A model generated the notes under the pieces. It was not told where the DNA came from, made no database searches, and saw nothing but the letters and a program-made list of their open reading frames with translations. Below are positions 1 through 64,000 of a stretch of 64,000 nt of DNA, piece by piece. Each line of letters opens with the position of its first letter. Position 1 is the first letter of the stretch. Made by a program: the position numbers and the translations under genes. Source of the DNA: Flavobacteriales bacterium (GTDB lineage: Bacteria; Bacteroidota; Bacteroidia; Flavobacteriales_F; PHOS-HE28); NCBI GenBank assembly GCA_019912395.1, contig JAIOIH010000045.1, positions 1-64,000 of the forward strand. Reading direction: 5' to 3'.

Positions 1-3000
1 GTTGCGGATGAAGGTCTGGTCATATCCCTCCTGGGTGTTGATCAGGCGGAACTGGTACTCCGTGGCACCCACCACCGGATGGGCATAGATGAAGCTGTTG
101 TTGGTGTTGAAGGCCCGGGTCTCGTCGCAGGAGTGCCCGTATGTCGGCGCTTGGATCAGTTCGGTGCAGGGCACCACTTGCGGGAGTCCCAGGCCCATCT
201 CACAACCCGTTCCGAAGTGTGCCGAGGCCATGGGGCCGTCGCGGTCGGTGCGCACCCGGGCGAAGTACTTCACGCCGGGGGTCAGCGGCACGCTCAGCAT
301 CTCGTTGAAGATGATGTAGTTGCGGTTGCGCGCAATGCGGCGGATATAGCCCGCGTCGGGATCGGAGAACTCGAACTGGTACTTCGTTGCACCGGTCACC
401 TTGTTGCAGTACACCTTGTTCAGCAGGTTGTTGTTCATGATGCCGCACTCGGAGGGCGCGATGCTGGCTGGTCCCTCGGGCAGGCAGAAGGCGTGGGTGC
501 TGCCATAGCCCGGATACGCCGGCGGGACGGAGGGCGAGGTATAGCCCGTAGCGAAATCATCGCCCAGCAGCACATTGCCATTGAGGGTGCGCAACTGCCA
601 ATTGCCCACACCGCTAAGACCGTCGCCGAAGCTGTCGTAGAGTCGGAACTTGTAGCAGGCATCAACGGGTGCAATGCCAATGCAGACCGTCTCCGTGACC
701 AAGGTGTTGTTCTGCCCGATGTAGGGACCACCATAGGTAAGGGAAATATCGTTCGCGTCAAGCAGCTCCCACGAGATCTGGTCGCCATGGTCATCAGCGT
801 TGATGGCCACCACAAAGGCATTTCCCGGGCAGGCCAAGGTGGTTACTGCGATGGTGTTGGAGTTGCTGGAACTGCAACTGATGTTCTCAGCACGGACGCG
901 GTAGTAGTAGGTGGTGCTGGCGTTAAGTCCTGTCACTGATTGCGAGGTGCCGCCCACGGCCAGGTTCCCATAGCCCGGTAGGAAGTGCGGATCGATGGTG
1001 TCGAAATCGTGTGAACCCAGGAAGCTTACATCGTCCTGCGCATAAACGTCCCACTCACCGTCCAATGTGGGGAAGCCGGTAGGCGGATTGGCCGTTACGC
1101 CACCGGTAACGTCCGGGCGCCTTACCAGGGTCTTGTTGGCCGTGGATCGTCCGCCGCTGCCGGTCCATGCGGAGCCGGGGTCGTGGCCGATGGTGCCGAT
1201 GATGTCCAAAGTGTCACCAGTGGTGGTGTTCAAGAGCAACAAGGCATCGTCACCATTGAAATTGCAGATGCTGGTGGTCGTTACGGATCCTCCATAGGCA
1301 ACTGCTGAGGAGTTCGCATACACAATGGTTCCACCGTTCGCCAACGTGCCGGAGAGTGCCTCCGTGCTGTTGGCGGATGTGCCGCCATTGTTGAAGAGGT
1401 GCAGGCTATAGTTCGAGAGGTCCACGGATGCCCCGGTGCCGTTGTACAGTTCGATGTACTTGTTGTTCCCGCCTCCTTCCACATACTCGGAGATGAACAG
1501 TTCACTGGCCGTTACGGGCGTGCCGAAAGTGGGCGAGGTGCTTACGTCCAAACGATACCCTGTGGCGCTGGCGGTTGTATTCCAGGTCGCGGTGAAGTCG
1601 TTCATGTTCACGGTTACCGGTACGGTGGCCACGGGTGCGGCGATGGGGTCCGTCTCAAAGCTGTCCTCCGCGCCGTAGGTCGTTCCTCCGCCGTTCGTAC
1701 CGTAGGCCACATAGTAGTAGATGGTGCAGGGGGCGAGCCCTGTGAGCGTGCTGGAGTAGTTGCCGCCGGAGAGGTTCGTGCTGGGCACTTGGGTACCCGT
1801 GCCTGGCGTGAAACCGTTCGTGGTGCTGTACTCGATCCCATAATCCGTAAAGGCGGAGCAACCCTGGTCGGTGACGCTGCCGCCAACCTCGGCCTGGTCC
1901 ATGCCTACACTGAGGGTGCCGCCGGTGGCCATGGTGGCCGGTGTATTGATCCCACTGCCGGTTGCGGCCACGGTGATGTCCGCCGCTCCACCGCCGCCCA
2001 CGGTGATGTCACCGTCATAGGCCTGCACGTTCGTCGGGGTGAACTTCACCCAGATGTCCTGCGAGAAGGTACCGCCGGGCTGTGGAATGCTCAAGGTCGT
2101 TGTGTACGCCCCCAGTTCCGTGGTGGAGAAGGTGAAACCGCTCAGTGCGGCCACCGTAACGTCCGCCGTGGTGAGGTTGGTGCCGTCCAGCGTGAAGCTG
2201 AAAGGGCCCCCGTCCGCGTTCAGGCAGATGTCGCCGAAGTCCGCCAAGGTACCTGCGGTGAGGAAGGGACTGATGCCCACCGTGGTGGTCACCATGATCT
2301 CGTTGCTGTTGGCTGTTGCCGGGCATCCGCCACCGGTGGCCCGCACGCGGTAGTAGTAGTCCGTGGAAGGATTCAACCCGGTGACACTATGGGACGTCAC
2401 ATTACCCAGTATGAAGGGAGAGCCGCTCACCATCACCTCACCCGTTCCGCTATACGCATGCGCACCCAGATGGCTCACATCGTCGGTGCTAAAAGGTGAC
2501 CATTCGCTGTCCAAGCTCGGAAATCCGGTGGCGGGGTTTGTTGTGATGCCGCCGGTCACGGATGCATCCCTTACAAGTGTTCCGTTGGCTGTGGTGCGTC
2601 CTCCTGTCCCATCCCAGGAACTACCGGGGTCATGACCGATGGTCCCGATGATGTCCAATGTGTCACCAGTGGAGTTGTTCAATAGCAGAATGGCATCGTC
2701 GCCATTGAAATTGCAGGCAGCCGAATTGGTCGCCCCGGCATAGAGTGATGCACTTGAATTCTTGAGTACCAGTACATCGTCATCCGCCAAGGTGCCGGAA
2801 AGGACATCCGTGCTGGTTGCCGAGGTGGCTCCGTTGGAGAAGAGCTGAACGGTATAGTTCGTTAGGTCCACGGAAGCCCCTGTGCCATTGTAGATCTCCA
2901 AGTACTTTTCACTGCCCGTTCCTTCCACATATTCGGAAAAGAACAGTTCGCTTGCGGGAACGGGGCCTACCGTGTAAACGTCCAGTTCATACCCGGTGGC

Positions 3001-4179
3001 ACCAGCGCTGGCGTTCCATGTGGCCGTGAAGTCGTTGCTGTTGATCACGGTGGGTGTGGTGGCCACCGGCACGGCCAATGCATCATTGTCCGTTACCGTG
3101 AGGGTGTACGTGTCGTTCCCCCCGATGAAGGCGGTTCCTTGCCCACCGGATATGCCGGTGATGGTGAAGATGACATCCTCATCACCGTCGCAGATCGCAT
3201 TGTCGTCAATGGTCACCGTCATGTTCTCATCCGCGCTGCTGCCACCGGGGAAGTTCACCGGTGTGGTGAAGCTGGTGATGCGGCCGTTCGGATCGGTGGC
3301 GCTGATGGTCACGCTGGTGGCATTGACCGCGTCCGGATTGGTAATGGTAAGTGCAAGGTCAAAGGGTGCGCTCCCCTCGGCCGCCGAACTGGCCGTGCTG
3401 GCGAATTCCACCGAGGTGTTGGCCCCGCCTGCGCCATGGCCCGTCACGCTGATGTCGTCCAAGGCGAATTCATCACGACTGCCACCACCGCTCACATCGT
3501 CACTTTCCCAGCGGAGGTAGATGTAATCGTTGTTCGCCACGCTAAGGCTCAGGGTGGTGTTGCGGTCGTTCCGGGTCCACGCGGGTGAACCGTCCGCTGT
3601 TTCCGGGCTGGTGAGGTCCAATGCGCCCACCGGGGTATAGGATACATCATCGAGGCTCCACGAGAAGTTGAGGCTGTTGGCGCGTCCTTGGTCATTGTAC
3701 ACCCAAGCCTCATAGGCCACATCCAAGCTGGTCAACGTGCCTCCAGTGGTGTTCTGCACGCGCAACGTGATGGTGCCGGGCGTCCAATCGCCGCCAGTCC
3801 CTTGTACACCCAGTGCATAGTCACTGGTAGCCACCTCGAAGGCGTAGAAGCCACCGCCGGTCACACCGCCGCTGGAACTTCCCCTGGCAAAGTCACCACT
3901 GGTATTGGTCCCGCCGAAAGCGGATGCACCGTCGGACATGCCGGTGGATGCCCATGCATTGGAGTTCAGTTGTCCGCTGGCGGGTGAGGGCGCAAAGCCA
4001 CTGCCGGTGAACACACCGTTGTTCACCCCGGCCAGGGTAGCATCGAAGGTGACCGTGTAGGCGGTGTTGAGCGCCGCCACGTCCAATTGTGCCAGTGCCG
4101 GCCTCGGCAGCAAGGCGAAAAGCGCGATCAATGCGCCTACCGTCCGGATCAGGGTTCGGATCGTAATGGGCTTTTTCAT
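1..4179 (-). CDS. Large secreted multidomain protein with two lamin-tail domains (3' end off the window)
   Basis: Starts at an ATG at 4177-4179 and runs open for 1393 codons off the left edge, so its C terminus (probably a T9SS sorting domain) is not visible. A signal peptide (MKKPITIRTLIRTVGALIAL, ending near residue 31) is followed by a jelly-roll region to about 240, a Calx-beta-like stretch (about 250-365), a first lamin-tail domain (ELFFSEYVEGTGSEKYLEIY, from about 407), a fibronectin III-like segment, an Ig-like choice-of-anchor D type segment (about 625-745), a second lamin-tail domain (ELFISEYVEGGGNNKYIELY, from about 891), then more fibronectin III-like sequence. The two lamin-tail modules are similar at DNA level, indicating internal duplication. 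Family knowledge: lamin-tail domains occur in bacterial surface proteins, sometimes with nucleases or phosphatases; no catalytic domain is seen here. Likely an exported surface protein of unknown function. Confidence 0.85.
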   Translation of the reverse strand, partial: MKKPITIRTLIRTVGALIALFALLPRPALAQLDVAALNTAYTVTFDATLAGVNNGVFTGSGFAPSPASGQLNSNAWASTGMSDGASAFGGTNTSGDFARGSSSGGVTGGGFYAFEVATSDYALGVQGTGGDWTPGTITLRVQNTTGGTLTSLDVAYEAWVYNDQGRANSLNFSWSLDDVSYTPVGALDLTSPETADGSPAWTRNDRNTTLSLSVANNDYIYLRWESDDVSGGGSRDEFALDDISVTGHGAGGANTSVEFASTASSAAEGSAPFDLALTITNPDAVNATSVTISATDPNGRITSFTTPVNFPGGSSADENMTVTIDDNAICDGDEDVIFTITGISGGQGTAFIGGNDTYTLTVTDNDALAVPVATTPTVINSNDFTATWNASAGATGYELDVYTVGPVPASELFFSEYVEGTGSEKYLEIYNGTGASVDLTNYTVQLFSNGATSATSTDVLSGTLADDDVLVLKNSSASLYAGATNSAACNFNGDDAILLLNNSTGDTLDIIGTIGHDPGSSWDGTGGRTTANGTLVRDASVTGGITTNPATGFPSLDSEWSPFSTDDVSHLGAHAYSGTGEVMVSGSPFILGNVTSHSVTGLNPSTDYYYRVRATGGGCPATANSNEIMVTTTVGISPFLTAGTLADFGDICLNADGGPFSFTLDGTNLTTADVTVAALSGFTFSTTELGAYTTTLSIPQPGGTFSQDIWVKFTPTNVQAYDGDITVGGGGAADITVAATGSGINTPATMATGGTLSVGMDQAEVGGSVTDQGCSAFTDYGIEYSTTNGFTPGTGTQVPSTNLSGGNYSSTLTGLAPCTIYYYVAYGTNGGGTTYGAEDSFETDPIAAPVATVPVTVNMNDFTATWNTTASATGYRLDVSTSPTFGTPVTASELFISEYVEGGGNNKYIELYNGTGASVDLSNYSLHLFNNGGTSANSTEALSGTLANGGTIVYANSSAVAYGGSVTTTSICNFNGDDALLLLNTTTGDTLDIIGTIGHDPGSAWTGSGGRSTANKTLVRRPDVTGGVTANPPTGFPTLDGEWDVYAQDDVSFLGSHDFDTIDPHFLPGYGNLAVGGTSQSVTGLNASTTYYYRVRAENISCSSSNSNTIAVTTLACPGNAFVVAINADDHGDQISWELLDANDISLTYGGPYIGQNNTLVTETVCIGIAPVDACYKFRLYDSFGDGLSGVGNWQLRTLNGNVLLGDDFATGYTSPSVPPAYPGYGSTHAFCLPEGPASIAPSECGIMNNNLLNKVYCNKVTGATKYQFEFSDPDAGYIRRIARNRNYIIFNEMLSVPLTPGVKYFARVRTDRDGPMASAHFGTGCEMGLGLPQVVPCTELIQAPTYGHSCDETRAFNTNNSFIYAHPVVGATEYQFRLINTQEGYDQTFIRN

Positions 4180-4490
4180 GGTGTGGGGGTTGGGTTGGTT
4201 GTTCAGGGGAAAACATGGGCCCGCTGTGGAAACGGTTCACCAAAGCAGCATGGGGCAGCACGCATGCACCACGCTCACACGAAGGTATTGGATCGTGGGT
4301 AACATGCAATGGGGCAGCGGGAAAAATCACGGATCGTTGATCATTTGTACCCGTTCCAAAAATCCATGGTGCTCTTTGGCCTCCTGTTCACCCTTGGTTT
4401 GAACGGTTTGCTCCCGATGAATTCCGTCAAGGTCCGGGTCCCTTGCCTTCGTTGAGCACGGTGTACCGACCTGCGGCATGCACCATGGAA
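4180..4490. other. Intergenic region
   Basis: No convincing coding sequence. It holds a possible promoter (4280-4287) for the leftward gene starting at 4179; the hairpin terminator of the next leftward gene follows at 4491-4515. A/T-rich patches near 4320-4370 show no further recognisable motif. Confidence 0.5.
4280..4287 (-). promoter_or_regulatory. Putative -7 element (TACCTTCG)
   Basis: On the minus strand this matches TAnnTTYG, the recurring -7-like element of this window, about 100 bases before the ATG at 4179. No clear -33 TTG at the expected distance, so tentative. Confidence 0.3.
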
Positions 4491-4515
4491 AAGGGGCCCC
4501 CACCGGAGGCCCCTT
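4491..4515 (-). terminator. Intrinsic terminator-like hairpin after the 4537-6501 gene
   Basis: Perfect 8-bp arms AAGGGGCC (4491-4498) and GGCCCCTT (4508-4515) with a 9-base loop, 21 bases past the stop codon of the minus-strand gene. On that strand the second arm ends in a short T run. Confidence 0.65.
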
Positions 4516-4536
4516 CCCTGTGTTCTTCTGTGCTAC

Positions 4537-6501
4537 TTACGGCTTCACGAAGCGGGTGTGGGCCCGGGTATTGCCCTCTTCGTCGGTGATCACCACGTTG
4601 TAGCTGCCCGGTGCAAGCTCGGAGATGTTCAACCGTGATGTCATCTTGTGCTCCAGGGCAAGGTGGCCCACCATGTCATATACTTTCACGTAGGCCGGTT
4701 TGCCGTCCGCTGTGTTGATGAAGAGTTCCGTGCTGGCGGGGTTGGGGTACACGGACAGTGGAAGCGGAGCATCGATCTCCGCAACGGCGCTGCCGAAGTC
4801 GGTGCCGACGCACACATTGAACGCGGTGGTTTGGCCCGGAGTGGACGTGTAGGTATATACCTGCAAGTAATAGGTGGTTCCAACCGTCAATCCGCCGATG
4901 TTCAGTGTTTGGGGATCGCTGCAGCTGTTGGGCACCAAGGTGAGGCTGCCGCAATCGCCGCTCCAGAGGGCCATGTACATGTCCACTACGGAGCCGGTGA
5001 TGTCAATGAGGCTGATGCGATGCAGCGTGTCCGTGGCGGTAAAGCTGAACCAGACATCATCATCGGCGGTGCCAGAGCAGGTGCTGGTGACATTGGACGG
5101 TGTGGCGCTGGCCACCGTGCCGGCCGTAACCGCGCTGCAACTGTAGTTCGGGTTCACGGTGAGGCCGAAAGCACCGTGGCACTCATCATTGGCCGGAGGG
5201 GGAGGGGGCGTGCCGATGCAGACGTTGAACGTGGTGTTCTGCCCCGGAATGGACGTATAGGTATAGACCTGCAGGTAGTAGGTGGTGCCCACCATCAGTC
5301 CTCCTACCAGTTTATTATTGGGGTCACTACAGCTATTGGGCACCAAGGTGAGGCTGCCGCAATCGCCGGTCCAGAGCGCCATGAACATGTCCGTGGCGGA
5401 GCCGGTGATGTTGGATAGGCTCATATGGTGCGCCGTGTCGGTAGCGGTAAAGGAGAACCAGACATCATCGTCGGCGGTGCCGCCGCAGGTGCTGGTGATA
5501 TTGGAGGCCGTGGCACCAGCGACCGTGCCTGCGGTAACGGCAGCACATCCATAGTCGGGGTTCACGGTAAGGGCGATCGCACCGCTGCATTCATCATTGG
5601 TGATGCCGGTGGTGAACGGAAATCCATTGCTCCAGTTGCTGAACGTCCCGTCGCCGCAATCCGACCTCACCCATGCGGTGTAGGGCGTTCCACTGGCCAA
5701 TCCCGTGATCGAAAGGTTGGTCCCGTCCCCGGAGGCGATCTCGTTGGTGCCGTTCGGGATAGCACTGGTGGTCACGGCCCATTCATATCCGGCGCTTCCA
5801 TTGTCCATCCAACTGATGGTCCCACCATCGGTGGTGATGCTGGTGACCTCCAGATTTTCCGGAGCGACACAGGAGGCGCGTTCAATAACGATGTTATCAA
5901 GCGCCCACCACCAATCCCAGCCCGCGTTGAACTGGAAGCGTACTTGGGCCATGGAGGATCCCCCGGTGGCCGTTGTAATGTTAATGTTCGTGGAAACGGC
6001 GGGGTTGGGATAGCCCACGTCGGTGGCCGTGTAGTAGGCGACCTCGACCCAGGACGTCCCGTTGTACACCTCCACCCGGGCGAAGGAGGCCAACCGGGCT
6101 CGGAATTGATGGGAGAAGGTCAGGATGTAGTTGCCGGAGGCGGAGGCATCGAAGGCGGGCGAAACAAGATAACTGTTCACGGAGATCCCGCTGCCACCGC
6201 ATTCATCACTGTCCAGGAAGACGAAGTCCGAATCGAAGCCGGCACCGGACGGAAGCGCCCCGCCAAAATCCTGGCTGAAGGTGTTCGGGGTGAGCCCGCC
6301 GGGCGCATAGGTCCACGAACAATCACTGGCCGTGTCCGCTACGGTGAAGCCCGTTGTGCTTGCACCGCCGGTGAAATCCTCACTGAGCACCACTTGGGCC
6401 TGGGCTGCTCCCGCGAATGCAGTTGCAATGACGACCAAGGCTGCTTGCCAGGGGATGCGGAAAGGTGTTGAACTGTTTCCGAGTGAATCGTTTTTCTTCA
6501 T
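4537..6501 (-). CDS. T9SS-sorted secreted protein with MAM/adhesin-like, fibronectin III and two repeat domains
   Basis: 654 residues from an ATG at 6499-6501; this start gives a good signal peptide (MKKNDSL..., hydrophobic core ending AGAAQAQ). Order: a jelly-roll of the MAM/cleaved-adhesin type (about 40-205, with NSYLVSPAFDASASG and WWWALDNIVIE); a fibronectin III domain (about 208-300); two tandem repeats of about 130 residues, each starting NDEC and containing DDDVWFSFTATDT and GTTYYLQVYTYTS, resembling bacterial pre-peptidase C-terminal domains; then a T9SS type A sorting domain (PLPLSVYPNPASTELFINTA to the C terminus). The product should be exported through the Sec and type IX systems and attached to the cell surface or released. 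No catalytic motif is seen; adhesion or matrix binding is inference. A hairpin terminator follows. Confidence 0.88.
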   Translation of the reverse strand: MKKNDSLGNSSTPFRIPWQAALVVIATAFAGAAQAQVVLSEDFTGGASTTGFTVADTASDCSWTYAPGGLTPNTFSQDFGGALPSGAGFDSDFVFLDSDECGGSGISVNSYLVSPAFDASASGNYILTFSHQFRARLASFARVEVYNGTSWVEVAYYTATDVGYPNPAVSTNINITTATGGSSMAQVRFQFNAGWDWWWALDNIVIERASCVAPENLEVTSITTDGGTISWMDNGSAGYEWAVTTSAIPNGTNEIASGDGTNLSITGLASGTPYTAWVRSDCGDGTFSNWSNGFPFTTGITNDECSGAIALTVNPDYGCAAVTAGTVAGATASNITSTCGGTADDDVWFSFTATDTAHHMSLSNITGSATDMFMALWTGDCGSLTLVPNSCSDPNNKLVGGLMVGTTYYLQVYTYTSIPGQNTTFNVCIGTPPPPPANDECHGAFGLTVNPNYSCSAVTAGTVASATPSNVTSTCSGTADDDVWFSFTATDTLHRISLIDITGSVVDMYMALWSGDCGSLTLVPNSCSDPQTLNIGGLTVGTTYYLQVYTYTSTPGQTTAFNVCVGTDFGSAVAEIDAPLPLSVYPNPASTELFINTADGKPAYVKVYDMVGHLALEHKMTSRLNISELAPGSYNVVITDEEGNTRAHTRFVKP

Positions 6502-6794
6502 GGTTACAGGGGTTTGTGTGTTGGAGGGTGTTACGCTGCATGGATCGGATCGCCAAGGAGCCCGTACCTGAAGACCAATGAGGCAGGTCCTTCGATGGTG
6601 GGTGCCGGGGTACCGGTGCCTGATCAATACGCGGGTACAAGGTACTGATGATGCAAGGGCCTGGCAGTTGGGAGCACAAAGAATGTGGCGGACCGCAAGG
6701 CAAGGTCACGATCGATCGTGCAAAACTGGATCGGCATTGTGCGCGTCCGTGCGTTGCTGCCGCCCACATTTGGCAAGTCCTCCATCCCCGGCAC

Positions 6795-8126
6795 ATGAAG
6801 AAGAAAGACCGCAAGATCTTCGTCCTGGACACCTCGGTGATCCTCTATGACCATTCGGCCATAGAAAGCTTCCAAGAGCATGACGTGGCCATCCCCATTC
6901 AAGTGCTGGAGGAACTGGATACCTTCAAGAAAGGGAACGGTACCATCAACTTCGAGGCGCGCGAGTTCATCCGGCACTTGGACGGGCTCGTGCAGCACGA
7001 CCTGCTTACGGAATGGGTCCCCCTCAACGGATCCACCAAAGGCCAGTTCAAGGTGGTGGCCAAGCACGACCTCAATGGCGTGGACGCCACCAAGGTCTTT
7101 CAGGACGGGAAGAACGACCATCAGATCCTCAACGCCGCGCTTACGCTGCAACGCCAGAACAAGGACCGCAAGGTGATATTGGTGAGCAAGGACATCGCCC
7201 TGCGTCTGAAGGCCAAGAGCCTGAACATCGTGTCCGAGGACTTCCTCACCGGGAAGGTCCGCGATCTGGGGCGGAACCTGTTCACGGGGCTCACCGTGGA
7301 GGAGCACATGGACGAGAACGCCATCGAGGAACTCTTCATCCATGGTGTCGTTCCGCTGGAACAGTTCGGGCCGGAACCCCAGGGCAATCATTTCTTCATC
7401 CTGAAGAACGGCAAGAAGAAAGTCCTGGCGAAGTACGACCCCCGCACCCGCATGGTGGCACGCGTGGAAAAGCGGGCGGTGTTCGGCATCACCCCCAAGA
7501 ACGCGGAGCAGACCTTGGCCATCAGTGCATTGATGGACCCGGAGATCAAGCTTGTCACCATGCAGGGAGCGGCCGGTACGGGCAAGACCCTGTTGGCCTT
7601 GGCTTGCGCGCTGGAGCAGCGGCGCGACTATCGGCAGATCTTCATCACCCGGCCGGTGGTGCCCCTGAGCAACAAGGACATCGGATACCTGCCAGGGGAT
7701 ATCCAGAGCAAGATGGATCCGTACATGCAGCCGATATGGGACAATCTGAAATTGATCCGGGGCAACTTCGAGAAGAACGACAACACGTTGAAGCGGATCG
7801 ACGAGATGGTGGAGAACGAAAAGATCACCGTGGCCCCGCTGGCCTACATCCGCGGGCGCAGCCTCAGCAACATCTTCTTCATCGTGGACGAGGCCCAGAA
7901 CCTGACCCCTCTCGAGGTGAAGACCGTGATCAGCCGCGCGGGTGAAGGCACCAAGATCGTCTTCACCGGCGATGTACACCAGATCGATACGCCTTACCTG
8001 GATTCTGAAAGCAACGGACTCAGCTACCTCATCGACAAGGCCAAGGGCGATCCGCTGTTCGCGCACATTACCCTGGAAAAAGGAGAACGGAGCGCATTGG
8101 CGAACTTGGCCAACGACCGGCTTTAG
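6795..8126 (+). CDS. PIN domain-PhoH family ATPase
   Basis: 443 residues from ATG 6795 (MKKKDRKIFVLDTSVILYD). The in-frame region upstream to 6648 looks non-coding, so this start is preferred. An N-terminal PIN domain begins with an acidic residue at D12 (VLDTSVILYD) and covers about 1-150. The C-terminal PhoH-type P-loop ATPase has Walker A GAAGTGKT (from G258) and Walker B IFFIVDEAQNL (about 361-370). This is the PhoH2/YlaK-type architecture, a putative ATP-driven RNA-processing ribonuclease/helicase in the cytoplasm; in some bacteria PhoH2 proteins unwind and cleave RNA. Here it is monocistronic, with convergent neighbours sharing the terminator at 8152-8185. The domain call is firm; the substrate is unknown. 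Confidence 0.92.
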   Translation: MKKKDRKIFVLDTSVILYDHSAIESFQEHDVAIPIQVLEELDTFKKGNGTINFEAREFIRHLDGLVQHDLLTEWVPLNGSTKGQFKVVAKHDLNGVDATKVFQDGKNDHQILNAALTLQRQNKDRKVILVSKDIALRLKAKSLNIVSEDFLTGKVRDLGRNLFTGLTVEEHMDENAIEELFIHGVVPLEQFGPEPQGNHFFILKNGKKKVLAKYDPRTRMVARVEKRAVFGITPKNAEQTLAISALMDPEIKLVTMQGAAGTGKTLLALACALEQRRDYRQIFITRPVVPLSNKDIGYLPGDIQSKMDPYMQPIWDNLKLIRGNFEKNDNTLKRIDEMVENEKITVAPLAYIRGRSLSNIFFIVDEAQNLTPLEVKTVISRAGEGTKIVFTGDVHQIDTPYLDSESNGLSYLIDKAKGDPLFAHITLEKGERSALANLANDRL

Positions 8127-8151
8127 CGCGAGTGCTGCCGCCTTGAACGGC

Positions 8152-8185
8152 GAAGGGGCCGGGTCCTCGGTGGACCGGCCCCTTC
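8152..8185. terminator. Bidirectional intrinsic terminator
   Basis: Perfect 11-bp stem GAAGGGGCCGG / CCGGCCCCTTC with a 12-base loop, lying between the convergent PhoH gene (stop 8126) and the protease gene (stop 8212). It can serve both strands. Confidence 0.75.
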
Positions 8186-8211
8186 TTCATGAGGGATGTG
8201 GATCGCGCCGC

Positions 8212-10983
8212 TCAGTGGATCACGAGCCGTTCAATGCGTTGCCCGTTCGCGTGCTTGAGGCGGACGAGGTATACGCCGCTGGTGAGTCCCATCCGTTGAA
8301 GGTCGAAGACCGCTTGGCTTTCTCCGGCGTTGACCGTCTCGCTATGGATGGTCCGGCCGGTCATGTCCAGGAAGGAAAGGTTGCCGGTGGGTGCCCCGGC
8401 GAGGTCCATCACCACGGTGAGGCTGTTGCTGGCCGGATTGGGCATCAGGCCGAGCGAGCCACTTTGCGCGATCTCCGGGATGCCCACGTTCGTGGCGTTG
8501 ATGTTCACATCGTCGATGAAGAGATCGTTGGAGTACAAGCCCGACGTGTACTCGAACATGATGCGGACATGGTTGCCGGCAAAGATGCTGGGCAGGGTGA
8601 AAGTGCCCTCGCGCCACTCATCGGCCGCAGGTATGTACCCCGGCGAGCGAACACCGGCGGTGATCAGGTTCGGGCCGTCCAGGGTCAGGCGCAGCAGCCA
8701 CGACTTTCCGCAGCTGGTGGATGCATACACTTTCAAGCTTTCGGTAATGTCGTCCGTGGTCGCGGTCTGGGTGCTGTAAGCGTACCAGAAGCTCAGGGAA
8801 ATGCCGGTGTAGAACGGCATCTCCAGAATGGGCGTCACCAGAATATCCTTGTCCGCAAAGTTGTTCGGGGTGGAAAAGTCCTGGACCAGGTTGTACGTGT
8901 TCGAAGCATTGAGCTTGGCGCAGCCGGGGGCGTTGTGCCCGGCCTGATCGGACCAGTGCCAGTACGAGTTGTTCCTTTCGTAGTTGCGGGTGGGCCAGCG
9001 GTAAAAGTCGTTGTTGCTGTTGAACGGCTCCTGAAGCAGGCCGTTCACCTCCGGATAGTCCGCTCCGATAAGGAAGGCATCGGTCCTGGTGATCGAACCC
9101 GAGCCATGGTCATTGCCCACGGTAAGGGTTACACTATGGTACCCCGGTTCGCTGAATGAAACGGTGGGGTTCTGTTGGTCCGAGGTGGCCGGGTTTCCTC
9201 CGTCGAAGGTCCATGCCCAGGAAGTGGGGGTGGCGCGCTTGGAGTTGTCCTTGAACTGGATCGGGATGCCCGTACACACGAACTGGTCCATGGTGTAGAA
9301 GTCGGCCTCGGGAGCACAGGTCGCTTCGTGACCGGCCGTTCCGGTAAACATGTGGTTCTGTTCCTGCCACAAATTGTTACGACCGCTCACATCGCTGTTC
9401 AAGGTGGCGCGCATGCGTTCGCTTTGGCCGTTGGTGAACATCTTCCCACAATTGGAGTACTCCAAATAATTCTGCGTGTTCTCGATCACGCCGTACTGGC
9501 CCCGCAACGCCACGGAATCAATCGTGAAGGTACCGTCCCAGTCCTCGGCGTTCCATGCATAGATGCGGAAGGTGACCGGTGTAACAAGGTTCAAGTAGCC
9601 GACCGTTGGAGTGTTCACGCTGGCGGTATGCAGGGTGCCCGTGGTGTCCACGTTGAAGAAGAAGGTATTGGGGGATGCAACGGACAACCCCACGGTGTCC
9701 GCAGGTGCTACCGATGCTGGAATGTTGCTAATGAAGTTGTTGACGCTGCTACGCACTGCGAAGGTGCGGGGGCCGGTGGCCGAACGGTCCACGCGGAAGG
9801 TGAGGCCGTTCAGGGTCATGGACTTGCCAAATTCCGGAGTTACCGTGAAGGAATAGTACTGGGAGGAGTTCAGCTGACCGGTGAGGTCGCTATAGAGCGA
9901 GTCGCCATCGGAGGCGCCGCCATCCCATTGGGAGAAGCTGAAGTTCCCGTCCTGAAGGGAGTTCGCGGACACGCCCGAAGCGGTGAACGGGCTGAAGGTG
10001 ATCGCTGGTTCCACGGGAAAGTCCAAGTGGGCAGTGGGGGGCGCGGTGGGGTCGGTGGTGCCGGAGGTGAGGGTGACGTCCTGGAAGGTGTAGAACGTGT
10101 CCACCGGTTGCCAACTACAGAAGGAATCATGGAGGTCCGTTTCGGTGCAGCTACTATGTCCCCTGGTGATGGGGGTATCATCCACATTGTCGTCACCGCA
10201 TTCCACGCCGGGGTTGTGCCCGGCTCCCCAGGTGTGCTCCAGATTGAGGAAGTGGCCGACCTCGTGGGTCAGCGTGCGGGACCTGAATTCGTTGCTCGTA
10301 CCGTCACCGCCCGTGTAGTTGTGCAGCAGGATCACGCCGTCGACCAAGGAACCATAGTCGTCCTGCACGCTCGGGGGAAGCTGGGAGTAACCAGCCGGGG
10401 CAAAACCATCAGCCTGGCTTGCCAGCGAGTTGACGACCCAGATGTTGACGTAGGCATTCCGGGGCCAGGGATTGAGCTTGGAAAAATTCTGACCGTTCGT
10501 GGAGCGTTGGCTGGTGATGCGATCGATGCCGTTCGTGCAATTGCCAAAGGGGTCCTTGGTCGCCAATTGGAAATGGATGTTCGTGGTGGCCGCGATCGCG
10601 CTGAAACCGCAGCAGACCTCGGACAGGTCGGCGTTCATTTTCGCAAAGTCCCGGTTCATGATGTTCACCGCCTCATAGATCTGTGAGTCGCTGATGTTGT
10701 GGGCATCCGATCCCGTGGTGGGGTCATAAAGGACGTGGAAAACCAGGGGAACAACATAAACGGTCGTGTCGTCCCCGTCCCGGAGAGCCGCCCTCGCCTG
10801 TAAATAGGCTTGTATGCTCTGCTCATACGCTGCTTCCTGATGCAGCAGGTCGGGATTCTCCTGGATCATGCGTTGGCGAACTTCATCCATGCCGCACGGT
10901 TTGATTGACTGTGCGTGCAGGCCTACGGCGGGGAGCAGCACCGCGGCCGTGGTCAACGAGAGGACTAGGGAGAAAAGCTTCAT
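8212..10983 (-). CDS. Secreted M43 (pappalysin-like) metalloprotease with T9SS sorting domain, copy 1
   Basis: 923 residues from ATG 10983. Signal peptide to about residue 25 (ends GLHAQ). An M43-like catalytic domain follows with the zinc motif H240-E-x-x-H244-x5-H250 (HEVGHFLNLEH) and the pappalysin GDDNVDDTP segment. Family members usually reach the Met-turn within about 60 residues; here it comes at about 500 (NYLEYSNCGKMFT), after a roughly 200-residue beta-rich insertion (SQWDGGASDGDSLYSDL..., TFRIYAWNAEDWDGTFTIDS). The Met-turn methionine of the family appears as Leu (NYLEY). Then a PKD domain (about 585-665), a MAM-like jelly-roll (about 670-840) and a T9SS sorting domain (LGLMPNPASNSLTVVMDL to the end). 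Paralogue of the next gene upstream, which lies on the same strand. Probably an extracellular protease, if the altered Met-turn is tolerated. Confidence 0.9.
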   Translation of the reverse strand: MKLFSLVLSLTTAAVLLPAVGLHAQSIKPCGMDEVRQRMIQENPDLLHQEAAYEQSIQAYLQARAALRDGDDTTVYVVPLVFHVLYDPTTGSDAHNISDSQIYEAVNIMNRDFAKMNADLSEVCCGFSAIAATTNIHFQLATKDPFGNCTNGIDRITSQRSTNGQNFSKLNPWPRNAYVNIWVVNSLASQADGFAPAGYSQLPPSVQDDYGSLVDGVILLHNYTGGDGTSNEFRSRTLTHEVGHFLNLEHTWGAGHNPGVECGDDNVDDTPITRGHSSCTETDLHDSFCSWQPVDTFYTFQDVTLTSGTTDPTAPPTAHLDFPVEPAITFSPFTASGVSANSLQDGNFSFSQWDGGASDGDSLYSDLTGQLNSSQYYSFTVTPEFGKSMTLNGLTFRVDRSATGPRTFAVRSSVNNFISNIPASVAPADTVGLSVASPNTFFFNVDTTGTLHTASVNTPTVGYLNLVTPVTFRIYAWNAEDWDGTFTIDSVALRGQYGVIENTQNYLEYSNCGKMFTNGQSERMRATLNSDVSGRNNLWQEQNHMFTGTAGHEATCAPEADFYTMDQFVCTGIPIQFKDNSKRATPTSWAWTFDGGNPATSDQQNPTVSFSEPGYHSVTLTVGNDHGSGSITRTDAFLIGADYPEVNGLLQEPFNSNNDFYRWPTRNYERNNSYWHWSDQAGHNAPGCAKLNASNTYNLVQDFSTPNNFADKDILVTPILEMPFYTGISLSFWYAYSTQTATTDDITESLKVYASTSCGKSWLLRLTLDGPNLITAGVRSPGYIPAADEWREGTFTLPSIFAGNHVRIMFEYTSGLYSNDLFIDDVNINATNVGIPEIAQSGSLGLMPNPASNSLTVVMDLAGAPTGNLSFLDMTGRTIHSETVNAGESQAVFDLQRMGLTSGVYLVRLKHANGQRIERLVIH

Positions 10984-11002
10984 GGTGTAGGTTGGATGTG
11001 CG

Positions 11003-11010
11003 CAAAAGTA
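11003..11010 (-). promoter_or_regulatory. Putative -7 element (TACTTTTG)
   Basis: Exact TAnnTTTG on the minus strand, 20 bases before the ATG at 10983 of protease copy 1. No good TTG at the -33 distance. It suggests copy 1 has its own promoter, consistent with the terminator at 11128-11161 behind copy 2. Confidence 0.5.
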
Positions 11011-11127
11011 ATGGACAGCGCTGTAGTGGAGATCGAGGATCCGAGTGCCACGGTGTAACTGGGTGCGACACGTAACGGTGGTCCTGGTCCGGGGCGGCAG
11101 GGGGCGGTCGGCATGGTCCGGAACAAC

Positions 11128-11161
11128 AACGTGCCGCCAACCCGAAGGTTAACGGCACGTT
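11128..11161 (-). terminator. Intrinsic terminator-like hairpin after protease copy 2
   Basis: 9-bp arms AACGTGCCG (11128-11136) and CGGCACGTT (11153-11161), with an inner AACC/GGTT pairing around a CGAA loop. It starts 21 bases past the stop of the 11183-13909 gene. Confidence 0.65.
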
Positions 11162-11182
11162 GCCGATACGATGGGGGCGCTG

Positions 11183-13909
11183 TTAGCGCACCACGAGCCG
11201 TTCTACACGCTGCCCGTTCGCGTGCTTGAGGCGAACGAGGTAGACACCGCTGGTAAGCCCCATCTTGTCGAGGTCGAGTTCCAGTCGGGTATCGTTCGCG
11301 TTCAGTGTTCGGCTATGTACCGTCCGGCCTGTCATGTCCAGGAAGGAGAGGGTGCCCGTGCCGGCCCCGGCGAGGTCCAGCACCACGGTAAGGCTATTGG
11401 TGGCCGGGTTGGGCATCAGCCCGATCCATCCCTGCTCGGCAACCTCATCAATGCCGACGTTCGTGGCATTGATGTTCACATCGTCGATGTAGAGGTCGTT
11501 GGAGAACAAGCCGGACGAGTACTCGAACTTGAGTCGCACATGGTTGCCGGCGAAGATGCTGGGGAGGGTGAAGCTGGCTTCGCGCCACTCGTCGGCCGCA
11601 GGTACATATCCCGGGGAGCGAACCCCGGCGGTGATCAGGCTCGCGTCCTCCAAGGTGAGGCGCAACAGCCAGTTCTTTCCACAATCGGTGGAGGCATAAA
11701 CCTTCAGGGATTCAGTAATGTCGTCCGTGGTCGCGGTCTGGGTGCTGTAAGCATACCAGAAGCTCATGGAGAGGCCGGTGTAGAACGGCATTTCCAGGAT
11801 CGGGGTCACCAAGGCATCCTTGTCCTGGAAGTTGTTCGGGGTGAAGATGTCCTGGATCAAGGTATAGGTATCCGAGGCGTTGAGCTTGGCACATCCGGGT
11901 GCGTTGTGCCCGGCCTGATCGGACCAGTGCCAGTAGGTGCTGTTGCGCTCATAGTTCACGTTGGGCCAGCGGTAAAATTCGTTGTTGTTGTTGAACGGTT
12001 CCTGGAGCAGGCCGTTCACCTCCGGATAGTCGGCTCCGATAAGGAAGGCATCGGTCTTGGTGACCGAGCCCGAGCCATGGTCGTTGCCTGCTGTCAGTGT
12101 AACGCTGTGATATCCGGGTTCGCTGAAGCTAACGATCGGGTTCTCATCCGTGGAAGTGGCTGGATTCCCACCGTCGAAGGTCCAGGCCCAGGAGGTGGCC
12201 GTGGCGCGCTTGACGTTGGCCTTGAACTGAATGGGGGTGCCGGTGCATACAAAGCGGTCCAGCACGTAAAAATCGGATTCGGGGCCACAGGCTGCCTCAT
12301 GGCCGGCGGTTCCGGTATAGAGGTGGTTCCCCTCCTGCCACAGGCTACTGCGGTCGCTCACGGGGCTGTTCAAGGTGGCCCGCATGCGGTCGCGTTGGCC
12401 AGCGGTGAACATCACGGTGCAGTAGGAGTAGTCCATGTAGTTCTGGGCGTTGTCCACATCCCCGAAATCCCCGATCAATCGGAGTGAGTCCACGGCGAAG
12501 GCGCCATCGCCGTCCTCAGCGTTCCAGGCATAGATCCGGAAAGTGACCGCATTCCGAATGCTGTTGAATCCGGTAAAGGACACCTTGTTGCCTTTCCATT
12601 CACCTGCCGTGTCCGCACTGAAGAAGAAGGTGTTCGGGGGGTGTACCGAGATGAGGCTGTCCGGTCCGGTGAGGGAGGCCGCACTGTTGGAGGAGAAATT
12701 ATTGTTGGTGCTGGCCCGTACCGCAAAGGTGCGTGGCCCAGTGGCGGAACGCGATGCTCGGAAGATCATCCCCGACAGGGTCATCGTTTTTCCGAACGTG
12801 GGTGCAACGGTGAACTCGTAGTACTTGCCCGTATTGAGCGACCCGGTCATCTGGCTGAAGGCACTATCCCCCTCGGCCGCACCGGTGTCCCATTGAGAAA
12901 AGGAGAAGCGCCCGTCCTCCATGGGGTTCCCGGATACGCCATTGGCACTGAACGCGCCGTAGGTGAGGCCGGGAAGGCTGTCCTGGTAAAGACCTGCGGG
13001 CGGCATCGTGGGATCCGTGGCTCCTGAACCGGTGTTCAGGTCATCGAAGGTGTAGGCACCGTCAATGTCCCAGCTGTTGCAGGAGTGGTCCGTGGTATCA
13101 CAGGTGCTTAGATGGCCTTTGGTCATCGGAGTGTCCTCCACTCCATCATCGCCGCAGGCCGCTCCGACCTGGCCGTCACCCCATACGTGTAGCAGGTTCA
13201 GGAAGTGCCCCAGCTCGTGGGTGAGCGTGGTGGTGCTCAGTTCCGAGGATGGCATGATCACCCCATCGCGCAATGCACCGAGGTCGTCCTGCACGTATGC
13301 GGGGAGCTGGGAATAGCCCAAAACGGTTATGCCCGGTTGATCTTGATTCAGTGAGCGGATCACCCAGACATTCACGTAGTGGTTCCGGAACCACGGGTTG
13401 AGCTTGGAGAAATCCTGCGCTTGGGAAGCGCGCTGCGAGGTGATGCGATCAATGCCATTGGTGCAATTGCCGAACGGGTCCTTGGTGGCCAGTTGGAACT
13501 CCACCTTGATATCCGCAGCGATCGGCTTGAACGGGTCCACGATCTCCGCCGTATCGGCGTTCAGCTTCCTGAAATCCTGGTTCAGGACGTTCACTTGCGC
13601 GTAGATCGCCGCATCGCTCACATTGTGGTTATCGTTCGGGTAGGTGGGATCATACAGCACATGGAAGACGATGGGAATGACGTAGACGGCATCCTCCCCA
13701 TCATCGCGCATACCGGCCTTGGCCTGCAGGTATGCTTGCAAGCCGAGCTCGTACTCGGCGTTCTGCCGGAGCAGATCGGGGTTTTCCGCGATCAAGCGTT
13801 GTTGCACCTGGTCCGTGGCACATGGCAATACCTGCTGCCCTTGGGCAAGGCCCATGGCAAGCAGCGCGGGAATGATCAGCAAGGACCGGACGGTGTATGA
13901 GTGCTTCAT
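11183..13909 (-). CDS. Secreted M43 (pappalysin-like) metalloprotease with T9SS sorting domain, copy 2
   Basis: 908 residues from ATG 13909, signal peptide ending near GLAQGQ. Same architecture as the downstream paralogue: zinc motif H231-E-L-G-H235-x5-H241, GDDGVEDTP, a roughly 200-residue inserted beta-rich domain (about 285-480; SATGPRTFAVRASTNNN, TFRIYAWNAEDGDGAF), then an intact Met-turn NYMDYSYC (Met492), PKD domain, MAM-like domain and T9SS sorting domain (IGLMPNPATNSLTVVLDL). The C-terminal 400 residues are nearly identical in both copies, while the N-terminal halves have diverged more. Gene duplication followed by divergence is the simplest reading. This copy keeps all recognisable catalytic residues and is the better candidate for the active enzyme. 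Confidence 0.92.
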   Translation of the reverse strand: MKHSYTVRSLLIIPALLAMGLAQGQQVLPCATDQVQQRLIAENPDLLRQNAEYELGLQAYLQAKAGMRDDGEDAVYVIPIVFHVLYDPTYPNDNHNVSDAAIYAQVNVLNQDFRKLNADTAEIVDPFKPIAADIKVEFQLATKDPFGNCTNGIDRITSQRASQAQDFSKLNPWFRNHYVNVWVIRSLNQDQPGITVLGYSQLPAYVQDDLGALRDGVIMPSSELSTTTLTHELGHFLNLLHVWGDGQVGAACGDDGVEDTPMTKGHLSTCDTTDHSCNSWDIDGAYTFDDLNTGSGATDPTMPPAGLYQDSLPGLTYGAFSANGVSGNPMEDGRFSFSQWDTGAAEGDSAFSQMTGSLNTGKYYEFTVAPTFGKTMTLSGMIFRASRSATGPRTFAVRASTNNNFSSNSAASLTGPDSLISVHPPNTFFFSADTAGEWKGNKVSFTGFNSIRNAVTFRIYAWNAEDGDGAFAVDSLRLIGDFGDVDNAQNYMDYSYCTVMFTAGQRDRMRATLNSPVSDRSSLWQEGNHLYTGTAGHEAACGPESDFYVLDRFVCTGTPIQFKANVKRATATSWAWTFDGGNPATSTDENPIVSFSEPGYHSVTLTAGNDHGSGSVTKTDAFLIGADYPEVNGLLQEPFNNNNEFYRWPNVNYERNSTYWHWSDQAGHNAPGCAKLNASDTYTLIQDIFTPNNFQDKDALVTPILEMPFYTGLSMSFWYAYSTQTATTDDITESLKVYASTDCGKNWLLRLTLEDASLITAGVRSPGYVPAADEWREASFTLPSIFAGNHVRLKFEYSSGLFSNDLYIDDVNINATNVGIDEVAEQGWIGLMPNPATNSLTVVLDLAGAGTGTLSFLDMTGRTVHSRTLNANDTRLELDLDKMGLTSGVYLVRLKHANGQRVERLVVR

Positions 13910-13928
13910 GTAGGGGGGTGTTGCTTGG

Positions 13929-13936
13929 CGAAACTA
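13929..13936 (-). promoter_or_regulatory. Putative -7 element (TAGTTTCG)
   Basis: TAnnTTYG on the minus strand, 20 bases before the ATG at 13909, the same spacing as at the paralogous protease gene (11003-11010). Confidence 0.5.
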
Positions 13937-14213
13937 AGCATTCGTTCTCATTTTTTGGTGCCCGGCGGCTCGGAAGGTTGCTGTCCGCAGTGGCATCCTC
14001 ACGGCTCCCCGGAAGGGGAAGGCGCGTGCCGCGATATGCGGCAAGGCCCCGTCCGACGGGCGTTCCATACATCGCCCGGGAAGCACGGATGTTTCATGGG
14101 GCAGCGCGGGCACCACCGTTGGACCTGTATATTCCGGATGGGATCTGGTCAGTACGCCCGCGCATAAAACCGGCGCGGAACCATGCCCCCAAGTTCGTCG
14201 TGCCGCCAAGGAG

Positions 14214-14221
14214 TACTTTCG
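14214..14221 (+). promoter_or_regulatory. Putative -7 element of ychF (TACTTTCG)
   Basis: TAnnTTYG 43 bases before the ychF ATG. The identical octamer occurs before the M3 peptidase gene (17440-17447). No clear -33 partner. Confidence 0.4.
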
Positions 14222-14264
14222 CCGCCCGAAGCCGGGAAACGAAAACGGCAATTCCAAGGAAAGC

Positions 14265-15362
14265 ATGGGTTTGAAGTGTGGTATTGTGGGCCTGCCCAAC
14301 GTGGGGAAGAGCACCTTGTTCAATTGTGTCAGCAGTGCAAAGGCCCAAGCGGCCAACTTCCCCTTCTGCACCATCGAGCCCAACACCGGGATCATCACCG
14401 TGCCGGACCCGCGCCTACAGGCCTTGGCCGAGATCGTGAAGCCCCAGCGCATTCTGCCCACCACCGTGGAGATCGTGGACATCGCCGGGCTGGTGAAGGG
14501 GGCCAGCAAGGGTGAAGGACTGGGAAACCAATTCCTGGGCAACATCCGCGAGTGCGACGCCATTCTGCACGTGCTCCGCTGCTTCGACGATCCCAATGTG
14601 GTACACGTGGACGGCAGCGTGGATCCCGTGCGCGACAAGGAGGTCATCGATATTGAACTGCAGTTGAAGGACCTGGAGACCGTGGAGGCCCGAATGAAGA
14701 AAGTGGAGAAGCAGGCCCAGATAGGAGAGAAGGACGCCAAGCGCCGGTTCGAGCTGCTGGGCCGGATCAAGGAAGCCTTGCTGAAAGGCGAAAGTGCCCG
14801 CACGGTGGTCACCGCCAACGATGACCCCGCGCTCCTCGCCGAATTCCAGCTGCTTACCAGCAAGCCCGTGCTCTACGTGTGCAACGTGGAGGAGAAGAGC
14901 GCCGTGACCGGCAACGCGTATGTGGAAGCGGTGCGCAAGGCCGTCGCGAACGAGAATGCCGAGGTCATCTTCGTCACGGCGGCCATCGAGGCGGAGATCG
15001 CCAGCTTGGAGACCGCCGAGGAGCGCGACATGTTCCTGCGGGACATGGGCCTGAAGGAACCGGGCGTCAACAAGCTCATTCATGCCGCCTACAACCTGCT
15101 GAAGCTGGCCACCTACTTCACCGCAGGGGTGCAGGAGGTGCGGGCATGGACCATCCACCAGGGGATGACGGCACCGCAGGCGGCAGGCGTGATCCACAGC
15201 GATTTCGAGAAAGGCTTCATCCGCGCGGAGGTCATCGCCTATGACGATTTCATCGCGTTGAAGGGCGAGGCCGGTGCCAAGGCCGCAGGCAAGCTGCGCG
15301 TGGAGGGGAAGGAGTACGTGGTCCAGGATGGTGATGTGATGCACTTTTTGTTCAACGTATGA
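14265..15362 (+). CDS. ychF: Redox-regulated ATPase YchF (Obg-family P-loop protein)
   Basis: 365 residues, full length for the family. P-loop GLPNVGKST (G9 to T17) at the extreme N terminus, NFPFCTIEPNTG switch region, DIAGLVKGASKGEGLGN (G3 region), and VCNVEEKSA in place of the canonical NKxD, as expected for this ATP-preferring member of the Obg GTPase group. A helical insertion and a C-terminal TGS domain (GVQEVRAWTIHQG ... VVQDGDVMHFLFNV) follow. YchF binds ribosomes and is linked to translation and oxidative stress. Its stop overlaps the start of the next gene (ATGATGA at 15359), suggesting co-transcription with the iron permease. Confidence 0.97.
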   Translation: MGLKCGIVGLPNVGKSTLFNCVSSAKAQAANFPFCTIEPNTGIITVPDPRLQALAEIVKPQRILPTTVEIVDIAGLVKGASKGEGLGNQFLGNIRECDAILHVLRCFDDPNVVHVDGSVDPVRDKEVIDIELQLKDLETVEARMKKVEKQAQIGEKDAKRRFELLGRIKEALLKGESARTVVTANDDPALLAEFQLLTSKPVLYVCNVEEKSAVTGNAYVEAVRKAVANENAEVIFVTAAIEAEIASLETAEERDMFLRDMGLKEPGVNKLIHAAYNLLKLATYFTAGVQEVRAWTIHQGMTAPQAAGVIHSDFEKGFIRAEVIAYDDFIALKGEAGAKAAGKLRVEGKEYVVQDGDVMHFLFNV

Positions 15363-17293
15363 TGCGATCATTCCCACTCCTGCTGGCTGTGCTGCTGTTG
15401 ACCGGGACCGGTGTGCGTGCCGCTGCGGCCGTTAATCAGGACGATCAAGCCCGAACAGTGGTCCATATCCTGGACTATGTGAGCGTGGACTATCCCGTAT
15501 TCGTGAAGAACGGAGAGGTGCTGGACGCGGGGGAATATGCCGAGCAGCAGGAGTTCGCGCAGCAAGTGGTGGTGCTCTTGGAGGCCTTGCCGAGGATGGA
15601 AGGTGCACCGGACCTGCTGGCCGAAGCGCGGAAGTTGCAGGCCAGAATAGCCGAAAAGGCGGACGGCCTTGATGTGGCCGCACTGGCAAAGGCGTTGCGT
15701 GCGGAGGTGATCACCGCGTACGGTGTGGCGGTCGCGCCCAAGCAGCTCCCTGACCTTGCTGCGGGGAATGCCCTCTACATCGCGCACTGTGGAACCTGCC
15801 ACGGTGCCACCGGCCGAGGTGATGGCCCGCAGGCCATGGGCATGGAACCCGCGCCGCGCGACTTCACGGATACGGCGGCCATGAACGTGCGCAGCCTGTT
15901 CGGCCTCTACAACACCATTTCGCTGGGGGTGGAGGGCACGCCAATGCTCGCCTACAGCGGATTGTCCGAGGGAGAACGTTGGGCGTTGGCCTTCCATACG
16001 GCCGGGATCCATGCATCCAAGGAGGACGTGGAGCGAGGCGCGAAGCTGTGGAAGAAGGGCACAGGCGCGGACCGGTTCACCGATCTGCGGGCACTGGTAA
16101 CGGCCACGCCGAATGAAGCACGGGAAGCGGGTGGCAAGGACCACGAGGCCGTACTGGCCTTTCTGGTCGCCCATCCGGAAGCGGTCCGGGCCGCAGCACC
16201 CGCTCCGTTGGCGATCACGCGCGATCATCTGGATAAAACCTTGACTGCCTACCGCAGGGGTGACCGGGGCCAAGCACGGCACTTCGCCATCAGCGCCTAC
16301 TTGGAGGGTTTCGAACTGATCGAAGCCGGTTTGGACAATGTTGATCCCGACCTGCGGAAACAAACCGAACGGGAGATGATGTCGCTGCGTTCGGTGATCG
16401 CGGATAACGCTCCGGCGGACACGGTGGCGGCCCGGATCGCAACGATCAACACCTTGCTGGACCGTGTGGATGCGAAGCTATCGGGCGATGCGCTTTCCTC
16501 CACTGCGGCGTTCATCAGCTCCTTGATCATCCTGTTGCGCGAAGGCCTGGAGGCATTGCTGGTGCTGGCTGCCATCATCGCCTTCGTGGTGAAGACCGGC
16601 CGGAAGGATGCGCTGCCGTACATCCACGCGGGCTGGATCGGGGCCGTGGTGCTGGGCATCGGCACTTGGTTCGTTGCGAGCCACTTGATCTCCATTTCCG
16701 GCGCGAGCCGCGAGATGACCGAGGGCTTCACCGCGCTGCTGGCCGTGGTAATGCTGCTCTATGTGGGCTACTGGTTGCACAACCGGAGCAATTCAAAGGC
16801 TTGGCAGACCTTCGTGAAGGGGCATGTGATGGCGGCATTGAGCAAGCGCACGTTGTGGGCCATGGCGGGTATTGCTTTCCTGGCGGTCTACCGCGAATTC
16901 TTCGAGGTGATCCTCTTCTATGAAACCCTGTTGGGTCAGGTGGGACCCAACGGTCAACAGGCCGTAATGATGGGTATCGTGGTGGCAGCGGTGCTGTTGG
17001 TACTGCTGGGCACGGCGATCCTGAAGTTCAGTGTTCGGCTCCCCATCGGTCCCTTCTTCAGCGTTACGGCCGGCTTGTTGGCCTTGATGGCCGTGGTGTT
17101 CGCCGGGAATGGAATTGCAGCACTGCAGGAGGCGGGCGTGCTCAAGGCCACCTTCGTGAAGTTCATCAACGTGCCGGTGCTTGGCATCCATGCCACCGCC
17201 CAAGGCTTGATCATGCAAGGCATCGTGCTGGCACTGGTTATTGCCGGCGCGTTGGTGGGGCGGCACCGGATGCGGGTGCTTGCCGCGAAGTAG
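15359..17293 (+). CDS. Cytochrome c-FTR1 family iron permease fusion
   Basis: 644 residues; ATG at 15359 (a second ATG follows at 15362). A signal peptide is followed by a periplasmic helical region and a c-type cytochrome domain with haem motif C144-GT-C147-H148 and the conserved GRGDGP. The C-terminal half (about 380-640) is an FTR1/EfeU-type permease with about seven hydrophobic segments and two iron-binding motifs, R394-E-G-L-E (LREGLEALLVL) and R512-E-F-F-E (YREFFEVILFYE). Known FTR1 proteins import ferric iron produced by ferrous oxidation; the fused cytochrome could carry the electrons, which is inference. Overlaps ychF by four bases. Confidence 0.93.
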   Translation: MMRSFPLLLAVLLLTGTGVRAAAAVNQDDQARTVVHILDYVSVDYPVFVKNGEVLDAGEYAEQQEFAQQVVVLLEALPRMEGAPDLLAEARKLQARIAEKADGLDVAALAKALRAEVITAYGVAVAPKQLPDLAAGNALYIAHCGTCHGATGRGDGPQAMGMEPAPRDFTDTAAMNVRSLFGLYNTISLGVEGTPMLAYSGLSEGERWALAFHTAGIHASKEDVERGAKLWKKGTGADRFTDLRALVTATPNEAREAGGKDHEAVLAFLVAHPEAVRAAAPAPLAITRDHLDKTLTAYRRGDRGQARHFAISAYLEGFELIEAGLDNVDPDLRKQTEREMMSLRSVIADNAPADTVAARIATINTLLDRVDAKLSGDALSSTAAFISSLIILLREGLEALLVLAAIIAFVVKTGRKDALPYIHAGWIGAVVLGIGTWFVASHLISISGASREMTEGFTALLAVVMLLYVGYWLHNRSNSKAWQTFVKGHVMAALSKRTLWAMAGIAFLAVYREFFEVILFYETLLGQVGPNGQQAVMMGIVVAAVLLVLLGTAILKFSVRLPIGPFFSVTAGLLALMAVVFAGNGIAALQEAGVLKATFVKFINVPVLGIHATAQGLIMQGIVLALVIAGALVGRHRMRVLAAK

Positions 17294-17439
17294 GGCGAAC
17301 TACTGCCAAGAAATGCGGAAGGGCGGTTCAAGGATAATGGGTATCCGTGGGAATCCCCTTGGCGTTCTCAGCCCCTTGGCGGTTAATCAATTTAAGCCCG
17401 TAGCTCCGCCGGATAAAGGCACGTCCCGGAATGTTCCGC

Positions 17440-17447
17440 TACTTTCG
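17440..17447 (+). promoter_or_regulatory. Putative -7 element (TACTTTCG)
   Basis: Same octamer as before ychF, 20 bases before the ATG at 17468 of the M3 peptidase gene. Confidence 0.45.
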
Positions 17448-17467
17448 GCCCTCATTTTCCGGTCACC

Positions 17468-19603
17468 ATGAACCATTCCCTTGCTGCGTTGTCCGTACTC
17501 CTGCTCGCCGCCTCCTGCGGAACGAGCGACAACTCGATGAAAGAAATGCCAGCAACCGCTCCAGCCCGCGAAAACCCCTTTGCCGAAGCCAGCACGCTCT
17601 ATCTCGGCGCGCCCGACTTCACCAAGATCCACAACGGCGACTTCGGTCCCGCCATGGAGGAGGGGATGAAGAAGCACTTGGAGGAGGTGAAGGCCATCGC
17701 GGACAGCAAGGAGGCACCCACGTTCGACAATACGATCATCGCATTGGAGAAGAGCGGGCAGGAGCTTTCCCGCGCCAGCAAGGTCTTCTTCAACCTCGTG
17801 GCCAGCAACTTGAACGACAGTCTGCAAGCCGTGAACACCAACATGGCACCGAAGTTGGCGGCGCACAGCGATGCCATCAACCTCGACCCGAAGCTCTTCG
17901 CCCGCGTGAAGACGCTGTACGACCAGCGTGGTTCCTTGGGCCTGGACAGCGTGTCCACACGGCTCATCGAACGCTACTACACCCAGTTCGTCCGCGCCGG
18001 GGCTTTGCTCAACGATGCCGACCAGAAGAGCTTGCGCGCGCTCAACAAGGAAGAATCCGAGCTCTCCACGCTGTTCAGCGACAACCTGCTGAAGGAGGTG
18101 AACAACGCCGCCGTGCTGGTGGATGACAAGGCGCAGTTGGACGGGATGACGGACGCCGATATCGAGGCCGCCGCAAACGCCGCCAAGGAGAAGGGCTACG
18201 AGGGGAAATGGCTGATCACCCTGCGGAACACCACGATCCAGCCGGTGCTGGCGGAGATCAAGGACCGGGCCTTGCGGGAGCGCATCTTCACGGCCTCCAT
18301 CAACCGGGGCATGCTCGGCAACGCCACCGACCAGAAGGCCACGGTGAGCCGCCTGGCCCAACTGCGCGCCCAGCGGGCCAAGTTGCTCGGCTTCCCCAAC
18401 TACGCCGCCTATTCGCTGGATGACCAAATGGCCAAGACGCCCGACGCGGCCGTGAAGCTCCTCACCGGCATGGTCCCCGCCGCCCTGCAGAACGTGAAGG
18501 CCGAGGCCGCCAAGCTGCAGGCCGTGATCGACAAGGAGAAGGGCGGGTTCACGTTGGCCCCGTGGGATTGGGATTTCTATGCCGAGAAGGTGCGCAAGGC
18601 CGAGTACGATCTGGACGAAAGCCAGATCAAGCCCTATTTCGAACTGGACCGTGTGCTGCATGATGGTGTCTTCTTCGCTGCGAACCGGTTGTACGGCATC
18701 AGCTTCAAGGAGCGCACGGACCTGCCCACCTACCTCCCGGAGGTGCGTGTATTCGAGGTCTTCGCTGCGGATGGCAGCACCATCGGCCTGATCTATGCGG
18801 ACTACTATGCCCGTGACAACAAGCAGGGCGGCGCGTGGATGGACAGCTTCCAGGACCAGAGCGACCTGTTGGGTGAGAAGCCCATCGTAACCCAGAACAT
18901 GAACATCCAAAAGCCCGCCGAAGGCCAACCCGCCTTGCTGAGCTTCGATGAGGTCACCACCATGTTCCACGAGTTCGGGCACGCCTTGCACGGCGTGCTG
19001 AGCAAGCAGCAGTACCCCTTCTTCACCGGTACCAACGTGCCGCGCGACTTCGTGGAATTCCCCAGCCAGTTCAACGAGAACTGGGCCATGGACCCCAAGG
19101 TGTTCGCCAACTACGCGAAGAACTGGAAGACCGGCGAACCCATGCCAAAAGCGCTGGTGGACAAGATCAAGAAGTCCAGCAAGTTCAATCAGGGCTTCAC
19201 CACCACCGAGTACTTGGCCGCTGCCTTGCTCGACCTGCAATGGCACATGTTGCCTGCCGACGCGCCCTTGCAGGACGTTCCCAAGTTCGGGAAGGCCGCG
19301 CTGGCCAACTACGGCCTGGACCTGCCCATGGTGCTGCCGCGCTACCGCTCCTGCTACTTCTCCCACATCTGGGGTGGAGGGTACGGGGCCGGATATTACG
19401 CCTACATGTGGTCCGAAGTGCTGGAGGCCGATGCCTTCCAATGGTTCAAGGAACATGGCGGAATGACGCGTGACAACGGCATGCACTACCGCGAGACCAT
19501 CCTCTCCACCGGCGGGAGCAAGGATGCGGGCCAGCTCTACCGCGACTTCCGCGGCCGGGACCCCGAGGTGGGGCCGTTGCTGGAAAAGCGCGGGTTGAAG
19601 TAG
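17468..19603 (+). CDS. dcp: M3 family metallopeptidase, peptidyl-dipeptidase Dcp-like lipoprotein
   Basis: 711 residues, the usual length of Dcp. N terminus MNHSLAALSVLLLAASCGTS is a lipoprotein signal with the lipobox Cys at about 17, so the enzyme is probably anchored in the outer or inner membrane facing the periplasm. Zinc motif H501-E-F-G-H505 (FHEFGHALHGVLS) with downstream FVEFPSQFNENW supplying the third ligand region; C-terminal YRSCYFSHIWGGGYGAGYYAYMWSEVL is typical of M3 enzymes. It is expected to remove dipeptides from the C termini of peptides. Monocistronic by spacing: 174 bases from the permease and about 160 from the next gene. Confidence 0.95.
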   Translation: MNHSLAALSVLLLAASCGTSDNSMKEMPATAPARENPFAEASTLYLGAPDFTKIHNGDFGPAMEEGMKKHLEEVKAIADSKEAPTFDNTIIALEKSGQELSRASKVFFNLVASNLNDSLQAVNTNMAPKLAAHSDAINLDPKLFARVKTLYDQRGSLGLDSVSTRLIERYYTQFVRAGALLNDADQKSLRALNKEESELSTLFSDNLLKEVNNAAVLVDDKAQLDGMTDADIEAAANAAKEKGYEGKWLITLRNTTIQPVLAEIKDRALRERIFTASINRGMLGNATDQKATVSRLAQLRAQRAKLLGFPNYAAYSLDDQMAKTPDAAVKLLTGMVPAALQNVKAEAAKLQAVIDKEKGGFTLAPWDWDFYAEKVRKAEYDLDESQIKPYFELDRVLHDGVFFAANRLYGISFKERTDLPTYLPEVRVFEVFAADGSTIGLIYADYYARDNKQGGAWMDSFQDQSDLLGEKPIVTQNMNIQKPAEGQPALLSFDEVTTMFHEFGHALHGVLSKQQYPFFTGTNVPRDFVEFPSQFNENWAMDPKVFANYAKNWKTGEPMPKALVDKIKKSSKFNQGFTTTEYLAAALLDLQWHMLPADAPLQDVPKFGKAALANYGLDLPMVLPRYRSCYFSHIWGGGYGAGYYAYMWSEVLEADAFQWFKEHGGMTRDNGMHYRETILSTGGSKDAGQLYRDFRGRDPEVGPLLEKRGLK

Positions 19604-19713
19604 GGGAGAACCTTCGGGGCACATTCCCACTGACCGGCCGTGTTCCGGCCCCCGAGATCCCGAACAGGCTCTGGGGCTTGCGAGGTACTGAGCGTGTTTT
19701 TTCGCGGAACGAT

Positions 19714-19721
19714 TAGCTTCG
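19714..19721 (+). promoter_or_regulatory. Putative -7 element (TAGCTTCG)
   Basis: TAGCTTCG 39 bases before ATG 19761. The same octamer precedes the HEPN-MNT gene (30813) and tsaD (36173-36180, minus strand). Confidence 0.45.
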
Positions 19722-19760
19722 TCTCGGCGGGTCCATCCAGTGGCCGGTCCAACTTCGCCC

Positions 19761-22730
19761 ATGATCCGTCGTTCGGCCATCTCTTTTTTCGCGTTCCTTC
19801 TACTGTTCAGCCTCTATGGCCAAGCGCCGTCCGGTGGGCTGGTCTCGAAGCACATTGCCGCATTGCAATCCCGTGGCGTGGCCTTTGAACAGGTCGCGCT
19901 GTTCTCTACGGTGCCGCAAAGCCCTGCCACCGACGCACTTTGGTCGCGGGCGTGCTATCGGGCCGTGGTAATGCGCTTCGACCCGGTACGTGCAGCGGAT
20001 ATTCTCGGACGCATGCCCCAGCATGTCCGGCTGACCGTCCCCGGTGCCAACGGACCGGTGGTGATGGACCTGGAAAAAGTGTCCATAACCTCCGATGACT
20101 ACTCCGTGGTGCTGGGCAGTTCCGGGCTTCCAACGCGCCCGGGAGCCTCCGTCCACTATCAGGGCATGGTGCTTGGCGAGCCGGGGTCCATTGCCGCGAT
20201 CAGCATTTTCCCGGAAGAGGTGATGGGATTATTGGCCGATGGCAACGGACAGCGCGTACTGGGCAAATTGGAGAGCAACAGGGATGGGATGCATGTGCTG
20301 TATCGCGACCGGGACCTGCGCGGGAGCTCCGGCGCGGTGTGCAATGCCTTGGACGTCCCGGTTTCGCCGACCCATCATCCTACGCCCGCCCAGGCCGGCG
20401 AGCGAACCAACCGTTGTGTGCGCTTCTACTGGGAAGTGGACCATGACATCTTCCTGAACAAGGGAAGTGTGATGAACGCCACCAACTATGTTACCGGTCT
20501 GTTCAACCAAAGTTCCATCATCTATGCGAACGACGGGATCGATGTCTCCCTTTCGGAAGTCTTCGTTTGGGACATCACCAGTCCCTATACGGCCAATGCA
20601 TCCGAGGATCTGCTGTACCAGTTCGGTGATTATCGCACCAGTTTCAATGGCGACCTGGCCCACCTGCTCGCCTTTCGGGGAGGTGGTGGCATCGCGTGGC
20701 TGGGCACCTTGTGCAACAGCGCCTACTATCGGAAGGCCTTCAGTGGTATCAGTTCCAGCTACAACAGCGTGCCCACCTATAGCTGGAGCGTGGAAGTGGT
20801 GACGCACGAGCAAGGGCACAACATGGGATCGCCACACACCCATGCCTGCGCATGGAACGGGAACAGCACTGCCATTGATGGTTGTGGCCCGGCGGCGGGT
20901 TATGTGGAAGGAACTTGTCCACAAGCCCCGGTACCCGCTTCATCAGTGGGCGGCACCATCATGAGCTATTGCCACCTGGTGAGCGCCGGGATCAAGTTCG
21001 TGAATGGTTTCGGTCCACAGCCCACTGCGTTGATCGTGGGGAACGTGAACGCGGCTTCCTGCTTGGCAGCATGCGGCACCTCGTGTGATCCTCCCACCGG
21101 CCTCAGCGCCACGGCCATAACCGTAAGCTCCGCAACGCTGAACTGGGCATCGGTAGGGGCTACGGCATATACGCTGCAATGGAGGCTATCACCCAGCGGG
21201 ACCTGGACCACGGTGACCGGCCTTACCGACAACAATTATGCACTGGGTGGCTTGGCCCAGGAGACGTCCTACGACTTCCGCGTGCTCTCCGTGTGCGGCT
21301 CGGACATGTCCGCCTATTCGTCCATCACCACATTCACCACCCCTGCGCCATGCCCGGACGCCATGGAACCGAACGATTCTTGGGGCACCGCCGCCGGGCC
21401 CATCACTTCGCCGGGGTCCGTGCATGCCTTGATCGCAGCCGCAGGTGACGAGGACTATTACAGCTTTAACCTCGCCAGCACCGGTGACATTACCCTCAAC
21501 CTGACCGGACTGGCCGGTGACTATGATCTGGAATTGCTCGATGGTACCGGTACCGTAGTGGCATCATCCTATAACGGTGGCACCACGAATGAATACATCG
21601 GATACCCGAACGCCACAGCGGGAACCTACTATGCCCGTGTGTACGGCTATTCCGGGGCGTTCAGTGCCACCCAGTGCTATAACCTCACGTTCTACATCAG
21701 CGGCCAATCCTGCCCGCCGCCCACGGACCTGATGGCCCAGAACATCACATACGATGGGGCTACGCTTTCCTGGTCCTCTTCCCCGAGCGGAAATGAATTC
21801 ATGCTCCGATGGAAGCGGCTGGTGGATCCTTCATGGACCAACGTAAGCGGGATTTCCGGAAACTCGTATCCGCTTACTGGACTGGACCCGGCCACGGAGC
21901 ACGCGTTCCAGGTGGCTGCGCTCTGTGGTGGGAGCAATCCGCAATACAGCGCTGCGGGATCCTTCACCACGCTGGAGGTGCCGTGTGAGGTTGCCCCGCC
22001 CATAGTGCTGGACATCAGCGTGTTATTGCAGGGGGCATATCGTAGTTCTGAAGGGCTGATGGTGGATTCCCTGCGTGCCGCGGACCTGTTGCCGACCACC
22101 GAGCCGTACACGGCCATGGGCTTTGCCGTGGCAGGTCCCCAGACCGTGGATCCGGCCGTCTTCACGGTTGTCGGGGACGAGGCCATGGTGGATTGGGTGC
22201 TGGTGGAACTTCGCGATGCCACCGATCCGTCCATCGTTGTGGAACGCCGGGTCGGGCTCCTGCAGCGGGATGGCGACATCACGGGCTTGGACGGCATTTC
22301 CCCACTGGGCTTCTGTTCCGATGCGGGCAACTACCATGTTGCGGTGCGGCACCGCAACCATTTGGGCTGCATGACGGGCCAGGCGCTTGCGTTATCCGCC
22401 ACCGCAACGGCCATCGACTTCAGCCTGCCTGGAACGAGCACCTACGGCACGAACGCCCGCAAGGCGGACGGCGCAGCGATGCTGCTCTGGTCCGGCAACG
22501 TGAATGCCAACAGCACCCTCAGCTACACCGGGACCGGCAACGACCGGGACCCCATCCTGCAGGCCATCGGGAGTTCTCCGGCCACGGGTACGGCCATCGG
22601 ATACGTGGGAGCCGACGTGAACTTGGACGGCACGGTGCGCTACACGGGAGCGGACAACGACCGGGACCCGATCCTGTTGAACATCGGCGGCAATGTGCCT
22701 TCCGCAGTGGCGAACGAGCAATTACCCTGA
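19761..22730 (+). CDS. Secreted M12-like zinc metalloprotease with fibronectin III/PPC domains and a dockerin-like C-terminal repeat
   Basis: 989 residues from ATG 19761, giving signal peptide MIRRSAISFFAFLLLFSLYG; an in-frame GTG at 19740 is possible but adds a non-signal leader. Zinc motif H349-E-Q-G-H353-N-M-G-S-P-H359 with Met-turn GGTIMSYCHL places it among reprolysin-like M12 peptidases. After a Cys-containing end of the catalytic domain come a fibronectin III domain (about 445-525), a pre-peptidase C-terminal domain (about 535-640), a second fibronectin III domain (about 650-730) and a beta-rich region. No T9SS sorting domain: the protein ends with two copies of a YTG..NDRDPIL motif separated by DVNLDGTVR, which resembles a dockerin-like calcium loop. 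Likely an extracellular protease; its anchoring mode is uncertain. Confidence 0.9.
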   Translation: MIRRSAISFFAFLLLFSLYGQAPSGGLVSKHIAALQSRGVAFEQVALFSTVPQSPATDALWSRACYRAVVMRFDPVRAADILGRMPQHVRLTVPGANGPVVMDLEKVSITSDDYSVVLGSSGLPTRPGASVHYQGMVLGEPGSIAAISIFPEEVMGLLADGNGQRVLGKLESNRDGMHVLYRDRDLRGSSGAVCNALDVPVSPTHHPTPAQAGERTNRCVRFYWEVDHDIFLNKGSVMNATNYVTGLFNQSSIIYANDGIDVSLSEVFVWDITSPYTANASEDLLYQFGDYRTSFNGDLAHLLAFRGGGGIAWLGTLCNSAYYRKAFSGISSSYNSVPTYSWSVEVVTHEQGHNMGSPHTHACAWNGNSTAIDGCGPAAGYVEGTCPQAPVPASSVGGTIMSYCHLVSAGIKFVNGFGPQPTALIVGNVNAASCLAACGTSCDPPTGLSATAITVSSATLNWASVGATAYTLQWRLSPSGTWTTVTGLTDNNYALGGLAQETSYDFRVLSVCGSDMSAYSSITTFTTPAPCPDAMEPNDSWGTAAGPITSPGSVHALIAAAGDEDYYSFNLASTGDITLNLTGLAGDYDLELLDGTGTVVASSYNGGTTNEYIGYPNATAGTYYARVYGYSGAFSATQCYNLTFYISGQSCPPPTDLMAQNITYDGATLSWSSSPSGNEFMLRWKRLVDPSWTNVSGISGNSYPLTGLDPATEHAFQVAALCGGSNPQYSAAGSFTTLEVPCEVAPPIVLDISVLLQGAYRSSEGLMVDSLRAADLLPTTEPYTAMGFAVAGPQTVDPAVFTVVGDEAMVDWVLVELRDATDPSIVVERRVGLLQRDGDITGLDGISPLGFCSDAGNYHVAVRHRNHLGCMTGQALALSATATAIDFSLPGTSTYGTNARKADGAAMLLWSGNVNANSTLSYTGTGNDRDPILQAIGSSPATGTAIGYVGADVNLDGTVRYTGADNDRDPILLNIGGNVPSAVANEQLP

Positions 22731-22851
22731 GGATGCGTGTTCGGTCAACTGGTGAAGATCCGCTAACAAAGTGGGGCCTTTACTGGGGAAGCGGGATCTG
22801 AAGTGATCGTTGGTGCCAACCAGAAGCTTTGGGGTGGGAATTGGATCCCGG

Positions 22852-23721
22852 TCACTGCTTCATCCACTTCACCGTTCTCCGCCCGGCGGAGGTATTCACT
22901 TCAACCAAATAGATTGCCGGTGCGAGCCCAAGGGTGCTGAACTCAAGCGTTCCATCCGGACTTGTTCCCGTCAAGATAGCGCGGCCTGTGGCATCGAGTA
23001 CGCGCACATCGAGCTTGTCCGTCACATCGATTTCGATGTGCAGCATGTCTATACCGGGGTTGGGCCAGACCTTCACTAAAGACGTGTCCTCCAAAGGCAT
23101 GATCCTGGTCGGAACTTCGCAGACCAACGCCAATACCGGATCGCTCGCATGACCTACCAACAAACCATCCTTGTAATGGCAGAGCGCGTATGGATCGGGA
23201 GAAGGGCAATTACCATCTGCATAGTCGATCCCCCTATTGGGGCCATAACCCTCAATGAATTTGAAATTCTCGGGCACGGAAAGTCCATCGATGGGCGAAT
23301 CGAACTCGACCGTATACCTGCCTTGGGGGTCGGTATAGGTTGCAATTACCTCGAACATGCCGCCAAATTGTGAGAGTACTTCAAACTGGTCGCCCACTTC
23401 CAATGAAAGGTCCATGATCAATGCGGGCTCAGGATATTCGGCATTGAAGAACCAGACCTTGCCGTGGACCGTGTCCTCGGCCAAGTATCTGACACATTGG
23501 GAGGGGAATGTGGGACCCAGGTAGCTGTTGATCTTGTAATAACGCATGCCATCCACAATGGTGTCGCCAGCAAGGGCCAAGCTATCCGTACGTGCCCCTG
23601 ACAAATCCGTTTTCCTTATGGTCCAAGCCGTAAATTCCTCACCGAACAAGGATGAGAATTGGGGCTTTGCTTCCATCGCGAACAACATGCAGGAGCATGC
23701 AAGAACTGCCCGGATCTTCAT
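22852..23721 (-). CDS. Small T9SS-sorted secreted protein
   Basis: 289 residues from ATG 23721, which places a signal peptide (MKIRAVLACSCMLFAMEAKP) at the N terminus. The middle contains no domain I recognise (SLALAGDTIVDGMRYYKINS, VRYLAEDTVHGKVWFFNAEY, ALIMDLSLEVGDQFEVLS), a pattern common in uncharacterised Bacteroidota secreted proteins. The last 75 residues form a T9SS sorting domain (VKVWPNPGIDMLHIEIDV, then DATGRAIL and the final VKWMKQ). Monocistronic and convergent with the upstream protease gene. Function unknown. Confidence 0.85.
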   Translation of the reverse strand: MKIRAVLACSCMLFAMEAKPQFSSLFGEEFTAWTIRKTDLSGARTDSLALAGDTIVDGMRYYKINSYLGPTFPSQCVRYLAEDTVHGKVWFFNAEYPEPALIMDLSLEVGDQFEVLSQFGGMFEVIATYTDPQGRYTVEFDSPIDGLSVPENFKFIEGYGPNRGIDYADGNCPSPDPYALCHYKDGLLVGHASDPVLALVCEVPTRIMPLEDTSLVKVWPNPGIDMLHIEIDVTDKLDVRVLDATGRAILTGTSPDGTLEFSTLGLAPAIYLVEVNTSAGRRTVKWMKQ

Positions 23722-23997
23722 GGGGTTCCCATGGTATTGAACATCGGGTACCGTTGTAATGGCCGAGCACACCCTGCGCCCAGCTCCGATCCGACAAGGA
23801 GGCCCGGTATGCTCAGCTGCGCGTTGTTCATGGTTGCTCGTTGTGCGGTCATCAGCGAAAGGAACAAAAGCCATGACGAAGCTGGCCGGTGGCGCTGGGA
23901 AAAACAAGGGCGAATGCAACTATGTTATTCATACATTGCCTACTTATACTCGTAGGAGAGGCGAATAGGCAAGAGAACGGGTCCGGCAACCAGAACT

Positions 23998-24028
23998 GTT
24001 GAAAACCCTGCTCGCGATCGTTGATAAC
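23998..24028 (+). repeat. Direct repeat, left copy, flanking the toxin-antitoxin pair
   Basis: 31-base element starting GTTGAAAACCC and ending GATCGTTGATAAC. A 30-base near-copy lies at 24592-24621 in the same orientation, so the two bracket the toxin-antitoxin genes. Both halves (GTTGAAAAC, GTTGATAAC) are loosely DnaA-box-like on the opposite strand. Confidence 0.7.
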
Positions 24029-24033
24029 GTGCT

Positions 24034-24041
24034 TATCTTCG
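24034..24041 (+). promoter_or_regulatory. Putative -7 element of the toxin-antitoxin operon (TATCTTCG)
   Basis: TAnnTTYG 15 bases before the antitoxin ATG, immediately after the direct repeat; a short leader is implied. The repeat could act as an operator, but that is inference. Confidence 0.4.
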
Positions 24042-24055
24042 CATACACAATTCCC

Positions 24056-24310
24056 ATGGAAACCAGCCTACACATCAAACTGTCTGAGCTTGACGCTGAA
24101 TTGATCGCCAAGATCAAGCGCCTGTTCGGCAAAGACAAGGAGGTGACCGTCACGATCCGATCGGTGGAACCGGGATCCCTTTCCCGCAAGGAAACCAAGA
24201 AGGCATATTTGAGCCGCTTGGAAAAGGCGATCAAGAATTTGGAGCGCGGCGAGCATGTGGAGATGAGCGAAGCGCAACTCGATGCGTTTTTCTTGGAGAA
24301 GTTGAAGTGA
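24056..24310 (+). CDS. Antitoxin of a YoeB-type toxin-antitoxin pair
   Basis: 84 residues from ATG 24056 (METSLHIKLSELDAELIAKI). Highly charged; N-terminal half predicted beta/alpha (KLSELDAELIAKIKRLFGKD, EVTVTIRSVEP), C-terminal half a Lys/Glu-rich helix (AYLSRLEKAIKNLERGEHVE) suited to wrap the toxin. It does not look like the classic YefM/Phd antitoxin usually paired with YoeB. The identification rests on size, composition and its TGATG overlap with the toxin gene. Likely autoregulatory as in other type II systems, but no DNA-binding motif can be named. Confidence 0.8.
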   Translation: METSLHIKLSELDAELIAKIKRLFGKDKEVTVTIRSVEPGSLSRKETKKAYLSRLEKAIKNLERGEHVEMSEAQLDAFFLEKLK

Positions 24311-24579
24311 TGAAGCGGATCCGCTTTGATCCAGGAGCCTTCGATGATCTCTGCGATTGGGCGGTCTATGATAAACGTCGGTTCAGCAAGATCCATGACC
24401 TGTTGAAAGCCATTCTTCGCGAACCCTTCAAGGGAGCGGGAAAACCGGAACCACTTAAAGGCGAGATGAAAGGGTATTGGTCCAGGCGCATTGATGAAAA
24501 GCACCGGCTCGTGTACAAAGTTGAAGCTGATGGATCAGTGGACGTGATAAGCTGCAAAGGCCATTATGGTGATAAGTAG
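24310..24579 (+). CDS. yoeB: Txe/YoeB family toxin (ribosome-dependent mRNA endonuclease)
   Basis: 89 residues from ATG 24310, whose A is the last base of the antitoxin stop. A GTG three bases earlier is possible. The YoeB signature is complete: an early FDPGAFDDLCDW, the core GKPEPLKGEMKGYWSRRIDE followed by KHRLVYKV, and the C-terminal CKGHY. Catalytic residues expected for the family (a Glu in the EPLKGE segment, Arg in SRR, His and Tyr in GHY) are all present, so the toxin looks intact. Family role: ribosome-dependent mRNA cleavage at the start of translation, arresting growth when free of antitoxin. Confidence 0.92.
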   Translation: MKRIRFDPGAFDDLCDWAVYDKRRFSKIHDLLKAILREPFKGAGKPEPLKGEMKGYWSRRIDEKHRLVYKVEADGSVDVISCKGHYGDK

Positions 24580-24591
24580 CTTCGGCCACCT

Positions 24592-24621
24592 GTTGAAAAC
24601 CCGCCGAAGATCGTTGATAAC
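24592..24621 (+). repeat. Direct repeat, right copy, flanking the toxin-antitoxin pair
   Basis: 30 bases starting GTTGAAAACCC and ending GATCGTTGATAAC, 12 bases after the toxin stop. It differs from 23998-24028 only in the central few bases and one length change. Confidence 0.7.
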
Positions 24622-24740
24622 CCGGCATCCGCTCGCCCGTGAACGCCCGGCTGACGGGAGTTACCTTCGTGCCACCTGTTTTTACCACGGCTCGATCCGG
24701 CTTTGCATTTGCAATGAAGCCCTTGCCAACGACTTATTTG

Positions 24741-24782
24741 GCGCAAAGACACTTCTCTGTGCCTCTGTGTCTCCGTGGTGAA
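24741..24782 (+). repeat. Eight-base-period intergenic element before parE
   Basis: Pyrimidine-rich units of the form CTCTGTGC, CTCTGTGT, CTCCGTGG end about 14 bases before the parE ATG. Related elements lie at 52533-52562, 54054-54086, 55077-55102 and 55226-55255. Confidence 0.65.
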
Positions 24783-24795
24783 TAAGGAAAAGTGA

Positions 24796-26715
24796 ATGAG
24801 CGAGACGAACTACGGTGAAGAGCACATCCGGTCGCTGGACTGGAAAGAGCACATCCGGCTGCGGCCGGGCATGTACATCGGCAAGTTGGGCGACGGCAGC
24901 AGCTTCGACGATGGCATCTACATTTTGTTGAAGGAGGTGCTGGACAACTGCATCGACGAATACGTGATGGGCCACGGCAAGAAGGTGGAGGTCACCATAG
25001 AGGGCACCCGCGTGGAAGTGCGCGACTACGGGCGCGGTGTCCCGTTGGGCAAGGTGATCGATGTGGTGAGCAAGATCAACACCGGCGCGAAGTACGACAG
25101 CAAGGCCTTCAAGAAGAGCGTGGGCCTCAACGGCGTGGGAACCAAGGCGGTGAACGCGCTCAGCAGCTACTTCAAGATCGAGAGCGTGCGCGACGGACAG
25201 CTCAAGCGCGCCGAGTTCGATCGCGGCGTGCTGCGCAAGGACAACAAGCTGGAGAAGAGCGGCGAGAGCAACGGCACCCGCGTGGTCTTCGAACCGGACG
25301 AGCAGATGTTCAAGCAGTTCCAGTACCGGGACCAGCACATCGAGCGCTTGCTGTGGAACTACTGTTACCTCAACACGGGCCTCACCATCCACTACAACGG
25401 TCGCAAGTTCCAGAGCAAGAACGGCCTGTTGGACCTGCTGGAAACCAAGATGGACGGCGAGCCCTTGTACCCGATCATCCACCTCATCGGCGACGACATC
25501 GAAGTGGCGATCACCCACGCCAACCATTATGGCGAGGAATACTACAGCTTCGTGAACGGCCAGCACACCACGCAGGGCGGCACGCACCAAGGGGCCTTCC
25601 GCGAGGCCATAGCCAAGACCATCAAGGAGTTCTTCAAGAAGGACTGGGAGGCCGGCGATTGCCGCACGGGCATCGTGGCCGCAATAAGCGTGAAAGTGGT
25701 GGAGCCGGTGTTCGAGAGCCAGACCAAGACCAAGCTCGGCAGTTTGGAGGTGGAGCCGGGCGGCCAGAGCATGCGCAGCTTCGTGGGCGACTTCCTCGGG
25801 CGGGCGCTGGACAACTTCCTGCACAAGAACCCCGCCGTGGCGGAGGTGTTGCAATTACGCATCCTGCAGAACGAGCGGGAGCGGAAAGAGCTGAGCGGCA
25901 TCCGCAAGCTCGCCCGTGAACGCGCCAAGAAATCCAGCCTGCACAACAAGAAGCTGCGCGATTGCCGCATCCACCTCAGCGACCCCAAGAAAGACGACCG
26001 CAAGGAGAACAGCACGCTCTTCATCACCGAGGGCGACAGCGCCAGCGGCAGCATCACCAAGAGCCGCGATGTGAACCTGCAAGCCGTCTTCAGCCTGAAG
26101 GGGAAGCCGCTGAACTGTTACGGTCTCACCAAGAAGGTGGTGTACGAGAACGAGGAGTTCAACTTGATCCAGGCCGCGCTCGACATCGAGGACGGCATGG
26201 ACGGATTGCGGTACAACAAGATCGTGATCGCCACCGATGCCGACGTGGACGGCATGCACATCCGCCTCCTGTTGATGACCTTCTTCCTGCAGTTCTTCCC
26301 GGACCTGGTGAAAAACGACCATCTGTACATCCTGCAAACACCGCTCTTCCGCGTGCGGAACAAGAAGGAAACCATCTATTGCTACAGCGACGAGGAACGC
26401 CAACACGCACTGGCGAAGCTGGGCAAGACCGCCGAGATCACGCGCTTCAAGGGCCTCGGGGAGATCAGCCCGGACGAGTTCAAGCACTTCATCGGGCCGG
26501 ACATCCGCCTGGAGCCGGTGATGATCACCAAGGATGCCAAGGTGAACGACCTGCTCAGCTTCTACATGGGCAAGAACACCCCGCACCGGCAGGAGTTCAT
26601 CATCGGTAACCTGAAGGTGGAGAAGGACCTGGTGGAGGAGAGCGCCGAGGAGGCAGCCGCAGCGAGCGTGAGGGCCATAGCGAGGAAACTGGAGGAGAAC
26701 GAGGTGGAGGTGTAA
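24796..26715 (+). CDS. parE: DNA topoisomerase IV subunit B
   Basis: 639 residues from ATG 24796. GHKL ATPase domain with [20 protein letters not shown] and [14 protein letters not shown]; transducer domain with [12 protein letters not shown] and [17 protein letters not shown] domain with E412-GDSASGS and D481-A-D483-V-D-G; C-terminal [13 protein letters not shown]. These are all the conserved type IIA motifs. It is called ParE rather than GyrB because parC lies two genes downstream and the N terminus resembles Bacteroidota ParE. With ParC it forms the tetramer that decatenates replicated chromosomes. An eight-base-period repeat lies just upstream. Confidence 0.95.
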
Positions 26716-26799
26716 TGGTGAATGGAACGCAGATGCATGTGTGCGGCAGCCAGGACGCGGATCCCCATGATCGCCGCAGGTCGGAAAAGGAGAAGTTTG

Positions 26800-27546
26800 A
26801 TGAAGGGCGTTCGGAATAGGATGATCAGTGCGGCAAGGCAAGCAATGCTCGCGTTCTTGATCGGTTTTGCGGGCTTGTCCATGGCCCAATCCTCCGGGAA
26901 GCTGCGTCTGCAGATCGATCCCGCAAACACTTTTTCCTACAGGCTGGATCATCAATTCACCATGCAGCAGCCGGAGCTGGAACTCCTGGAAGGCCCGCAT
27001 CACTTCAGTATTTGGGCACCGCAGCGGAAGGTGGTGGACACTACCCTCACCATTGTGGGCAATGAGCTGAAGACCTTCCAACTACGGTTGCCGTTCTCCA
27101 CCGAATACCTGGTGTACCAACGTGACATGAAGACGTACAGCAAGGAGATGCGCATGATGCGGCTGGTCCCTGCGGCGGCAACCGGCGTATCCCTGGTCTA
27201 TACTGCGGTGAAGTACGGCCAAATGAAAAAGGCCCATGACAGCCTGGACGATGACCGGACGGCATACGACGAGGCCAATTCACCGCATGCCATTACCGTA
27301 TTGAAGAACGAGACCATTCCAGTGCATCAGGATGAATTCGACAAAGCACGCACCCAATTTCAGGTGGCGGCGGGCATCACCGTGCTTTTTGCGAGTGCCA
27401 CCGCGTACTTGTACATGCGCTCCGTGAAGCGGCCAAAGCCCGTGTTCAACGACACGGAAAAAGTACGCTTTGATGGTCTGGGGTGGATACCGGGGAAAAG
27501 CGGTGGACAATGGACCGGAGGATTGACCTGGAACTTCTCCCGATGA
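26800..27546 (+). CDS. Hypothetical exported protein between parE and parC
   Basis: 248 residues from ATG 26800, chosen because AGGAGAAG lies just upstream and the N terminus becomes a signal sequence (MISAARQAMLAFLIGFAGLS, ending MAQ); ATG 26821 is an alternative. The first half (LRLQIDPANTFSYRLDHQ, LELLEGPHHFSIWAPQRK, VVDTTLTIVGNELKTFQL) resembles a PEGA-like surface beta domain. Two hydrophobic stretches follow (MMRLVPAAATGVSLVYTAV; FQVAAGITVLFASATAYLYM) with a charged segment between, so the protein may be membrane-attached. The stop overlaps the next start (ATGA). Function unknown. Confidence 0.75.
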   Translation: MKGVRNRMISAARQAMLAFLIGFAGLSMAQSSGKLRLQIDPANTFSYRLDHQFTMQQPELELLEGPHHFSIWAPQRKVVDTTLTIVGNELKTFQLRLPFSTEYLVYQRDMKTYSKEMRMMRLVPAAATGVSLVYTAVKYGQMKKAHDSLDDDRTAYDEANSPHAITVLKNETIPVHQDEFDKARTQFQVAAGITVLFASATAYLYMRSVKRPKPVFNDTEKVRFDGLGWIPGKSGGQWTGGLTWNFSR

Positions 27547-27968
27547 GGCGCATGCTCCGGCTGATTCCCTTTTTGGTATTGGGCCTGTCCGCATGCTTGA
27601 AGGACGACCTCGATCCCTCCTCGCTCACCTCCAATCCGTTGGACCCGAACTATGATGGACCGGCATTGATCGAACGGGTGTCCGATACCACGCGCATCGT
27701 GTACAGCGGGATGGTGGCCGTGGATACCGTGGTGGAGCAGGTGGTGAACGTGCGGGAAGACCTGCTACCGGCCGGAACCGACCACAAGCTCTACGTCACC
27801 TTGGTGAACACCGGCGAGGTCTTCGATTATTCCAGCGAGAACCCTCCATCACAGGACCGTGCCTACCATCATGTGGTGCCGGGTGTTTCCTATTGCTACG
27901 ATTACCAACTGAAGGTGCAGTTCTCCCTGACCAAGGCCTGGCGATACTGCACCACGGCCAACCCCTGA
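27543..27968 (+). CDS. Hypothetical lipoprotein between parE and parC
   Basis: 141 residues from ATG 27543, overlapping the previous stop by four bases. N terminus MRRMLRLIPFLVLGLSAC is a lipoprotein signal with the lipobox Cys at 18. The rest (DPNYDGPALIERVSDTTRIV, HHVVPGVSYCYDYQLKVQ, YCTTANP) looks like one small beta domain with three Cys and a fibronectin-like end. No family recognised. Tightly coupled to the preceding exported protein and 32 bases before parC, so the two may act together on the cell surface. Confidence 0.75.
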   Translation: MRRMLRLIPFLVLGLSACLKDDLDPSSLTSNPLDPNYDGPALIERVSDTTRIVYSGMVAVDTVVEQVVNVREDLLPAGTDHKLYVTLVNTGEVFDYSSENPPSQDRAYHHVVPGVSYCYDYQLKVQFSLTKAWRYCTTANP

Positions 27969-28000
27969 ATACTTGTTTCCGCCAATGGGAGAAGTGAAAA

Positions 28001-30760
28001 ATGAGCGACGAACTGGACAATGACCTGAACCCGCAGGAGGATGCCGGGGAAGCATCCCTGAACGGCAGCGAAGGCACCACCCCCGAAGGTGTTCCGGGCG
28101 CGGGTCAGGCGGGCACCTTCAGCGTGAGCGGCATGTACCGCGAATGGTTCCTGGACTATGCCAGCTATGTGATCCTGGAGCGCGCGGTGCCCGCGCTGTA
28201 CGACGGCTTGAAGCCCGTGCAGCGGCGCATCCTGCACAGCATGAAGGACCTCGATGACGGGCGCTACAACAAGGTGGCGAACATCATCGGCCATACCATG
28301 CAGTACCACCCGCACGGCGATGCCAGCATCGGCGACGCGCTGGTGCAACTCGGCCAGAAGGACCTGGTGATCGACATGCAGGGCAACTGGGGCAACACCC
28401 TCACGGGTGACAGTGCCGCCGCGCCACGCTACATCGAAGCGCGGTTGAGCAAGTTCGCCAACGAGGTCGTCTTCAACCCGAAGACCACCGAATGGCAGAG
28501 CAGCTACGACGGCCGCAACAAGGAGCCGGTCTTCCTGCCGGTGAAATTCCCGTTGCTGCTCGCACAGGGTGGGGAAGGCATTGCGGTGGGCCTGAGCTGC
28601 AAGGTGCTTCCGCACAACTTCATCGAGTTGATCGACGCGAGCATTGCCTTGCTGCGGGGCAAGAACCCCAAGCTCCTGCCCGACTTCCCCACGGGCGGAC
28701 TGGCCGATGCGGACAACTACGACGAGGGCAAGCGTGGCGGCCGTGTGCGCGTACGGGCACGGATCCGCAAGGAGGACGCGAAAACGCTGGTGATCACCGA
28801 GATCCCCTTCGGCACCACCACCGCCAGCCTCATTGAGAGCATCATCAAGGCCAACGACAAGGGCAAGATCAAGATCCGGCACATCGAGGACAACACGGCC
28901 GCCAACGCGGAGATCCAGATCCACCTCGCCACGGGCGTATCGCCGGACAACACCATCGACGCGCTCTTCGCCTTCACCGATTGCGAGCTGAGCATAGCGA
29001 CCAACGCGTGCGTGATCGAGAGCGACAAGCCGCGATTCCTCGGTGTGAACGAACTGCTGAAGATCAGCACGGACAACACATTGCGCCTGCTGGAGCTCGA
29101 GCTGCAGATCAAGAAGGCCGAGCTGCAGGAGCAATGGCACTTCGCCTCGCTGGAGCGCATCTTCATCGAGAAAAAGATCTACCGCAAGATCGAGGATGCG
29201 GAAACGTGGGAGGAGGTGATCAGCTTCATCGACAAGGGCTTGAGGCCCTATGTGAAGGACCTGCGCCGCCCGGTGACCGAGGAGGACATCGTACGCCTCA
29301 CCGAGATCCGCATCAAGCGGATCAGCAAGTTCGACAGCTTCAAGGCGGACGAGCACATCAAGGCACTGGAAGAGCAGCTCGCCAGCGTGCAGGGCAAGCT
29401 GGATGCGCTGGTGGAATATGCCATCGACTACTTCAAGGAGCTGAAGCGCAAGTACGGCACGGGCCGCGAGCGGAAGACCGAGCTGCGCACCTTCGACACC
29501 ATCGTGGCCACCAAGGTCGCCGTGGCCAACCGCAAACTGTACGTGGATCGCGCGGAAGGCTTCATGGGATGGGGCTTGCGCGGGTTCGAGCAGGTGGATG
29601 AATGCTCGGAGATCGACGACATCATCGTGTTCCGCGATAACGGAACCATGCAGGTCACCAAGGTGGCGGACAAGAAGTTCATCGGCAAGGGCGTGCTGCA
29701 CCTGGCCGTGTGGAAGAAGAAGGACGAGCGGACCATCTACCACCTGATCTACCAGGACGGTGCGCAAGGGGCGAGCTACATGAAGCGGTTTTCCGTCACC
29801 TCCATTACCCGGGACAAGGAGTACGATCTCACCAACGGCACCAAGGGCAGCAAGGTGCTCTACTTCACCGCCAACCCGGACGGTGCATCGGAGACGGTGC
29901 GCATCAACCTCCGGCCGCGGCCCAACCTGCGCAAGACGCAGTTTGATGTCGACTTCGGCGACCTGATGGTGAAAGGGCGCGGCAGCAAGGGCAACCTGCT
30001 CACGCGCTACATGGTACAGAAGGTGACGCAGAAGGAGCGGGGTGGAAGTACCCTCGGCGCCATCCCCATCTGGTTCGATGAGACCGTGCGCCGCCTGAAC
30101 GAGGCCGGGCACGGGCGCTACCTCGGCCGTTTCAGCGGGGACGACAAGATCCTCGCGATCCTCAGTACCGGCCATTACCAGCTATTCCCGTTCGTGCTGG
30201 GCACGCACTTCCCCGATGAGGCCGTCACCATCGTGAAGTGGGACCCGGAAGCAGTGATCACGGCCGTGTATTGGGAAGGGGAGAAGCAGCAGTACAACGT
30301 GAAGCGATTCCTCGCGGAGCCCGCACGCGACCCGGTGAAGTTCATTACCGAACATCCGGACAGCAAGCTCGCATTGCACACCCTTGTGCCGGAAACAGGA
30401 CTTCATATCGCCTTCGACAAGCGGAGCAATGACAGGCCCGAGGAGGAAGTGTCCCTCTCCGGATTCATCGCCGTGAAGGGCGTGAAGGCCCTTGGGAACC
30501 GATTGACACCGTACAAGGTGAAGGAGCTGAAGCTCACCGGCGAGGTGTTCACGGTGATGACGCCGGAACTGGAGGAGAAGCAGAGCATGCTGATCTCCGA
30601 GGACGAGATCGGCCATTTGGAACCACCGGAGGAAGAGGGCCTGGAGCGCTCACCGATGGAGGAATTCCGCAAGGGCCGGAAAGCGCCCAAGGAGGACGAT
30701 CCCGATCAGCCGATCATCGGCTACAAGCCCGGCAAGCAGATGGACCTGGGGCTGGATTGA
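28001..30760 (+). CDS. parC: DNA topoisomerase IV subunit A
   Basis: 919 residues from ATG 28001, with GGGAGAAG upstream. A poorly conserved acidic N-terminal extension of about 40 residues precedes the winged-helix/breakage-reunion domain (YASYVILERAVPALYDGLKP, VQRRILHSM, MQYHPHGDASIGDALV), with catalytic tyrosine Y144 in AAPRYIEARL. A coiled-coil/tower region (about 350-480) is followed by a C-terminal beta-propeller-like region from about 500. Partner of ParE. The C terminus ends in acidic/basic low-complexity sequence and IIGYKPGKQMDLGLD. Transcribed in the same direction as parE with two unknown genes between. Confidence 0.95.
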   Translation: MSDELDNDLNPQEDAGEASLNGSEGTTPEGVPGAGQAGTFSVSGMYREWFLDYASYVILERAVPALYDGLKPVQRRILHSMKDLDDGRYNKVANIIGHTMQYHPHGDASIGDALVQLGQKDLVIDMQGNWGNTLTGDSAAAPRYIEARLSKFANEVVFNPKTTEWQSSYDGRNKEPVFLPVKFPLLLAQGGEGIAVGLSCKVLPHNFIELIDASIALLRGKNPKLLPDFPTGGLADADNYDEGKRGGRVRVRARIRKEDAKTLVITEIPFGTTTASLIESIIKANDKGKIKIRHIEDNTAANAEIQIHLATGVSPDNTIDALFAFTDCELSIATNACVIESDKPRFLGVNELLKISTDNTLRLLELELQIKKAELQEQWHFASLERIFIEKKIYRKIEDAETWEEVISFIDKGLRPYVKDLRRPVTEEDIVRLTEIRIKRISKFDSFKADEHIKALEEQLASVQGKLDALVEYAIDYFKELKRKYGTGRERKTELRTFDTIVATKVAVANRKLYVDRAEGFMGWGLRGFEQVDECSEIDDIIVFRDNGTMQVTKVADKKFIGKGVLHLAVWKKKDERTIYHLIYQDGAQGASYMKRFSVTSITRDKEYDLTNGTKGSKVLYFTANPDGASETVRINLRPRPNLRKTQFDVDFGDLMVKGRGSKGNLLTRYMVQKVTQKERGGSTLGAIPIWFDETVRRLNEAGHGRYLGRFSGDDKILAILSTGHYQLFPFVLGTHFPDEAVTIVKWDPEAVITAVYWEGEKQQYNVKRFLAEPARDPVKFITEHPDSKLALHTLVPETGLHIAFDKRSNDRPEEEVSLSGFIAVKGVKALGNRLTPYKVKELKLTGEVFTVMTPELEEKQSMLISEDEIGHLEPPEEEGLERSPMEEFRKGRKAPKEDDPDQPIIGYKPGKQMDLGLD

Positions 30761-30812
30761 TGCGGAAGGTTCGTTTTCAATGACTCTTGGAATGTGAACG
30801 AACAACGCCTGC

Positions 30813-30820
30813 TAGCTTCG
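30813..30820 (+). promoter_or_regulatory. Putative -7 element of the HEPN-MNT gene (TAGCTTCG)
   Basis: Ends five bases before ATG 30826, with a TTG at 30788-30790, 22 bases upstream. A transcript from here would be leaderless. Confidence 0.5.
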
Positions 30821-30825
30821 CGGAA

Positions 30826-31500
30826 ATGGATCCGGAGCAGCTTGACTTTTCCAGTTTGTTGAATGCCGTTTCCCGAATGGAGGAAGCATTCAAGGAACTA
30901 CCTGCGAACGATCTGGAACGCGATGGTTGCATCCAAAGGTTCGAGTACACTTATGAGCTCTGTTGGAAGATGATGCGTCGGCAGTTGATCAGCATGGAAG
31001 TCGGTGATGCGGACCTGCTGGGAAGAAGGGAGCTGTTCCGCGAAGCAGCACGTCGCGGCCTGATCGGGGACCCGGAAATATGGTTCATGTTTCAAAAAGC
31101 ATACAACCTCACCAGCCACAATTACGACGCGGACAAGGCGGAGGAAACGTATGCGGTCGCCAAGGAATTCTTGCCTCGAGCGAAGAAATTGCTGGACGAA
31201 CTGCTTGACCTGGAGCAACGGCACTTGGACATGCTGGTGCCCATTTTGAAGAAGCACGTCCCCGGTGCGCGGGTCTGGGCGTTCGGAAGCCGGGTGAAAG
31301 GCACGGCAAGGAAATTCAGCGACCTGGACCTTGCGATCGATGCGGGCCATCGGCTTGAACTTCAAACACTGGCGTTACTTGACCAAGACTTGTCCGACAG
31401 TGACCTGCCGATAAAGGTGGATGTCCTGGATCTGGCCTCGATCTCACCGGCTTTCCGAAGGATGGTGGAAGCTCAGCGGATACTTCTTCCGGCCGCTTAG
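30826..31500 (+). CDS. Fused HEPN (HI0074-type) and MNT nucleotidyltransferase protein
   Basis: 224 residues from ATG 30826. Residues about 5-130 form the HEPN/nucleotidyltransferase-substrate-binding fold (FEYTYELCWKMMRRQL, DPEIWFMFQKAYNLTSHNYD). Residues 145-224 are a minimal nucleotidyltransferase with G154-S155-R156, D166-x-D168 (FSDLDLAID) and a third acidic site in KVDVLDL. The two parts are usually separate toxin and antitoxin genes (HepT/MntA, type VII toxin-antitoxin). The HEPN RNase motif is R-x4-H-x-Y; here it reads Y93-NLTS-H98-N-Y100, so the Arg is missing while the tyrosine equivalent to the AMPylated residue of HepT is kept. RNase activity is therefore doubtful; AMPylation-type chemistry may persist. 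Confidence 0.88.
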   Translation: MDPEQLDFSSLLNAVSRMEEAFKELPANDLERDGCIQRFEYTYELCWKMMRRQLISMEVGDADLLGRRELFREAARRGLIGDPEIWFMFQKAYNLTSHNYDADKAEETYAVAKEFLPRAKKLLDELLDLEQRHLDMLVPILKKHVPGARVWAFGSRVKGTARKFSDLDLAIDAGHRLELQTLALLDQDLSDSDLPIKVDVLDLASISPAFRRMVEAQRILLPAA

Positions 31501-31545
31501 TCCCCTCATGGCTCACGGCGTATGGTGGGGACCTTGTGGCCGACC

Positions 31546-31610
31546 TGAGAACCTGTTCAGGATCTCTTGAGCGAGGGACCGCGTTCGATGAGGTCCTGAA
31601 CAGGTTCTCA
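31546..31610. repeat. Perfect 17-bp inverted repeat between convergent genes
   Basis: Arms TGAGAACCTGTTCAGGA (31546-31562) and its exact reverse complement (31594-31610) around a 31-base spacer. It lies between the HEPN-MNT stop and the stop of the minus-strand stress protein, overlapping the latter by three bases. It could be a bidirectional terminator or a REP-like dispersed element. Confidence 0.75.
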
Positions 31611-32399
31611 AACCGCACAGAGGATGGGAACGCCCAGTTCGTTGGTGATCAGCTCCTGCTTTTCCTTGTCCGCGATCTTCTTGTGCTCACCGCTGGCATG
31701 GGCCATGATGGCGATGCAGTCGACCCCTGTGTTGCGCGCATGGCGGATGGTGCGCAGAACGAATCCCTCGTAGAACTTCTCCACCGGCTCGTTCACTTCC
31801 GCATGCTTGATGCCCTCCTTGGCCAGTCGGTCCAGCATCTTCACCTTGTTCGTCAGAAGCGCATTGCTGGTGGTCTGGCCTTCCACCAATTGCTGGTACA
31901 CGTCCACATGGGACCCGCACGTCTTGGCCACGCTGCAGACCGCGTCCAGCAAGGGCGAGATGTCATCATGCCCGGCCACGGGCATCAGGATGCGTTCCAT
32001 GTTCACCTTGCGCGGCGAGTACACTTGCACCACCAGAGTGGGCACCGCCACCATCCGCACCAGATTGAGCATGTCCGACCCCAGCATCTCCTGGCGCAAT
32101 CCGCGCACGCCGTGCGTGCCTGCCACCATCATTGAATAACCGTTGCGGGATTCGGCGATGATCTCCTTCATGAAGGCTCCCTCGCGTTGTACTTCGGACA
32201 CCTTCACCCCGTGGCTGGCCATTTGATCCAAAGTCGCCGTGTGGGCCTTTTTCAGGTCCACTCCGCCACCTTGAGCATCCTTTTTGGACAGGGCATGGAA
32301 CAGGGTCACTTCGCCCGAACTGCATTCGGCGATATGGCCCGAGTAGGACAATGCAACATCGGCGGCGAGGGTGAGGTCAGTGGGACAGAGAAGGTTCAT
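31608..32399 (-). CDS. Universal stress protein with two UspA-type domains
   Basis: 263 residues from ATG 32399 (MNLLCPTDLTLAADVALSYS). Two tandem Usp folds: the first (1-130) begins LLCPTDLT and ends with MMVAGTHGVRGL...VAVPTLVV; the second (about 138-263) begins RILMPVAGHDD and ends CIAIMAHASGEHKKIAD...ELGVPILCAV. The usual ATP-binding G-2x-G-9x-G(S/T) loop is only partly preserved, so nucleotide binding is uncertain. Cytoplasmic stress-survival protein by family. Convergent with the HEPN-MNT gene across an inverted repeat. Confidence 0.9.
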   Translation of the reverse strand: MNLLCPTDLTLAADVALSYSGHIAECSSGEVTLFHALSKKDAQGGGVDLKKAHTATLDQMASHGVKVSEVQREGAFMKEIIAESRNGYSMMVAGTHGVRGLRQEMLGSDMLNLVRMVAVPTLVVQVYSPRKVNMERILMPVAGHDDISPLLDAVCSVAKTCGSHVDVYQQLVEGQTTSNALLTNKVKMLDRLAKEGIKHAEVNEPVEKFYEGFVLRTIRHARNTGVDCIAIMAHASGEHKKIADKEKQELITNELGVPILCAV

Positions 32400-32505
32400 G
32401 GTTGGTTCTTGATCGTGCGTCAATAGTACGGAATTCCATCTTTCGGGCCAGTTTGGCCTCCCCATTCAGGCGCAACTCGCGTCATCAACAAACGCACGCG
32501 GTCCG

Positions 32506-32513
32506 TAAGCTTG
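32506..32513 (+). promoter_or_regulatory. Putative -7 element (TAAGCTTG)
   Basis: TAnnYTTG ending four bases before ATG 32518, implying a leaderless transcript. No clear -33. Confidence 0.35.
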
Positions 32514-32517
32514 CAGC

Positions 32518-34113
32518 ATGAGAATTCCCATCTTCATGGTCCTTGTCCTGCTCGGTGCCCTTGGTGCAGGTGCGCAAACGAACATCGCGCTGCTCGGCCA
32601 TCTGGACTACGGCAGCCTGCGCTCCAGCGACCTGAGCAACCTTTGGGGCTACGCGGATGAGGAGGGGAACGAATACGCGTTGGTTGGGGTGAACGGCTCC
32701 GGCGGACCCGATAGCGGAGGGCTTTCCGTGGTGGACGTGACCGACCCGGCCAACCCGGTGGAAGTGTTCTTTGCTCCTGCGCCGCCCAGTATCTGGCGCG
32801 AGGTGAAGGTGTGGGGCGATCATGCGTACGTGACCACCGAAGCAAATTTCGGACTGCAGATCGTGGATCTCTCACCGCTGCCCCAAAGCACGGAACTGCC
32901 CGTTACCGTCTTTCAGGGACAGGGGTGGAGCACGGCCCATTCCCTGTTCATCGATGAGAACGGGCGGCTGTACATCCACGGGACCAACCGGGGGAATGGC
33001 GGGGTGATCATGTACGACCTCACCCAGGACCCCATGGCCCCGGTGGAAGTGGGCGTGTACGATCAGGTCTACTGCCACGACAGTTACGCTCGCGGCGACA
33101 CGCTCTACGCGGCGCACGTTTACGAAGGGATCTTCTCCATCGCGGACGTGAGCGATCCCGCTGCTCCGGTGATGCTCGGGTCAGCGCCCTCGGCCAGCTT
33201 CTTCACCCACAACATGTGGCTTGATGACAGTGGTGACTTTCTCTTCACCACGGATGAAGTGGGCAACGGATACGTGGCCGCCTACGACATCAGCGATCCC
33301 TCGGACATCCGGGAACTGGACCGCATCCAAAGCGACCCGGGCAACAACGTCATTCCCCACAACGTGTATTGGCTCGATCACTTCCTGGTAACGAGCTACT
33401 ACACGTATGGCGTGGTGATCTATGATGCCACCCATCCGGAGAACTTGGTGGAGGTGGGGCACTTCGATACCTCCCCGACCACCGGCCATGGCTTCCACGG
33501 TGCTTGGGGCGTTCATCCGTTCCTGCCCAGCGGCAACCTGTTGATCAGCGATATCGAAGGGGGGCTTTTCATCCTTGCGCCCACCTATGTGCATGCCGCG
33601 TGGCTTCAGGGGCTGATCACGGACGCGCTCACGGGAACTCCGGTGAACCAGGCGATGGTGAAGCTGGAGAGCACCACGGCAACGGACAGTACGAGCTTCA
33701 ACGGGATGTATGCCCTGGGCACTGCCGATGCAGGCAGCTACACGGTAACGGTCACGGCGGTGGGCTATCCCACTGCCACCATCACCGGAGTGATACTGGA
33801 GCAGGGCGAGGTCACCGTGCTGAACGTGCCCTTGGGCAATTCCTCGGGCATGGCGGAGGTAGCGGATGGAGCGGATGGAGCGGGTCTTGCGCTCGTTCCC
33901 AATCCCTGCCAAGGGGCGGTCACGCTTACACGCTCGGGACCCGGGTCCTCCCGGGTACAGGTGCTGGACCCACAAGGCCGGGAGGTGATGCCGTCGTTCA
34001 GCATGAGCAGCAGCGCGGTGATGCGGGTATCGGACCTGGTTCCCGGCCTGTACTTCGTGCGGACCACCGACCAGGTCGGCACCACCGTGGTGCAACGCTT
34101 GATGGTGGAATAA
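32518..34113 (+). CDS. Choice-of-anchor B family T9SS-sorted protein
   Basis: 531 residues from ATG 32518; signal peptide MRIPIFMVLVLLGALGAGAQ. Residues about 25-360 form a repeat-built beta-propeller-like region with GLSVVDVTDPANPVEV, GLQIVDLSPLP, IFSIADVSDPAAPV and VVIYDATHPENLVEVG, the LVIVD-type repeats of choice-of-anchor B proteins. A carboxypeptidase-regulatory-like Ig domain follows (QGLITDALTGTPVNQAMVKL, about 365-440), then a T9SS sorting domain (ALVPNPCQGAVTLTRSGPGS to VQRLMVE). Expected on the cell surface; no enzymatic motif. Convergent with the TPR gene, only four bases between stop codons. Confidence 0.9.
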   Translation: MRIPIFMVLVLLGALGAGAQTNIALLGHLDYGSLRSSDLSNLWGYADEEGNEYALVGVNGSGGPDSGGLSVVDVTDPANPVEVFFAPAPPSIWREVKVWGDHAYVTTEANFGLQIVDLSPLPQSTELPVTVFQGQGWSTAHSLFIDENGRLYIHGTNRGNGGVIMYDLTQDPMAPVEVGVYDQVYCHDSYARGDTLYAAHVYEGIFSIADVSDPAAPVMLGSAPSASFFTHNMWLDDSGDFLFTTDEVGNGYVAAYDISDPSDIRELDRIQSDPGNNVIPHNVYWLDHFLVTSYYTYGVVIYDATHPENLVEVGHFDTSPTTGHGFHGAWGVHPFLPSGNLLISDIEGGLFILAPTYVHAAWLQGLITDALTGTPVNQAMVKLESTTATDSTSFNGMYALGTADAGSYTVTVTAVGYPTATITGVILEQGEVTVLNVPLGNSSGMAEVADGADGAGLALVPNPCQGAVTLTRSGPGSSRVQVLDPQGREVMPSFSMSSSAVMRVSDLVPGLYFVRTTDQVGTTVVQRLMVE

Positions 34114-34117
34114 GGGG

Positions 34118-35068
34118 TCAACGCTTCTTGGGGATGCCGGCGCAGTGTTGCTTCACCAGGCTGTCCACTTCGGGCGCTCCACCCATGGCCTTGGCGAGAG
34201 TGAGGTCATCGCACGCCTTGTCCCGATCGCCCTTGCGCAAATAGAGCAGGGCGCGGGTCCGCAGGGCATAGGGGTTCACCTCATCGGCCTTCAGGCTGCG
34301 GTTCACGGCGGTATAGGCTTCCTCGTCGCGGCCCAACTTCAGCAGTGCATAGGCCTTGTTGCTCAGCACCACGGGTTCGTCCTTGTCGATCTCCAAGGCC
34401 TTGTCCAGCACCTCCACGGCCTCGTCGTAGCGTTCCAGCTTGCTCAGCTCGAAGCCTCTGTTGCTCCAGTTCCCGATGTCCGCCGGTTGCAGCTCACAGA
34501 GCTTTTCCAATATCGCCAAGCTGGCCGCCGGCTTGTCGGCAGCATCGTACAGGCGGGCCAGGGTCTTCATCGCCGGAAGGTCCTCCACATTATCGGTCAA
34601 TCCCTCGGAAAGGTCGGCGATGGCCTTGTCCGTGGTCCCTGATGCAGCCTCGGCCTCGCCGCGAAGCACCAAGGCCCGTCTGCGCATCTCCGGGGCCACG
34701 GGGGCGTCCACCACGCGGGTGGCAAAGTGGATGGCGTTGGCATTGTCCTCCACGCGGAAGGCATATAGCGCGCGCTGGTAGTTGGCCTTGGGGTGAAGGC
34801 TGTCCATGCTCAACGCGATCCGCACATCCTCCATGAACTTGTCGTACTTGCCCAGGTAGTACCAACCGCGTGCCCTTGCCGCGTAGGCATCGGCGGTGGG
34901 GGTCAGGGAGACCGCAGCGCCGTAGTTCTCCATCGCCCCGGAGCCATTGTCGGCCTCCAGGAGGCTGTCGCCTTGTGCGATCAAGGTGGTGGCGTCCTGG
35001 GCATGGGCACCCATGAACATGCACAGCAGGGAAGCCGATAAGAGCGCAGGGAACCGGAGGATGGCCAT
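34118..35068 (-). CDS. Secreted/periplasmic TPR-repeat protein
   Basis: 316 residues from ATG 35068, which gives signal peptide MAILRFPALLSASLLCMFMG (ending AHAQ). At least five tetratricopeptide-like units follow, clearest at SGAMENYGAAVSLTPTADAY, AIADLSEGLTDNVEDLPAMK, NWSNRGFELSKLERYDEAVE, VVLSNKAYALLKLGRDEEAY and YALRTRALLYLRKGDRDKAC. TPR arrays form protein-docking solenoids; the partner is unknown. It lies 31 bases downstream of tsaD on the same strand but appears to have its own promoter (35075-35103). Confidence 0.88.
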   Translation of the reverse strand: MAILRFPALLSASLLCMFMGAHAQDATTLIAQGDSLLEADNGSGAMENYGAAVSLTPTADAYAARARGWYYLGKYDKFMEDVRIALSMDSLHPKANYQRALYAFRVEDNANAIHFATRVVDAPVAPEMRRRALVLRGEAEAASGTTDKAIADLSEGLTDNVEDLPAMKTLARLYDAADKPAASLAILEKLCELQPADIGNWSNRGFELSKLERYDEAVEVLDKALEIDKDEPVVLSNKAYALLKLGRDEEAYTAVNRSLKADEVNPYALRTRALLYLRKGDRDKACDDLTLAKAMGGAPEVDSLVKQHCAGIPKKR

Positions 35069-35074
35069 ATCCTG

Positions 35075-35103
35075 CAAATGTAGCCCACCGGCCCCTGGAT
35101 CAA
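35075..35103 (-). promoter_or_regulatory. Bacteroidota-type promoter of the TPR gene
   Basis: On the minus strand: TTG (35103-35101), 18 bases, then TACATTTG (35082-35075), close to the Bacteroidota -33/-7 consensus. The -33 TTG overlaps the tsaD stop codon, and the ATG is six bases after the -7 box, so the transcript would be nearly leaderless. Confidence 0.65.
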
Positions 35104-36113
35104 TGGGTCCGTGCGATGGGCACCACATCCAACGGGGCCAAGCGCCCGGCTTCCAGCAGGTGATGCCCGGCCATGGCGATCATGGCGGCATTGTCCGTGC
35201 AGTAGGCGAAGGGCGGAATGAAAACCTCCACGTTCTCCCGCTGCCCCAGTTCCTGTAGTCGCTCCCGCAGCCCGCTGTTGGCGGCCACTCCGCCGGCGAT
35301 GCCGATGCGGGCCACCTCGTGCAGGCGAATGGCCCGCCGCGCCTTGGCCATCAGATGGTCGATGATGGCCCCTTGCAAGGATGCGCAAAGATCGTTGCGT
35401 TCGGCTTCCTTGAACCCCGGTTGCTTCATCTCGCCCCGGTTCACCAAGGCCACGAAGGCCGTCTTGATGCCGCTGAAGCTGAAGTCCAGTCCCCTGAGCG
35501 CCGGTTTCGGCAGGGGGAAGCGGGCTGGATCGCCCGAGCGGGCGTGCAGGTCCACCAAGGGTCCGCCGGGATAGGGCAGGCCCAGCACCTTGGCACCCTT
35601 GTCGAACGCCTCGCCGGCGGCATCGTCCATGGTGGTCCCGATCACTTCCATGTCCAACGGTGAGCGCACCAGTACCAGTTGGGTGTGGCCGCCGCTCACG
35701 GTAAGGTTCAGGAACGGGAAGTCGGGCATGGGTCGGTCCTGGCCGTCCCGGATGAAGTGTGCCATGACGTGTGCCTGCACATGGTCCACGGCGAGCAGCG
35801 GGATGTTCAGGGCCTGGGCCAATGAACGGGCGAAGCAGGTGCCGACGAGCAAGGCGCCGATAAGGCCCGGTCCCCGGGTGAAGGCCACCGCATGAAGTGC
35901 TTCCTTGGTGATGCCGGCCTCCTTCAGCGCCTCGCGCACCACCGGTACGATATGCTCCTGATGCGCGCGGCTGGCGAGCTCGGGCACCACACCGCCCCAC
36001 TTGGCATGTACTTCCTGCGAAGCGATCACGTTGGAGCGGAGCACGCCGTCCACCAGCACGGCGGCAGCGGTTTCATCGCACGAGCTTTCGATACCGAGAA
36101 TGATCTGATGCAC
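35100..36113 (-). CDS. tsaD: tRNA N6-adenosine threonylcarbamoyltransferase TsaD
   Basis: 337 residues from a GTG at 36113 (MHQIILGIESSCDETAAAVL). The only upstream ATG (36221) would add a signal-like leader and overlap tamB; 337 residues is the normal TsaD length. Kae1/ASKHA signatures: GIESSCDETA, VPELASRAHQ, FTRGPGLIGALLVG, metal-binding HVQAH (AVDHVQAHVMAHF), VSGGHTQLV, DDAAGEAFDKGAKVLGLPYP and GGVAANSGLR. The enzyme transfers the threonylcarbamoyl group to A37 of ANN-decoding tRNAs with TsaB/TsaE, which are not in this window. Divergent from tamB, an arrangement common in Bacteroidota. Confidence 0.96.
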   Translation of the reverse strand: MHQIILGIESSCDETAAAVLVDGVLRSNVIASQEVHAKWGGVVPELASRAHQEHIVPVVREALKEAGITKEALHAVAFTRGPGLIGALLVGTCFARSLAQALNIPLLAVDHVQAHVMAHFIRDGQDRPMPDFPFLNLTVSGGHTQLVLVRSPLDMEVIGTTMDDAAGEAFDKGAKVLGLPYPGGPLVDLHARSGDPARFPLPKPALRGLDFSFSGIKTAFVALVNRGEMKQPGFKEAERNDLCASLQGAIIDHLMAKARRAIRLHEVARIGIAGGVAANSGLRERLQELGQRENVEVFIPPFAYCTDNAAMIAMAGHHLLEAGRLAPLDVVPIARTH

Positions 36114-36172
36114 GGGGCTGGGTGGAGCAGGGTTAATTTGGCCGATCGGGCCTGATGCTTGCAAGGATGGCC

Positions 36173-36180
36173 CGAAGCTA
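36173..36180 (-). promoter_or_regulatory. Putative -7 element of tsaD (TAGCTTCG)
   Basis: TAGCTTCG on the minus strand, 59 bases before the GTG start of tsaD and only seven bases from the divergent tamB ATG. Confidence 0.45.
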
Positions 36181-36187
36181 AGCAGGG

Positions 36188-39100
36188 ATGGCGCGAAAAC
36201 AGGAGAAACGGATACGACCATGGCGCACCGGGCGCCGGGTGTTCCGCGTGCTCTTCGCGCTCTTCTTCCTGCTGGCCGTTGTGGTGGGAGTGCTGATGAC
36301 CCCTGCGGTACAGACCGCGCTCGCGCAACGCCTGAGCGCCGAGCTGAGCAGGAAGTTGGGTGCCAAACTGAGCATCGAACGGGTGGAGCTCCGGCTCTTC
36401 GGCCCCAACCGCTTGCACGGCGTGTTCATTGCGGATCTCAAGGGAGATACGCTGGTGGCGGCGGATGAGATCTGGATCAGGGGCTTGAAGATCCACGGCG
36501 ACAGCCATGTGCTCCGGGCCAAGCGCATCGAGCTTCACCGGTCGCGATTTGCCCTGGACCGGGCTGCCGACGATCCGCACAGCAACCTCACCAACCTGCT
36601 GAACAAGCTGGCCGCACCGTCCGGCACGGACACCTCTGCGGCCACGCCCTGGACCGTCCGGTGCGACCAAGTGGACATCCGGGACCTGCACTTCACCTAC
36701 CACGACCATCATTCGCAACCATTGCCCTTCGGCGTGGACGTGAGCCATGTGGACATCCCGTCAGCGGACATCATCGGCAGGGATTTTCTGCTGGCCGGTG
36801 ATTCGGTCCTGTTCACCTTCGACCAGCTTTCGCTGACGGACCACAGCGGCCTGGTGCTGGAACAGTTGAGCGGCGAGGCCCGCGTGGCGCCCCGGGGGAT
36901 CCGGGTACAAAAGCTCCACCTCATCACCGGTCCGCAACGTCCGGGAAGCATCGGCAGTAATATCCGCGGCGATCTGGACATGCGTTCCGAGGACCTGGCG
37001 GATTTCGACGAGTTCAATACCCGCGTCTTCATGGATGCCCGCCTGGACAGCTCACGGCTGCAGTTCGCGGACGTGGCCCTCTTCGCCCCGGACCTGGAAG
37101 GAGTGGATTATACCATCGCATTGAAGGGCCGGGTCCAAGGGCGTGTGAACGGGCTCAAGGGCCGGGGCATGGACCTGAACTTCGGGGATCGGTCCGCATT
37201 CCGGGGCGATATCGAGATGACGGGGCTGCCCGACTTCCCCAACACCTTCATCGTCCTGGACGCAGAGCAGGTCCGGACCGGCCCCGGCGACCTGGCCAAG
37301 CTGCCGATCCCGCCGTTCACATCCGGGAAGACCCTGGTGCTTCCACCCGAGGTACAGCGCTTGGGGCAGATGGCCTTCTCCGGCAACTTCACCGGCTTCA
37401 TCAACTCCTTCACCACTTACGGAAGCGCCTTCACCGAGGCGGGATCGCTGCGCAGCGACATTTCCTACGAACGCGATACGGTGACCAAGGTCTTTGAACT
37501 GAACGGGAAACTGGCCACCGGCGGGTTCGATCTGGGGAAGGTGCTTGCCAGCAAGGCCGTGGGACGGATCGCGCTGGACACCAAGGTTTCCGCACGGGGC
37601 AAGGACCTGAACAGCCTGGTCGCCGTGATCGAAGGCACCGTGCCGGAGCTGGGCTTGGAACATTACACCATCCAGGGCATCACCCTCAATGGCAAGCTGG
37701 AAAAGAACCTCTTCAACGGCGAGCTGCACTGCAACGATCCAAAGCTGGTGCTGGACTTCAACGGACTCGCCGACCTGCGCGGCCGATGGCCCGATGTGGA
37801 CTTCACGGCTGACGTGCGCCGACTGGACCTGCGCGCCTTGGGCCTGATCGGAGGGGAAGGGTACAGCGATGTCCACATGAGCATCATGGCCAAGGGGCAA
37901 TTGGCACCGGACAGCCTGCAGGGCACGTTGCGCATGCGGGACGTGAGCTACTGCCAGGACTCCGTGGACCTCTATTTGGGCGACATTGCGTTGGATGCCT
38001 GGCGCGACAAGGGCATTCCCTATGTGAAGCTCGAAAGCACCGTGGCGGATGCCTTTGTGCAGGGCACGTTCTATCCCACCTTGTTGCCCGGCGCTGTGTT
38101 GAGCACCATTTTCAGCGTGTTCCCCTCCTTGCAAAGCGAGGTACAGTATGCGCAGCGGCCGCAGGAATTCGACTTCAATGTCACGGTGGGTGCTGCTCAA
38201 CCCTTGCTGGACCTTGTTGCTCCCGGGCTGGAACTTGCCAGTGGGGCGAAGGCAAGCGGGCACTTTGACAGCCGCAACTTCGACCTGGACCTGAATGCGC
38301 ATCTGCCCTGGTTCGGCTACAAAGGCTTCACGGGCGATTCCCTGGACCTGACTTTGGGGAAGACCATGGACCTGGTCGCCTTCAGCGTGAAGGGCAATGG
38401 GACCATCAAGAAGGACAGCATTGCGTTGAGCGACCTCTACATCACCGGAAAAGCCTATCAGGATGAGGTAAGCCTGGCGGCGGATTGGGCCAGTGCGGAA
38501 CAGGCAGCCAGCGGCACGGTGAACCTGAACGCATTGGTGAAAAGCCCCACCTCCGTGTCGATCCAGCTGAACCCCAGCAGCGTGGACCTCGGCCAGGGGG
38601 AATGGCACAACGAACGCACCGCCCACATCCGAGTGGACAGCAGTACGATCACGATCGACACGCTGCTGGTGCGCAATGAAGGGCAGTTCGTGCGGCTGGG
38701 GGGAACCATCGGGCGCGATCCCACCCAGGCCTTGAGCTTCGACCTTCTCGATGTGCGGTCCGAGAACCTGAAACCCTTGTACGAAGGCCCCGTGGTGCAT
38801 GGCGCGATCAGTGGCGACGGCCGCATCTTCAATATTTACGGAGAGCCCTATTTGCTGAGCTACCTCTGCGTGGACAGCCTGGAGATCGAGGGCATCCAAG
38901 TGGGCGACCTGCGCTTCGCCGCCACCTTCAACGAAGCGGACAAGATGATCGATGTGAACGGCTCCCTGCAACGCGATACCCTGCGGGCCTTCGACTTTTC
39001 CGGAAGGCTGAATCCGGGGAAGGAGCAGGAGCTGGACCTTCAACTGCGGATGGATCGCCTCGACCTTCGCTTCATCAATCCGTACCTGCCCGATGCGATC

Positions 39101-40642
39101 AGCAACATCCAAGGCATGGTCACCGGCGTTATTGACGTCACGGGCAGCTTTTCAAAACCGAACTTCTACGGTTACGCCGAACTGGAGAACGCCGGCCTTC
39201 GGATCGACTACCTGAACACCTTCTACAGCTTCACGCACCGGGTGAACATCCGGCCTGACATGTTCGCGGTGGACCAGGTGCAATTGTTCGACGATGAGGG
39301 CCATTACGGGATCGCCAACGGCACCATCATTCACCACGGGTTGAAGGATTGGAACTTCGACGTGAGCATGGAGATGACCAACCTCAAGGTGCTCGATACC
39401 GATGCGCGGAACAACGAGCTGTACTACGGCAGGGCCTACGCCACCGGGGCGCTCGGCATCAGCGGCTTCGCGGAGAACCTGGACATCAACGTGGATGCGG
39501 CCACGGGGGAGGGCACCGATATCCATTTCCCGCTGGGGGCCAGCCAGGAGGTGGGCGGCATCCCCTTTGTGCGCTTTACGGGCAGTGAAGGAACAGAAGG
39601 CCAGGAGCAGCAGGTGGACCTCAGCGGCATCCGGCTGGACATGAAGGTGGCCGTGACCCCCGTGGCCCGCTTCGAGCTGATCTTCGACCCCACGGTGGGC
39701 GATATCATGCGCGGCCGCGGGAACGGCAACATCGCCATGTCCGTAACGCCTTCGGGCGATTTCAGCATGAAGGGTGACGTGGAACTGGTGGACGGGGACT
39801 ACCTCTTCACCCTGCGCAACCTGGTGAACAAACGCTTCGGTGTGGAACCCGGCGGACGCATCACCTGGTTCGGCGACCCCTTTGATGCCATCATCAACGT
39901 GGATGCCGTGTACCGTCTGCGCGCCAGCCTCTACGACGTGATGCCGCCCGCACTGCGCACCGAGCTGTACAAGAAGCGCTTCCCCGTGGAGGTGCTCATG
40001 CACCTGAGCCAGAACCTGATGAACCCCGACATCGCTTTTGATGTGAAGCTACCCACGGTGGATGAAGGTGTACGTACCCAGGTGAACAGTGCGCTGGCCA
40101 CCACGGACGACATGAACAAGCAAGTGTTCGCCCTGATCGTGCTGAACCGCTTCCTGCCGAGCGATGCCACGGCCAGCGCATCGGACAACAGCGGATTGGG
40201 CGGGGCCACTGCGGCAACCGGCACCGAACTGTTGAGCAATCAGCTGAGCAATTGGCTCAGTTCCTTCAGCAGTAACATCGATCTGGGCGTGAATTGGCGA
40301 ACCGGCGATGTGATCTCGCAGGATGAGGTGGAACTCGCGGTGAGCACGGCCATCTTCAACGATCGCCTGCTCCTGAACACCAACTTGGGCTTGGCCTACG
40401 GGGCCGGCGGCACGCAGCAGGGCGCCAACTCCGTGATCGGGGATTTCTCCTTGGAATACAGCCTGACCCAGGATGGCAAGTTGCGCTTCAAGGCCTTCAG
40501 CCAAAGCAACGATCGGAACCTCAACCAAGTGGACCAGGCGCAGACCACCCAAGGCGTGGGCTTGGCCTATCGGGAGGAGTTCGATACCCTGGGTGAGTTC
40601 TTCCGCAAGATCGGCGGGATATTCAGGAAGAAGAAGCAGTAG
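36188..40642 (+). CDS. tamB: Translocation and assembly module protein TamB (AsmA/DUF490 family)
   Basis: 1484 residues from ATG 36188. A basic N terminus is followed by one transmembrane helix (VLFALFFLLAVVVGVLMTPA, about 20-40) that anchors the protein in the inner membrane. The long periplasmic part is a beta-rich groove typical of TamB/AsmA-like proteins, starting ALAQRLSAELSRKLGAKLSI with the ELRLFGPNRLHG motif. The C-terminal DUF490 domain is recognisable from about 1180 (GDVELVDGDYLFTLRNLVN, EPGGRITWFGDPFDAIINVD, VNSALATTDDMNKQVFALIV, SSNIDLGVNWRTGD). TamB-like proteins bridge inner and outer membranes and help outer-membrane protein assembly or lipid transport. No TamA lies nearby. 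Confidence 0.93.
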   Translation: MARKQEKRIRPWRTGRRVFRVLFALFFLLAVVVGVLMTPAVQTALAQRLSAELSRKLGAKLSIERVELRLFGPNRLHGVFIADLKGDTLVAADEIWIRGLKIHGDSHVLRAKRIELHRSRFALDRAADDPHSNLTNLLNKLAAPSGTDTSAATPWTVRCDQVDIRDLHFTYHDHHSQPLPFGVDVSHVDIPSADIIGRDFLLAGDSVLFTFDQLSLTDHSGLVLEQLSGEARVAPRGIRVQKLHLITGPQRPGSIGSNIRGDLDMRSEDLADFDEFNTRVFMDARLDSSRLQFADVALFAPDLEGVDYTIALKGRVQGRVNGLKGRGMDLNFGDRSAFRGDIEMTGLPDFPNTFIVLDAEQVRTGPGDLAKLPIPPFTSGKTLVLPPEVQRLGQMAFSGNFTGFINSFTTYGSAFTEAGSLRSDISYERDTVTKVFELNGKLATGGFDLGKVLASKAVGRIALDTKVSARGKDLNSLVAVIEGTVPELGLEHYTIQGITLNGKLEKNLFNGELHCNDPKLVLDFNGLADLRGRWPDVDFTADVRRLDLRALGLIGGEGYSDVHMSIMAKGQLAPDSLQGTLRMRDVSYCQDSVDLYLGDIALDAWRDKGIPYVKLESTVADAFVQGTFYPTLLPGAVLSTIFSVFPSLQSEVQYAQRPQEFDFNVTVGAAQPLLDLVAPGLELASGAKASGHFDSRNFDLDLNAHLPWFGYKGFTGDSLDLTLGKTMDLVAFSVKGNGTIKKDSIALSDLYITGKAYQDEVSLAADWASAEQAASGTVNLNALVKSPTSVSIQLNPSSVDLGQGEWHNERTAHIRVDSSTITIDTLLVRNEGQFVRLGGTIGRDPTQALSFDLLDVRSENLKPLYEGPVVHGAISGDGRIFNIYGEPYLLSYLCVDSLEIEGIQVGDLRFAATFNEADKMIDVNGSLQRDTLRAFDFSGRLNPGKEQELDLQLRMDRLDLRFINPYLPDAISNIQGMVTGVIDVTGSFSKPNFYGYAELENAGLRIDYLNTFYSFTHRVNIRPDMFAVDQVQLFDDEGHYGIANGTIIHHGLKDWNFDVSMEMTNLKVLDTDARNNELYYGRAYATGALGISGFAENLDINVDAATGEGTDIHFPLGASQEVGGIPFVRFTGSEGTEGQEQQVDLSGIRLDMKVAVTPVARFELIFDPTVGDIMRGRGNGNIAMSVTPSGDFSMKGDVELVDGDYLFTLRNLVNKRFGVEPGGRITWFGDPFDAIINVDAVYRLRASLYDVMPPALRTELYKKRFPVEVLMHLSQNLMNPDIAFDVKLPTVDEGVRTQVNSALATTDDMNKQVFALIVLNRFLPSDATASASDNSGLGGATAATGTELLSNQLSNWLSSFSSNIDLGVNWRTGDVISQDEVELAVSTAIFNDRLLLNTNLGLAYGAGGTQQGANSVIGDFSLEYSLTQDGKLRFKAFSQSNDRNLNQVDQAQTTQGVGLAYREEFDTLGEFFRKIGGIFRKKKQ

Positions 40643-40839
40643 GGGAGGCGCGGAACGTAGCTCCATGACGTGCACACCGGGAAGAGCAGCCTGGCGCGCA
40701 GCGAATGCACCGAAGGGCGTGCGGGTTCCGGGGCGAACCGTCACGCAGTGGCATCAAGCAGGCCGGTGATCTCGCGATGTTGCGCAAGCAAGGCACGCGG
40801 AAAAATGACGTGCAAGTGAGCAGGCCGCCCCCACCTGCC

Positions 40840-42060
40840 TCACCCCTCCAGGTCCAGATGGTGCCCCATCTTCAACTTCTTCGTGAGCAGGTACTTGTGG
40901 TTGTGCTCATTGGGCATGATCTGGACCGGAACGTTCTCCGTGATCTCCAGGCCATACCCCACCAGCCCGGTGCGCTTCTTCGGGTTGTTGGTGAGCAGGC
41001 GCATGCGGCGAACGCCCAGGTCGTGCAGGATCTGCGCGCCCACGCCGTAGTCGCGTGCGTCCATATCGAAGCCCAGCATCAGGTTCGCCTCCACGGTGTC
41101 CGCGCCTTCCTCCTGCAGTTTGTAGGCCTTCAACTTGTTCATCAATCCGATGCCGCGGCCTTCCTGCTGCATGTACACCACCACGCCCTTGCCCTCGCGC
41201 TGCACCATTTCCATGGCGGCATGCAGCTGTGGCCCGCAATCGCAACGGCGGCTCCCGAAGATGTCTCCCGTGAGACAGCTGCTGTGCATGCGCACCAGGA
41301 TGGGTTCGTTCTTCTCCCACGTACCCTTCACCAGCGCAAGATGTTCCTCCCCACTGTCCTTCTGGCGGAACGCGACCAGACGGAAATCGCCGAAGTCGGT
41401 GGGCATGTTCACCTCCACCACGCGTTCCACCGAGCGTTCCGTGCGCATGCGGTAGGCCACAAGGTCCTCGATGCTGATCAACTTCAGGTCGAATTTTTTG
41501 GCCACCTCGCGCAGTTGGGGAAGCCGCGCCATGGTTCCGTCCTCGTTCATGATCTCCACCAGCACCCCGGCAGGTTCCATGCCCGCGAGGCGGGCCAGGT
41601 CCACCGTGGCCTCGGTGTGGCCGGTGCGACGGAGCACGCCGCCGTTGCGGGCCTTTAGGGGAAATATATGGCCCGGCCTGCCCAGGTCCGACGGTTTGGT
41701 GGCCGGATCGACCAGGGCCTGGATGGTCTTGCTGCGGTCGCTGGCGCTGATGCCGGTAGTGGTGCCATGGCCGCGCAGGTCGATGCTCACGGTGAAGGGC
41801 GTCTCGTGCAGCGCCGTGTTGTCCTGCACCATCAGGTCCAGGCCAAGCTGTTCGCACCGCTCTTCGGTGAGCGGCGTGCAGATGAGCCCCCGGCCATGGG
41901 TGGCCATGAAGTTGACCACTTCGGGCGTGGCATTCTGCGCGGCGGTGATGAAGTCCCCCTCGTTCTCCCGGTCCTCATCATCCACCACGATCACGAGCTT
42001 GCCCGCCCGGATGTCCGCGATGGCGCTTTCAATACTGTCGAACTGGGGGGTGTTCACCAT
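40840..42060 (-). CDS. ribBA: Bifunctional 3,4-dihydroxy-2-butanone-4-phosphate synthase/GTP cyclohydrolase II
   Basis: 406 residues from ATG 42060. The RibB domain (1-205) has [42 protein letters not shown] and [17 protein letters not shown]. The RibA domain (about 210-406) has [20 protein letters not shown] with the three zinc-binding Cys, [16 protein letters not shown], and [18 protein letters not shown]. All key residues of both activities appear intact. It supplies the two branches of riboflavin synthesis from ribulose 5-phosphate and GTP. No other rib genes or FMN riboswitch were seen in the 230 bases upstream. Monocistronic. Confidence 0.97.
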
Positions 42061-42264
42061 GGTGCATAGCGCGCTGATCTAAAAGAATGCTTGAAGCGCG
42101 GCGCAAATTTACGGCATGGCGGCGCGGGGGTGCATAACGGATATCATGCCCCGGGCAGCCCCGGTGCCCGGTCGCCGGTTAATGACGGTATCTGCACCTC
42201 TCCATCGTGATGCCAGGCATGCCCGGGATGGGTTCGCGTGTCTACTGAGCCCTGCATTGCAGCC

Positions 42265-42296
42265 GAACAACTGACAACGAGCAACCGACAACTAAC
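42265..42296 (-). repeat. Seven-base-period element at the 3' end of a glycosyltransferase gene
   Basis: Read on the minus strand, units of the form TTGTCGG, TTGCTCG, TTGTCAG, TTGTTCG begin right after the TAG stop at 42292-42294. Similar units occur around paaB and paaA. Confidence 0.65.
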
Positions 42297-43482
42297 GGAC
42301 ATCCCCGACGGCACCCGGGAACATCAGTCTTTCCAAGCGTTCGGCGGAGCGGTCCCAATCAAAGGCATGATGAACGAAGCGCAGGGCATTGTGCGCCAGG
42401 CGCCCGCGTTCCTCGGCGTGGTCCAGCAGGTGCAGGATATGGGCCGCATATTCCTCCGGTTCGTGGCCGATGAGGATGGCCTCGTTCGGTTCGGCACCCA
42501 CGGCGTTGTTGGCCAGGTCGGAGGTGACGCAGGGCATGCCCATGGCCATGGCCTCGAGCAGCTTGTTCTGCAGTCCGGTGCCGATCTGCATGGGTGCCAC
42601 GAAGATCCGTGCGGAGGCGTATGAATCACGGATGTCCTTTACCCATCCGCTCACCGTGACATGCGGATCGCGCGTTGCCAGTTCGCGCACGCGCTGGTCG
42701 GGGTCCACCCCGGCGATCAGCAGGCTGGTGCCGGGGCGCTGTGCATGCACCAGGGGCAGCACCCGGTGTACCAGGAAGAGCACACTGTCAATGTTCGGCG
42801 GGTAGTTCATGTTCCCCGTGAAGAGCAGGTCGTGCGTCTTCTCCGTTTCGCGGGGGGTGAAGTACTCGGTGTCCACCCCGTTCGGCACCACGGCCACCTC
42901 ATCGCGCAGTGGATGGTAGAGCAGGTCGCGGTCCTGGGCGCTGATGATGACCTGATTGTCGAAGAGGTCGAACATGAGGTTCTCATAACCGATGAGCCTC
43001 CGCGTTTCGGCATTGAGGAAGATGCGCAGGGGAAAGGAGGCATTCTCGGCCCGGCGTTCCATGCCTTTGCTCAGGGTGTCCATGTAGTCCAAGGTCTTGC
43101 CCAGTTCATAGCGGTGCCGCACGTATTCAGTGGTGCGCACCAGTTGGCAGAGCACATGGTCCGGGCGAAAGGTGGCGATCACCCGGTCAATGGCGCGCTG
43201 GGCATGGCGATGGTGGAAATAGCTGACCTGGAAGGGGAGGCGGGAGAACAGGGCGGTGACCATCCTGAGCAGGATCCGCCACCGGGGAATATGCACCACT
43301 TGCAGGTGCTTGCAAAAGCTGCGCAGATGGTCCTCGTCCGAAGGCTTGATCGGTTGATCGCTCAGGCAGAAGAGATGGACCTCGTGCCGGCGGGCCAACC
43401 GTTTTACCAGATGGTATGCACGCAACTTGTCGCCCTTTTCCAGCGGGTAGGGCATGCGGGAGAGCACCACCAAAAGCTTCAT
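42292..43482 (-). CDS. Glycosyltransferase, GT4-like (similar to TIGR03087-type sugar transferases)
   Basis: 396 residues from ATG 43482 (MKLLVVLSRMPYPLEKGDKL); this start overlaps the upstream glycosyltransferase stop by four bases. The N-terminal Rossmann-like domain contains FRPDHVLCQLVRTTEYVRH and LDYMDTLSKGMERRA. The C-terminal GT-B domain has VPNGVDTEYFTP, LLFTGNMNYPPNID, VTVSGWVKDIRDSYASARIF and VAPMQIGTGLQNKLLEAMAM, ending with the donor-binding acidic segment. By family it transfers a sugar from a nucleotide sugar in the synthesis of a surface polysaccharide. Last gene of a minus-strand run with another glycosyltransferase and an LptF/LptG permease. Confidence 0.9.
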   Translation of the reverse strand: MKLLVVLSRMPYPLEKGDKLRAYHLVKRLARRHEVHLFCLSDQPIKPSDEDHLRSFCKHLQVVHIPRWRILLRMVTALFSRLPFQVSYFHHRHAQRAIDRVIATFRPDHVLCQLVRTTEYVRHRYELGKTLDYMDTLSKGMERRAENASFPLRIFLNAETRRLIGYENLMFDLFDNQVIISAQDRDLLYHPLRDEVAVVPNGVDTEYFTPRETEKTHDLLFTGNMNYPPNIDSVLFLVHRVLPLVHAQRPGTSLLIAGVDPDQRVRELATRDPHVTVSGWVKDIRDSYASARIFVAPMQIGTGLQNKLLEAMAMGMPCVTSDLANNAVGAEPNEAILIGHEPEEYAAHILHLLDHAEERGRLAHNALRFVHHAFDWDRSAERLERLMFPGAVGDVR

Positions 43483-44678
43483 GTCTTGAGCAGGGAGGCA
43501 TAGAAGGCCACCAGCCCCTTGATGATCTCCGAATTGGTGTGTTGCTTGCGGATCAGCTCCACGGCATTCCCGCCGATGGTGTCCGCCAATTTCGGATCGG
43601 CGATCACCTTTTCGATCTGCTCGGTGAAGGCTGCCGCGGTGTCGGCGATCAGGATGTTCTTGCCAGGCTGGTGATCGATGCCTTCCGCACCGATGGTGGT
43701 GCTGATGATGCATTTTCCCATCGCCATGCCCTCGATGATCTTCACGCGCATGCCACCGGCACTGAACAAGGGCACAAGCATCACATGGCGCTGACCAATG
43801 TAGCGGTTCGCATCCGGTACGCGCCCCACCACCGTAGTACCCGGAAGCCGTGCCCGGATCATGTCCTTGGGCATGCGATTGCCGGCCAGGTGCAGCTTGG
43901 CATGGGGATGCTTGCGGATCACCCGCGGCCATACCGTGCGCAGCAACCAACGGATCCCCTCTTCGTTGGGGAGCCAGTCCATGCTTCCCAAATGGAAGAA
44001 GATCGGCGCGCCTTGCGGTCGGTCCACCGCATATTCCGAAGGGTCCACACCGAAGGGTACGGTGATGATGGGCGTGGTGCAGCCATGCTCGCCCATGTGC
44101 AGGGCATCGGCGTCCGTGATGGCCGCCACACCGTCCACTTCCTTCAATACCTTCACCTCGTAGTTCTTCAGCTGCCGTGCCAGGAATTTCCGGTAGGGCT
44201 TTTTCAGGATGTTGCGCTCGCCCCGGGCGATACGCTCCTGGATCACGTGCTCCAGATTGTGGGAACGCAGCACGATGCGTGCCTTGGAGTAGCGCCGCAA
44301 GGTGGGGATGTAGGGCGTGACGAAAAGGCTTTCCAAGTGGATGATGTCGAACTCCTCCTGTGAGAGCAGTTGGATCAACCGGATGTCCATGTCCGGGGAG
44401 AAGAACCGGCTGATGTTGTAGTTGTCCGCCGTCACCAGGTCGGTGAACGCATCCACCACGTTGAGCGAAGTATCCACGAACACGCCCTCGATGCGGGTTC
44501 GCTCGCGGTAGTCCTCGGGGACGGAGGCCACCTTCAGCGGGTGCTTCTTGGTGCTGATGCAGAGCACCTTCACCTGATGCCCGGCTTCCAGCAGGCCCTG
44601 CGTGATGTTGTGCATGGCCTTGGATCCGCCGTCGATCGGCGGGAAGGGGGGCTTATTGCACAGTTGGAGGATGCGCAT
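43479..44678 (-). CDS. Glycosyltransferase family 4 protein
   Basis: 399 residues from ATG 44678 (MRILQLCNKPPFPPIDGGSK), the start that fits the GT4 N terminus. The GG acceptor-loop motif lies in PPIDGGSKAMHNITQGL. EEFDIIHLESLFVTPYIPTL and IVLRSHNLEHVIQERIAR are typical of the acceptor domain. The C-terminal donor domain shows PFGVDPSEYAV, FFHLGSMDWLPNEEGIRWLL, VGRVPDANRYIGQRHVMLVP, FSAGGMRVKIIEGMAMGKCI and ISTTIGAEGID. Its stop overlaps the downstream glycosyltransferase start (ATGA), and its start overlaps the 3' end of the LptF/LptG permease gene, so the three genes are probably one operon concerned with cell-envelope glycans. Confidence 0.92.
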   Translation of the reverse strand: MRILQLCNKPPFPPIDGGSKAMHNITQGLLEAGHQVKVLCISTKKHPLKVASVPEDYRERTRIEGVFVDTSLNVVDAFTDLVTADNYNISRFFSPDMDIRLIQLLSQEEFDIIHLESLFVTPYIPTLRRYSKARIVLRSHNLEHVIQERIARGERNILKKPYRKFLARQLKNYEVKVLKEVDGVAAITDADALHMGEHGCTTPIITVPFGVDPSEYAVDRPQGAPIFFHLGSMDWLPNEEGIRWLLRTVWPRVIRKHPHAKLHLAGNRMPKDMIRARLPGTTVVGRVPDANRYIGQRHVMLVPLFSAGGMRVKIIEGMAMGKCIISTTIGAEGIDHQPGKNILIADTAAAFTEQIEKVIADPKLADTIGGNAVELIRKQHTNSEIIKGLVAFYASLLKT

Positions 44679-46110
44679 GGCGTGGCTTGAAAAGCGAGCT
44701 GAATCCGTTCCAGATGCGATCATACGCATCGCGATCGAACAATGGGCTGTCGGTTGCCGCTTTCCATGTGAGGAAAACGCCGATGGGCAGCAGGACAAAG
44801 GTGCTGATCCACATGCCCGGCCACGCGGGCAAAGCACCCGAGCGCACCATTTGCTCGGTGGAATAGCTCAGGATATGGAAGATGAGGAAGAAGACGATGG
44901 CGATCACCGCAGGTACGCCCATGCCCCCTTTGCGCACGATCGCGCCCAAGGGCGCGCCGATGAAAAAGAAGACCACGCAGGCGAATGCAAGCATCAGCTT
45001 GCGGTGCCACTCCACCTGGAACTTGGCTATCTGTGTCGCGCGGTCCTTGCGATCGTCCATCATTCGGTCCAGCAAATTGATCGCGTTCCGGGCCTTGTCG
45101 GTTGCGATCGGGAACCACGGCGCTTGCTGCTTCACCTCCGGCGAGCCGTCGCCACTGGATGCGGGCGGATGGTCCAACCCGGCCACGGCGGCGACCCGGG
45201 TGCTGTCGCGCATCACCAGCACGCTGCTCCGCAGGTGTTGTTCCTGTTCGTCCATTCGCATGCGCAGGCGCAAGGCCAAGCTGTCCTCGGCATAGCCCAG
45301 CTGGCCCAGGGTCAGCATCTTGTAGTGGTCCTTGAAGAGGTCCTCATCGGTGCGTTTCATGCCCATGCCGGAAAGGTCGATGCGGATCTCTTCCCGCTGG
45401 AAGCGACCGCGCAGCAAGGGGAGGCTGCCCCCGATCCGCGCCGGGCTGTCGCCGCGCTCGTCGTAGATCCGTCCGTTCTCCAGGGTCAGCACCAAGTAGC
45501 GGCCATCCGTACTGCGGCTCATGGTGCCCTTTTCGGCCCGCACCACCGTCTTGTTCGTTTGGAAGGGCTGGCGATGATCATAGATCAGCACGTCGCGCAG
45601 CGCACCGGTGCGGTCATCCTTTTCCCCAACGCGGATCGAGAAGCCGTCCAGACCGCCGAAGAACACTCCGGGTTGGAGGTTCAGGGCTGGCTTGGTTCGC
45701 GTCACATCCCAGAGCAGGCTCTGGAATTTCAGGTTCGCCACCGGCAGCACGTTGTTGCTGAAGTAGAACGAGAAGCCCGCCAGGCCCAGCACAAAGACCA
45801 TCAAGGGGGCCATGATCCTGAACAGGCCAAGACCGGCGGAGCGCATCGGGGTGAGCTCGGAGCGCTCGCCCAGCCCGCCCATGGTCATGATCGAGCTCAG
45901 CAGCACGGCCAAGGGAAGCACGGCGGGCACGAAGGCGGAGGTGGCGAAGGCGATCAGCTTGGCGAGCACATCCCATGGGAGTCCCTTGCCCATCAGGTCA
46001 TCCACCCACTTCCACAGCCATTGCATGCTGAAGAGGAAGAGCACGATGAGGAAGGTGATGAGCAGGGGGCCGATATAGACCCCGAGGATCATGCGGTGCA
46101 AACGCTTCAT
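44653..46110 (-). CDS. LptF/LptG family permease
   Basis: 485 residues from ATG 46110 (MKRLHRMILGVYIGPLLITF). Three N-terminal transmembrane segments (about 8-32, 50-80, 95-125), a large periplasmic beta-jellyroll domain (about 130-375) and three C-terminal segments (about 385-470; LMLAFACVVFFFIGAPLGAI, GMGVPAVIAIVFFLIFHILS, WISTFVLLPIGVFLTW). That is the YjgP/YjgQ layout of the lipopolysaccharide export permeases LptF and LptG, which with LptB2 drive LPS to LptC. One or the other paralogue cannot be chosen from sequence alone. Overlaps the downstream glycosyltransferase start by 26 bases and lies next to a START-like gene, a usual Bacteroidota neighbourhood. Confidence 0.9.
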   Translation of the reverse strand: MKRLHRMILGVYIGPLLITFLIVLFLFSMQWLWKWVDDLMGKGLPWDVLAKLIAFATSAFVPAVLPLAVLLSSIMTMGGLGERSELTPMRSAGLGLFRIMAPLMVFVLGLAGFSFYFSNNVLPVANLKFQSLLWDVTRTKPALNLQPGVFFGGLDGFSIRVGEKDDRTGALRDVLIYDHRQPFQTNKTVVRAEKGTMSRSTDGRYLVLTLENGRIYDERGDSPARIGGSLPLLRGRFQREEIRIDLSGMGMKRTDEDLFKDHYKMLTLGQLGYAEDSLALRLRMRMDEQEQHLRSSVLVMRDSTRVAAVAGLDHPPASSGDGSPEVKQQAPWFPIATDKARNAINLLDRMMDDRKDRATQIAKFQVEWHRKLMLAFACVVFFFIGAPLGAIVRKGGMGVPAVIAIVFFLIFHILSYSTEQMVRSGALPAWPGMWISTFVLLPIGVFLTWKAATDSPLFDRDAYDRIWNGFSSLFKPRHAHPPTVQ

Positions 46111-46191
46111 GCGCGATGCGCAAAGGTCGCCAAAACCGATGGTCCCGCAGCAACAGCGAGGTGCAGGTGATGCACGGGTGATGGCATGCAC

Positions 46192-47208
46192 CTATGCGCC
46201 CAGTACCCGGGTAAGGGTATGGATCTGCGATTCCCAGAGGGCCTGGTCCTCTTCCAGGTCCCGGGGCCATGCGTGGTCCGTCACTTCCAGGCAGGTCTCG
46301 TTGGTCATTCCATCAATGCGGATCCGCAGCTCGAAATAGGCGGCCGGATCATCGTGGATATCATCCGCCCAGCGGAAGCGAATGAACTCGCCGAAGCGTT
46401 GGCTGATGCATTCGGCCACTTCGGTTTCCCCTCCCCATTGGAACGTGTACATCGTATCCACCACGTTCACATCGTCACAGAACCATTTGCTGAAGCCGCT
46501 GGGGGTGCTGATGTGCTCGTAGAGTGAGGCTACCGAGGCGTTCAGATAGAATTCCAATCGGTAGCGTTGCTTCAAGGGGGTTCTGGCCGGACGATCGGGG
46601 GCGGCGGCTGGTTTTGGCGCGGGAGGCGCGGCCGGAATGGCGACTTTCGGCCCGGGCTGCCCCAGTGGTGCGGTTTTCGCTGCAGCCTTTTTCACTGGAG
46701 CGGACTTCGCTGAGCCCTTTTTTGTCGGCACCTTTTTCGTGGCAGCCTTTTTCACCGGTGTTTTCTTGACGGGGGCTTTCTTGGCCACTGTCCTTTTGAC
46801 CACGGTCCTTTTCGCCGGGGCCTTTGGTGCCGCTTTCTTGCTTGCCGCCTTGTTCGCAGTGATCTTCTTCGAGGGAAGCTTCCGCGCTGGTGTCTTTTTC
46901 GCGGTAGCCTTCTTTACCGGTGTTTTCTTGCCGGGAGCTTTCTTGGCTGCTGTCTTCTTCACCACGGCCTTTTTCGCCGGGGCCTTCGGAACCGCCTTCT
47001 TGCTCACCGCCTTCCCAACCGCCTTTTTCACGGCGACCTTCTTCAAGGGGACCTTCCTCGACGTTGCTTTTTTCGCGGCGGCCTTTTCTTTTGACACCTT
47101 CGAAACAGCCTTGGGGACCTTGGCCTTTCCGGCTTTGGGCGCACTCCTCATTGTGGCCCTTGCCGGTTTCGGAGCCTTCGTCCGGTTGTTCGTCTTGTTC
47201 TTCGCCAT
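46192..47208 (-). CDS. START-like domain protein with a long histone H1-like Lys/Ala/Pro tail
   Basis: 338 residues from ATG 47208. Residues 1 to about 185 are an extreme Lys/Ala/Pro/Val/Thr low-complexity tail (for example KKAVVKKTAAKKAPGKKTPV), resembling bacterial histone H1-like proteins and eukaryotic H1 tails; it contains a 54-residue internal duplication visible in DNA (162-base period near 46754 and 46916). A Pro/Ala linker leads into a folded C-terminal domain (about 213-338; YRLEFYLNASVASLYEHIST, GFSKWFCDDVNVVDTMYTFQ) of the START/AHSA1 type found as a stand-alone protein of about 125 residues in Bacteroidota. The tail should bind nucleic acid or acidic polymers; its fusion to this domain is unusual. 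The neighbouring LptF/LptG permease is a conserved partner of the stand-alone form. Confidence 0.88.
   Translation of the reverse strand: MAKNKTNNRTKAPKPARATMRSAPKAGKAKVPKAVSKVSKEKAAAKKATSRKVPLKKVAVKKAVGKAVSKKAVPKAPAKKAVVKKTAAKKAPGKKTPVKKATAKKTPARKLPSKKITANKAASKKAAPKAPAKRTVVKRTVAKKAPVKKTPVKKAATKKVPTKKGSAKSAPVKKAAAKTAPLGQPGPKVAIPAAPPAPKPAAAPDRPARTPLKQRYRLEFYLNASVASLYEHISTPSGFSKWFCDDVNVVDTMYTFQWGGETEVAECISQRFGEFIRFRWADDIHDDPAAYFELRIRIDGMTNETCLEVTDHAWPRDLEEDQALWESQIHTLTRVLGA
46740..47080 (-). repeat. Internal duplication in the Lys-rich tail
   Basis: Two similar blocks about 162 bases (54 codons) apart, compared at ACCGGTGTTTTCTTG near 46754 and 46916, each followed by related GCC/TTC-rich sequence encoding KKTPVKKA, APAKK and KKAA units. 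Confidence 0.6.
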
Positions 47209-47236
47209 GTGAAAAGCAATGGTAGGGGGTACGGGG

Positions 47237-47266
47237 GAAAGATAAGCAGATCCTCATTTTGTGCAA
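47237..47266 (-). promoter_or_regulatory. Bacteroidota-type promoter of the START/histone-tail gene
   Basis: On the minus strand: TTG (47266-47264), 19 bases, then TATCTTTC (47244-47237), 28 bases before ATG 47208. Good fit to TTG-N19-TAnnTTTG with one changed base. Confidence 0.6.
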
Positions 47267-47274
47267 GTATGGGC

Positions 47275-47308
47275 TTGTTTTCGGGGTACGGTGACCATGT
47301 TATATTCG
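47275..47308 (+). promoter_or_regulatory. Promoter of the tRNA-Met gene
   Basis: TTG (47275-47277), 23 bases, then TATATTCG (47301-47308), 11 bases before the tRNA 5' end. It overlaps the divergent promoter of the START/histone-tail gene head to head. Confidence 0.55.
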
Positions 47309-47319
47309 CGGCCCGAAAT

Positions 47320-47393
47320 GGCGCGGTAGCTCAGCTGGTTAGAGCGCAGGATTCATAATCCTGAGGTCGAGTGTTCAAGTCACTCTCGCGCTA
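47320..47393 (+). tRNA. tRNA-Met (anticodon CAT)
   Basis: 74 bases folding as a full cloverleaf: acceptor GGCGCGG (47320-47326) with TCGCGCT (47386-47392) including two G-U pairs, D-arm from 47329 (GCTCAGCTGGTTAGAGC), anticodon stem CAGGA/TCCTG with loop TTCATAA and anticodon CAT at 47354-47356, T-arm GAGTG/CACTC with loop TTCAAGT, discriminator A at 47393. CCA is not encoded. The 1-72 G-U pair and lack of three G-C pairs in the anticodon stem argue against initiator tRNA; elongator Met is favoured, though tRNA-Ile2 (modified CAT) cannot be excluded. Confidence 0.93.
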
Positions 47394-47406
47394 CTCTTAC
47401 AGGAAC

Positions 47407-47434
47407 AAGCCCTTCAGCGAAAGTTGAGGGGCTT
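47407..47434 (+). terminator. Terminator-like hairpin after tRNA-Met
   Basis: Arms AAGCCCTTCA (47407-47416) and TGAGGGGCTT (47425-47434), pairing with one G-U, 13 bases after the tRNA 3' end. Confidence 0.6.
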
Positions 47435-47618
47435 TGTGCTTGTCCGTTCCGTGGTCCATCGGGGCGCGCGAACGCGGTTCGCCCCTGTTGGCAGCACTCC
47501 AACGCTACCCGCAGGCTCCCCAATTTTACCTTCACGCAAGCTGGAACTGCCGGAGTGCCGAAAAGCAGGGTGCGGGCATGGGTGGATGGCGGTGGTGCAG
47601 CTTGCCCGGAAGGGCGCA

Positions 47619-48299
47619 CTAATCCTCCACGAACGTTGTGGTGTGCCCGGCCGTGTCGAAGAGCGAAAGGTCCGGACTGCTGCGGAAATTCTCCACGCGG
47701 ATCGTCACCTTCGGCTTGTCGGCCTTGCTGGTCAGGTGCATCTCCATGGGGAAACCGCTCAGGCTCATCTGCGCCAGTAACTCGGCCTCCTCGGTGCTTT
47801 TCCCGGCCCCGACGCTCATGTAGCTGAATACGCGCAACATGCTCAAGGGGATGTCCTTCGCCACCCAGACCAGGGCCGTGTAGTCCGCGTTCTCCGCCAT
47901 CGCCTCATGGCATTCGTGGTCCGCGATCTCCTTCTGTTTGCCGGTCCAGTCCATCTGCTCTCCGCTGCCTGCCGTTACTGTGGAATACGGCATCCCGGGC
48001 CAACGCTTCTCGCTCATGGCGAACACGAAGCCCCCCTTTTTTCCGTTTATCTCGTGCAGTTGCGTAATGGTCTTCGCTGCGGGATCGAAGAGCAGGCGCA
48101 CATCCGGCTGACCGCGCTGGCCGAACATCATGATCGCAGTATTCGGTCCCTCGAAGCTATAGGCAATGGAGTCCCAGCGCGTGATACCGCTGCTGTTGGT
48201 CTGCGAGGTGACCAGGGTGAAACTGCAGTCCAATCCCTGCGCAGCAGCGGACCATGACGCAAGCGCGAAAAGCGCGGGGAGGAGGAGGTGCTTCATCAT
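47619..48299 (-). CDS. Secreted protein resembling the DUF4412 family
   Basis: 226 residues from ATG 48299 (a second ATG follows immediately). Signal peptide MMKHLLLPALFALASWSAAA, ending AQG. Mature part: GLDCSFTLVTSQTNSSGITR, AIMMFGQRGQPDVRLLFDPA, KTITQLHE, GKQKEIADHECHEAMAENAD and ALVWVAKDIPLS, a layout I associate with DUF4412-type periplasmic or secreted proteins (lipid-binding-like beta fold). The match is from memory and tentative. No operon partner; convergent with the tRNA gene and downstream of the hairpin that ends the five-repeat T9SS gene. Confidence 0.75.
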   Translation of the reverse strand: MMKHLLLPALFALASWSAAAQGLDCSFTLVTSQTNSSGITRWDSIAYSFEGPNTAIMMFGQRGQPDVRLLFDPAAKTITQLHEINGKKGGFVFAMSEKRWPGMPYSTVTAGSGEQMDWTGKQKEIADHECHEAMAENADYTALVWVAKDIPLSMLRVFSYMSVGAGKSTEEAELLAQMSLSGFPMEMHLTSKADKPKVTIRVENFRSSPDLSLFDTAGHTTTFVED

Positions 48300-48456
48300 T
48301 GCAAAGTTCGGTTCCAAATGGAGACGAGGCTCCTGGATTTCGGCATGCGCCACGTACGAGACCTTGTGCCTGGGGGAGTCTGCGCTCAAGGTAGTGTGTA
48401 GCGGGCCAATGCGGAACCGCTGCACGGCACTGCGGGTATGCGAGTGACCAATGGAA

Positions 48457-48499
48457 GAAGCCCCTTGCAGTATCCGATACGGATCCCGCAAGGGGCTTC
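48457..48499 (-). terminator. Terminator-like hairpin after the five-repeat T9SS gene
   Basis: Perfect 12-bp arms GAAGCCCCTTGC (48457-48468) and GCAAGGGGCTTC (48488-48499) with a 19-base loop, 38 bases past the stop of the minus-strand gene at 48538. Confidence 0.7.
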
Positions 48500-48537
48500 C
48501 ATTTGCATCCGGCCCGGCGGCCGGGTTCATCAAGCGA

Positions 48538-51090
48538 TCATCGCACGATCAGGCGCTGGGTGCTGCGGCCGTTCAAGGTGGTCATCCGTATCAGGTACGT
48601 GCCGGGGGCGATATGCCCGCCCAGCGACCACTGCACCGAGCCGTCGGCACTGGTCATTTCCGTCTTGCCAAGTACCGCGCGGCCCGTCATGTCCAGCAAT
48701 TCAAGTGTTGCGGACCCCGATCTGCTCGACGTGCGGACGGTCAAGTCACCGGTGGTCGGGTTCGGGAATACCGTCCAGTCGGCATCGGTCGCGTTCAGCG
48801 CACCCATGCCCACGAAGCAAACGGACGCGCCGACCTCGATGTTGTACACCCCTCCGCCTTGCCCGAAGCCCACGTTCGGAACGGGTACATAGTAGGTGCC
48901 TGCGGCCAACTGGTCGAAACTGAAGGTCCAATTGCCGTTGGCGCAGGCGGTGGTGTCCATGCTGGTGGCCTGGATCACCGAATCGGCAGGGCACTGGGTG
49001 GTGAGGAGCTTCCACACATTGCTCCAGCCGCTATCGGTGCCGCAATAGTTTACCGTGACATCGGTGCATTCGGTAGTGGTGAAGGCATGCCATGTGTTGG
49101 GGAAGGGGAATTCGTCGAGCAGGGACCCCGGCACGGCATCACCTGCGGAGGTGGCGTCGGTATTATCGCCGGTGAAGGACAGCGTGCCACCGATCGCGAG
49201 TGCCTCCGGGGAGATCTCACTGCACAGGTCGTTCACCGGCACGATGCTGGTGCATGCCGTCGCAGCCACGTCAATGCTGTAGACCCCACCGCCTTGGCCG
49301 AAGCCCACGTTGGGGACCGGCAGATAGTAGGTACCCGCCTCCAGGCTGTCGAAGCTGAAGGTCCAATTCCCATTGACGCAGGTGGTCTGGTCCTGTGAGG
49401 AGAAGAAGATCAGGGAATCCGCAGGGCAGTACTGGGTGAGCAAGGGCCAGATGTTGCTCCAGCCGCTGTCCGTGGCGCAGTAGCTCACCGTCACGTTGGT
49501 GCATTCGGTGGTGGTGAAGGCGTGCCAGGTGTTGGGCGACGGGAATTGGGACATCACGTTGCCCGGCACGGCATCCCCGGCAAAGGTGGCATTGGTGTTA
49601 TCGCCGTTGAAGGTCAGGGAGCTGCCTGCCGAAAGCTCCTCCGGGACCGCATCCTCGCAATGATCTGTTATGTTGACACAGGCCTCGGCGATCACTTCAA
49701 CCGTGTAGGCACCGCCGCCTTGTCCGAAGCCCACATTGGGCACGGGCAGGTAGTAGGTGCCTGCCGCCAATTGGTCGAAGCTGAAGGTCCAATTCCCATT
49801 GGCGCAGGTGGTCTGGTCCTGTGAGGAGTAGAAGATCAGGGAATCCGCGGGGCAGTACTGGGTGAGCAGGGGCCAGATGTTGCTCCAGCCGCTGTCCGTG
49901 GCGCAGTAGCTCACCGTCACGTTGGTGCATTCGGTGGTGGTGAAGGCGTGCCAGGTGTTGGGTGAGGGGAATTGGGACATCACGTTGCCCGGCACGGCAT
50001 CCCCGGCGAAGGTGGCATTGGTGTTGTCGCCGATGAAGATCAGGGAGCTGCCTGCCGAAAGCTCCTCCGGGACCGCGTCCTCGCAATGGTCCGGACCGGA
50101 CGTGCTCCCACAAGTCTCGGCGACCACTTCAACCGTGTAGGCCCCTCCGCCTTGTCCGAAGCCCACATTGGGCACGGGCAGGTAGTAGGTGCCCGCCGCC
50201 AATTGGTCGAAGGTGAAGGTGTGGTTGCCATTGGCACAGGTGGTGGTGTTGTTGCTTGAAGCCATGATCAGGGAATCCGCGGGGCAGTACTGGGTGAGCA
50301 GGGGCCAGATGTTGCTCCAGCCGCTGTCCGTGGCGCAGTAGCTCACCGTCACGTTGGCGCATTCGGTGGTGGTGAAGGCGTGCCAGGTGTTGGGCGAGGG
50401 GAATTGGGACATCACGTTGCCCGGCACGGCATCCCCGGCGAAGGTGGCGTTGGTGTTATCGCCGATGAAGGTGAGGGAACCGCCCACCGAAAGCTCCTCC
50501 GGGACCGCGTCCTCGCAATGGTCCGGACTGTCGGCCGTGACGGCACAGTCCTCGGCGATCACTTCAATGGTGTACGCCCCTCCGCCTTGCCCGAAGCCCA
50601 CATTGGGCACGGGCAGGTAGTAGGTGCCCGCCGCCAATTGGTCGAAGGTGAAGGTGTGGTTGCCATTGGCGCAGGCGCTGGTGTTGTTGCTTGAAGCCAT
50701 GATCAGGGAATCCGCAGGGCAGTACTGGGTGAGCAGGGGCCAGATATTGCTCCAACCGCTGTCCGTGGCGCAATAGCTCACGGTGATGTTGCTGCACGTG
50801 GTAGTGGTGAAGGCGTGCCACGTGTTCGGGGATGGATACTGGGACATCACGTTGCCCGGCACGGCGTCCCCGGCAAAGGTGGCATCGGTGTTGTCGCCGA
50901 TGAAGGTGAGGGTTCCACCCACGTTCAGCGTCGACGGGATGACATCGGAGCACAGGTCGTTGGCCGGGGGGGGCATGGCCAGCACAGCACGGTCGTCCAA
51001 CGGGGCGGTCATGCCGTCCACGGCAAGGGATACATGTCCCTGAAGCATACCGAAGGCCAGTAAATAGGGGAGTAGCGAAGGTGTCTGCAT
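48538..51090 (-). CDS. T9SS-sorted secreted protein with five tandem repeats of about 143 residues
   Basis: 850 residues from ATG 51090; a hydrophobic N terminus (MQTPSLLPYLLAFGMLQGHV) acts as signal sequence. After a short linker come five repeats, each containing GGTLTFIGDNTDATFAGDAV-like, NTWHAFTTTECTNVTVSYCA-like, TDSGWSNIWPLLTQYCPADS-like and TFDQLAAGTYYLPVPNVGFG-like segments, with three or four conserved Cys, likely a PPC-type beta sandwich. The DNA copies are nearly identical in the middle. A T9SS sorting domain ends the protein (WTVFPNPTTGDLTVRTSSRS to RLIVR). It should be displayed on the surface; an adhesive or structural role is inference. A good hairpin terminator follows. Confidence 0.9.
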   Translation of the reverse strand: MQTPSLLPYLLAFGMLQGHVSLAVDGMTAPLDDRAVLAMPPPANDLCSDVIPSTLNVGGTLTFIGDNTDATFAGDAVPGNVMSQYPSPNTWHAFTTTTCSNITVSYCATDSGWSNIWPLLTQYCPADSLIMASSNNTSACANGNHTFTFDQLAAGTYYLPVPNVGFGQGGGAYTIEVIAEDCAVTADSPDHCEDAVPEELSVGGSLTFIGDNTNATFAGDAVPGNVMSQFPSPNTWHAFTTTECANVTVSYCATDSGWSNIWPLLTQYCPADSLIMASSNNTTTCANGNHTFTFDQLAAGTYYLPVPNVGFGQGGGAYTVEVVAETCGSTSGPDHCEDAVPEELSAGSSLIFIGDNTNATFAGDAVPGNVMSQFPSPNTWHAFTTTECTNVTVSYCATDSGWSNIWPLLTQYCPADSLIFYSSQDQTTCANGNWTFSFDQLAAGTYYLPVPNVGFGQGGGAYTVEVIAEACVNITDHCEDAVPEELSAGSSLTFNGDNTNATFAGDAVPGNVMSQFPSPNTWHAFTTTECTNVTVSYCATDSGWSNIWPLLTQYCPADSLIFFSSQDQTTCVNGNWTFSFDSLEAGTYYLPVPNVGFGQGGGVYSIDVAATACTSIVPVNDLCSEISPEALAIGGTLSFTGDNTDATSAGDAVPGSLLDEFPFPNTWHAFTTTECTDVTVNYCGTDSGWSNVWKLLTTQCPADSVIQATSMDTTACANGNWTFSFDQLAAGTYYVPVPNVGFGQGGGVYNIEVGASVCFVGMGALNATDADWTVFPNPTTGDLTVRTSSRSGSATLELLDMTGRAVLGKTEMTSADGSVQWSLGGHIAPGTYLIRMTTLNGRSTQRLIVR
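48830..50964 (-). repeat. Five in-frame tandem repeats (period 426-435 bases)
   Basis: The marker AGTAGGTGCC (or AGTAGGTACC) recurs at 48891, 49326, 49752, 50184 and 50619, giving periods of 435, 426, 432 and 435 bases, all multiples of three. Central copies share long identical stretches (for example around 49440-49520, 49860-49940 and 50280-50360). Confidence 0.85.
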
Positions 51091-51381
51091 GGCTGCGATG
51101 GATTTGCTGCAAAGTTGCCAAAGAAAATGGATGAAGGAATCGGCCTGGAATATCAAGCTTCAACCAATGGAGTGTGGAAGAAACGGCAACTCGGCCACTC
51201 ATTACCTTGTTGCGCTGGGCTCAAGTACGTGTTCATGCGTTCTGGGTCATTCGGTATTGGGCCGGTACCGGTGCTCCGAAGATCATATGTGGGGCTTCGT
51301 TGCTACTCACTTCGATCGCTCCAGTGATCTTCCGATCCTCCGGTTTCCCCATCTTCGCGCAGCCCGCCCGGCAGTTTTACC

Positions 51382-52494
51382 ATGCGATTCACCTTCCTCT
51401 CCGCCTTTCCCCCGTACCGCGGCGGTATCGCGCAGTTCAGTGCGGCGTTGGTGCGGGAGCTGAGGAAGGAACATGCCGTGGAGGCGTTCACCTTCACCCG
51501 GCAATACCCGGACCTGCTCTTCCCCGGCACCTCGCAGTTCGATCATGGCACTGTGGACGATATCCGGGCGAAGCGTGTGCTGGACAGCATCAACCCGTTG
51601 AGCTGGAAACGCACCGCAAGGCAGATGCTGGAAACCAAGCCGGAAGTGGCCGTGCTGCGCTACTGGATGCCCTTCTTCGCGCCAGCCATGGGCAAGGTGG
51701 CTGCGCATTTGCGAAGGCATGGCGTGAAGGTGATCACCATCGTGGACAATGCCCTGCCCCACGAGCCACACTTCCAGGATAAGCCGCTCACGCGCTGGTT
51801 CCTTCGGAAGAACGATGGCTTCATCGCCATGACGGAAGCCGTGAACCAGGACATCCGGGCCCTATGGCCGCAGGCGGAAGTGAAGCTGATGCCGCATCCA
51901 TTGTACGACCATTTCGGCGCGCCGATGCCCCAGGCCGAAGCACGTAATAAGATCGGCCTGCCAAGCGAAGCACGTGTACTGCTCTTCTTTGGCCTTATCC
52001 GCGACTACAAAGGATTGGACCTGTTGATCGAGGCTTTTGGGCAGCTGGATGAACGCTACCACTTGGTTATCGCCGGTGAACCCTATGGTGACTTCGGGAG
52101 ATACCATCAGCAGATCGAGGCCAGCCCAATGCGGGGCCACATCCACGTCCACACTCGCTTCATCGCGGATGTGGAAGTGCCCACCTTCTTCGGTGCGGCC
52201 GATGCGGTGGTGCTGCCCTACAAAAGCGCCACGCAAAGTGGCATCACGGCCATTGCCCATCACTTCGGCGCGCCCGTGATCGCCACGGATGTAGGTGGGC
52301 TGAAGGAAGCCTTGAACAACGGCCGCACCGGCATTCTTGTCCCGGAGGTTTCGTCAAGTGCAGTTGCGGCCGGGATCCAGCAATTCTTCGATGGTGATCC
52401 TTCGGTATTACGCGCCAACATTGCCGCTTTGCGGGAAGAATTGTCGTGGAAACACTTCGCGGATGGGCTGGTGGAATTCGCGAGGCAGCTTTGA
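51382..52494 (+). CDS. Glycosyltransferase family 4 protein
   Basis: 370 residues from ATG 51382. N-terminal RFTFLSAFPPYRGGIAQFSA with the GG acceptor loop, then VAVLRYWMPFFAPAMGKVAA and DNALPHEPHFQDK. The C-terminal GT-B domain shows MPHPLYDHFG, VLLFFGLIRDYKGLDLLIEA, HLVIAGEPYGDFGRYHQQIE, TRFIADVEVPTFFGAADAVV, LPYKSATQSGITAIAHHFGA and PVIATDVGGLKEALNNGRTG, the last being the sugar-nucleotide binding region. A cytoplasmic or membrane-associated enzyme for surface glycan synthesis by family. Convergent with the membrane protein gene; the two stops are 67 bases apart with an eight-base-period element between. Confidence 0.93.
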   Translation: MRFTFLSAFPPYRGGIAQFSAALVRELRKEHAVEAFTFTRQYPDLLFPGTSQFDHGTVDDIRAKRVLDSINPLSWKRTARQMLETKPEVAVLRYWMPFFAPAMGKVAAHLRRHGVKVITIVDNALPHEPHFQDKPLTRWFLRKNDGFIAMTEAVNQDIRALWPQAEVKLMPHPLYDHFGAPMPQAEARNKIGLPSEARVLLFFGLIRDYKGLDLLIEAFGQLDERYHLVIAGEPYGDFGRYHQQIEASPMRGHIHVHTRFIADVEVPTFFGAADAVVLPYKSATQSGITAIAHHFGAPVIATDVGGLKEALNNGRTGILVPEVSSSAVAAGIQQFFDGDPSVLRANIAALREELSWKHFADGLVEFARQL

Positions 52495-52532
52495 AGGGAG
52501 CCGCAGGGAAATCCCAAGTCGTCGGAATTGAT

Positions 52533-52562
52533 CTTCTCCGTGGCTCCGTGCCTTTGTTGTTT
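52533..52562 (-). repeat. Eight-base-period element at the 3' end of the 52562-53962 gene
   Basis: Plus-strand units of the form CTCCGTGG, CTCCGTGC, CTTTGTTG. On the minus strand the purine-rich complement begins at the TGA stop of the membrane protein gene. Confidence 0.65.
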
Positions 52563-53962
52563 CAATTTTCCTCCATCCCCACTTGGCTCTCCTCCGCACC
52601 GAAGTACCGCGCTTCGCAGTGGATCATCCAGGTGCTCAGCGGACCTCGGCCTTCATAGTGGGGCAAGGTCCGCGGTGGATCGGTCAACCGGGTGAAGGTC
52701 ACCTTGATCGCAGGGTCTTGGGCCGCTGCCCGGACTTGTGCCTCACGTTGCAGCATCACCCGATCGTAGTTCGCTGCCCGCCCGCCGAAAAGATCGACAT
52801 AAGCCGCAAAACCGTTGTGCGTGAGGTTCAGGCTGAGGATCGCCAGCAGCATCCCGATGCCCAACATCCTCGGCGGAAGTTGCATCGCGGCCATTTTCCG
52901 CAATGGTTTTCGCTCCAGCCAAAGGGATAGGTTCAGGAACCAGAGCGGGACGAAGAAGATGCACGCCACATTGATGGTGCGGTGCTGCCCCAGCAGTCCG
53001 GTGCTCCAGTAGGCGGGGAAAGTGCAGGCCATCACCAGAAGGACCGGCAACGCTGCGGCGATCCATGGCGAGACCCGAAGCATTTCCGGGCAACGCTTTT
53101 TCAGCATGTGATGAACCGGTACGTAGAGCGCGCTCAATGCCAGCAGGGCAGGGGAGAGCACCCAGATGCCGATGAACCGCACGGCCTGCAATGCGCTCAT
53201 GCCGAGCGAATGAAACAGCAAGTGCGTATCCGAGAACATGGCGCCCCGCACGGCATTCCCGGGGGCCAGGTACATCAATGCCGCACCGGCACAAACAGCA
53301 ATGAACTGGACCAATGCCGAAAAAACACCATTGGAGTGCCTCCAAAGGAGCCACCCCGTCCGGCCCAGATGCAAGCCCACCATCAACAGCATGTGGATCT
53401 CGTCCATGCCCACGATGATCACTGCCAGCAACACGTTCAAGAGGAACACGATCGCAACGGCAATTCCTTTGAACTGTTCCCCGAACAACAGACCGAGATG
53501 CACGAGGAACAAGATGCTTCCCAATTGATACGTGATCGCGCCGGTGTACCAGTAGAAGCCTTCGCCGATGTCCGGCATCAGGTTCAGGTAGAGCACCAGG
53601 AATATCAGGGCCCCCAGCAGTTCCTGACCCGTGGTGAAGGCGTGCCGCGTGATGCGGCGCAGAAGGAACCAGCAACCGAGGAAGGTGAATGCCATCAGCG
53701 CGATCGGCACGGCGCGATATCCGGGAAGAAGATCGGCGGACCAGGAAAGCGGGCCCTGGGCCATGAGCAAATTGCTGGCATAGCGCCCGTTCCAATACAT
53801 CCACTCCGAATGGCTCCAAGCCCACAGCGAAGCTCCCCGCGATTTGGCCGCATAGCAGAAATCATCCGCGACCGGGTGCGCATAACCCGCCAGCCAGAGG
53901 TACTTGAACAAAGATCCGATCAGCAGCAACGTAAATAGTCGGAAAAGTGTGCGCTGGTTCAT
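52562..53962 (-). CDS. Polytopic membrane protein, DUF6056/GT-C-like
   Basis: 466 residues from ATG 53962 (MNQRTLFRLFTLLLIGSLFK). About ten to eleven hydrophobic segments. The early loop motif PVADDFCYAAKSRGASLWAW, followed by WMYWNGRYASNLLM, resembles the DD acidic motif of GT-C type polyprenyl-phosphate sugar transferases and of DUF6056 proteins; further on come ALIFLVLYLNLMPDIGEGFY, VGMDEIHMLLMVG and ALMYLAPGNAVRGAM. The C-terminal 80 residues are soluble. Placed between a GT4 and a GT2 gene, it is probably a membrane glycosyltransferase or glycan exporter. The family assignment comes from memory and is moderate. Confidence 0.72.
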   Translation of the reverse strand: MNQRTLFRLFTLLLIGSLFKYLWLAGYAHPVADDFCYAAKSRGASLWAWSHSEWMYWNGRYASNLLMAQGPLSWSADLLPGYRAVPIALMAFTFLGCWFLLRRITRHAFTTGQELLGALIFLVLYLNLMPDIGEGFYWYTGAITYQLGSILFLVHLGLLFGEQFKGIAVAIVFLLNVLLAVIIVGMDEIHMLLMVGLHLGRTGWLLWRHSNGVFSALVQFIAVCAGAALMYLAPGNAVRGAMFSDTHLLFHSLGMSALQAVRFIGIWVLSPALLALSALYVPVHHMLKKRCPEMLRVSPWIAAALPVLLVMACTFPAYWSTGLLGQHRTINVACIFFVPLWFLNLSLWLERKPLRKMAAMQLPPRMLGIGMLLAILSLNLTHNGFAAYVDLFGGRAANYDRVMLQREAQVRAAAQDPAIKVTFTRLTDPPRTLPHYEGRGPLSTWMIHCEARYFGAEESQVGMEEN

Positions 53963-54053
53963 CTGGACATGTATGTGATCAGGGCAACACGGCCATTGCA
54001 TTCATCCGCGGCATCAAAAAGATCAGCGCTCCATCGCTCCAAGGGCATCGGAC

Positions 54054-54086
54054 TTTGTTGCGCCTCAGCGTCTCTGCGTCCCAAAA
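54054..54086 (-). repeat. Eight-base-period element at the 3' end of the GT2 gene
   Basis: Plus-strand units of the form GCGCCTCA, GCGTCTCT, GCGTCCCA, ending one base before the stop codon of the minus-strand GT2 gene; purine-rich on the coding strand after the stop. Confidence 0.6.
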
Positions 54087-54087
54087 T

Positions 54088-55041
54088 TCACAACCCCAGC
54101 CGCTCACTAACCCGGTAGTTGTTCCGCTCGGCCGAGTTCCGTGCCACCAGTTCAGCCACAAAACCCGCAAGGAACAGCTGCGCTCCGATGATCATGCTGG
54201 TCAAGGCAATGTAGAACAACGGTTGGTCCGTTACCAGCGGTGCCCGCACGTTCTGGAATACGGTGTACAACTTGCTTCCCAATATCCAAAGCGTAGCCAA
54301 GAAACCGAGGAAGAACATCAATGTCCCCATCGCACCGAAGAAGTGCATCGGTTTCTTGCCGAAACGGAACACGAAGGTGATCGTCAGCAGGTCCAGGAAG
54401 CCATTGATGAAACGATCCAAGCCGAACTTGGTCACGCCGTACTTGCGCGGATGGTGCAACACTTCCTTTTCGCCGATCTTGTGGAAGCCTTCCTTCTTGG
54501 CGATGAACGGAATGTAACGGTGCATCTCTCCGTACACTTCGATGGCCTTCACCACCTTGCTATCGTATGCTTTCAGTCCGCAGTTGAAGTCGTGCAGCTT
54601 CAAGTCGCTGGCCCAGCGGGTGGTGGCATTGAAGAGCTTGGTGGGGATGGTCTTGCTCAACGGGTCGTGGCGCTTCTTCTTCCAGCCGCTCACCAGGTCG
54701 AAGCCGTCCTCGGTGATCATGCGGTACAGTTCGGGGATCTCCGCAGGATCGTCCTGCAGGTCCGCATCCATGGTGATCACCACCTTTCCCTGTGCGGCCA
54801 TGAAGCCTTCGTTCAGTGCGGGGCTCTTGCCATAGTTGCGGCCCAGTCTGATACCCTTTACGCGACCGTCCGCAGCGTGCAGGCGTTGGATCTCCTCCCA
54901 CGAGCCGTCGCGACTGCCATCATCGATCAACAGCACCTCGTAGCTCCTGCCCATGCCGCCGATGGTCCCGTGCAGCTTCGCCACCAGTTCCGGCAGCGAT
55001 TCACGCTCGTTCAGCAGGGGGATGACGACGGAGATGTCCAT
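54088..55041 (-). CDS. Glycosyltransferase family 2 protein (DPM1/GtrB-like, with C-terminal membrane helices)
   Basis: 317 residues from ATG 55041 (MDISVVIPLLNERESLPELV). GT2 signatures: VVIPLLNERESL, VLLIDDGSRDGSWEEI, GIRLGRNYGKSPALNEG, VITMDADLQDDPAEIPEL (DAD/DxD metal site), LVSGWKKKRHDPLSK and HPRKYGVTKFGLDRF. Two hydrophobic segments follow (HFFGAMGTLMFFLGFLATLW; FYIALTSMIIGAQLFLAGFV), as in polyprenyl-phosphate mannosyl/glucosyltransferases of the GtrB/DPM1 type. It would load a sugar onto a polyprenyl phosphate for use by membrane glycosyltransferases such as the neighbouring polytopic protein. Confidence 0.93.
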   Translation of the reverse strand: MDISVVIPLLNERESLPELVAKLHGTIGGMGRSYEVLLIDDGSRDGSWEEIQRLHAADGRVKGIRLGRNYGKSPALNEGFMAAQGKVVITMDADLQDDPAEIPELYRMITEDGFDLVSGWKKKRHDPLSKTIPTKLFNATTRWASDLKLHDFNCGLKAYDSKVVKAIEVYGEMHRYIPFIAKKEGFHKIGEKEVLHHPRKYGVTKFGLDRFINGFLDLLTITFVFRFGKKPMHFFGAMGTLMFFLGFLATLWILGSKLYTVFQNVRAPLVTDQPLFYIALTSMIIGAQLFLAGFVAELVARNSAERNNYRVSERLGL

Positions 55042-55076
55042 GCGCGGCGAATGTACAGCCCAAGCATTGTCTGTAT

Positions 55077-55255
55077 TACCGCAAAGGACACGAAGCACAC
55101 AATGAAAGGGGGACGTCCACAGAGCGTGCTGGACGGCGATCAAGGGCGGGTATGGGCCATGCCTTCGGCAGGCTGACGCAGGCGTCCAGCGACAGGAAGG
55201 AATGTCCTGTGCGTTTCCTCAGACCGCCTTTGTGCCCTTCGTGTCCTTTGTGGTA
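55077..55255. repeat. About 180-bp intergenic block bounded by 26-base imperfect inverted repeats
   Basis: Left arm 55077-55102 and right arm 55230-55255 are reverse complements at nearly all positions (shared core CTTCGTGTCCTTTG). They bound about 127 bases that include GGACGTCC and GGCAGGCTGACG. The arms are eight-base-period elements of the same kind as those near 24741 and 52533. No transposase or target-site duplication seen. Confidence 0.55.
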
Positions 55256-55263
55256 TTGCCATT

Positions 55264-55746
55264 TCAGAGGCACTTGAACAGATCAAAAGGCTCCTTGCAC
55301 GCGTTGCATTTGTACAGCGCCTTGCAGGCCGTGGAGCCGAAGTGGCTCACCAATTCGGTATCCGTGCTACCGCATTGGGGGCAGGCCGTTTCAGGTACTC
55401 CGCCTTTCAATGCGCGGATGTCCGAAGTGTGCGGCGGAGGGGCGATGCCATAGTCCAGCAGCTTCTGCCTTCCGCTCTCGCTGATCCAGTCCGTGGACCA
55501 GGCCGGGGAGAGCACTTGCTTCACGGTGAAGTTGGCGATGCCGGCCTTGCGGAGCACCTGCTCCACGTCCTCCTGCATTGCGTCCATGGCAGGGCAGCCA
55601 CTGTAGGTAGGGGTAATGACCACCTCCACCGCATCACCCTCCACCTTCACCTCGCGTAATACCCCCAGTTCCCGGATGCTGATCACGGGGATCTCCGGAT
55701 CCTTCACCTGCTCCAGCAGGACCTGGATTTCCTCTGCGGTCCGCAT
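55264..55746 (-). CDS. paaD: Phenylacetyl-CoA epoxidase accessory subunit PaaD
   Basis: 160 residues from ATG 55746 (MRTAEEIQVLLEQVKDPEIP). The N-terminal DUF59/MIP18-like domain has VKDPEIPVISIRELGVLREV and ITPTYSGCPAMDAMQEDVEQ. The C-terminal zinc-ribbon-like part has four Cys in two pairs (ACPQCGSTDTELVSHFGSTA, CKALYKCNACKEPFDLFKCL), as in other PaaD proteins, which are thought to help assemble or mature the iron centre of the epoxidase. Also called PaaJ. Starts 10 bases after paaC stops on the same strand. A repeat-rich region follows its stop. Confidence 0.94.
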   Translation of the reverse strand: MRTAEEIQVLLEQVKDPEIPVISIRELGVLREVKVEGDAVEVVITPTYSGCPAMDAMQEDVEQVLRKAGIANFTVKQVLSPAWSTDWISESGRQKLLDYGIAPPPHTSDIRALKGGVPETACPQCGSTDTELVSHFGSTACKALYKCNACKEPFDLFKCL

Positions 55747-55756
55747 CCTGATCAAG

Positions 55757-56515
55757 TTACCACTCCACGCCCGGATAGGTGCGTTGAAGGGTTTGCATCT
55801 CGGCGAGCATCGGCCCCAGGTGCTCGGTATGTACGCCCTTCTTGCCACCACTGGCCATCCAGCCATCTGCCGGTCGCTTCAGCGTGGCCTCCTTCAACAC
55901 ACGGTCCACCGTGGCGCTCCATTCAGCCTGGATATCCTTCAGGTGGGGAACGACCCCGGCCTTGGCCAGGACCTCCTCGGCCTCATCCGGCACGAAGAGT
56001 TCGCCGGTATAGCGCCAAAGATCGTCCAAGGCGTTCTGTGCCCGTTCGTGACTTTCATCCGTTCCATCACCGAAGCGGATCAACCATTCGCTGCTGTGGC
56101 GCAGGTGGTAGGCCACTTCCTTCACGGCCTTTTCCGCAATGCCCTTCAGGCGCTCGTCAGTGCTGGTGGTAAGGGCTTGCTGGAGCGCCAGGTGGAAGGC
56201 ATCGAAGAGAAAGCTGCGCGCGATGGTGTACGCATAGTCGCCCTTGTGCAATTCCACCAGATGCACATTGAGATATTCGCGGTCCGTGCGGAGATACGCG
56301 AGGTCGTCCTCGCTACGGCCCTTGCCTTCCACCTCACCCGCGTATGTGAGGTAGTTGCGGGCTTGGCCGATGAGGTCCAGCGCGATGTTGGTCTGTGCGA
56401 TGTCCTCTTCCAACTGTGGGCCGTGGCCGCACCATTCACTGAGGCGATGCCCTAGGACGAGGCTGTTGTCTCCCATGCGCACCGCGTAGCGGAACAAGGC
56501 TTCTTCGTTCTTCAT
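55757..56515 (-). CDS. paaC: Phenylacetyl-CoA 1,2-epoxidase structural subunit PaaC
   Basis: 252 residues from ATG 56515 (MKNEEALFRYAVRMGDNSLV), the usual size of PaaC. A ferritin-like helical fold is evident: LVLGHRLSEWCGHGPQLEED, IALDLIGQARNYLTYAGEVE, RTDREYLNVHLVELHKGDYA, SFLFDAFHLALQQALT, AEKAVKEVAYHLRHSSEWLI. PaaC is the catalytically inactive partner that forms a stable heterodimer with PaaA. Only one base separates the paaB stop from its start, so the genes are co-transcribed. Confidence 0.95.
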   Translation of the reverse strand: MKNEEALFRYAVRMGDNSLVLGHRLSEWCGHGPQLEEDIAQTNIALDLIGQARNYLTYAGEVEGKGRSEDDLAYLRTDREYLNVHLVELHKGDYAYTIARSFLFDAFHLALQQALTTSTDERLKGIAEKAVKEVAYHLRHSSEWLIRFGDGTDESHERAQNALDDLWRYTGELFVPDEAEEVLAKAGVVPHLKDIQAEWSATVDRVLKEATLKRPADGWMASGGKKGVHTEHLGPMLAEMQTLQRTYPGVEW

Positions 56516-56516
56516 G

Positions 56517-56813
56517 CTAAATGTACTTCACGCCTTCCGGCATGGGATAGAACGTGGGATGGCGATACACCTTGTCGTCGGCGGGATCGAAGAAAGCGCC
56601 TTGATCTTCCGGTCTGCTGGCGTGGATGTTCTCCGCCAACACGGCCCAGATACTATTGCCTTCGTTGCGGCGGGTGTATACGTCCCGGGCGTTCTCAATG
56701 GCCATTTGCGCATCGGCCGCGTGCAAACTGCCCACGTGCTTGTGGTCCAAGCCGCGCTTGCTCTGGATGAAGATCTCCCAAAGGGGCCAATCTTTTTCGT
56801 TGGTGGAGCTCAT
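56517..56813 (-). CDS. paaB: Phenylacetyl-CoA 1,2-epoxidase subunit PaaB
   Basis: 98 residues from ATG 56813, normal for PaaB. Motifs: WPLWEIFIQSKRGLDHKHVG, SLHAADAQMAIENARDVYTR, RRNEGNSIWAVLAENIHASR and a C-terminal YRHPTFYPMPEGVKYI. PaaB bridges PaaAC heterodimers in the epoxidase complex. A seven-base-period repeat (56821-56850) lies only eight bases upstream of the start, in a 236-base gap from paaA, so paaB may be transcribed separately or from a long leader. Confidence 0.95.
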   Translation of the reverse strand: MSSTNEKDWPLWEIFIQSKRGLDHKHVGSLHAADAQMAIENARDVYTRRNEGNSIWAVLAENIHASRPEDQGAFFDPADDKVYRHPTFYPMPEGVKYI

Positions 56814-56820
56814 GATGACG

Positions 56821-56850
56821 GTTGTCAGTTGTTCGTTGTCAGTTGTTAGG
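56821..56850 (-). repeat. Seven-base-period element before paaB
   Basis: Plus-strand units GTTGTCA, GTTGTTC, GTTGTCA, GTTGTTA; on the paaB coding strand these read as ACAACTG-type units ending just before the ATG. Confidence 0.65.
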
Positions 56851-57023
56851 CTAAACCCGTGCTTTCCGCAGGTAGGCGCGATGGGAATCGGAGTCCCGCA
56901 ATTTGACGGGAATCGAGGGAGGTTGCGTCAGGTCGTTCCGCATTCTAGATTATTCATTCCTCTTCCATGGGCCTGTCTCGTTTTGGGAATGGGAGTGGAG
57001 TCGAGATGCACTGGGCTTTGGCA

Positions 57024-57052
57024 AGTGAGAACTGACTACTGAAAACGAACTA
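57024..57052 (-). repeat. Seven-base-period element at the 3' end of paaA
   Basis: On the minus strand, after the TAG of paaA (57050-57052), units TTCGTTT, TCAGTAG, TCAGTTC, TCACTTG follow. Orientation relative to the gene matches the element at 42265-42296. Confidence 0.6.
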
Positions 57053-57988
57053 GGCCGCTTGTCGCTTCGCTTTCTTTTCCGCATAGGCCATCGCGGCTTC
57101 CCGCACCCAAGCCCCGTCGGCATGGGCCTTTTGCTTCGCCGCAAGCCGTTCCCTGTTGCAGGGGCCGTTGCCCTTTATCACATCGAAGAATTCCGTCCAG
57201 TCGATCTCACCCCAGTCGTAATGCTGGGTTTCCTCGTTCCACTTCAGCTTGTCATCCGGGATCTTCAAGCCCAGGAATTCCGCCTGTGAGACCGTGCGAT
57301 CAATGAAGGTTTGGCGCAGCTCGTCGTTGCTCTGGCGCTTGATCTTCCACTTCATGCTCTGTGCGCTGTGCGTACTGTCCTTATCGCTGGGGCCGAACAT
57401 CATCAGGCTGGGCCACCACCAGCGGTCCAGGGCATCCTGTGCCATGGCCTTCTGTTCGGGCGTGCCTCGGCTCAGCACCAGCATGATCTCATAGCCTTGC
57501 CGTTGGTGGAAACTCTCCTCCTTGCAGATGCGAACCATGGCCCGTGCGTACGGCCCGTAGCTCGTGCGGCAGAGCATCACCTGGTTCATGATCGCAGCTC
57601 CATCCACCAGCCAGCCAATGGCCCCCATGTCCGCCCAAGTGATGGTGGGATAGTTGAAGATGCTGCTGTACTTGGCCTTGCCGGTGAGCAGTTGGTCCAC
57701 CAGTTCGTCGCGGCCGACGCCGAGCGTTTCCGCGGCGCTGTACAGATAAAGTCCGTGGCCCGCCTCGTCCTGCACCTTGGCCAGAAGCACTGTCTTGCGG
57801 CGCAGACTGGGGGCACGCGTGATCCAATTCCCTTCGGGCAGCATGCCCACGACCTCACTGTGCGCGTGCTGGCTGATCTGCCGGACCAAGGTCCTGCGGT
57901 ACGCGTCGGGCATCCAGTCCTTCGGCTCGATCTTCTGCTCGGCGTCCACTTTCTGCTGGAATAATGTTTCCTCCTTGTTTGCTGACAT
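57050..57988 (-). CDS. paaA: Phenylacetyl-CoA 1,2-epoxidase catalytic subunit PaaA
   Basis: 312 residues from ATG 57988 ([20 protein letters not shown]). Carboxylate-bridged di-iron ligands sit in [20 protein letters not shown] (E..H) and [20 protein letters not shown] (E..H). Other conserved parts: [60 protein letters not shown] and [20 protein letters not shown]. With PaaC, PaaB and the reductase PaaE it epoxidises the ring of phenylacetyl-CoA with O2. First gene of the minus-strand paaABCD run; paaE lies divergently 146 bases away. Confidence 0.96.
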
Positions 57989-58080
57989 CGTGATGGGCTC
58001 TTCCTGTTTGCAGGTGGCCAAGTTACGGAGCGTGCTTCAAGTATCCGGTTCCGCGATCGTTCGCGATCCGGCTCAACGGC

Positions 58081-58088
58081 TACTTTTG
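58081..58088 (+). promoter_or_regulatory. Putative -7 element of paaE (TACTTTTG)
   Basis: Exact TAnnTTTG 46 bases before the paaE ATG, in the 146-base divergent region between paaA and paaE. A weak -33 (GTTCG) lies at the right distance. Confidence 0.55.
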
Positions 58089-58134
58089 CCGCGGCGGCCC
58101 GATATCCTTCCGCAGGTAGTCCATAGACCTCAAT

Positions 58135-59247
58135 ATGTCCGTTATTCCACCGCGCATGGCCCGTTTTCATACCCTCACTGTTTCCAGTGTCCATCGGGAG
58201 ACGGTGGACAGCATTGTGATCGGCTTCGTTATCCCACCGGAGCTGCGCACTGATTTCTCGTTCATCCATGGGCAATACCTCACGTTGAAGGTGCCGGTGC
58301 GCGGCGAGGTGTTGCGCCGTAGTTATAGCATTTGCAGCAGCCCGCTGGATCCCGAGGAGGTGAAGATCGCCGTGAAACAAGTTCCTGGAGGACGCGCCTC
58401 CACCGTACTGGTGGAATCGTTGCGCCCGGGCATGACCCTGGAGGTGATGACGCCCATGGGCAATTTTTACACCCTGCTCAAACCAGAGCATCGCAAACAC
58501 TATGTCTGTTTCGCCGGAGGAAGCGGCATCACGCCCATCCTCAGTATCATTCGGACCGTGCTGCGCTCGGAGCCGCACAGCGAGCTTACCCTTTTCTACG
58601 GCAATAACGATCGGGACCGGATCATCTTCCGCAGCAACTTGGAGGAATTGCAGGCCAAGTACGGGGAACGGCTCCGGGTGTACCACATCCTAACGTTCGG
58701 CAAGGACGAGAACATGCTCTTCAATGGCCTGATCACCGTGCAGAAGGCCACGGAGCTCACACGCCGGTTCGTGAAGGACAACGCGGACGTGGAATACTTT
58801 ATCTGCGGCCCCGAACCCATGATGGTGAACGTGAGCGAGGCATTGGAGAAGCTGGGAGTGGACAAGAAGCGGATCCACATCGAACTGTTCACCACACCGG
58901 TGATCAGCGAGCCCAAGAAAGCGGCGGAGCCGGAAATGCCGTCAAGCGATGCGCCTTTGGTCGGCAAGGCCAAGGTGAAGATCATCCTGGACGGGAACGA
59001 AACGGAGATCGAGGTGGGGGCCAAGGGCGACAGCATCCTGGATACCGCCGAAGAAGCGGGCTTGGACGTGCCCTACGCCTGCAAGGGTGCGGTGTGCTGC
59101 ACCTGCAAGGCGCGCATCGTGGAGGGCAAGGTGGCCATGGACATGAACTATGCCCTTACCGATGAGGAAGTGGCCGATGGCTATGTGCTCACTTGCCAGA
59201 GCCACCCGCTCACCGCGCGCGTCGTGGTGGACTACGACCAGCACTGA
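58135..59247 (+). CDS. paaE: Phenylacetyl-CoA epoxidase reductase PaaE
   Basis: 370 residues from ATG 58135. The N-terminal ferredoxin-NADP reductase-like domain has RRSYSICSSPLDPEEVKIAV (FAD site), then CFAGGSGITPILSIIRTVLR (NAD(P)H site) and YFICGPEPMM. The C-terminal [2Fe-2S] ferredoxin domain (about 275-370) has ligands C316, C321, C324 and C354 (ACKGAVCCTCKARI ... LTCQS). It passes electrons from NADPH to the PaaABC epoxidase. Divergent from paaABCD rather than in the same operon, so co-expression would depend on shared regulation of the 146-base region. Downstream genes such as paaG, paaZ and paaK are not in this window. Confidence 0.95.
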   Translation: MSVIPPRMARFHTLTVSSVHRETVDSIVIGFVIPPELRTDFSFIHGQYLTLKVPVRGEVLRRSYSICSSPLDPEEVKIAVKQVPGGRASTVLVESLRPGMTLEVMTPMGNFYTLLKPEHRKHYVCFAGGSGITPILSIIRTVLRSEPHSELTLFYGNNDRDRIIFRSNLEELQAKYGERLRVYHILTFGKDENMLFNGLITVQKATELTRRFVKDNADVEYFICGPEPMMVNVSEALEKLGVDKKRIHIELFTTPVISEPKKAAEPEMPSSDAPLVGKAKVKIILDGNETEIEVGAKGDSILDTAEEAGLDVPYACKGAVCCTCKARIVEGKVAMDMNYALTDEEVADGYVLTCQSHPLTARVVVDYDQH

Positions 59248-59255
59248 CAACGGAA

Positions 59256-59282
59256 AAGCGCCCGTCCGAAGGGAGGGCGCTT
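59256..59282. terminator. Bidirectional terminator-like hairpin
   Basis: 8-bp arms AAGCGCCC (59256-59263) and GGGCGCTT (59275-59282) around an 11-base loop, nine bases past the paaE stop and 40 bases from the stop of the convergent gene. Confidence 0.65.
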
Positions 59283-59322
59283 CACGTTGACCGAACGGCA
59301 GGGCCGGGTCGGCAAGATCAAC

Positions 59323-59838
59323 TCATTGGGGAGCCATCTGAGCCTGCAGCATGGCGATCTTGGATTGGATGTCCGTGAGATAATCCATCCGCGGCATGAA
59401 GCCATGGGCCTCATCGTCCCAGCGGACGATGGCGCCCGGAAAATCCATGTAGAACGGGTCGGAATGTGCGAACTTGTCCGCAGCTTCCAGGTTCATGTTG
59501 CAGGCATATTCCGAATACCGGATCTCCTGATCGGGTACGCGGGTATTCATGAAGACCGATTTTGGACGGTAACCCTCCTTGCTGAGGATGACGGTGTACG
59601 TGTTGTCCAGGTCCAAGTTGAGGGTGAACTTGCTCTTGGCACGTTTGATCTCATGGAGCAACTCGTTGTCCTTGTATACTGCCACGTCCACTCGCTTGGC
59701 GTCCGTCCCCTCGGTGGTCACCCTGAACTTCACGGGGACGTACCAGCCCGTGGCCTGGTCCCGGGACTCAACGAATTTCTGTGCCTGTGAAAGGGTCGGT
59801 GCAGTAAGCAGTGCAAGCAGGATCGCAGTGTACTTCAT
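59323..59838 (-). CDS. Small secreted protein with a PEGA/carboxypeptidase-regulatory-like beta domain
   Basis: 171 residues from ATG 59838; signal peptide MKYTAILLALLTAPTLSQAQ. The central region (WYVPVKFRVTTEG, RVDVAVYKDNELLHEIKRAK, FTLNLDLDNTYTVILSKEGY, RPKSVFMNT) has the strand pattern of PEGA or carboxypeptidase-regulatory-like domains. The C-terminal 55 residues hold KFAHSDPFYMDFPGAIVRWD and a helical tail QSKIAMLQAQ. Such proteins are frequent in Bacteroidota next to envelope or signalling genes; function unknown. It lies 68 bases past the sensor-kinase operon on the same strand. Confidence 0.78.
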   Translation of the reverse strand: MKYTAILLALLTAPTLSQAQKFVESRDQATGWYVPVKFRVTTEGTDAKRVDVAVYKDNELLHEIKRAKSKFTLNLDLDNTYTVILSKEGYRPKSVFMNTRVPDQEIRYSEYACNMNLEAADKFAHSDPFYMDFPGAIVRWDDEAHGFMPRMDYLTDIQSKIAMLQAQMAPQ

Positions 59839-59906
59839 GTTGGTATGGAATTGGCCCGGTTCGGGCATCTTTGGTTCTTAACGAATGCGGGGTCCGATGG
59901 TTACGC

Positions 59907-61433
59907 TCAGCTCGCCCGGCTGAATTCCAGCGCGACACGGGGGAAGCGGAGGTAGATCGTTGCTCCCGCGTTGGGGGCGCCTTCCGCCCAGCACGTGCCG
60001 CCATGCTTTTTCATGATGCGGTCCACCAATGCCAGTCCGATCCCCGTTCCCTCGAACTGGGCGGTGGGATGCAGGCGCTTGAATACACCGAACAGCTGGT
60101 TCTTCTTTTCGCTCTCAAAGCCAACGCCGTTGTCCTTCACCCAAAGGAGGTCATGGTCTTCCTCACGGGAATGACCCAGCTCGATAATGCCCTGCTCCCT
60201 GGTACGGGTGAACTTGATCGCATTGCTGAGCAGGTTGTTCAACACCACCTTTACCATGGAGGGGTCGGCAACTATGGTGGCATCCTCCGGAACGGAAAGG
60301 ACAAAGCGCAAATTTTCCGGGTGGGGTCCCAGTTCACTGATGCATTCGCTCATGAGCTCTCCGATCCCGGTATCCATGAATTCGGCCGCCTTCGAGTCGG
60401 TGCGTGCAAAGCGGAGCAGGTCGTCCACCAGGTAGATCAGGCGGGAAACGCCCTTATGGATCCGTTGGCTCAGGTCGCGCTCCTCCTCATCCCTCCGCAT
60501 GGCTGCCATGCTGCTGAGGTGGTCGCTCATCACCTTGATGTTCTTCAAGGGGGAACGCAGGTCATGGGCCACCGAGTAGGAGAACGCGCCCAGGTCGTCC
60601 AGGGCCTCCCGCAGCTGCTTGGTCCGCACGGCTACGCGCTTGTCCAGGTCGCTGTTGAGCTTCTTCAAGTACTGTTCCTCCTGCTTCCTGTCGGTGATGT
60701 CCTTGACCATGACCTGGTAGAGACTTCGGCCATCCCCGTCCTTGCCCACGAGCGTGGCCGTGATCAGGCAGTCCACGGTGTGGCCTCCGGGGATGCGAAG
60801 CGTCACGTCCACGTTCCGAAAGGTCGATCCGTGCCTGCGGCGACGCAACCTGCGGATCAGTGCAGGCACATCCGTTGCGTAGGTCGCGAGGTCGGTATCC
60901 GGGGCGGTGGAGAGGTCCGAGCGGAGCAGTTCCTTGGCCGCCGCGTTCAACTCCATGAATTTCCCCGCACCGTTCATGATCACGATGGGGTCGCCGGAGG
61001 CATCGAAAACCTGGCGGTAGCGCTCGAAGAGCCGGTCCCGTTGCGCACGGAGCACATGCACCTCATGGGCCTGCTCGATCCGCAGTTTAAGGTCCGTGGG
61101 GTCCCAGGGCTTGGTGATGTAGGCGTGTATGCCTCCGAGGTTGATCGCATCCACTACCGCTTGAATATCGGAGAAGCCCGTGAGCAGGAGGCGGACGGCC
61201 TTGGGCCAGCGGTTTTTCACGATGGACAGGAACTCGGCGCCGGTCATGCCGGGCATCCGCTGATCGCTGATCACCACATGCGCAGTGTTCTGCTCAAGCC
61301 ACGCCAGGGCGTCCGTGGCGCTCAACGCAACATGGATATCGAAATCCCGCCGGAAGCTGGCGCGGAAGGCCATCAGGTTGCCTTCCTCATCGTCCACATA
61401 GAGGACCTTGATACGTTCCATGGTCAGTTCCAT
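59907..61433 (-). CDS. Response regulator-PAS-histidine kinase (REC-PAS-HisKA-HATPase)
   Basis: 508 residues from ATG 61433. Order: receiver domain (5-130; acidic pocket D14/D15, phosphoacceptor D57 in VVISDQRMPGMTG, conserved K in AYITKPWDP); PAS domain with PAC-like part (about 140-265; VFDASGDPIVIMNGAGKFME, MVKDITDRKQEEQYLKKLNS); HisKA domain with H290 in FSYSVAHDLRSPLKNIKVMS; HATPase with NNLLSNAIKFTRT (N box), WVKDNGVGFE and GTGIGLALVDRIM (G boxes). No transmembrane segment, so cytoplasmic. The gap to the upstream sensor kinase stop is three bases, so the pair is an operon and this protein is probably the phosphorelay partner of that kinase. Confidence 0.93.
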   Translation of the reverse strand: MELTMERIKVLYVDDEEGNLMAFRASFRRDFDIHVALSATDALAWLEQNTAHVVISDQRMPGMTGAEFLSIVKNRWPKAVRLLLTGFSDIQAVVDAINLGGIHAYITKPWDPTDLKLRIEQAHEVHVLRAQRDRLFERYRQVFDASGDPIVIMNGAGKFMELNAAAKELLRSDLSTAPDTDLATYATDVPALIRRLRRRRHGSTFRNVDVTLRIPGGHTVDCLITATLVGKDGDGRSLYQVMVKDITDRKQEEQYLKKLNSDLDKRVAVRTKQLREALDDLGAFSYSVAHDLRSPLKNIKVMSDHLSSMAAMRRDEEERDLSQRIHKGVSRLIYLVDDLLRFARTDSKAAEFMDTGIGELMSECISELGPHPENLRFVLSVPEDATIVADPSMVKVVLNNLLSNAIKFTRTREQGIIELGHSREEDHDLLWVKDNGVGFESEKKNQLFGVFKRLHPTAQFEGTGIGLALVDRIMKKHGGTCWAEGAPNAGATIYLRFPRVALEFSRAS

Positions 61434-61436
61434 TGA

Positions 61437-63578
61437 TCAAGCGCTTTTTGCATAGTCCGTGGATCGACGGACCGGCAGGGTTATCGTGAATACGGTTCCT
61501 TGGGCCACCACGCTTTCCACCGTGATCCGGCCGTGGTGCTTTTCCGCAATGCCTTGCGCGATCGAAAGACCGAGCCCGGTTCCCTCGCCCACTTCCTTGG
61601 TGGTGAAGAAGGGTTCGAACAGCCGGGCTTGGATGCTTTCATCCATGCCCATCCCATTGTCCTCGATGCGGACCACCACTTGGTCACCTTCCACCCGTGT
61701 GCTGATCCCGACCACCCCGCCTGATTCGCCGTGGCGCTGCTTCACCGCATGTGCCGCATTGTTCAGCAGGTTCATGAAGAGCTGGTTCAGCTTGCCCGGA
61801 AAACACTCCAACGGGGGGAGGTCCGCCAGGTCATAGTGGACCTTGACCTGGTCGCGGAACTGTGGCCCGAGGACCACCACGGTGCTGCGCAATCCTTCAT
61901 TGATGTCAGCTTCCTTCAGGTCATCCTCATCCAATCGGCTGAAGGTGCGCAATCCCTGTACGATCTCCGACGTGCGCGCGGCACCGGTTTCCATGCAGGC
62001 CAGGATTTCATGGACCTCCTTCACGGTAAAGTCCACACCGATCCGCTCCTCCAGTGCATGGATGTCCCTCATGGCCGGGTTGTCCTTGGAGGCGGCCCGG
62101 TAGGCATCCAGCACTTCCTTCAGGTCCTGCAGGTCGCGTTTCAGGGGAGGGATATTGCTGCTGATGAAGTTCAGCGGATTGTTGATCTCGTGCGCAATGC
62201 CGGCCGTGAGCTGACCCAGTGACGCCATTTTCTCGGCACTTACCAGTTGGCTCTGCGTGCGCTTCAGGTGGTCGTTGCTTTCCTGCAGCGCATGGGTGCG
62301 CTCGGTCACCTTCTGCTCCAGTACCACGTTCTGGTCGCGGATAAAGCGCTCATTCTCCTTGGCCATCCGCAATGCTTCGGCCTGTGAGAGTTCCTTCTCG
62401 CGCCGCAGCACGTTGATCTTGTCGGCCAGACCGAAGGAGAGGAGAACCACCTCTACTGCGGAGCCGATCATCATCATGTGCTTTGTAATATCATTGTACG
62501 GGAGCAACCCCCAGTCCTTGGCGACAAAGATCATAATGCCGGTTACAAAAATGCCCCAAGCGCCAAGGAAGTAGCGTGCTTGGCGATGCCCCATCCACGT
62601 TATCTTAATAGAGATGTAGAGCATGTAGAATGCCATTACCGCAGAGGTCAGCTGGATGATCTGGTAACCCTCCACTGCATAGCCAATAAAGCAGGCTAAT
62701 GCGCCAGCTATCGCAACACTGTAAATGATCGACTTGACACTGATGAATTTTGCGATGTAGTCCGGCACATGAATGAATCGTTGCATGAATTCCGCAGCGA
62801 ATATCATGGTGATCACCGTGAATGTGGTTGATGAATGCTGAATGATCCAGTACTTATCGGGCCATAAGTAGAACGCGGAATATCCGGTAAATGAGAGCTG
62901 GGTGATACAGACTGTTAGCAAGTACAACACATAGTATAAATAGTTCCGTTCACGGATCGAGAAGTAGATGAACAGATTATATAGGAACATAACGAGCATA
63001 ATGCCCATGTAGCCGCCCATGAACAGGTTCCGGTTCAGCTTCAGTGTTGAACTGCTTTCTTCGTTCTGGATGAACAAGGGGATCTGTAGCTGCTTGTCAC
63101 TCTTGGCACGTATATAGAGATCGGCAAAACCGCCGTAGGGGATCGGCAGGCTATATGAAAATGTGGGGGAGTTATGCTTGTCAGTATCACGGGGCCTCAT
63201 TTGGCCACCATGAACCACCCGAGTGATACTGCCGTTCATGTTCAAGTAAACGTCCAGTTCCTCGATCTCCGGGTGATCTATCAACAAGACCATTCTCTCT
63301 TCAGAAGAGGAGTTGATCACGACGGCTTTTATCCAATAGGCGGAACGGGTTATTCCCAGGTTTGGAACTTCGGAAGTGCAGTGTTCAAATTGGCCATTCG
63401 CCAGAACGTCCTGAATGGTCAGCTTGGCCGAGGTGTCCTGCAAGACCCACAGGTTCATACCCAGCGGGCCGGAGAGGTCCTCACCCCGATAGATGATCGC
63501 TGACGACGATTGCAACCCTGTTCCCGCGAACAGGGTTGATGCCCAAACCAATAAGGGGAGTAGTACCCAGCGTTTCAC
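61437..63578 (-). CDS. Membrane sensor histidine kinase with 7TMR-DISM input
   Basis: 713 residues from a GTG at 63578 (MKRWVLLPLLVWASTLFAGT); the nearby ATG at 63586-63588 is out of frame. Signal peptide, then a periplasmic 7TMR-DISM extracellular domain (about 25-175; TRSAYWIKAVVINSS, LLIDHPEIEELDVYLN), seven transmembrane segments (about 185-395, from GGYMGIMLVMFLYNLFIYFS), a coiled coil (LRREKELSQAEALRMAKENE), HisKA with H463 in GQLTAGIAHEINNPLNFISS, and HATPase with MNLLNNAAHAVKQ, IEDNGMGMDE and GTGLGLSIAQGIAEKHHGRI. It probably senses an extracellular carbohydrate-like or other ligand and signals to the adjacent REC-PAS-kinase protein. Confidence 0.94.
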   Translation of the reverse strand: MKRWVLLPLLVWASTLFAGTGLQSSSAIIYRGEDLSGPLGMNLWVLQDTSAKLTIQDVLANGQFEHCTSEVPNLGITRSAYWIKAVVINSSSEERMVLLIDHPEIEELDVYLNMNGSITRVVHGGQMRPRDTDKHNSPTFSYSLPIPYGGFADLYIRAKSDKQLQIPLFIQNEESSSTLKLNRNLFMGGYMGIMLVMFLYNLFIYFSIRERNYLYYVLYLLTVCITQLSFTGYSAFYLWPDKYWIIQHSSTTFTVITMIFAAEFMQRFIHVPDYIAKFISVKSIIYSVAIAGALACFIGYAVEGYQIIQLTSAVMAFYMLYISIKITWMGHRQARYFLGAWGIFVTGIMIFVAKDWGLLPYNDITKHMMMIGSAVEVVLLSFGLADKINVLRREKELSQAEALRMAKENERFIRDQNVVLEQKVTERTHALQESNDHLKRTQSQLVSAEKMASLGQLTAGIAHEINNPLNFISSNIPPLKRDLQDLKEVLDAYRAASKDNPAMRDIHALEERIGVDFTVKEVHEILACMETGAARTSEIVQGLRTFSRLDEDDLKEADINEGLRSTVVVLGPQFRDQVKVHYDLADLPPLECFPGKLNQLFMNLLNNAAHAVKQRHGESGGVVGISTRVEGDQVVVRIEDNGMGMDESIQARLFEPFFTTKEVGEGTGLGLSIAQGIAEKHHGRITVESVVAQGTVFTITLPVRRSTDYAKSA

Positions 63579-63621
63579 GACCCTTCATACGGGCCGTGAC
63601 AAGGCAAGGTTTTCAACGGAT

Positions 63622-64000
63622 TCAGGCAGACGCTACTTTCAATCTTTCGACTTCGATCTGCTGATAGGCGTAGAGGTCATGCACATTGCTGTTCAGGCGC
63701 ATCCGGTACGTTATTTCCAAGGGTGTGGAGCCGGGGGTCTCAATGCGCACCTGTTCGGGGCGAAGGCGGAGGCTGTATATGAGCTGGCGTTGGGCCGCGT
63801 TAGCGTGCTCCAAGAGCATGGTGTCCGGATTCACCATGGCGATTGCGATGATCCGGGGGATCGGATAGTTCGGGAAAAAGCCATGGTCCCCGATAGTGTC
63901 CATGACCACAAAGCCGTTACGTGCGGGGTGCTTTTGGGTGTAATGGGCAACGAAGCAGACCATTTTGCGGGCACCCGCAGAAACGGCGAGGGCCGTGACC
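63622..64000 (-). CDS. Hypothetical protein, 5' end off the window
   Basis: The reading frame is open from the right edge to the TGA at 63622; about 125 codons are visible. An internal ATG at 63963 exists, but the frame continues upstream (VTALAVSAGARK), so the gene probably starts outside. The visible part reads GFVVMDTIGDHGFFPNYPIP, MLLEHANAAQRQLIYSLRLR, EQVRIETPGSTPLEITYRMR and VHDLYAYQQIEVERLKV. No family recognised. Same strand as, and 43 bases upstream of, the sensor kinase, so it might share its transcript. Confidence 0.6.
   Translation of the reverse strand, partial: VTALAVSAGARKMVCFVAHYTQKHPARNGFVVMDTIGDHGFFPNYPIPRIIAIAMVNPDTMLLEHANAAQRQLIYSLRLRPEQVRIETPGSTPLEITYRMRLNSNVHDLYAYQQIEVERLKVASA

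Follow-up and report, generated by a model that had tools for sequence, protein, structure and literature searches.

Two neighbouring genes in a window of 64,000 nucleotides (the whole stretch analysed, positions 1 to 64,000 of contig JAIOIH010000045.1 from a Flavobacteriales bacterium) raise the question of how a zinc protease can assemble its active site when the chain between its zinc motif and its Met-turn is far longer than in its relatives, and what the additional chain is for. The genes are tandem paralogues on the minus strand with intact ORFs, and judged from sequence both encode secreted, cell-surface, T9SS-exported zinc proteases of the pappalysin family (M43). Their features are as follows.

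8212..10983, minus strand: copy 1, predicted T9SS-exported M43 protease, 923 aa, with signal peptide, pro-segment with Cys30, split M43 domain with nested domain, PKD domain and T9SS tail (sequence and domain profiles)
10117..10761, minus strand: copy 1 M43 N-terminal part, residues 75-289, with HEVGHFLNLEH at 240-250 and GDDNVDDTP (Pfam; boundaries by comparison with uninserted relatives)
9490..10116, minus strand: copy 1 nested beta-sandwich domain, residues 290-498, 209 aa (split profile and boundary comparison)
9361..9489, minus strand: copy 1 M43 C-terminal part, residues 499-541, with Met-turn NYLEYS in which Leu507 replaces Met (split profile and sequence)
9076..9315, minus strand: copy 1 PKD domain, residues 557-636 (Pfam)
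8218..8442, minus strand: copy 1 T9SS type A sorting domain, residues 848-922 (Pfam, NCBIfam)
11183..13909, minus strand: copy 2, tandem paralogue, 908 aa, of the same architecture plus a choice-of-anchor-J match after the PKD domain (sequence and domain profiles)
13079..13687, minus strand: copy 2 M43 N-terminal part, residues 75-277, with HELGHFLNLLH at 231-241, GDDGVEDTP and Cys252/270/277 (Pfam; AF2 model)
12458..13078, minus strand: copy 2 nested beta-sandwich domain, residues 278-484, 207 aa, predicted to fold alone at pLDDT 90 (boundary comparison and AF2)
12335..12457, minus strand: copy 2 M43 C-terminal part, residues 485-525, with Met-turn NYMDYS (Met492), Cys497 and C-terminal helix (split profile and AF2 model)
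12044..12265, minus strand: copy 2 PKD domain, residues 549-622 (Pfam)
11471..12010, minus strand: copy 2 choice-of-anchor-J (MAM-like) domain, residues 634-813 (NCBIfam)
11189..11413, minus strand: copy 2 T9SS type A sorting domain, residues 833-907 (Pfam, NCBIfam)

The sequence-only reading of this DNA had proposed that a domain of about 200 residues sits inside both catalytic domains with no break in the reading frame, and the domain profiles bear this out. The Pfam profile PF05572 (Peptidase_M43) matches both proteins well above its curated cut-off of 23 (67.9 and 65.2 bits), each in two separate stretches; in a genome-wide M43 scan the split falls at profile positions 10-120 and 121-151 in copy 1 and 9-124 and 120-151 in copy 2, and the three other M43 genes of the same genome match in a single piece. 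In each protein some 208 residues separate the third conserved Cys from the Met-turn. Counted from the first zinc His, the Met-turn residue lies at a distance of 267 in copy 1 and 261 in copy 2, and the excess that had been noted over relatives needing 50-60 residues is real: in 49 uninserted relatives the comparable distance, which ends at the N of NxMDY and so two residues before the Met-turn residue used for the window proteins, is 52-92 and mostly 56-60. The published figures are 53 for cytophagalysin (PMC11674741) and 63 for PAPP-A (PMC9579167).

The uninserted chain runs ...C-x(5-9)-C-NPG-[VI]IENVQNYMEYS, and the insert replaces the two or three residues, often NPG, that link the third Cys to [VI]IENxQNYM. 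The module thus begins directly after that Cys and stops about 8 residues before the Met-turn residue. Downstream of HExxH, the median lengths of inserted and uninserted proteins differ by 211.5 residues and their slots by 202, which indicates that the architecture is otherwise the same. One M43 protein (L116:4737-7013) has a different extension of about 35 residues in this loop, placed ahead of the third Cys, and its slot of 92 is without the module.

That two genes or a misread frame had been wrongly joined is hardly conceivable, as the same continuous frame and the same boundaries recur in both window paralogues and in tens of independent genomes. Between the paralogues, identity is 60% over the protease half, 55% over the insert and 84% over the PKD and anchor region; together with the ordinary GC3 of the insert and its conservation over many genomes, this identity means that the insert is neither chance nor the product of a frameshift. 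Recent lateral acquisition by the window genome was also considered and rejected, since insert and core have similar GC and GC3, and distances in the core are correlated with those in the insert (r 0.69, a value reached in 0 of 2000 permutations). From this correlation core and insert have travelled together for most members.

Whether a protease cut in this way can still close was addressed by structure prediction. Residues 26-552 of copy 2 were modelled with AF2 from 69 aligned M43 domains, some with and some without the insert, the uninserted rows helping the core to close, and the whole nested domain was predicted with a pLDDT of 91.8 and a pTM of 0.88. Proulilysin superposes on the model (VIA-align) over 280 of 306 residues at 2.2 Å with a Z of 31.2 and 36% identity, and promirolysin follows with a Z of 31.1, the PAPP-A chains coming next at 16-18. 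Since the proulilysin superposition covers model residues 1-501, that is both sides of the insert, zinc site, Met-turn and C-terminal helix are predicted to form one fold around it, contrary to an outcome that would have spoken against the nested arrangement. The cysteines are consistent with this. Mirolysin has disulfides Cys243-271 and Cys262-291 (PMC6949598), and Cys252, 270, 277 and 497 of copy 2 align in order with mirolysin Cys243, 262, 271 and 291, so a putative C270-C497 bridge would span the insert. The two putative disulfides of copy 2, C252-C277 and C270-C497, should fasten the slot to the protease core at either end, and with the ends so held the protease, in its predicted fold, could close around the insert.

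The catalytic residues have been kept. The motif HExxHxx[GN]xxH is intact as HEVGHFLNLEH in copy 1 and HELGHFLNLLH in copy 2, and because all zinc ligands and the catalytic Glu, the general base, are present in both, catalysis is probably intact. The positions given earlier for H240, H231, the GDDxVxDTP segment and Met492 of copy 2 hold; for copy 1 the assumed Met-turn methionine does not, the turn there reading NYLEYS with Leu507. This substitution, and the lack in both copies of the aspartate of the S1-prime pocket, could be taken to mean that the proteins are proteases turned adhesins, in which the nested module does the work and, in copy 1 at least, catalysis is lost. That is very improbable, given the intact ligands and base, and given that most inserted relatives retain Met while an uninserted M43 protein (L081, NFLEYS) has the same natural Met-to-Leu change. 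The M290L mutant of ulilysin (3lum), with the identical replacement, folds and its structure has been solved, and by analogy with it the Leu of copy 1, though unusual, should be structurally tolerated.

The S1-prime aspartate itself, at Met+5 in mirolysin and PAPP-A, gives a preference for basic (Lys/Arg) P1-prime residues (PMC6949598). It is missing here because the turn is two residues shorter, copy 2 having Cys497 at that position, and so the usual Lys/Arg preference is not expected. Nearly all of these Bacteroidota M43 proteins lack it (turn NYMEYSYC). It is a specificity feature within pappalysins and not a criterion of family membership.

The insert alone is predicted by AF2 to be a beta-sandwich with a pLDDT of 90 and a pTM of 0.89. 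Its matches to known folds are middling, with Z up to 9.2, and comprise BcsB, CBM27, CBM15, CBM4, CBM22 and Kgp adhesin domains. The four CBM matches have Z of 7.8-8.9 with 7-16% identity, and the predicted module resembles these and the Kgp K1-K3 adhesin domains in its beta-sandwich (Z 7.8-8.9) but has no sequence match to them. Middling values of this kind can reflect only a common sandwich arrangement and indicate no ligand; as far as the model goes, the relationship is confined to the fold, and no known ligand residues were found. None of 35 insert members matches a CBM profile in Pfam and NCBIfam scans, which gave only isolated weak matches in single members and no family entry, and phmmer of the insert against PDB sequences gave no match. 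Homology to the C-terminal choice-of-anchor-J domain, which likewise ends in an IDxVxxxG-like strand, was tried and dropped, as profile comparison gave a probability of 8%.

Searching with the insert alone at the level of the class Bacteroidia and of the phylum did reveal a family, both in many other M43 proteins and outside proteases. Matches to the insert profile occur in 59 of 396 Bacteroidia genomes, and many are in secreted non-protease proteins of about 310-340 residues that consist of a signal peptide, one module and a T9SS tail. Among the more distant homologues in other parts of the phylum is a PEP-CTERM protein (L198), and the likeness to the beta-sandwich of PEP-CTERM and surface proteins that had been suspected from sequence is thereby confirmed. 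Homology to these free-standing proteins (L167, L169-L171, L173-L191, L198) spans the whole domain, at E values mostly of 1e-50 to 1e-69 for the T9SS forms and about 1e-13 for the PEP-CTERM form; they are of the same domain family as the insert but joined to no protease. The small one-module T9SS proteins L173-L191 are without a Pfam or NCBIfam entry and are often neighbouring paralogues; tandem pairs of such secreted proteins occur in some cases.

Within M43 the module is found in 25 of 45 genomes of the genus and in several other Bacteroidia families. In 99 M43 proteins from genomes, collected with queries that favoured the insert so that group sizes are no frequencies, the HExxH-to-Met-turn distance is multimodal, with values of 52-92 (n=49), 222-295 (n=44), 458-463 (n=3) and 739-927 (n=3). 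Slot length thus steps by about 200, and read from sequence the groups correspond to no insert, one module, two modules in tandem and an interrupted module. L066 has two matches to the module profile (296-499 and 502-704), both at E below 1e-70. In L077 profile positions 8-138 match at residues 288-416 (E 5e-35) and positions 122-209 at 1057-1155 (E 2e-15); about 640 residues of repeats, some Ig-like by Pfam, lie between the pieces, and the Met-turn comes after the second. In L027, L028, L070 and L072 an interruption of about 450 residues is elsewhere in the module, just before its last strand, and the returning piece is short and weak (E 0.01-0.1) yet adjoins the Met-turn in all four. Because there are two different entry points, at least two separate interruption events took place. 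In proteins with interrupted modules the halves of the active site are 739-927 residues apart in sequence.

The history of the module looks different from its two sides. In a tree of the domain, 29 free-standing copies (the M43 genes L099 and L117, cut by contig ends, having been dropped from their count) are separated with support (SH-aLRT 99.6) from all the M43-borne copies, one change sufficing, which indicates that the module in M43 is a single M43-specific lineage, stable across several families. In a tree of the protease core, with insert columns excluded, at least 7-10 switches between presence and absence are needed and a single clade of inserted cores is rejected (AU test, p-AU 7e-5), so that for the sequences sampled this tree can be explained only if the module was repeatedly lost or exchanged. 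Both trees are reconciled most simply by a single capture, after which the module was cleanly lost several times or passed between M43 paralogues; the direction is something we infer, as the trees are unrooted and the alignments short.

Such repeated absence from related M43 lineages suggests that the module is dispensable for catalysis. It also tells against an exosite and in favour of the main rival, in which the loop is permissive and the module a passenger, captured once and persisting with little function beyond bulk or stability. That two modules and repeat-swollen modules are also tolerated fits such a passenger, as does the somewhat faster evolution of the insert than of the core (mean pairwise difference 0.58 against 0.48). 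Nevertheless we regard it as unlikely, for the insert alignment keeps invariant R, G, Y, N and E columns, core motifs shared across families, the module is retained in over half of the genomes of the genus, and its M43-borne form is the one stable lineage just described.

The reading that we favour, and hold to be probably correct, is of an independently folding sandwich that is nested in the loop from zinc helix to Met-turn, lies beside the cleft and most likely serves as an exosite, in a slot tolerating further growth. The geometry of this loop, the ZnM loop, and the precedent for modules beside the cleft come from PAPP-A (PMC9579167), and the placement of the present module relative to the cleft is by analogy with it. 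The module would be nested in the second lobe of the loop and presented beside the cleft, where a binding-type sandwich is most simply understood as an exosite; it would bind substrate, matrix glycan or surface polymer, keeping the target near the zinc. The slot would accept growth either by tandem duplication of the module or by Ig-like repeats entering it. A bolder version, which we hold tentatively and at a little short of an even chance, is that the ZnM loop of Bacteroidota M43 proteases acts as a docking site in evolution: a sandwich able to bind surfaces would have entered it a single time and later been lost, duplicated or interrupted by Ig-like repeats, and modular exosites nested up to three levels deep would set the substrate by presenting it at the lower rim of the cleft.

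That same position at the lower rim, deduced by homology with PAPP-A (PMC9579167), would also suit a gate or latency element, the module covering or moving over the active site in addition to the N-terminal cysteine switch. Latency in pappalysins is by such a switch from a Cys of the pro-segment (PMC6949598), and with Cys30 conserved in both copies a switch is already supplied and a gate less needed. Moreover, uninserted paralogues work from the same architecture without the module, and we consider a gate improbable.

The exosite reading is best set beside other nested modules, which are already known in metzincins. MMP-2 and MMP-9 have three substrate-binding fibronectin type II modules in the catalytic domain, inserted before HExxH; they share the principle of nesting but differ in protease family, module fold and insertion point. 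In PAPP-A and PAPP-A2, LNR1-2 are in the catalytic domain by the cleft and are needed to cleave a particular substrate; each LNR module of PAPP-A has about 30 residues and is above the cleft, inserted upstream of HExxH (PMC9579167). The window proteins share with PAPP-A the nesting of modules in an M43 catalytic domain, but their insert is downstream of HExxH, after GDDxVxDTP, without an LNR-type upstream insertion, and is an unrelated 208-residue sandwich in the ZnM loop, below the cleft by analogy. Ulilysin and mirolysin (MEROPS M43) have the catalytic fold, the pro-segment Cys, HExxHxxNxxH, the calcium-site region and the Met-turn region in common with them, and differ in a short loop from zinc site to Met-turn without a nested module and in the Met+5 Asp that the window proteins lack. 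Cytophagalysin CPL1, from Bacteroidota and of the pappalysin family, has C-terminal Ig-like domains and a putative T9SS C-terminal domain (PMC11674741); it is a similar Bacteroidota pappalysin, but its catalytic domain has no nested domain.

None of the characterised pappalysins examined has the insertion, and many uncharacterised ones do. A search of the freely accessible literature found no description of such an insertion. The initial suggestion of a new protease architecture can thus be upheld for this slot and protease family as far as found, but not in its general form, since the arrangement is common to many relatives and nested modules in metzincins have precedents. What is new, as far as found, is the module, the slot and the graded series of states across many genomes.

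The series provides one protease fold with zero, one, two or internally interrupted modules at a fixed point beside the active site, and allows the question of how proteases acquire substrate exosites through domain nesting to be put to a direct test among close relatives. From the perspective of annotation, these enzymes look like broken M43 fragments to Pfam-style scans, and neither Pfam nor NCBIfam has an entry for the nested domain.

Next to the pair in the window, at 4537-6627, is a gene for a surface protein that has a T9SS tail, a fibronectin-like segment and two internal modules almost identical to each other (NDECxGAxxLTVNP...). Inserted M43 genes are commonly in tandem pairs across genera, as at 8212-13909 and in L041, L042, L045, L048, L054 and L058, which suggests an old duplication kept in place.
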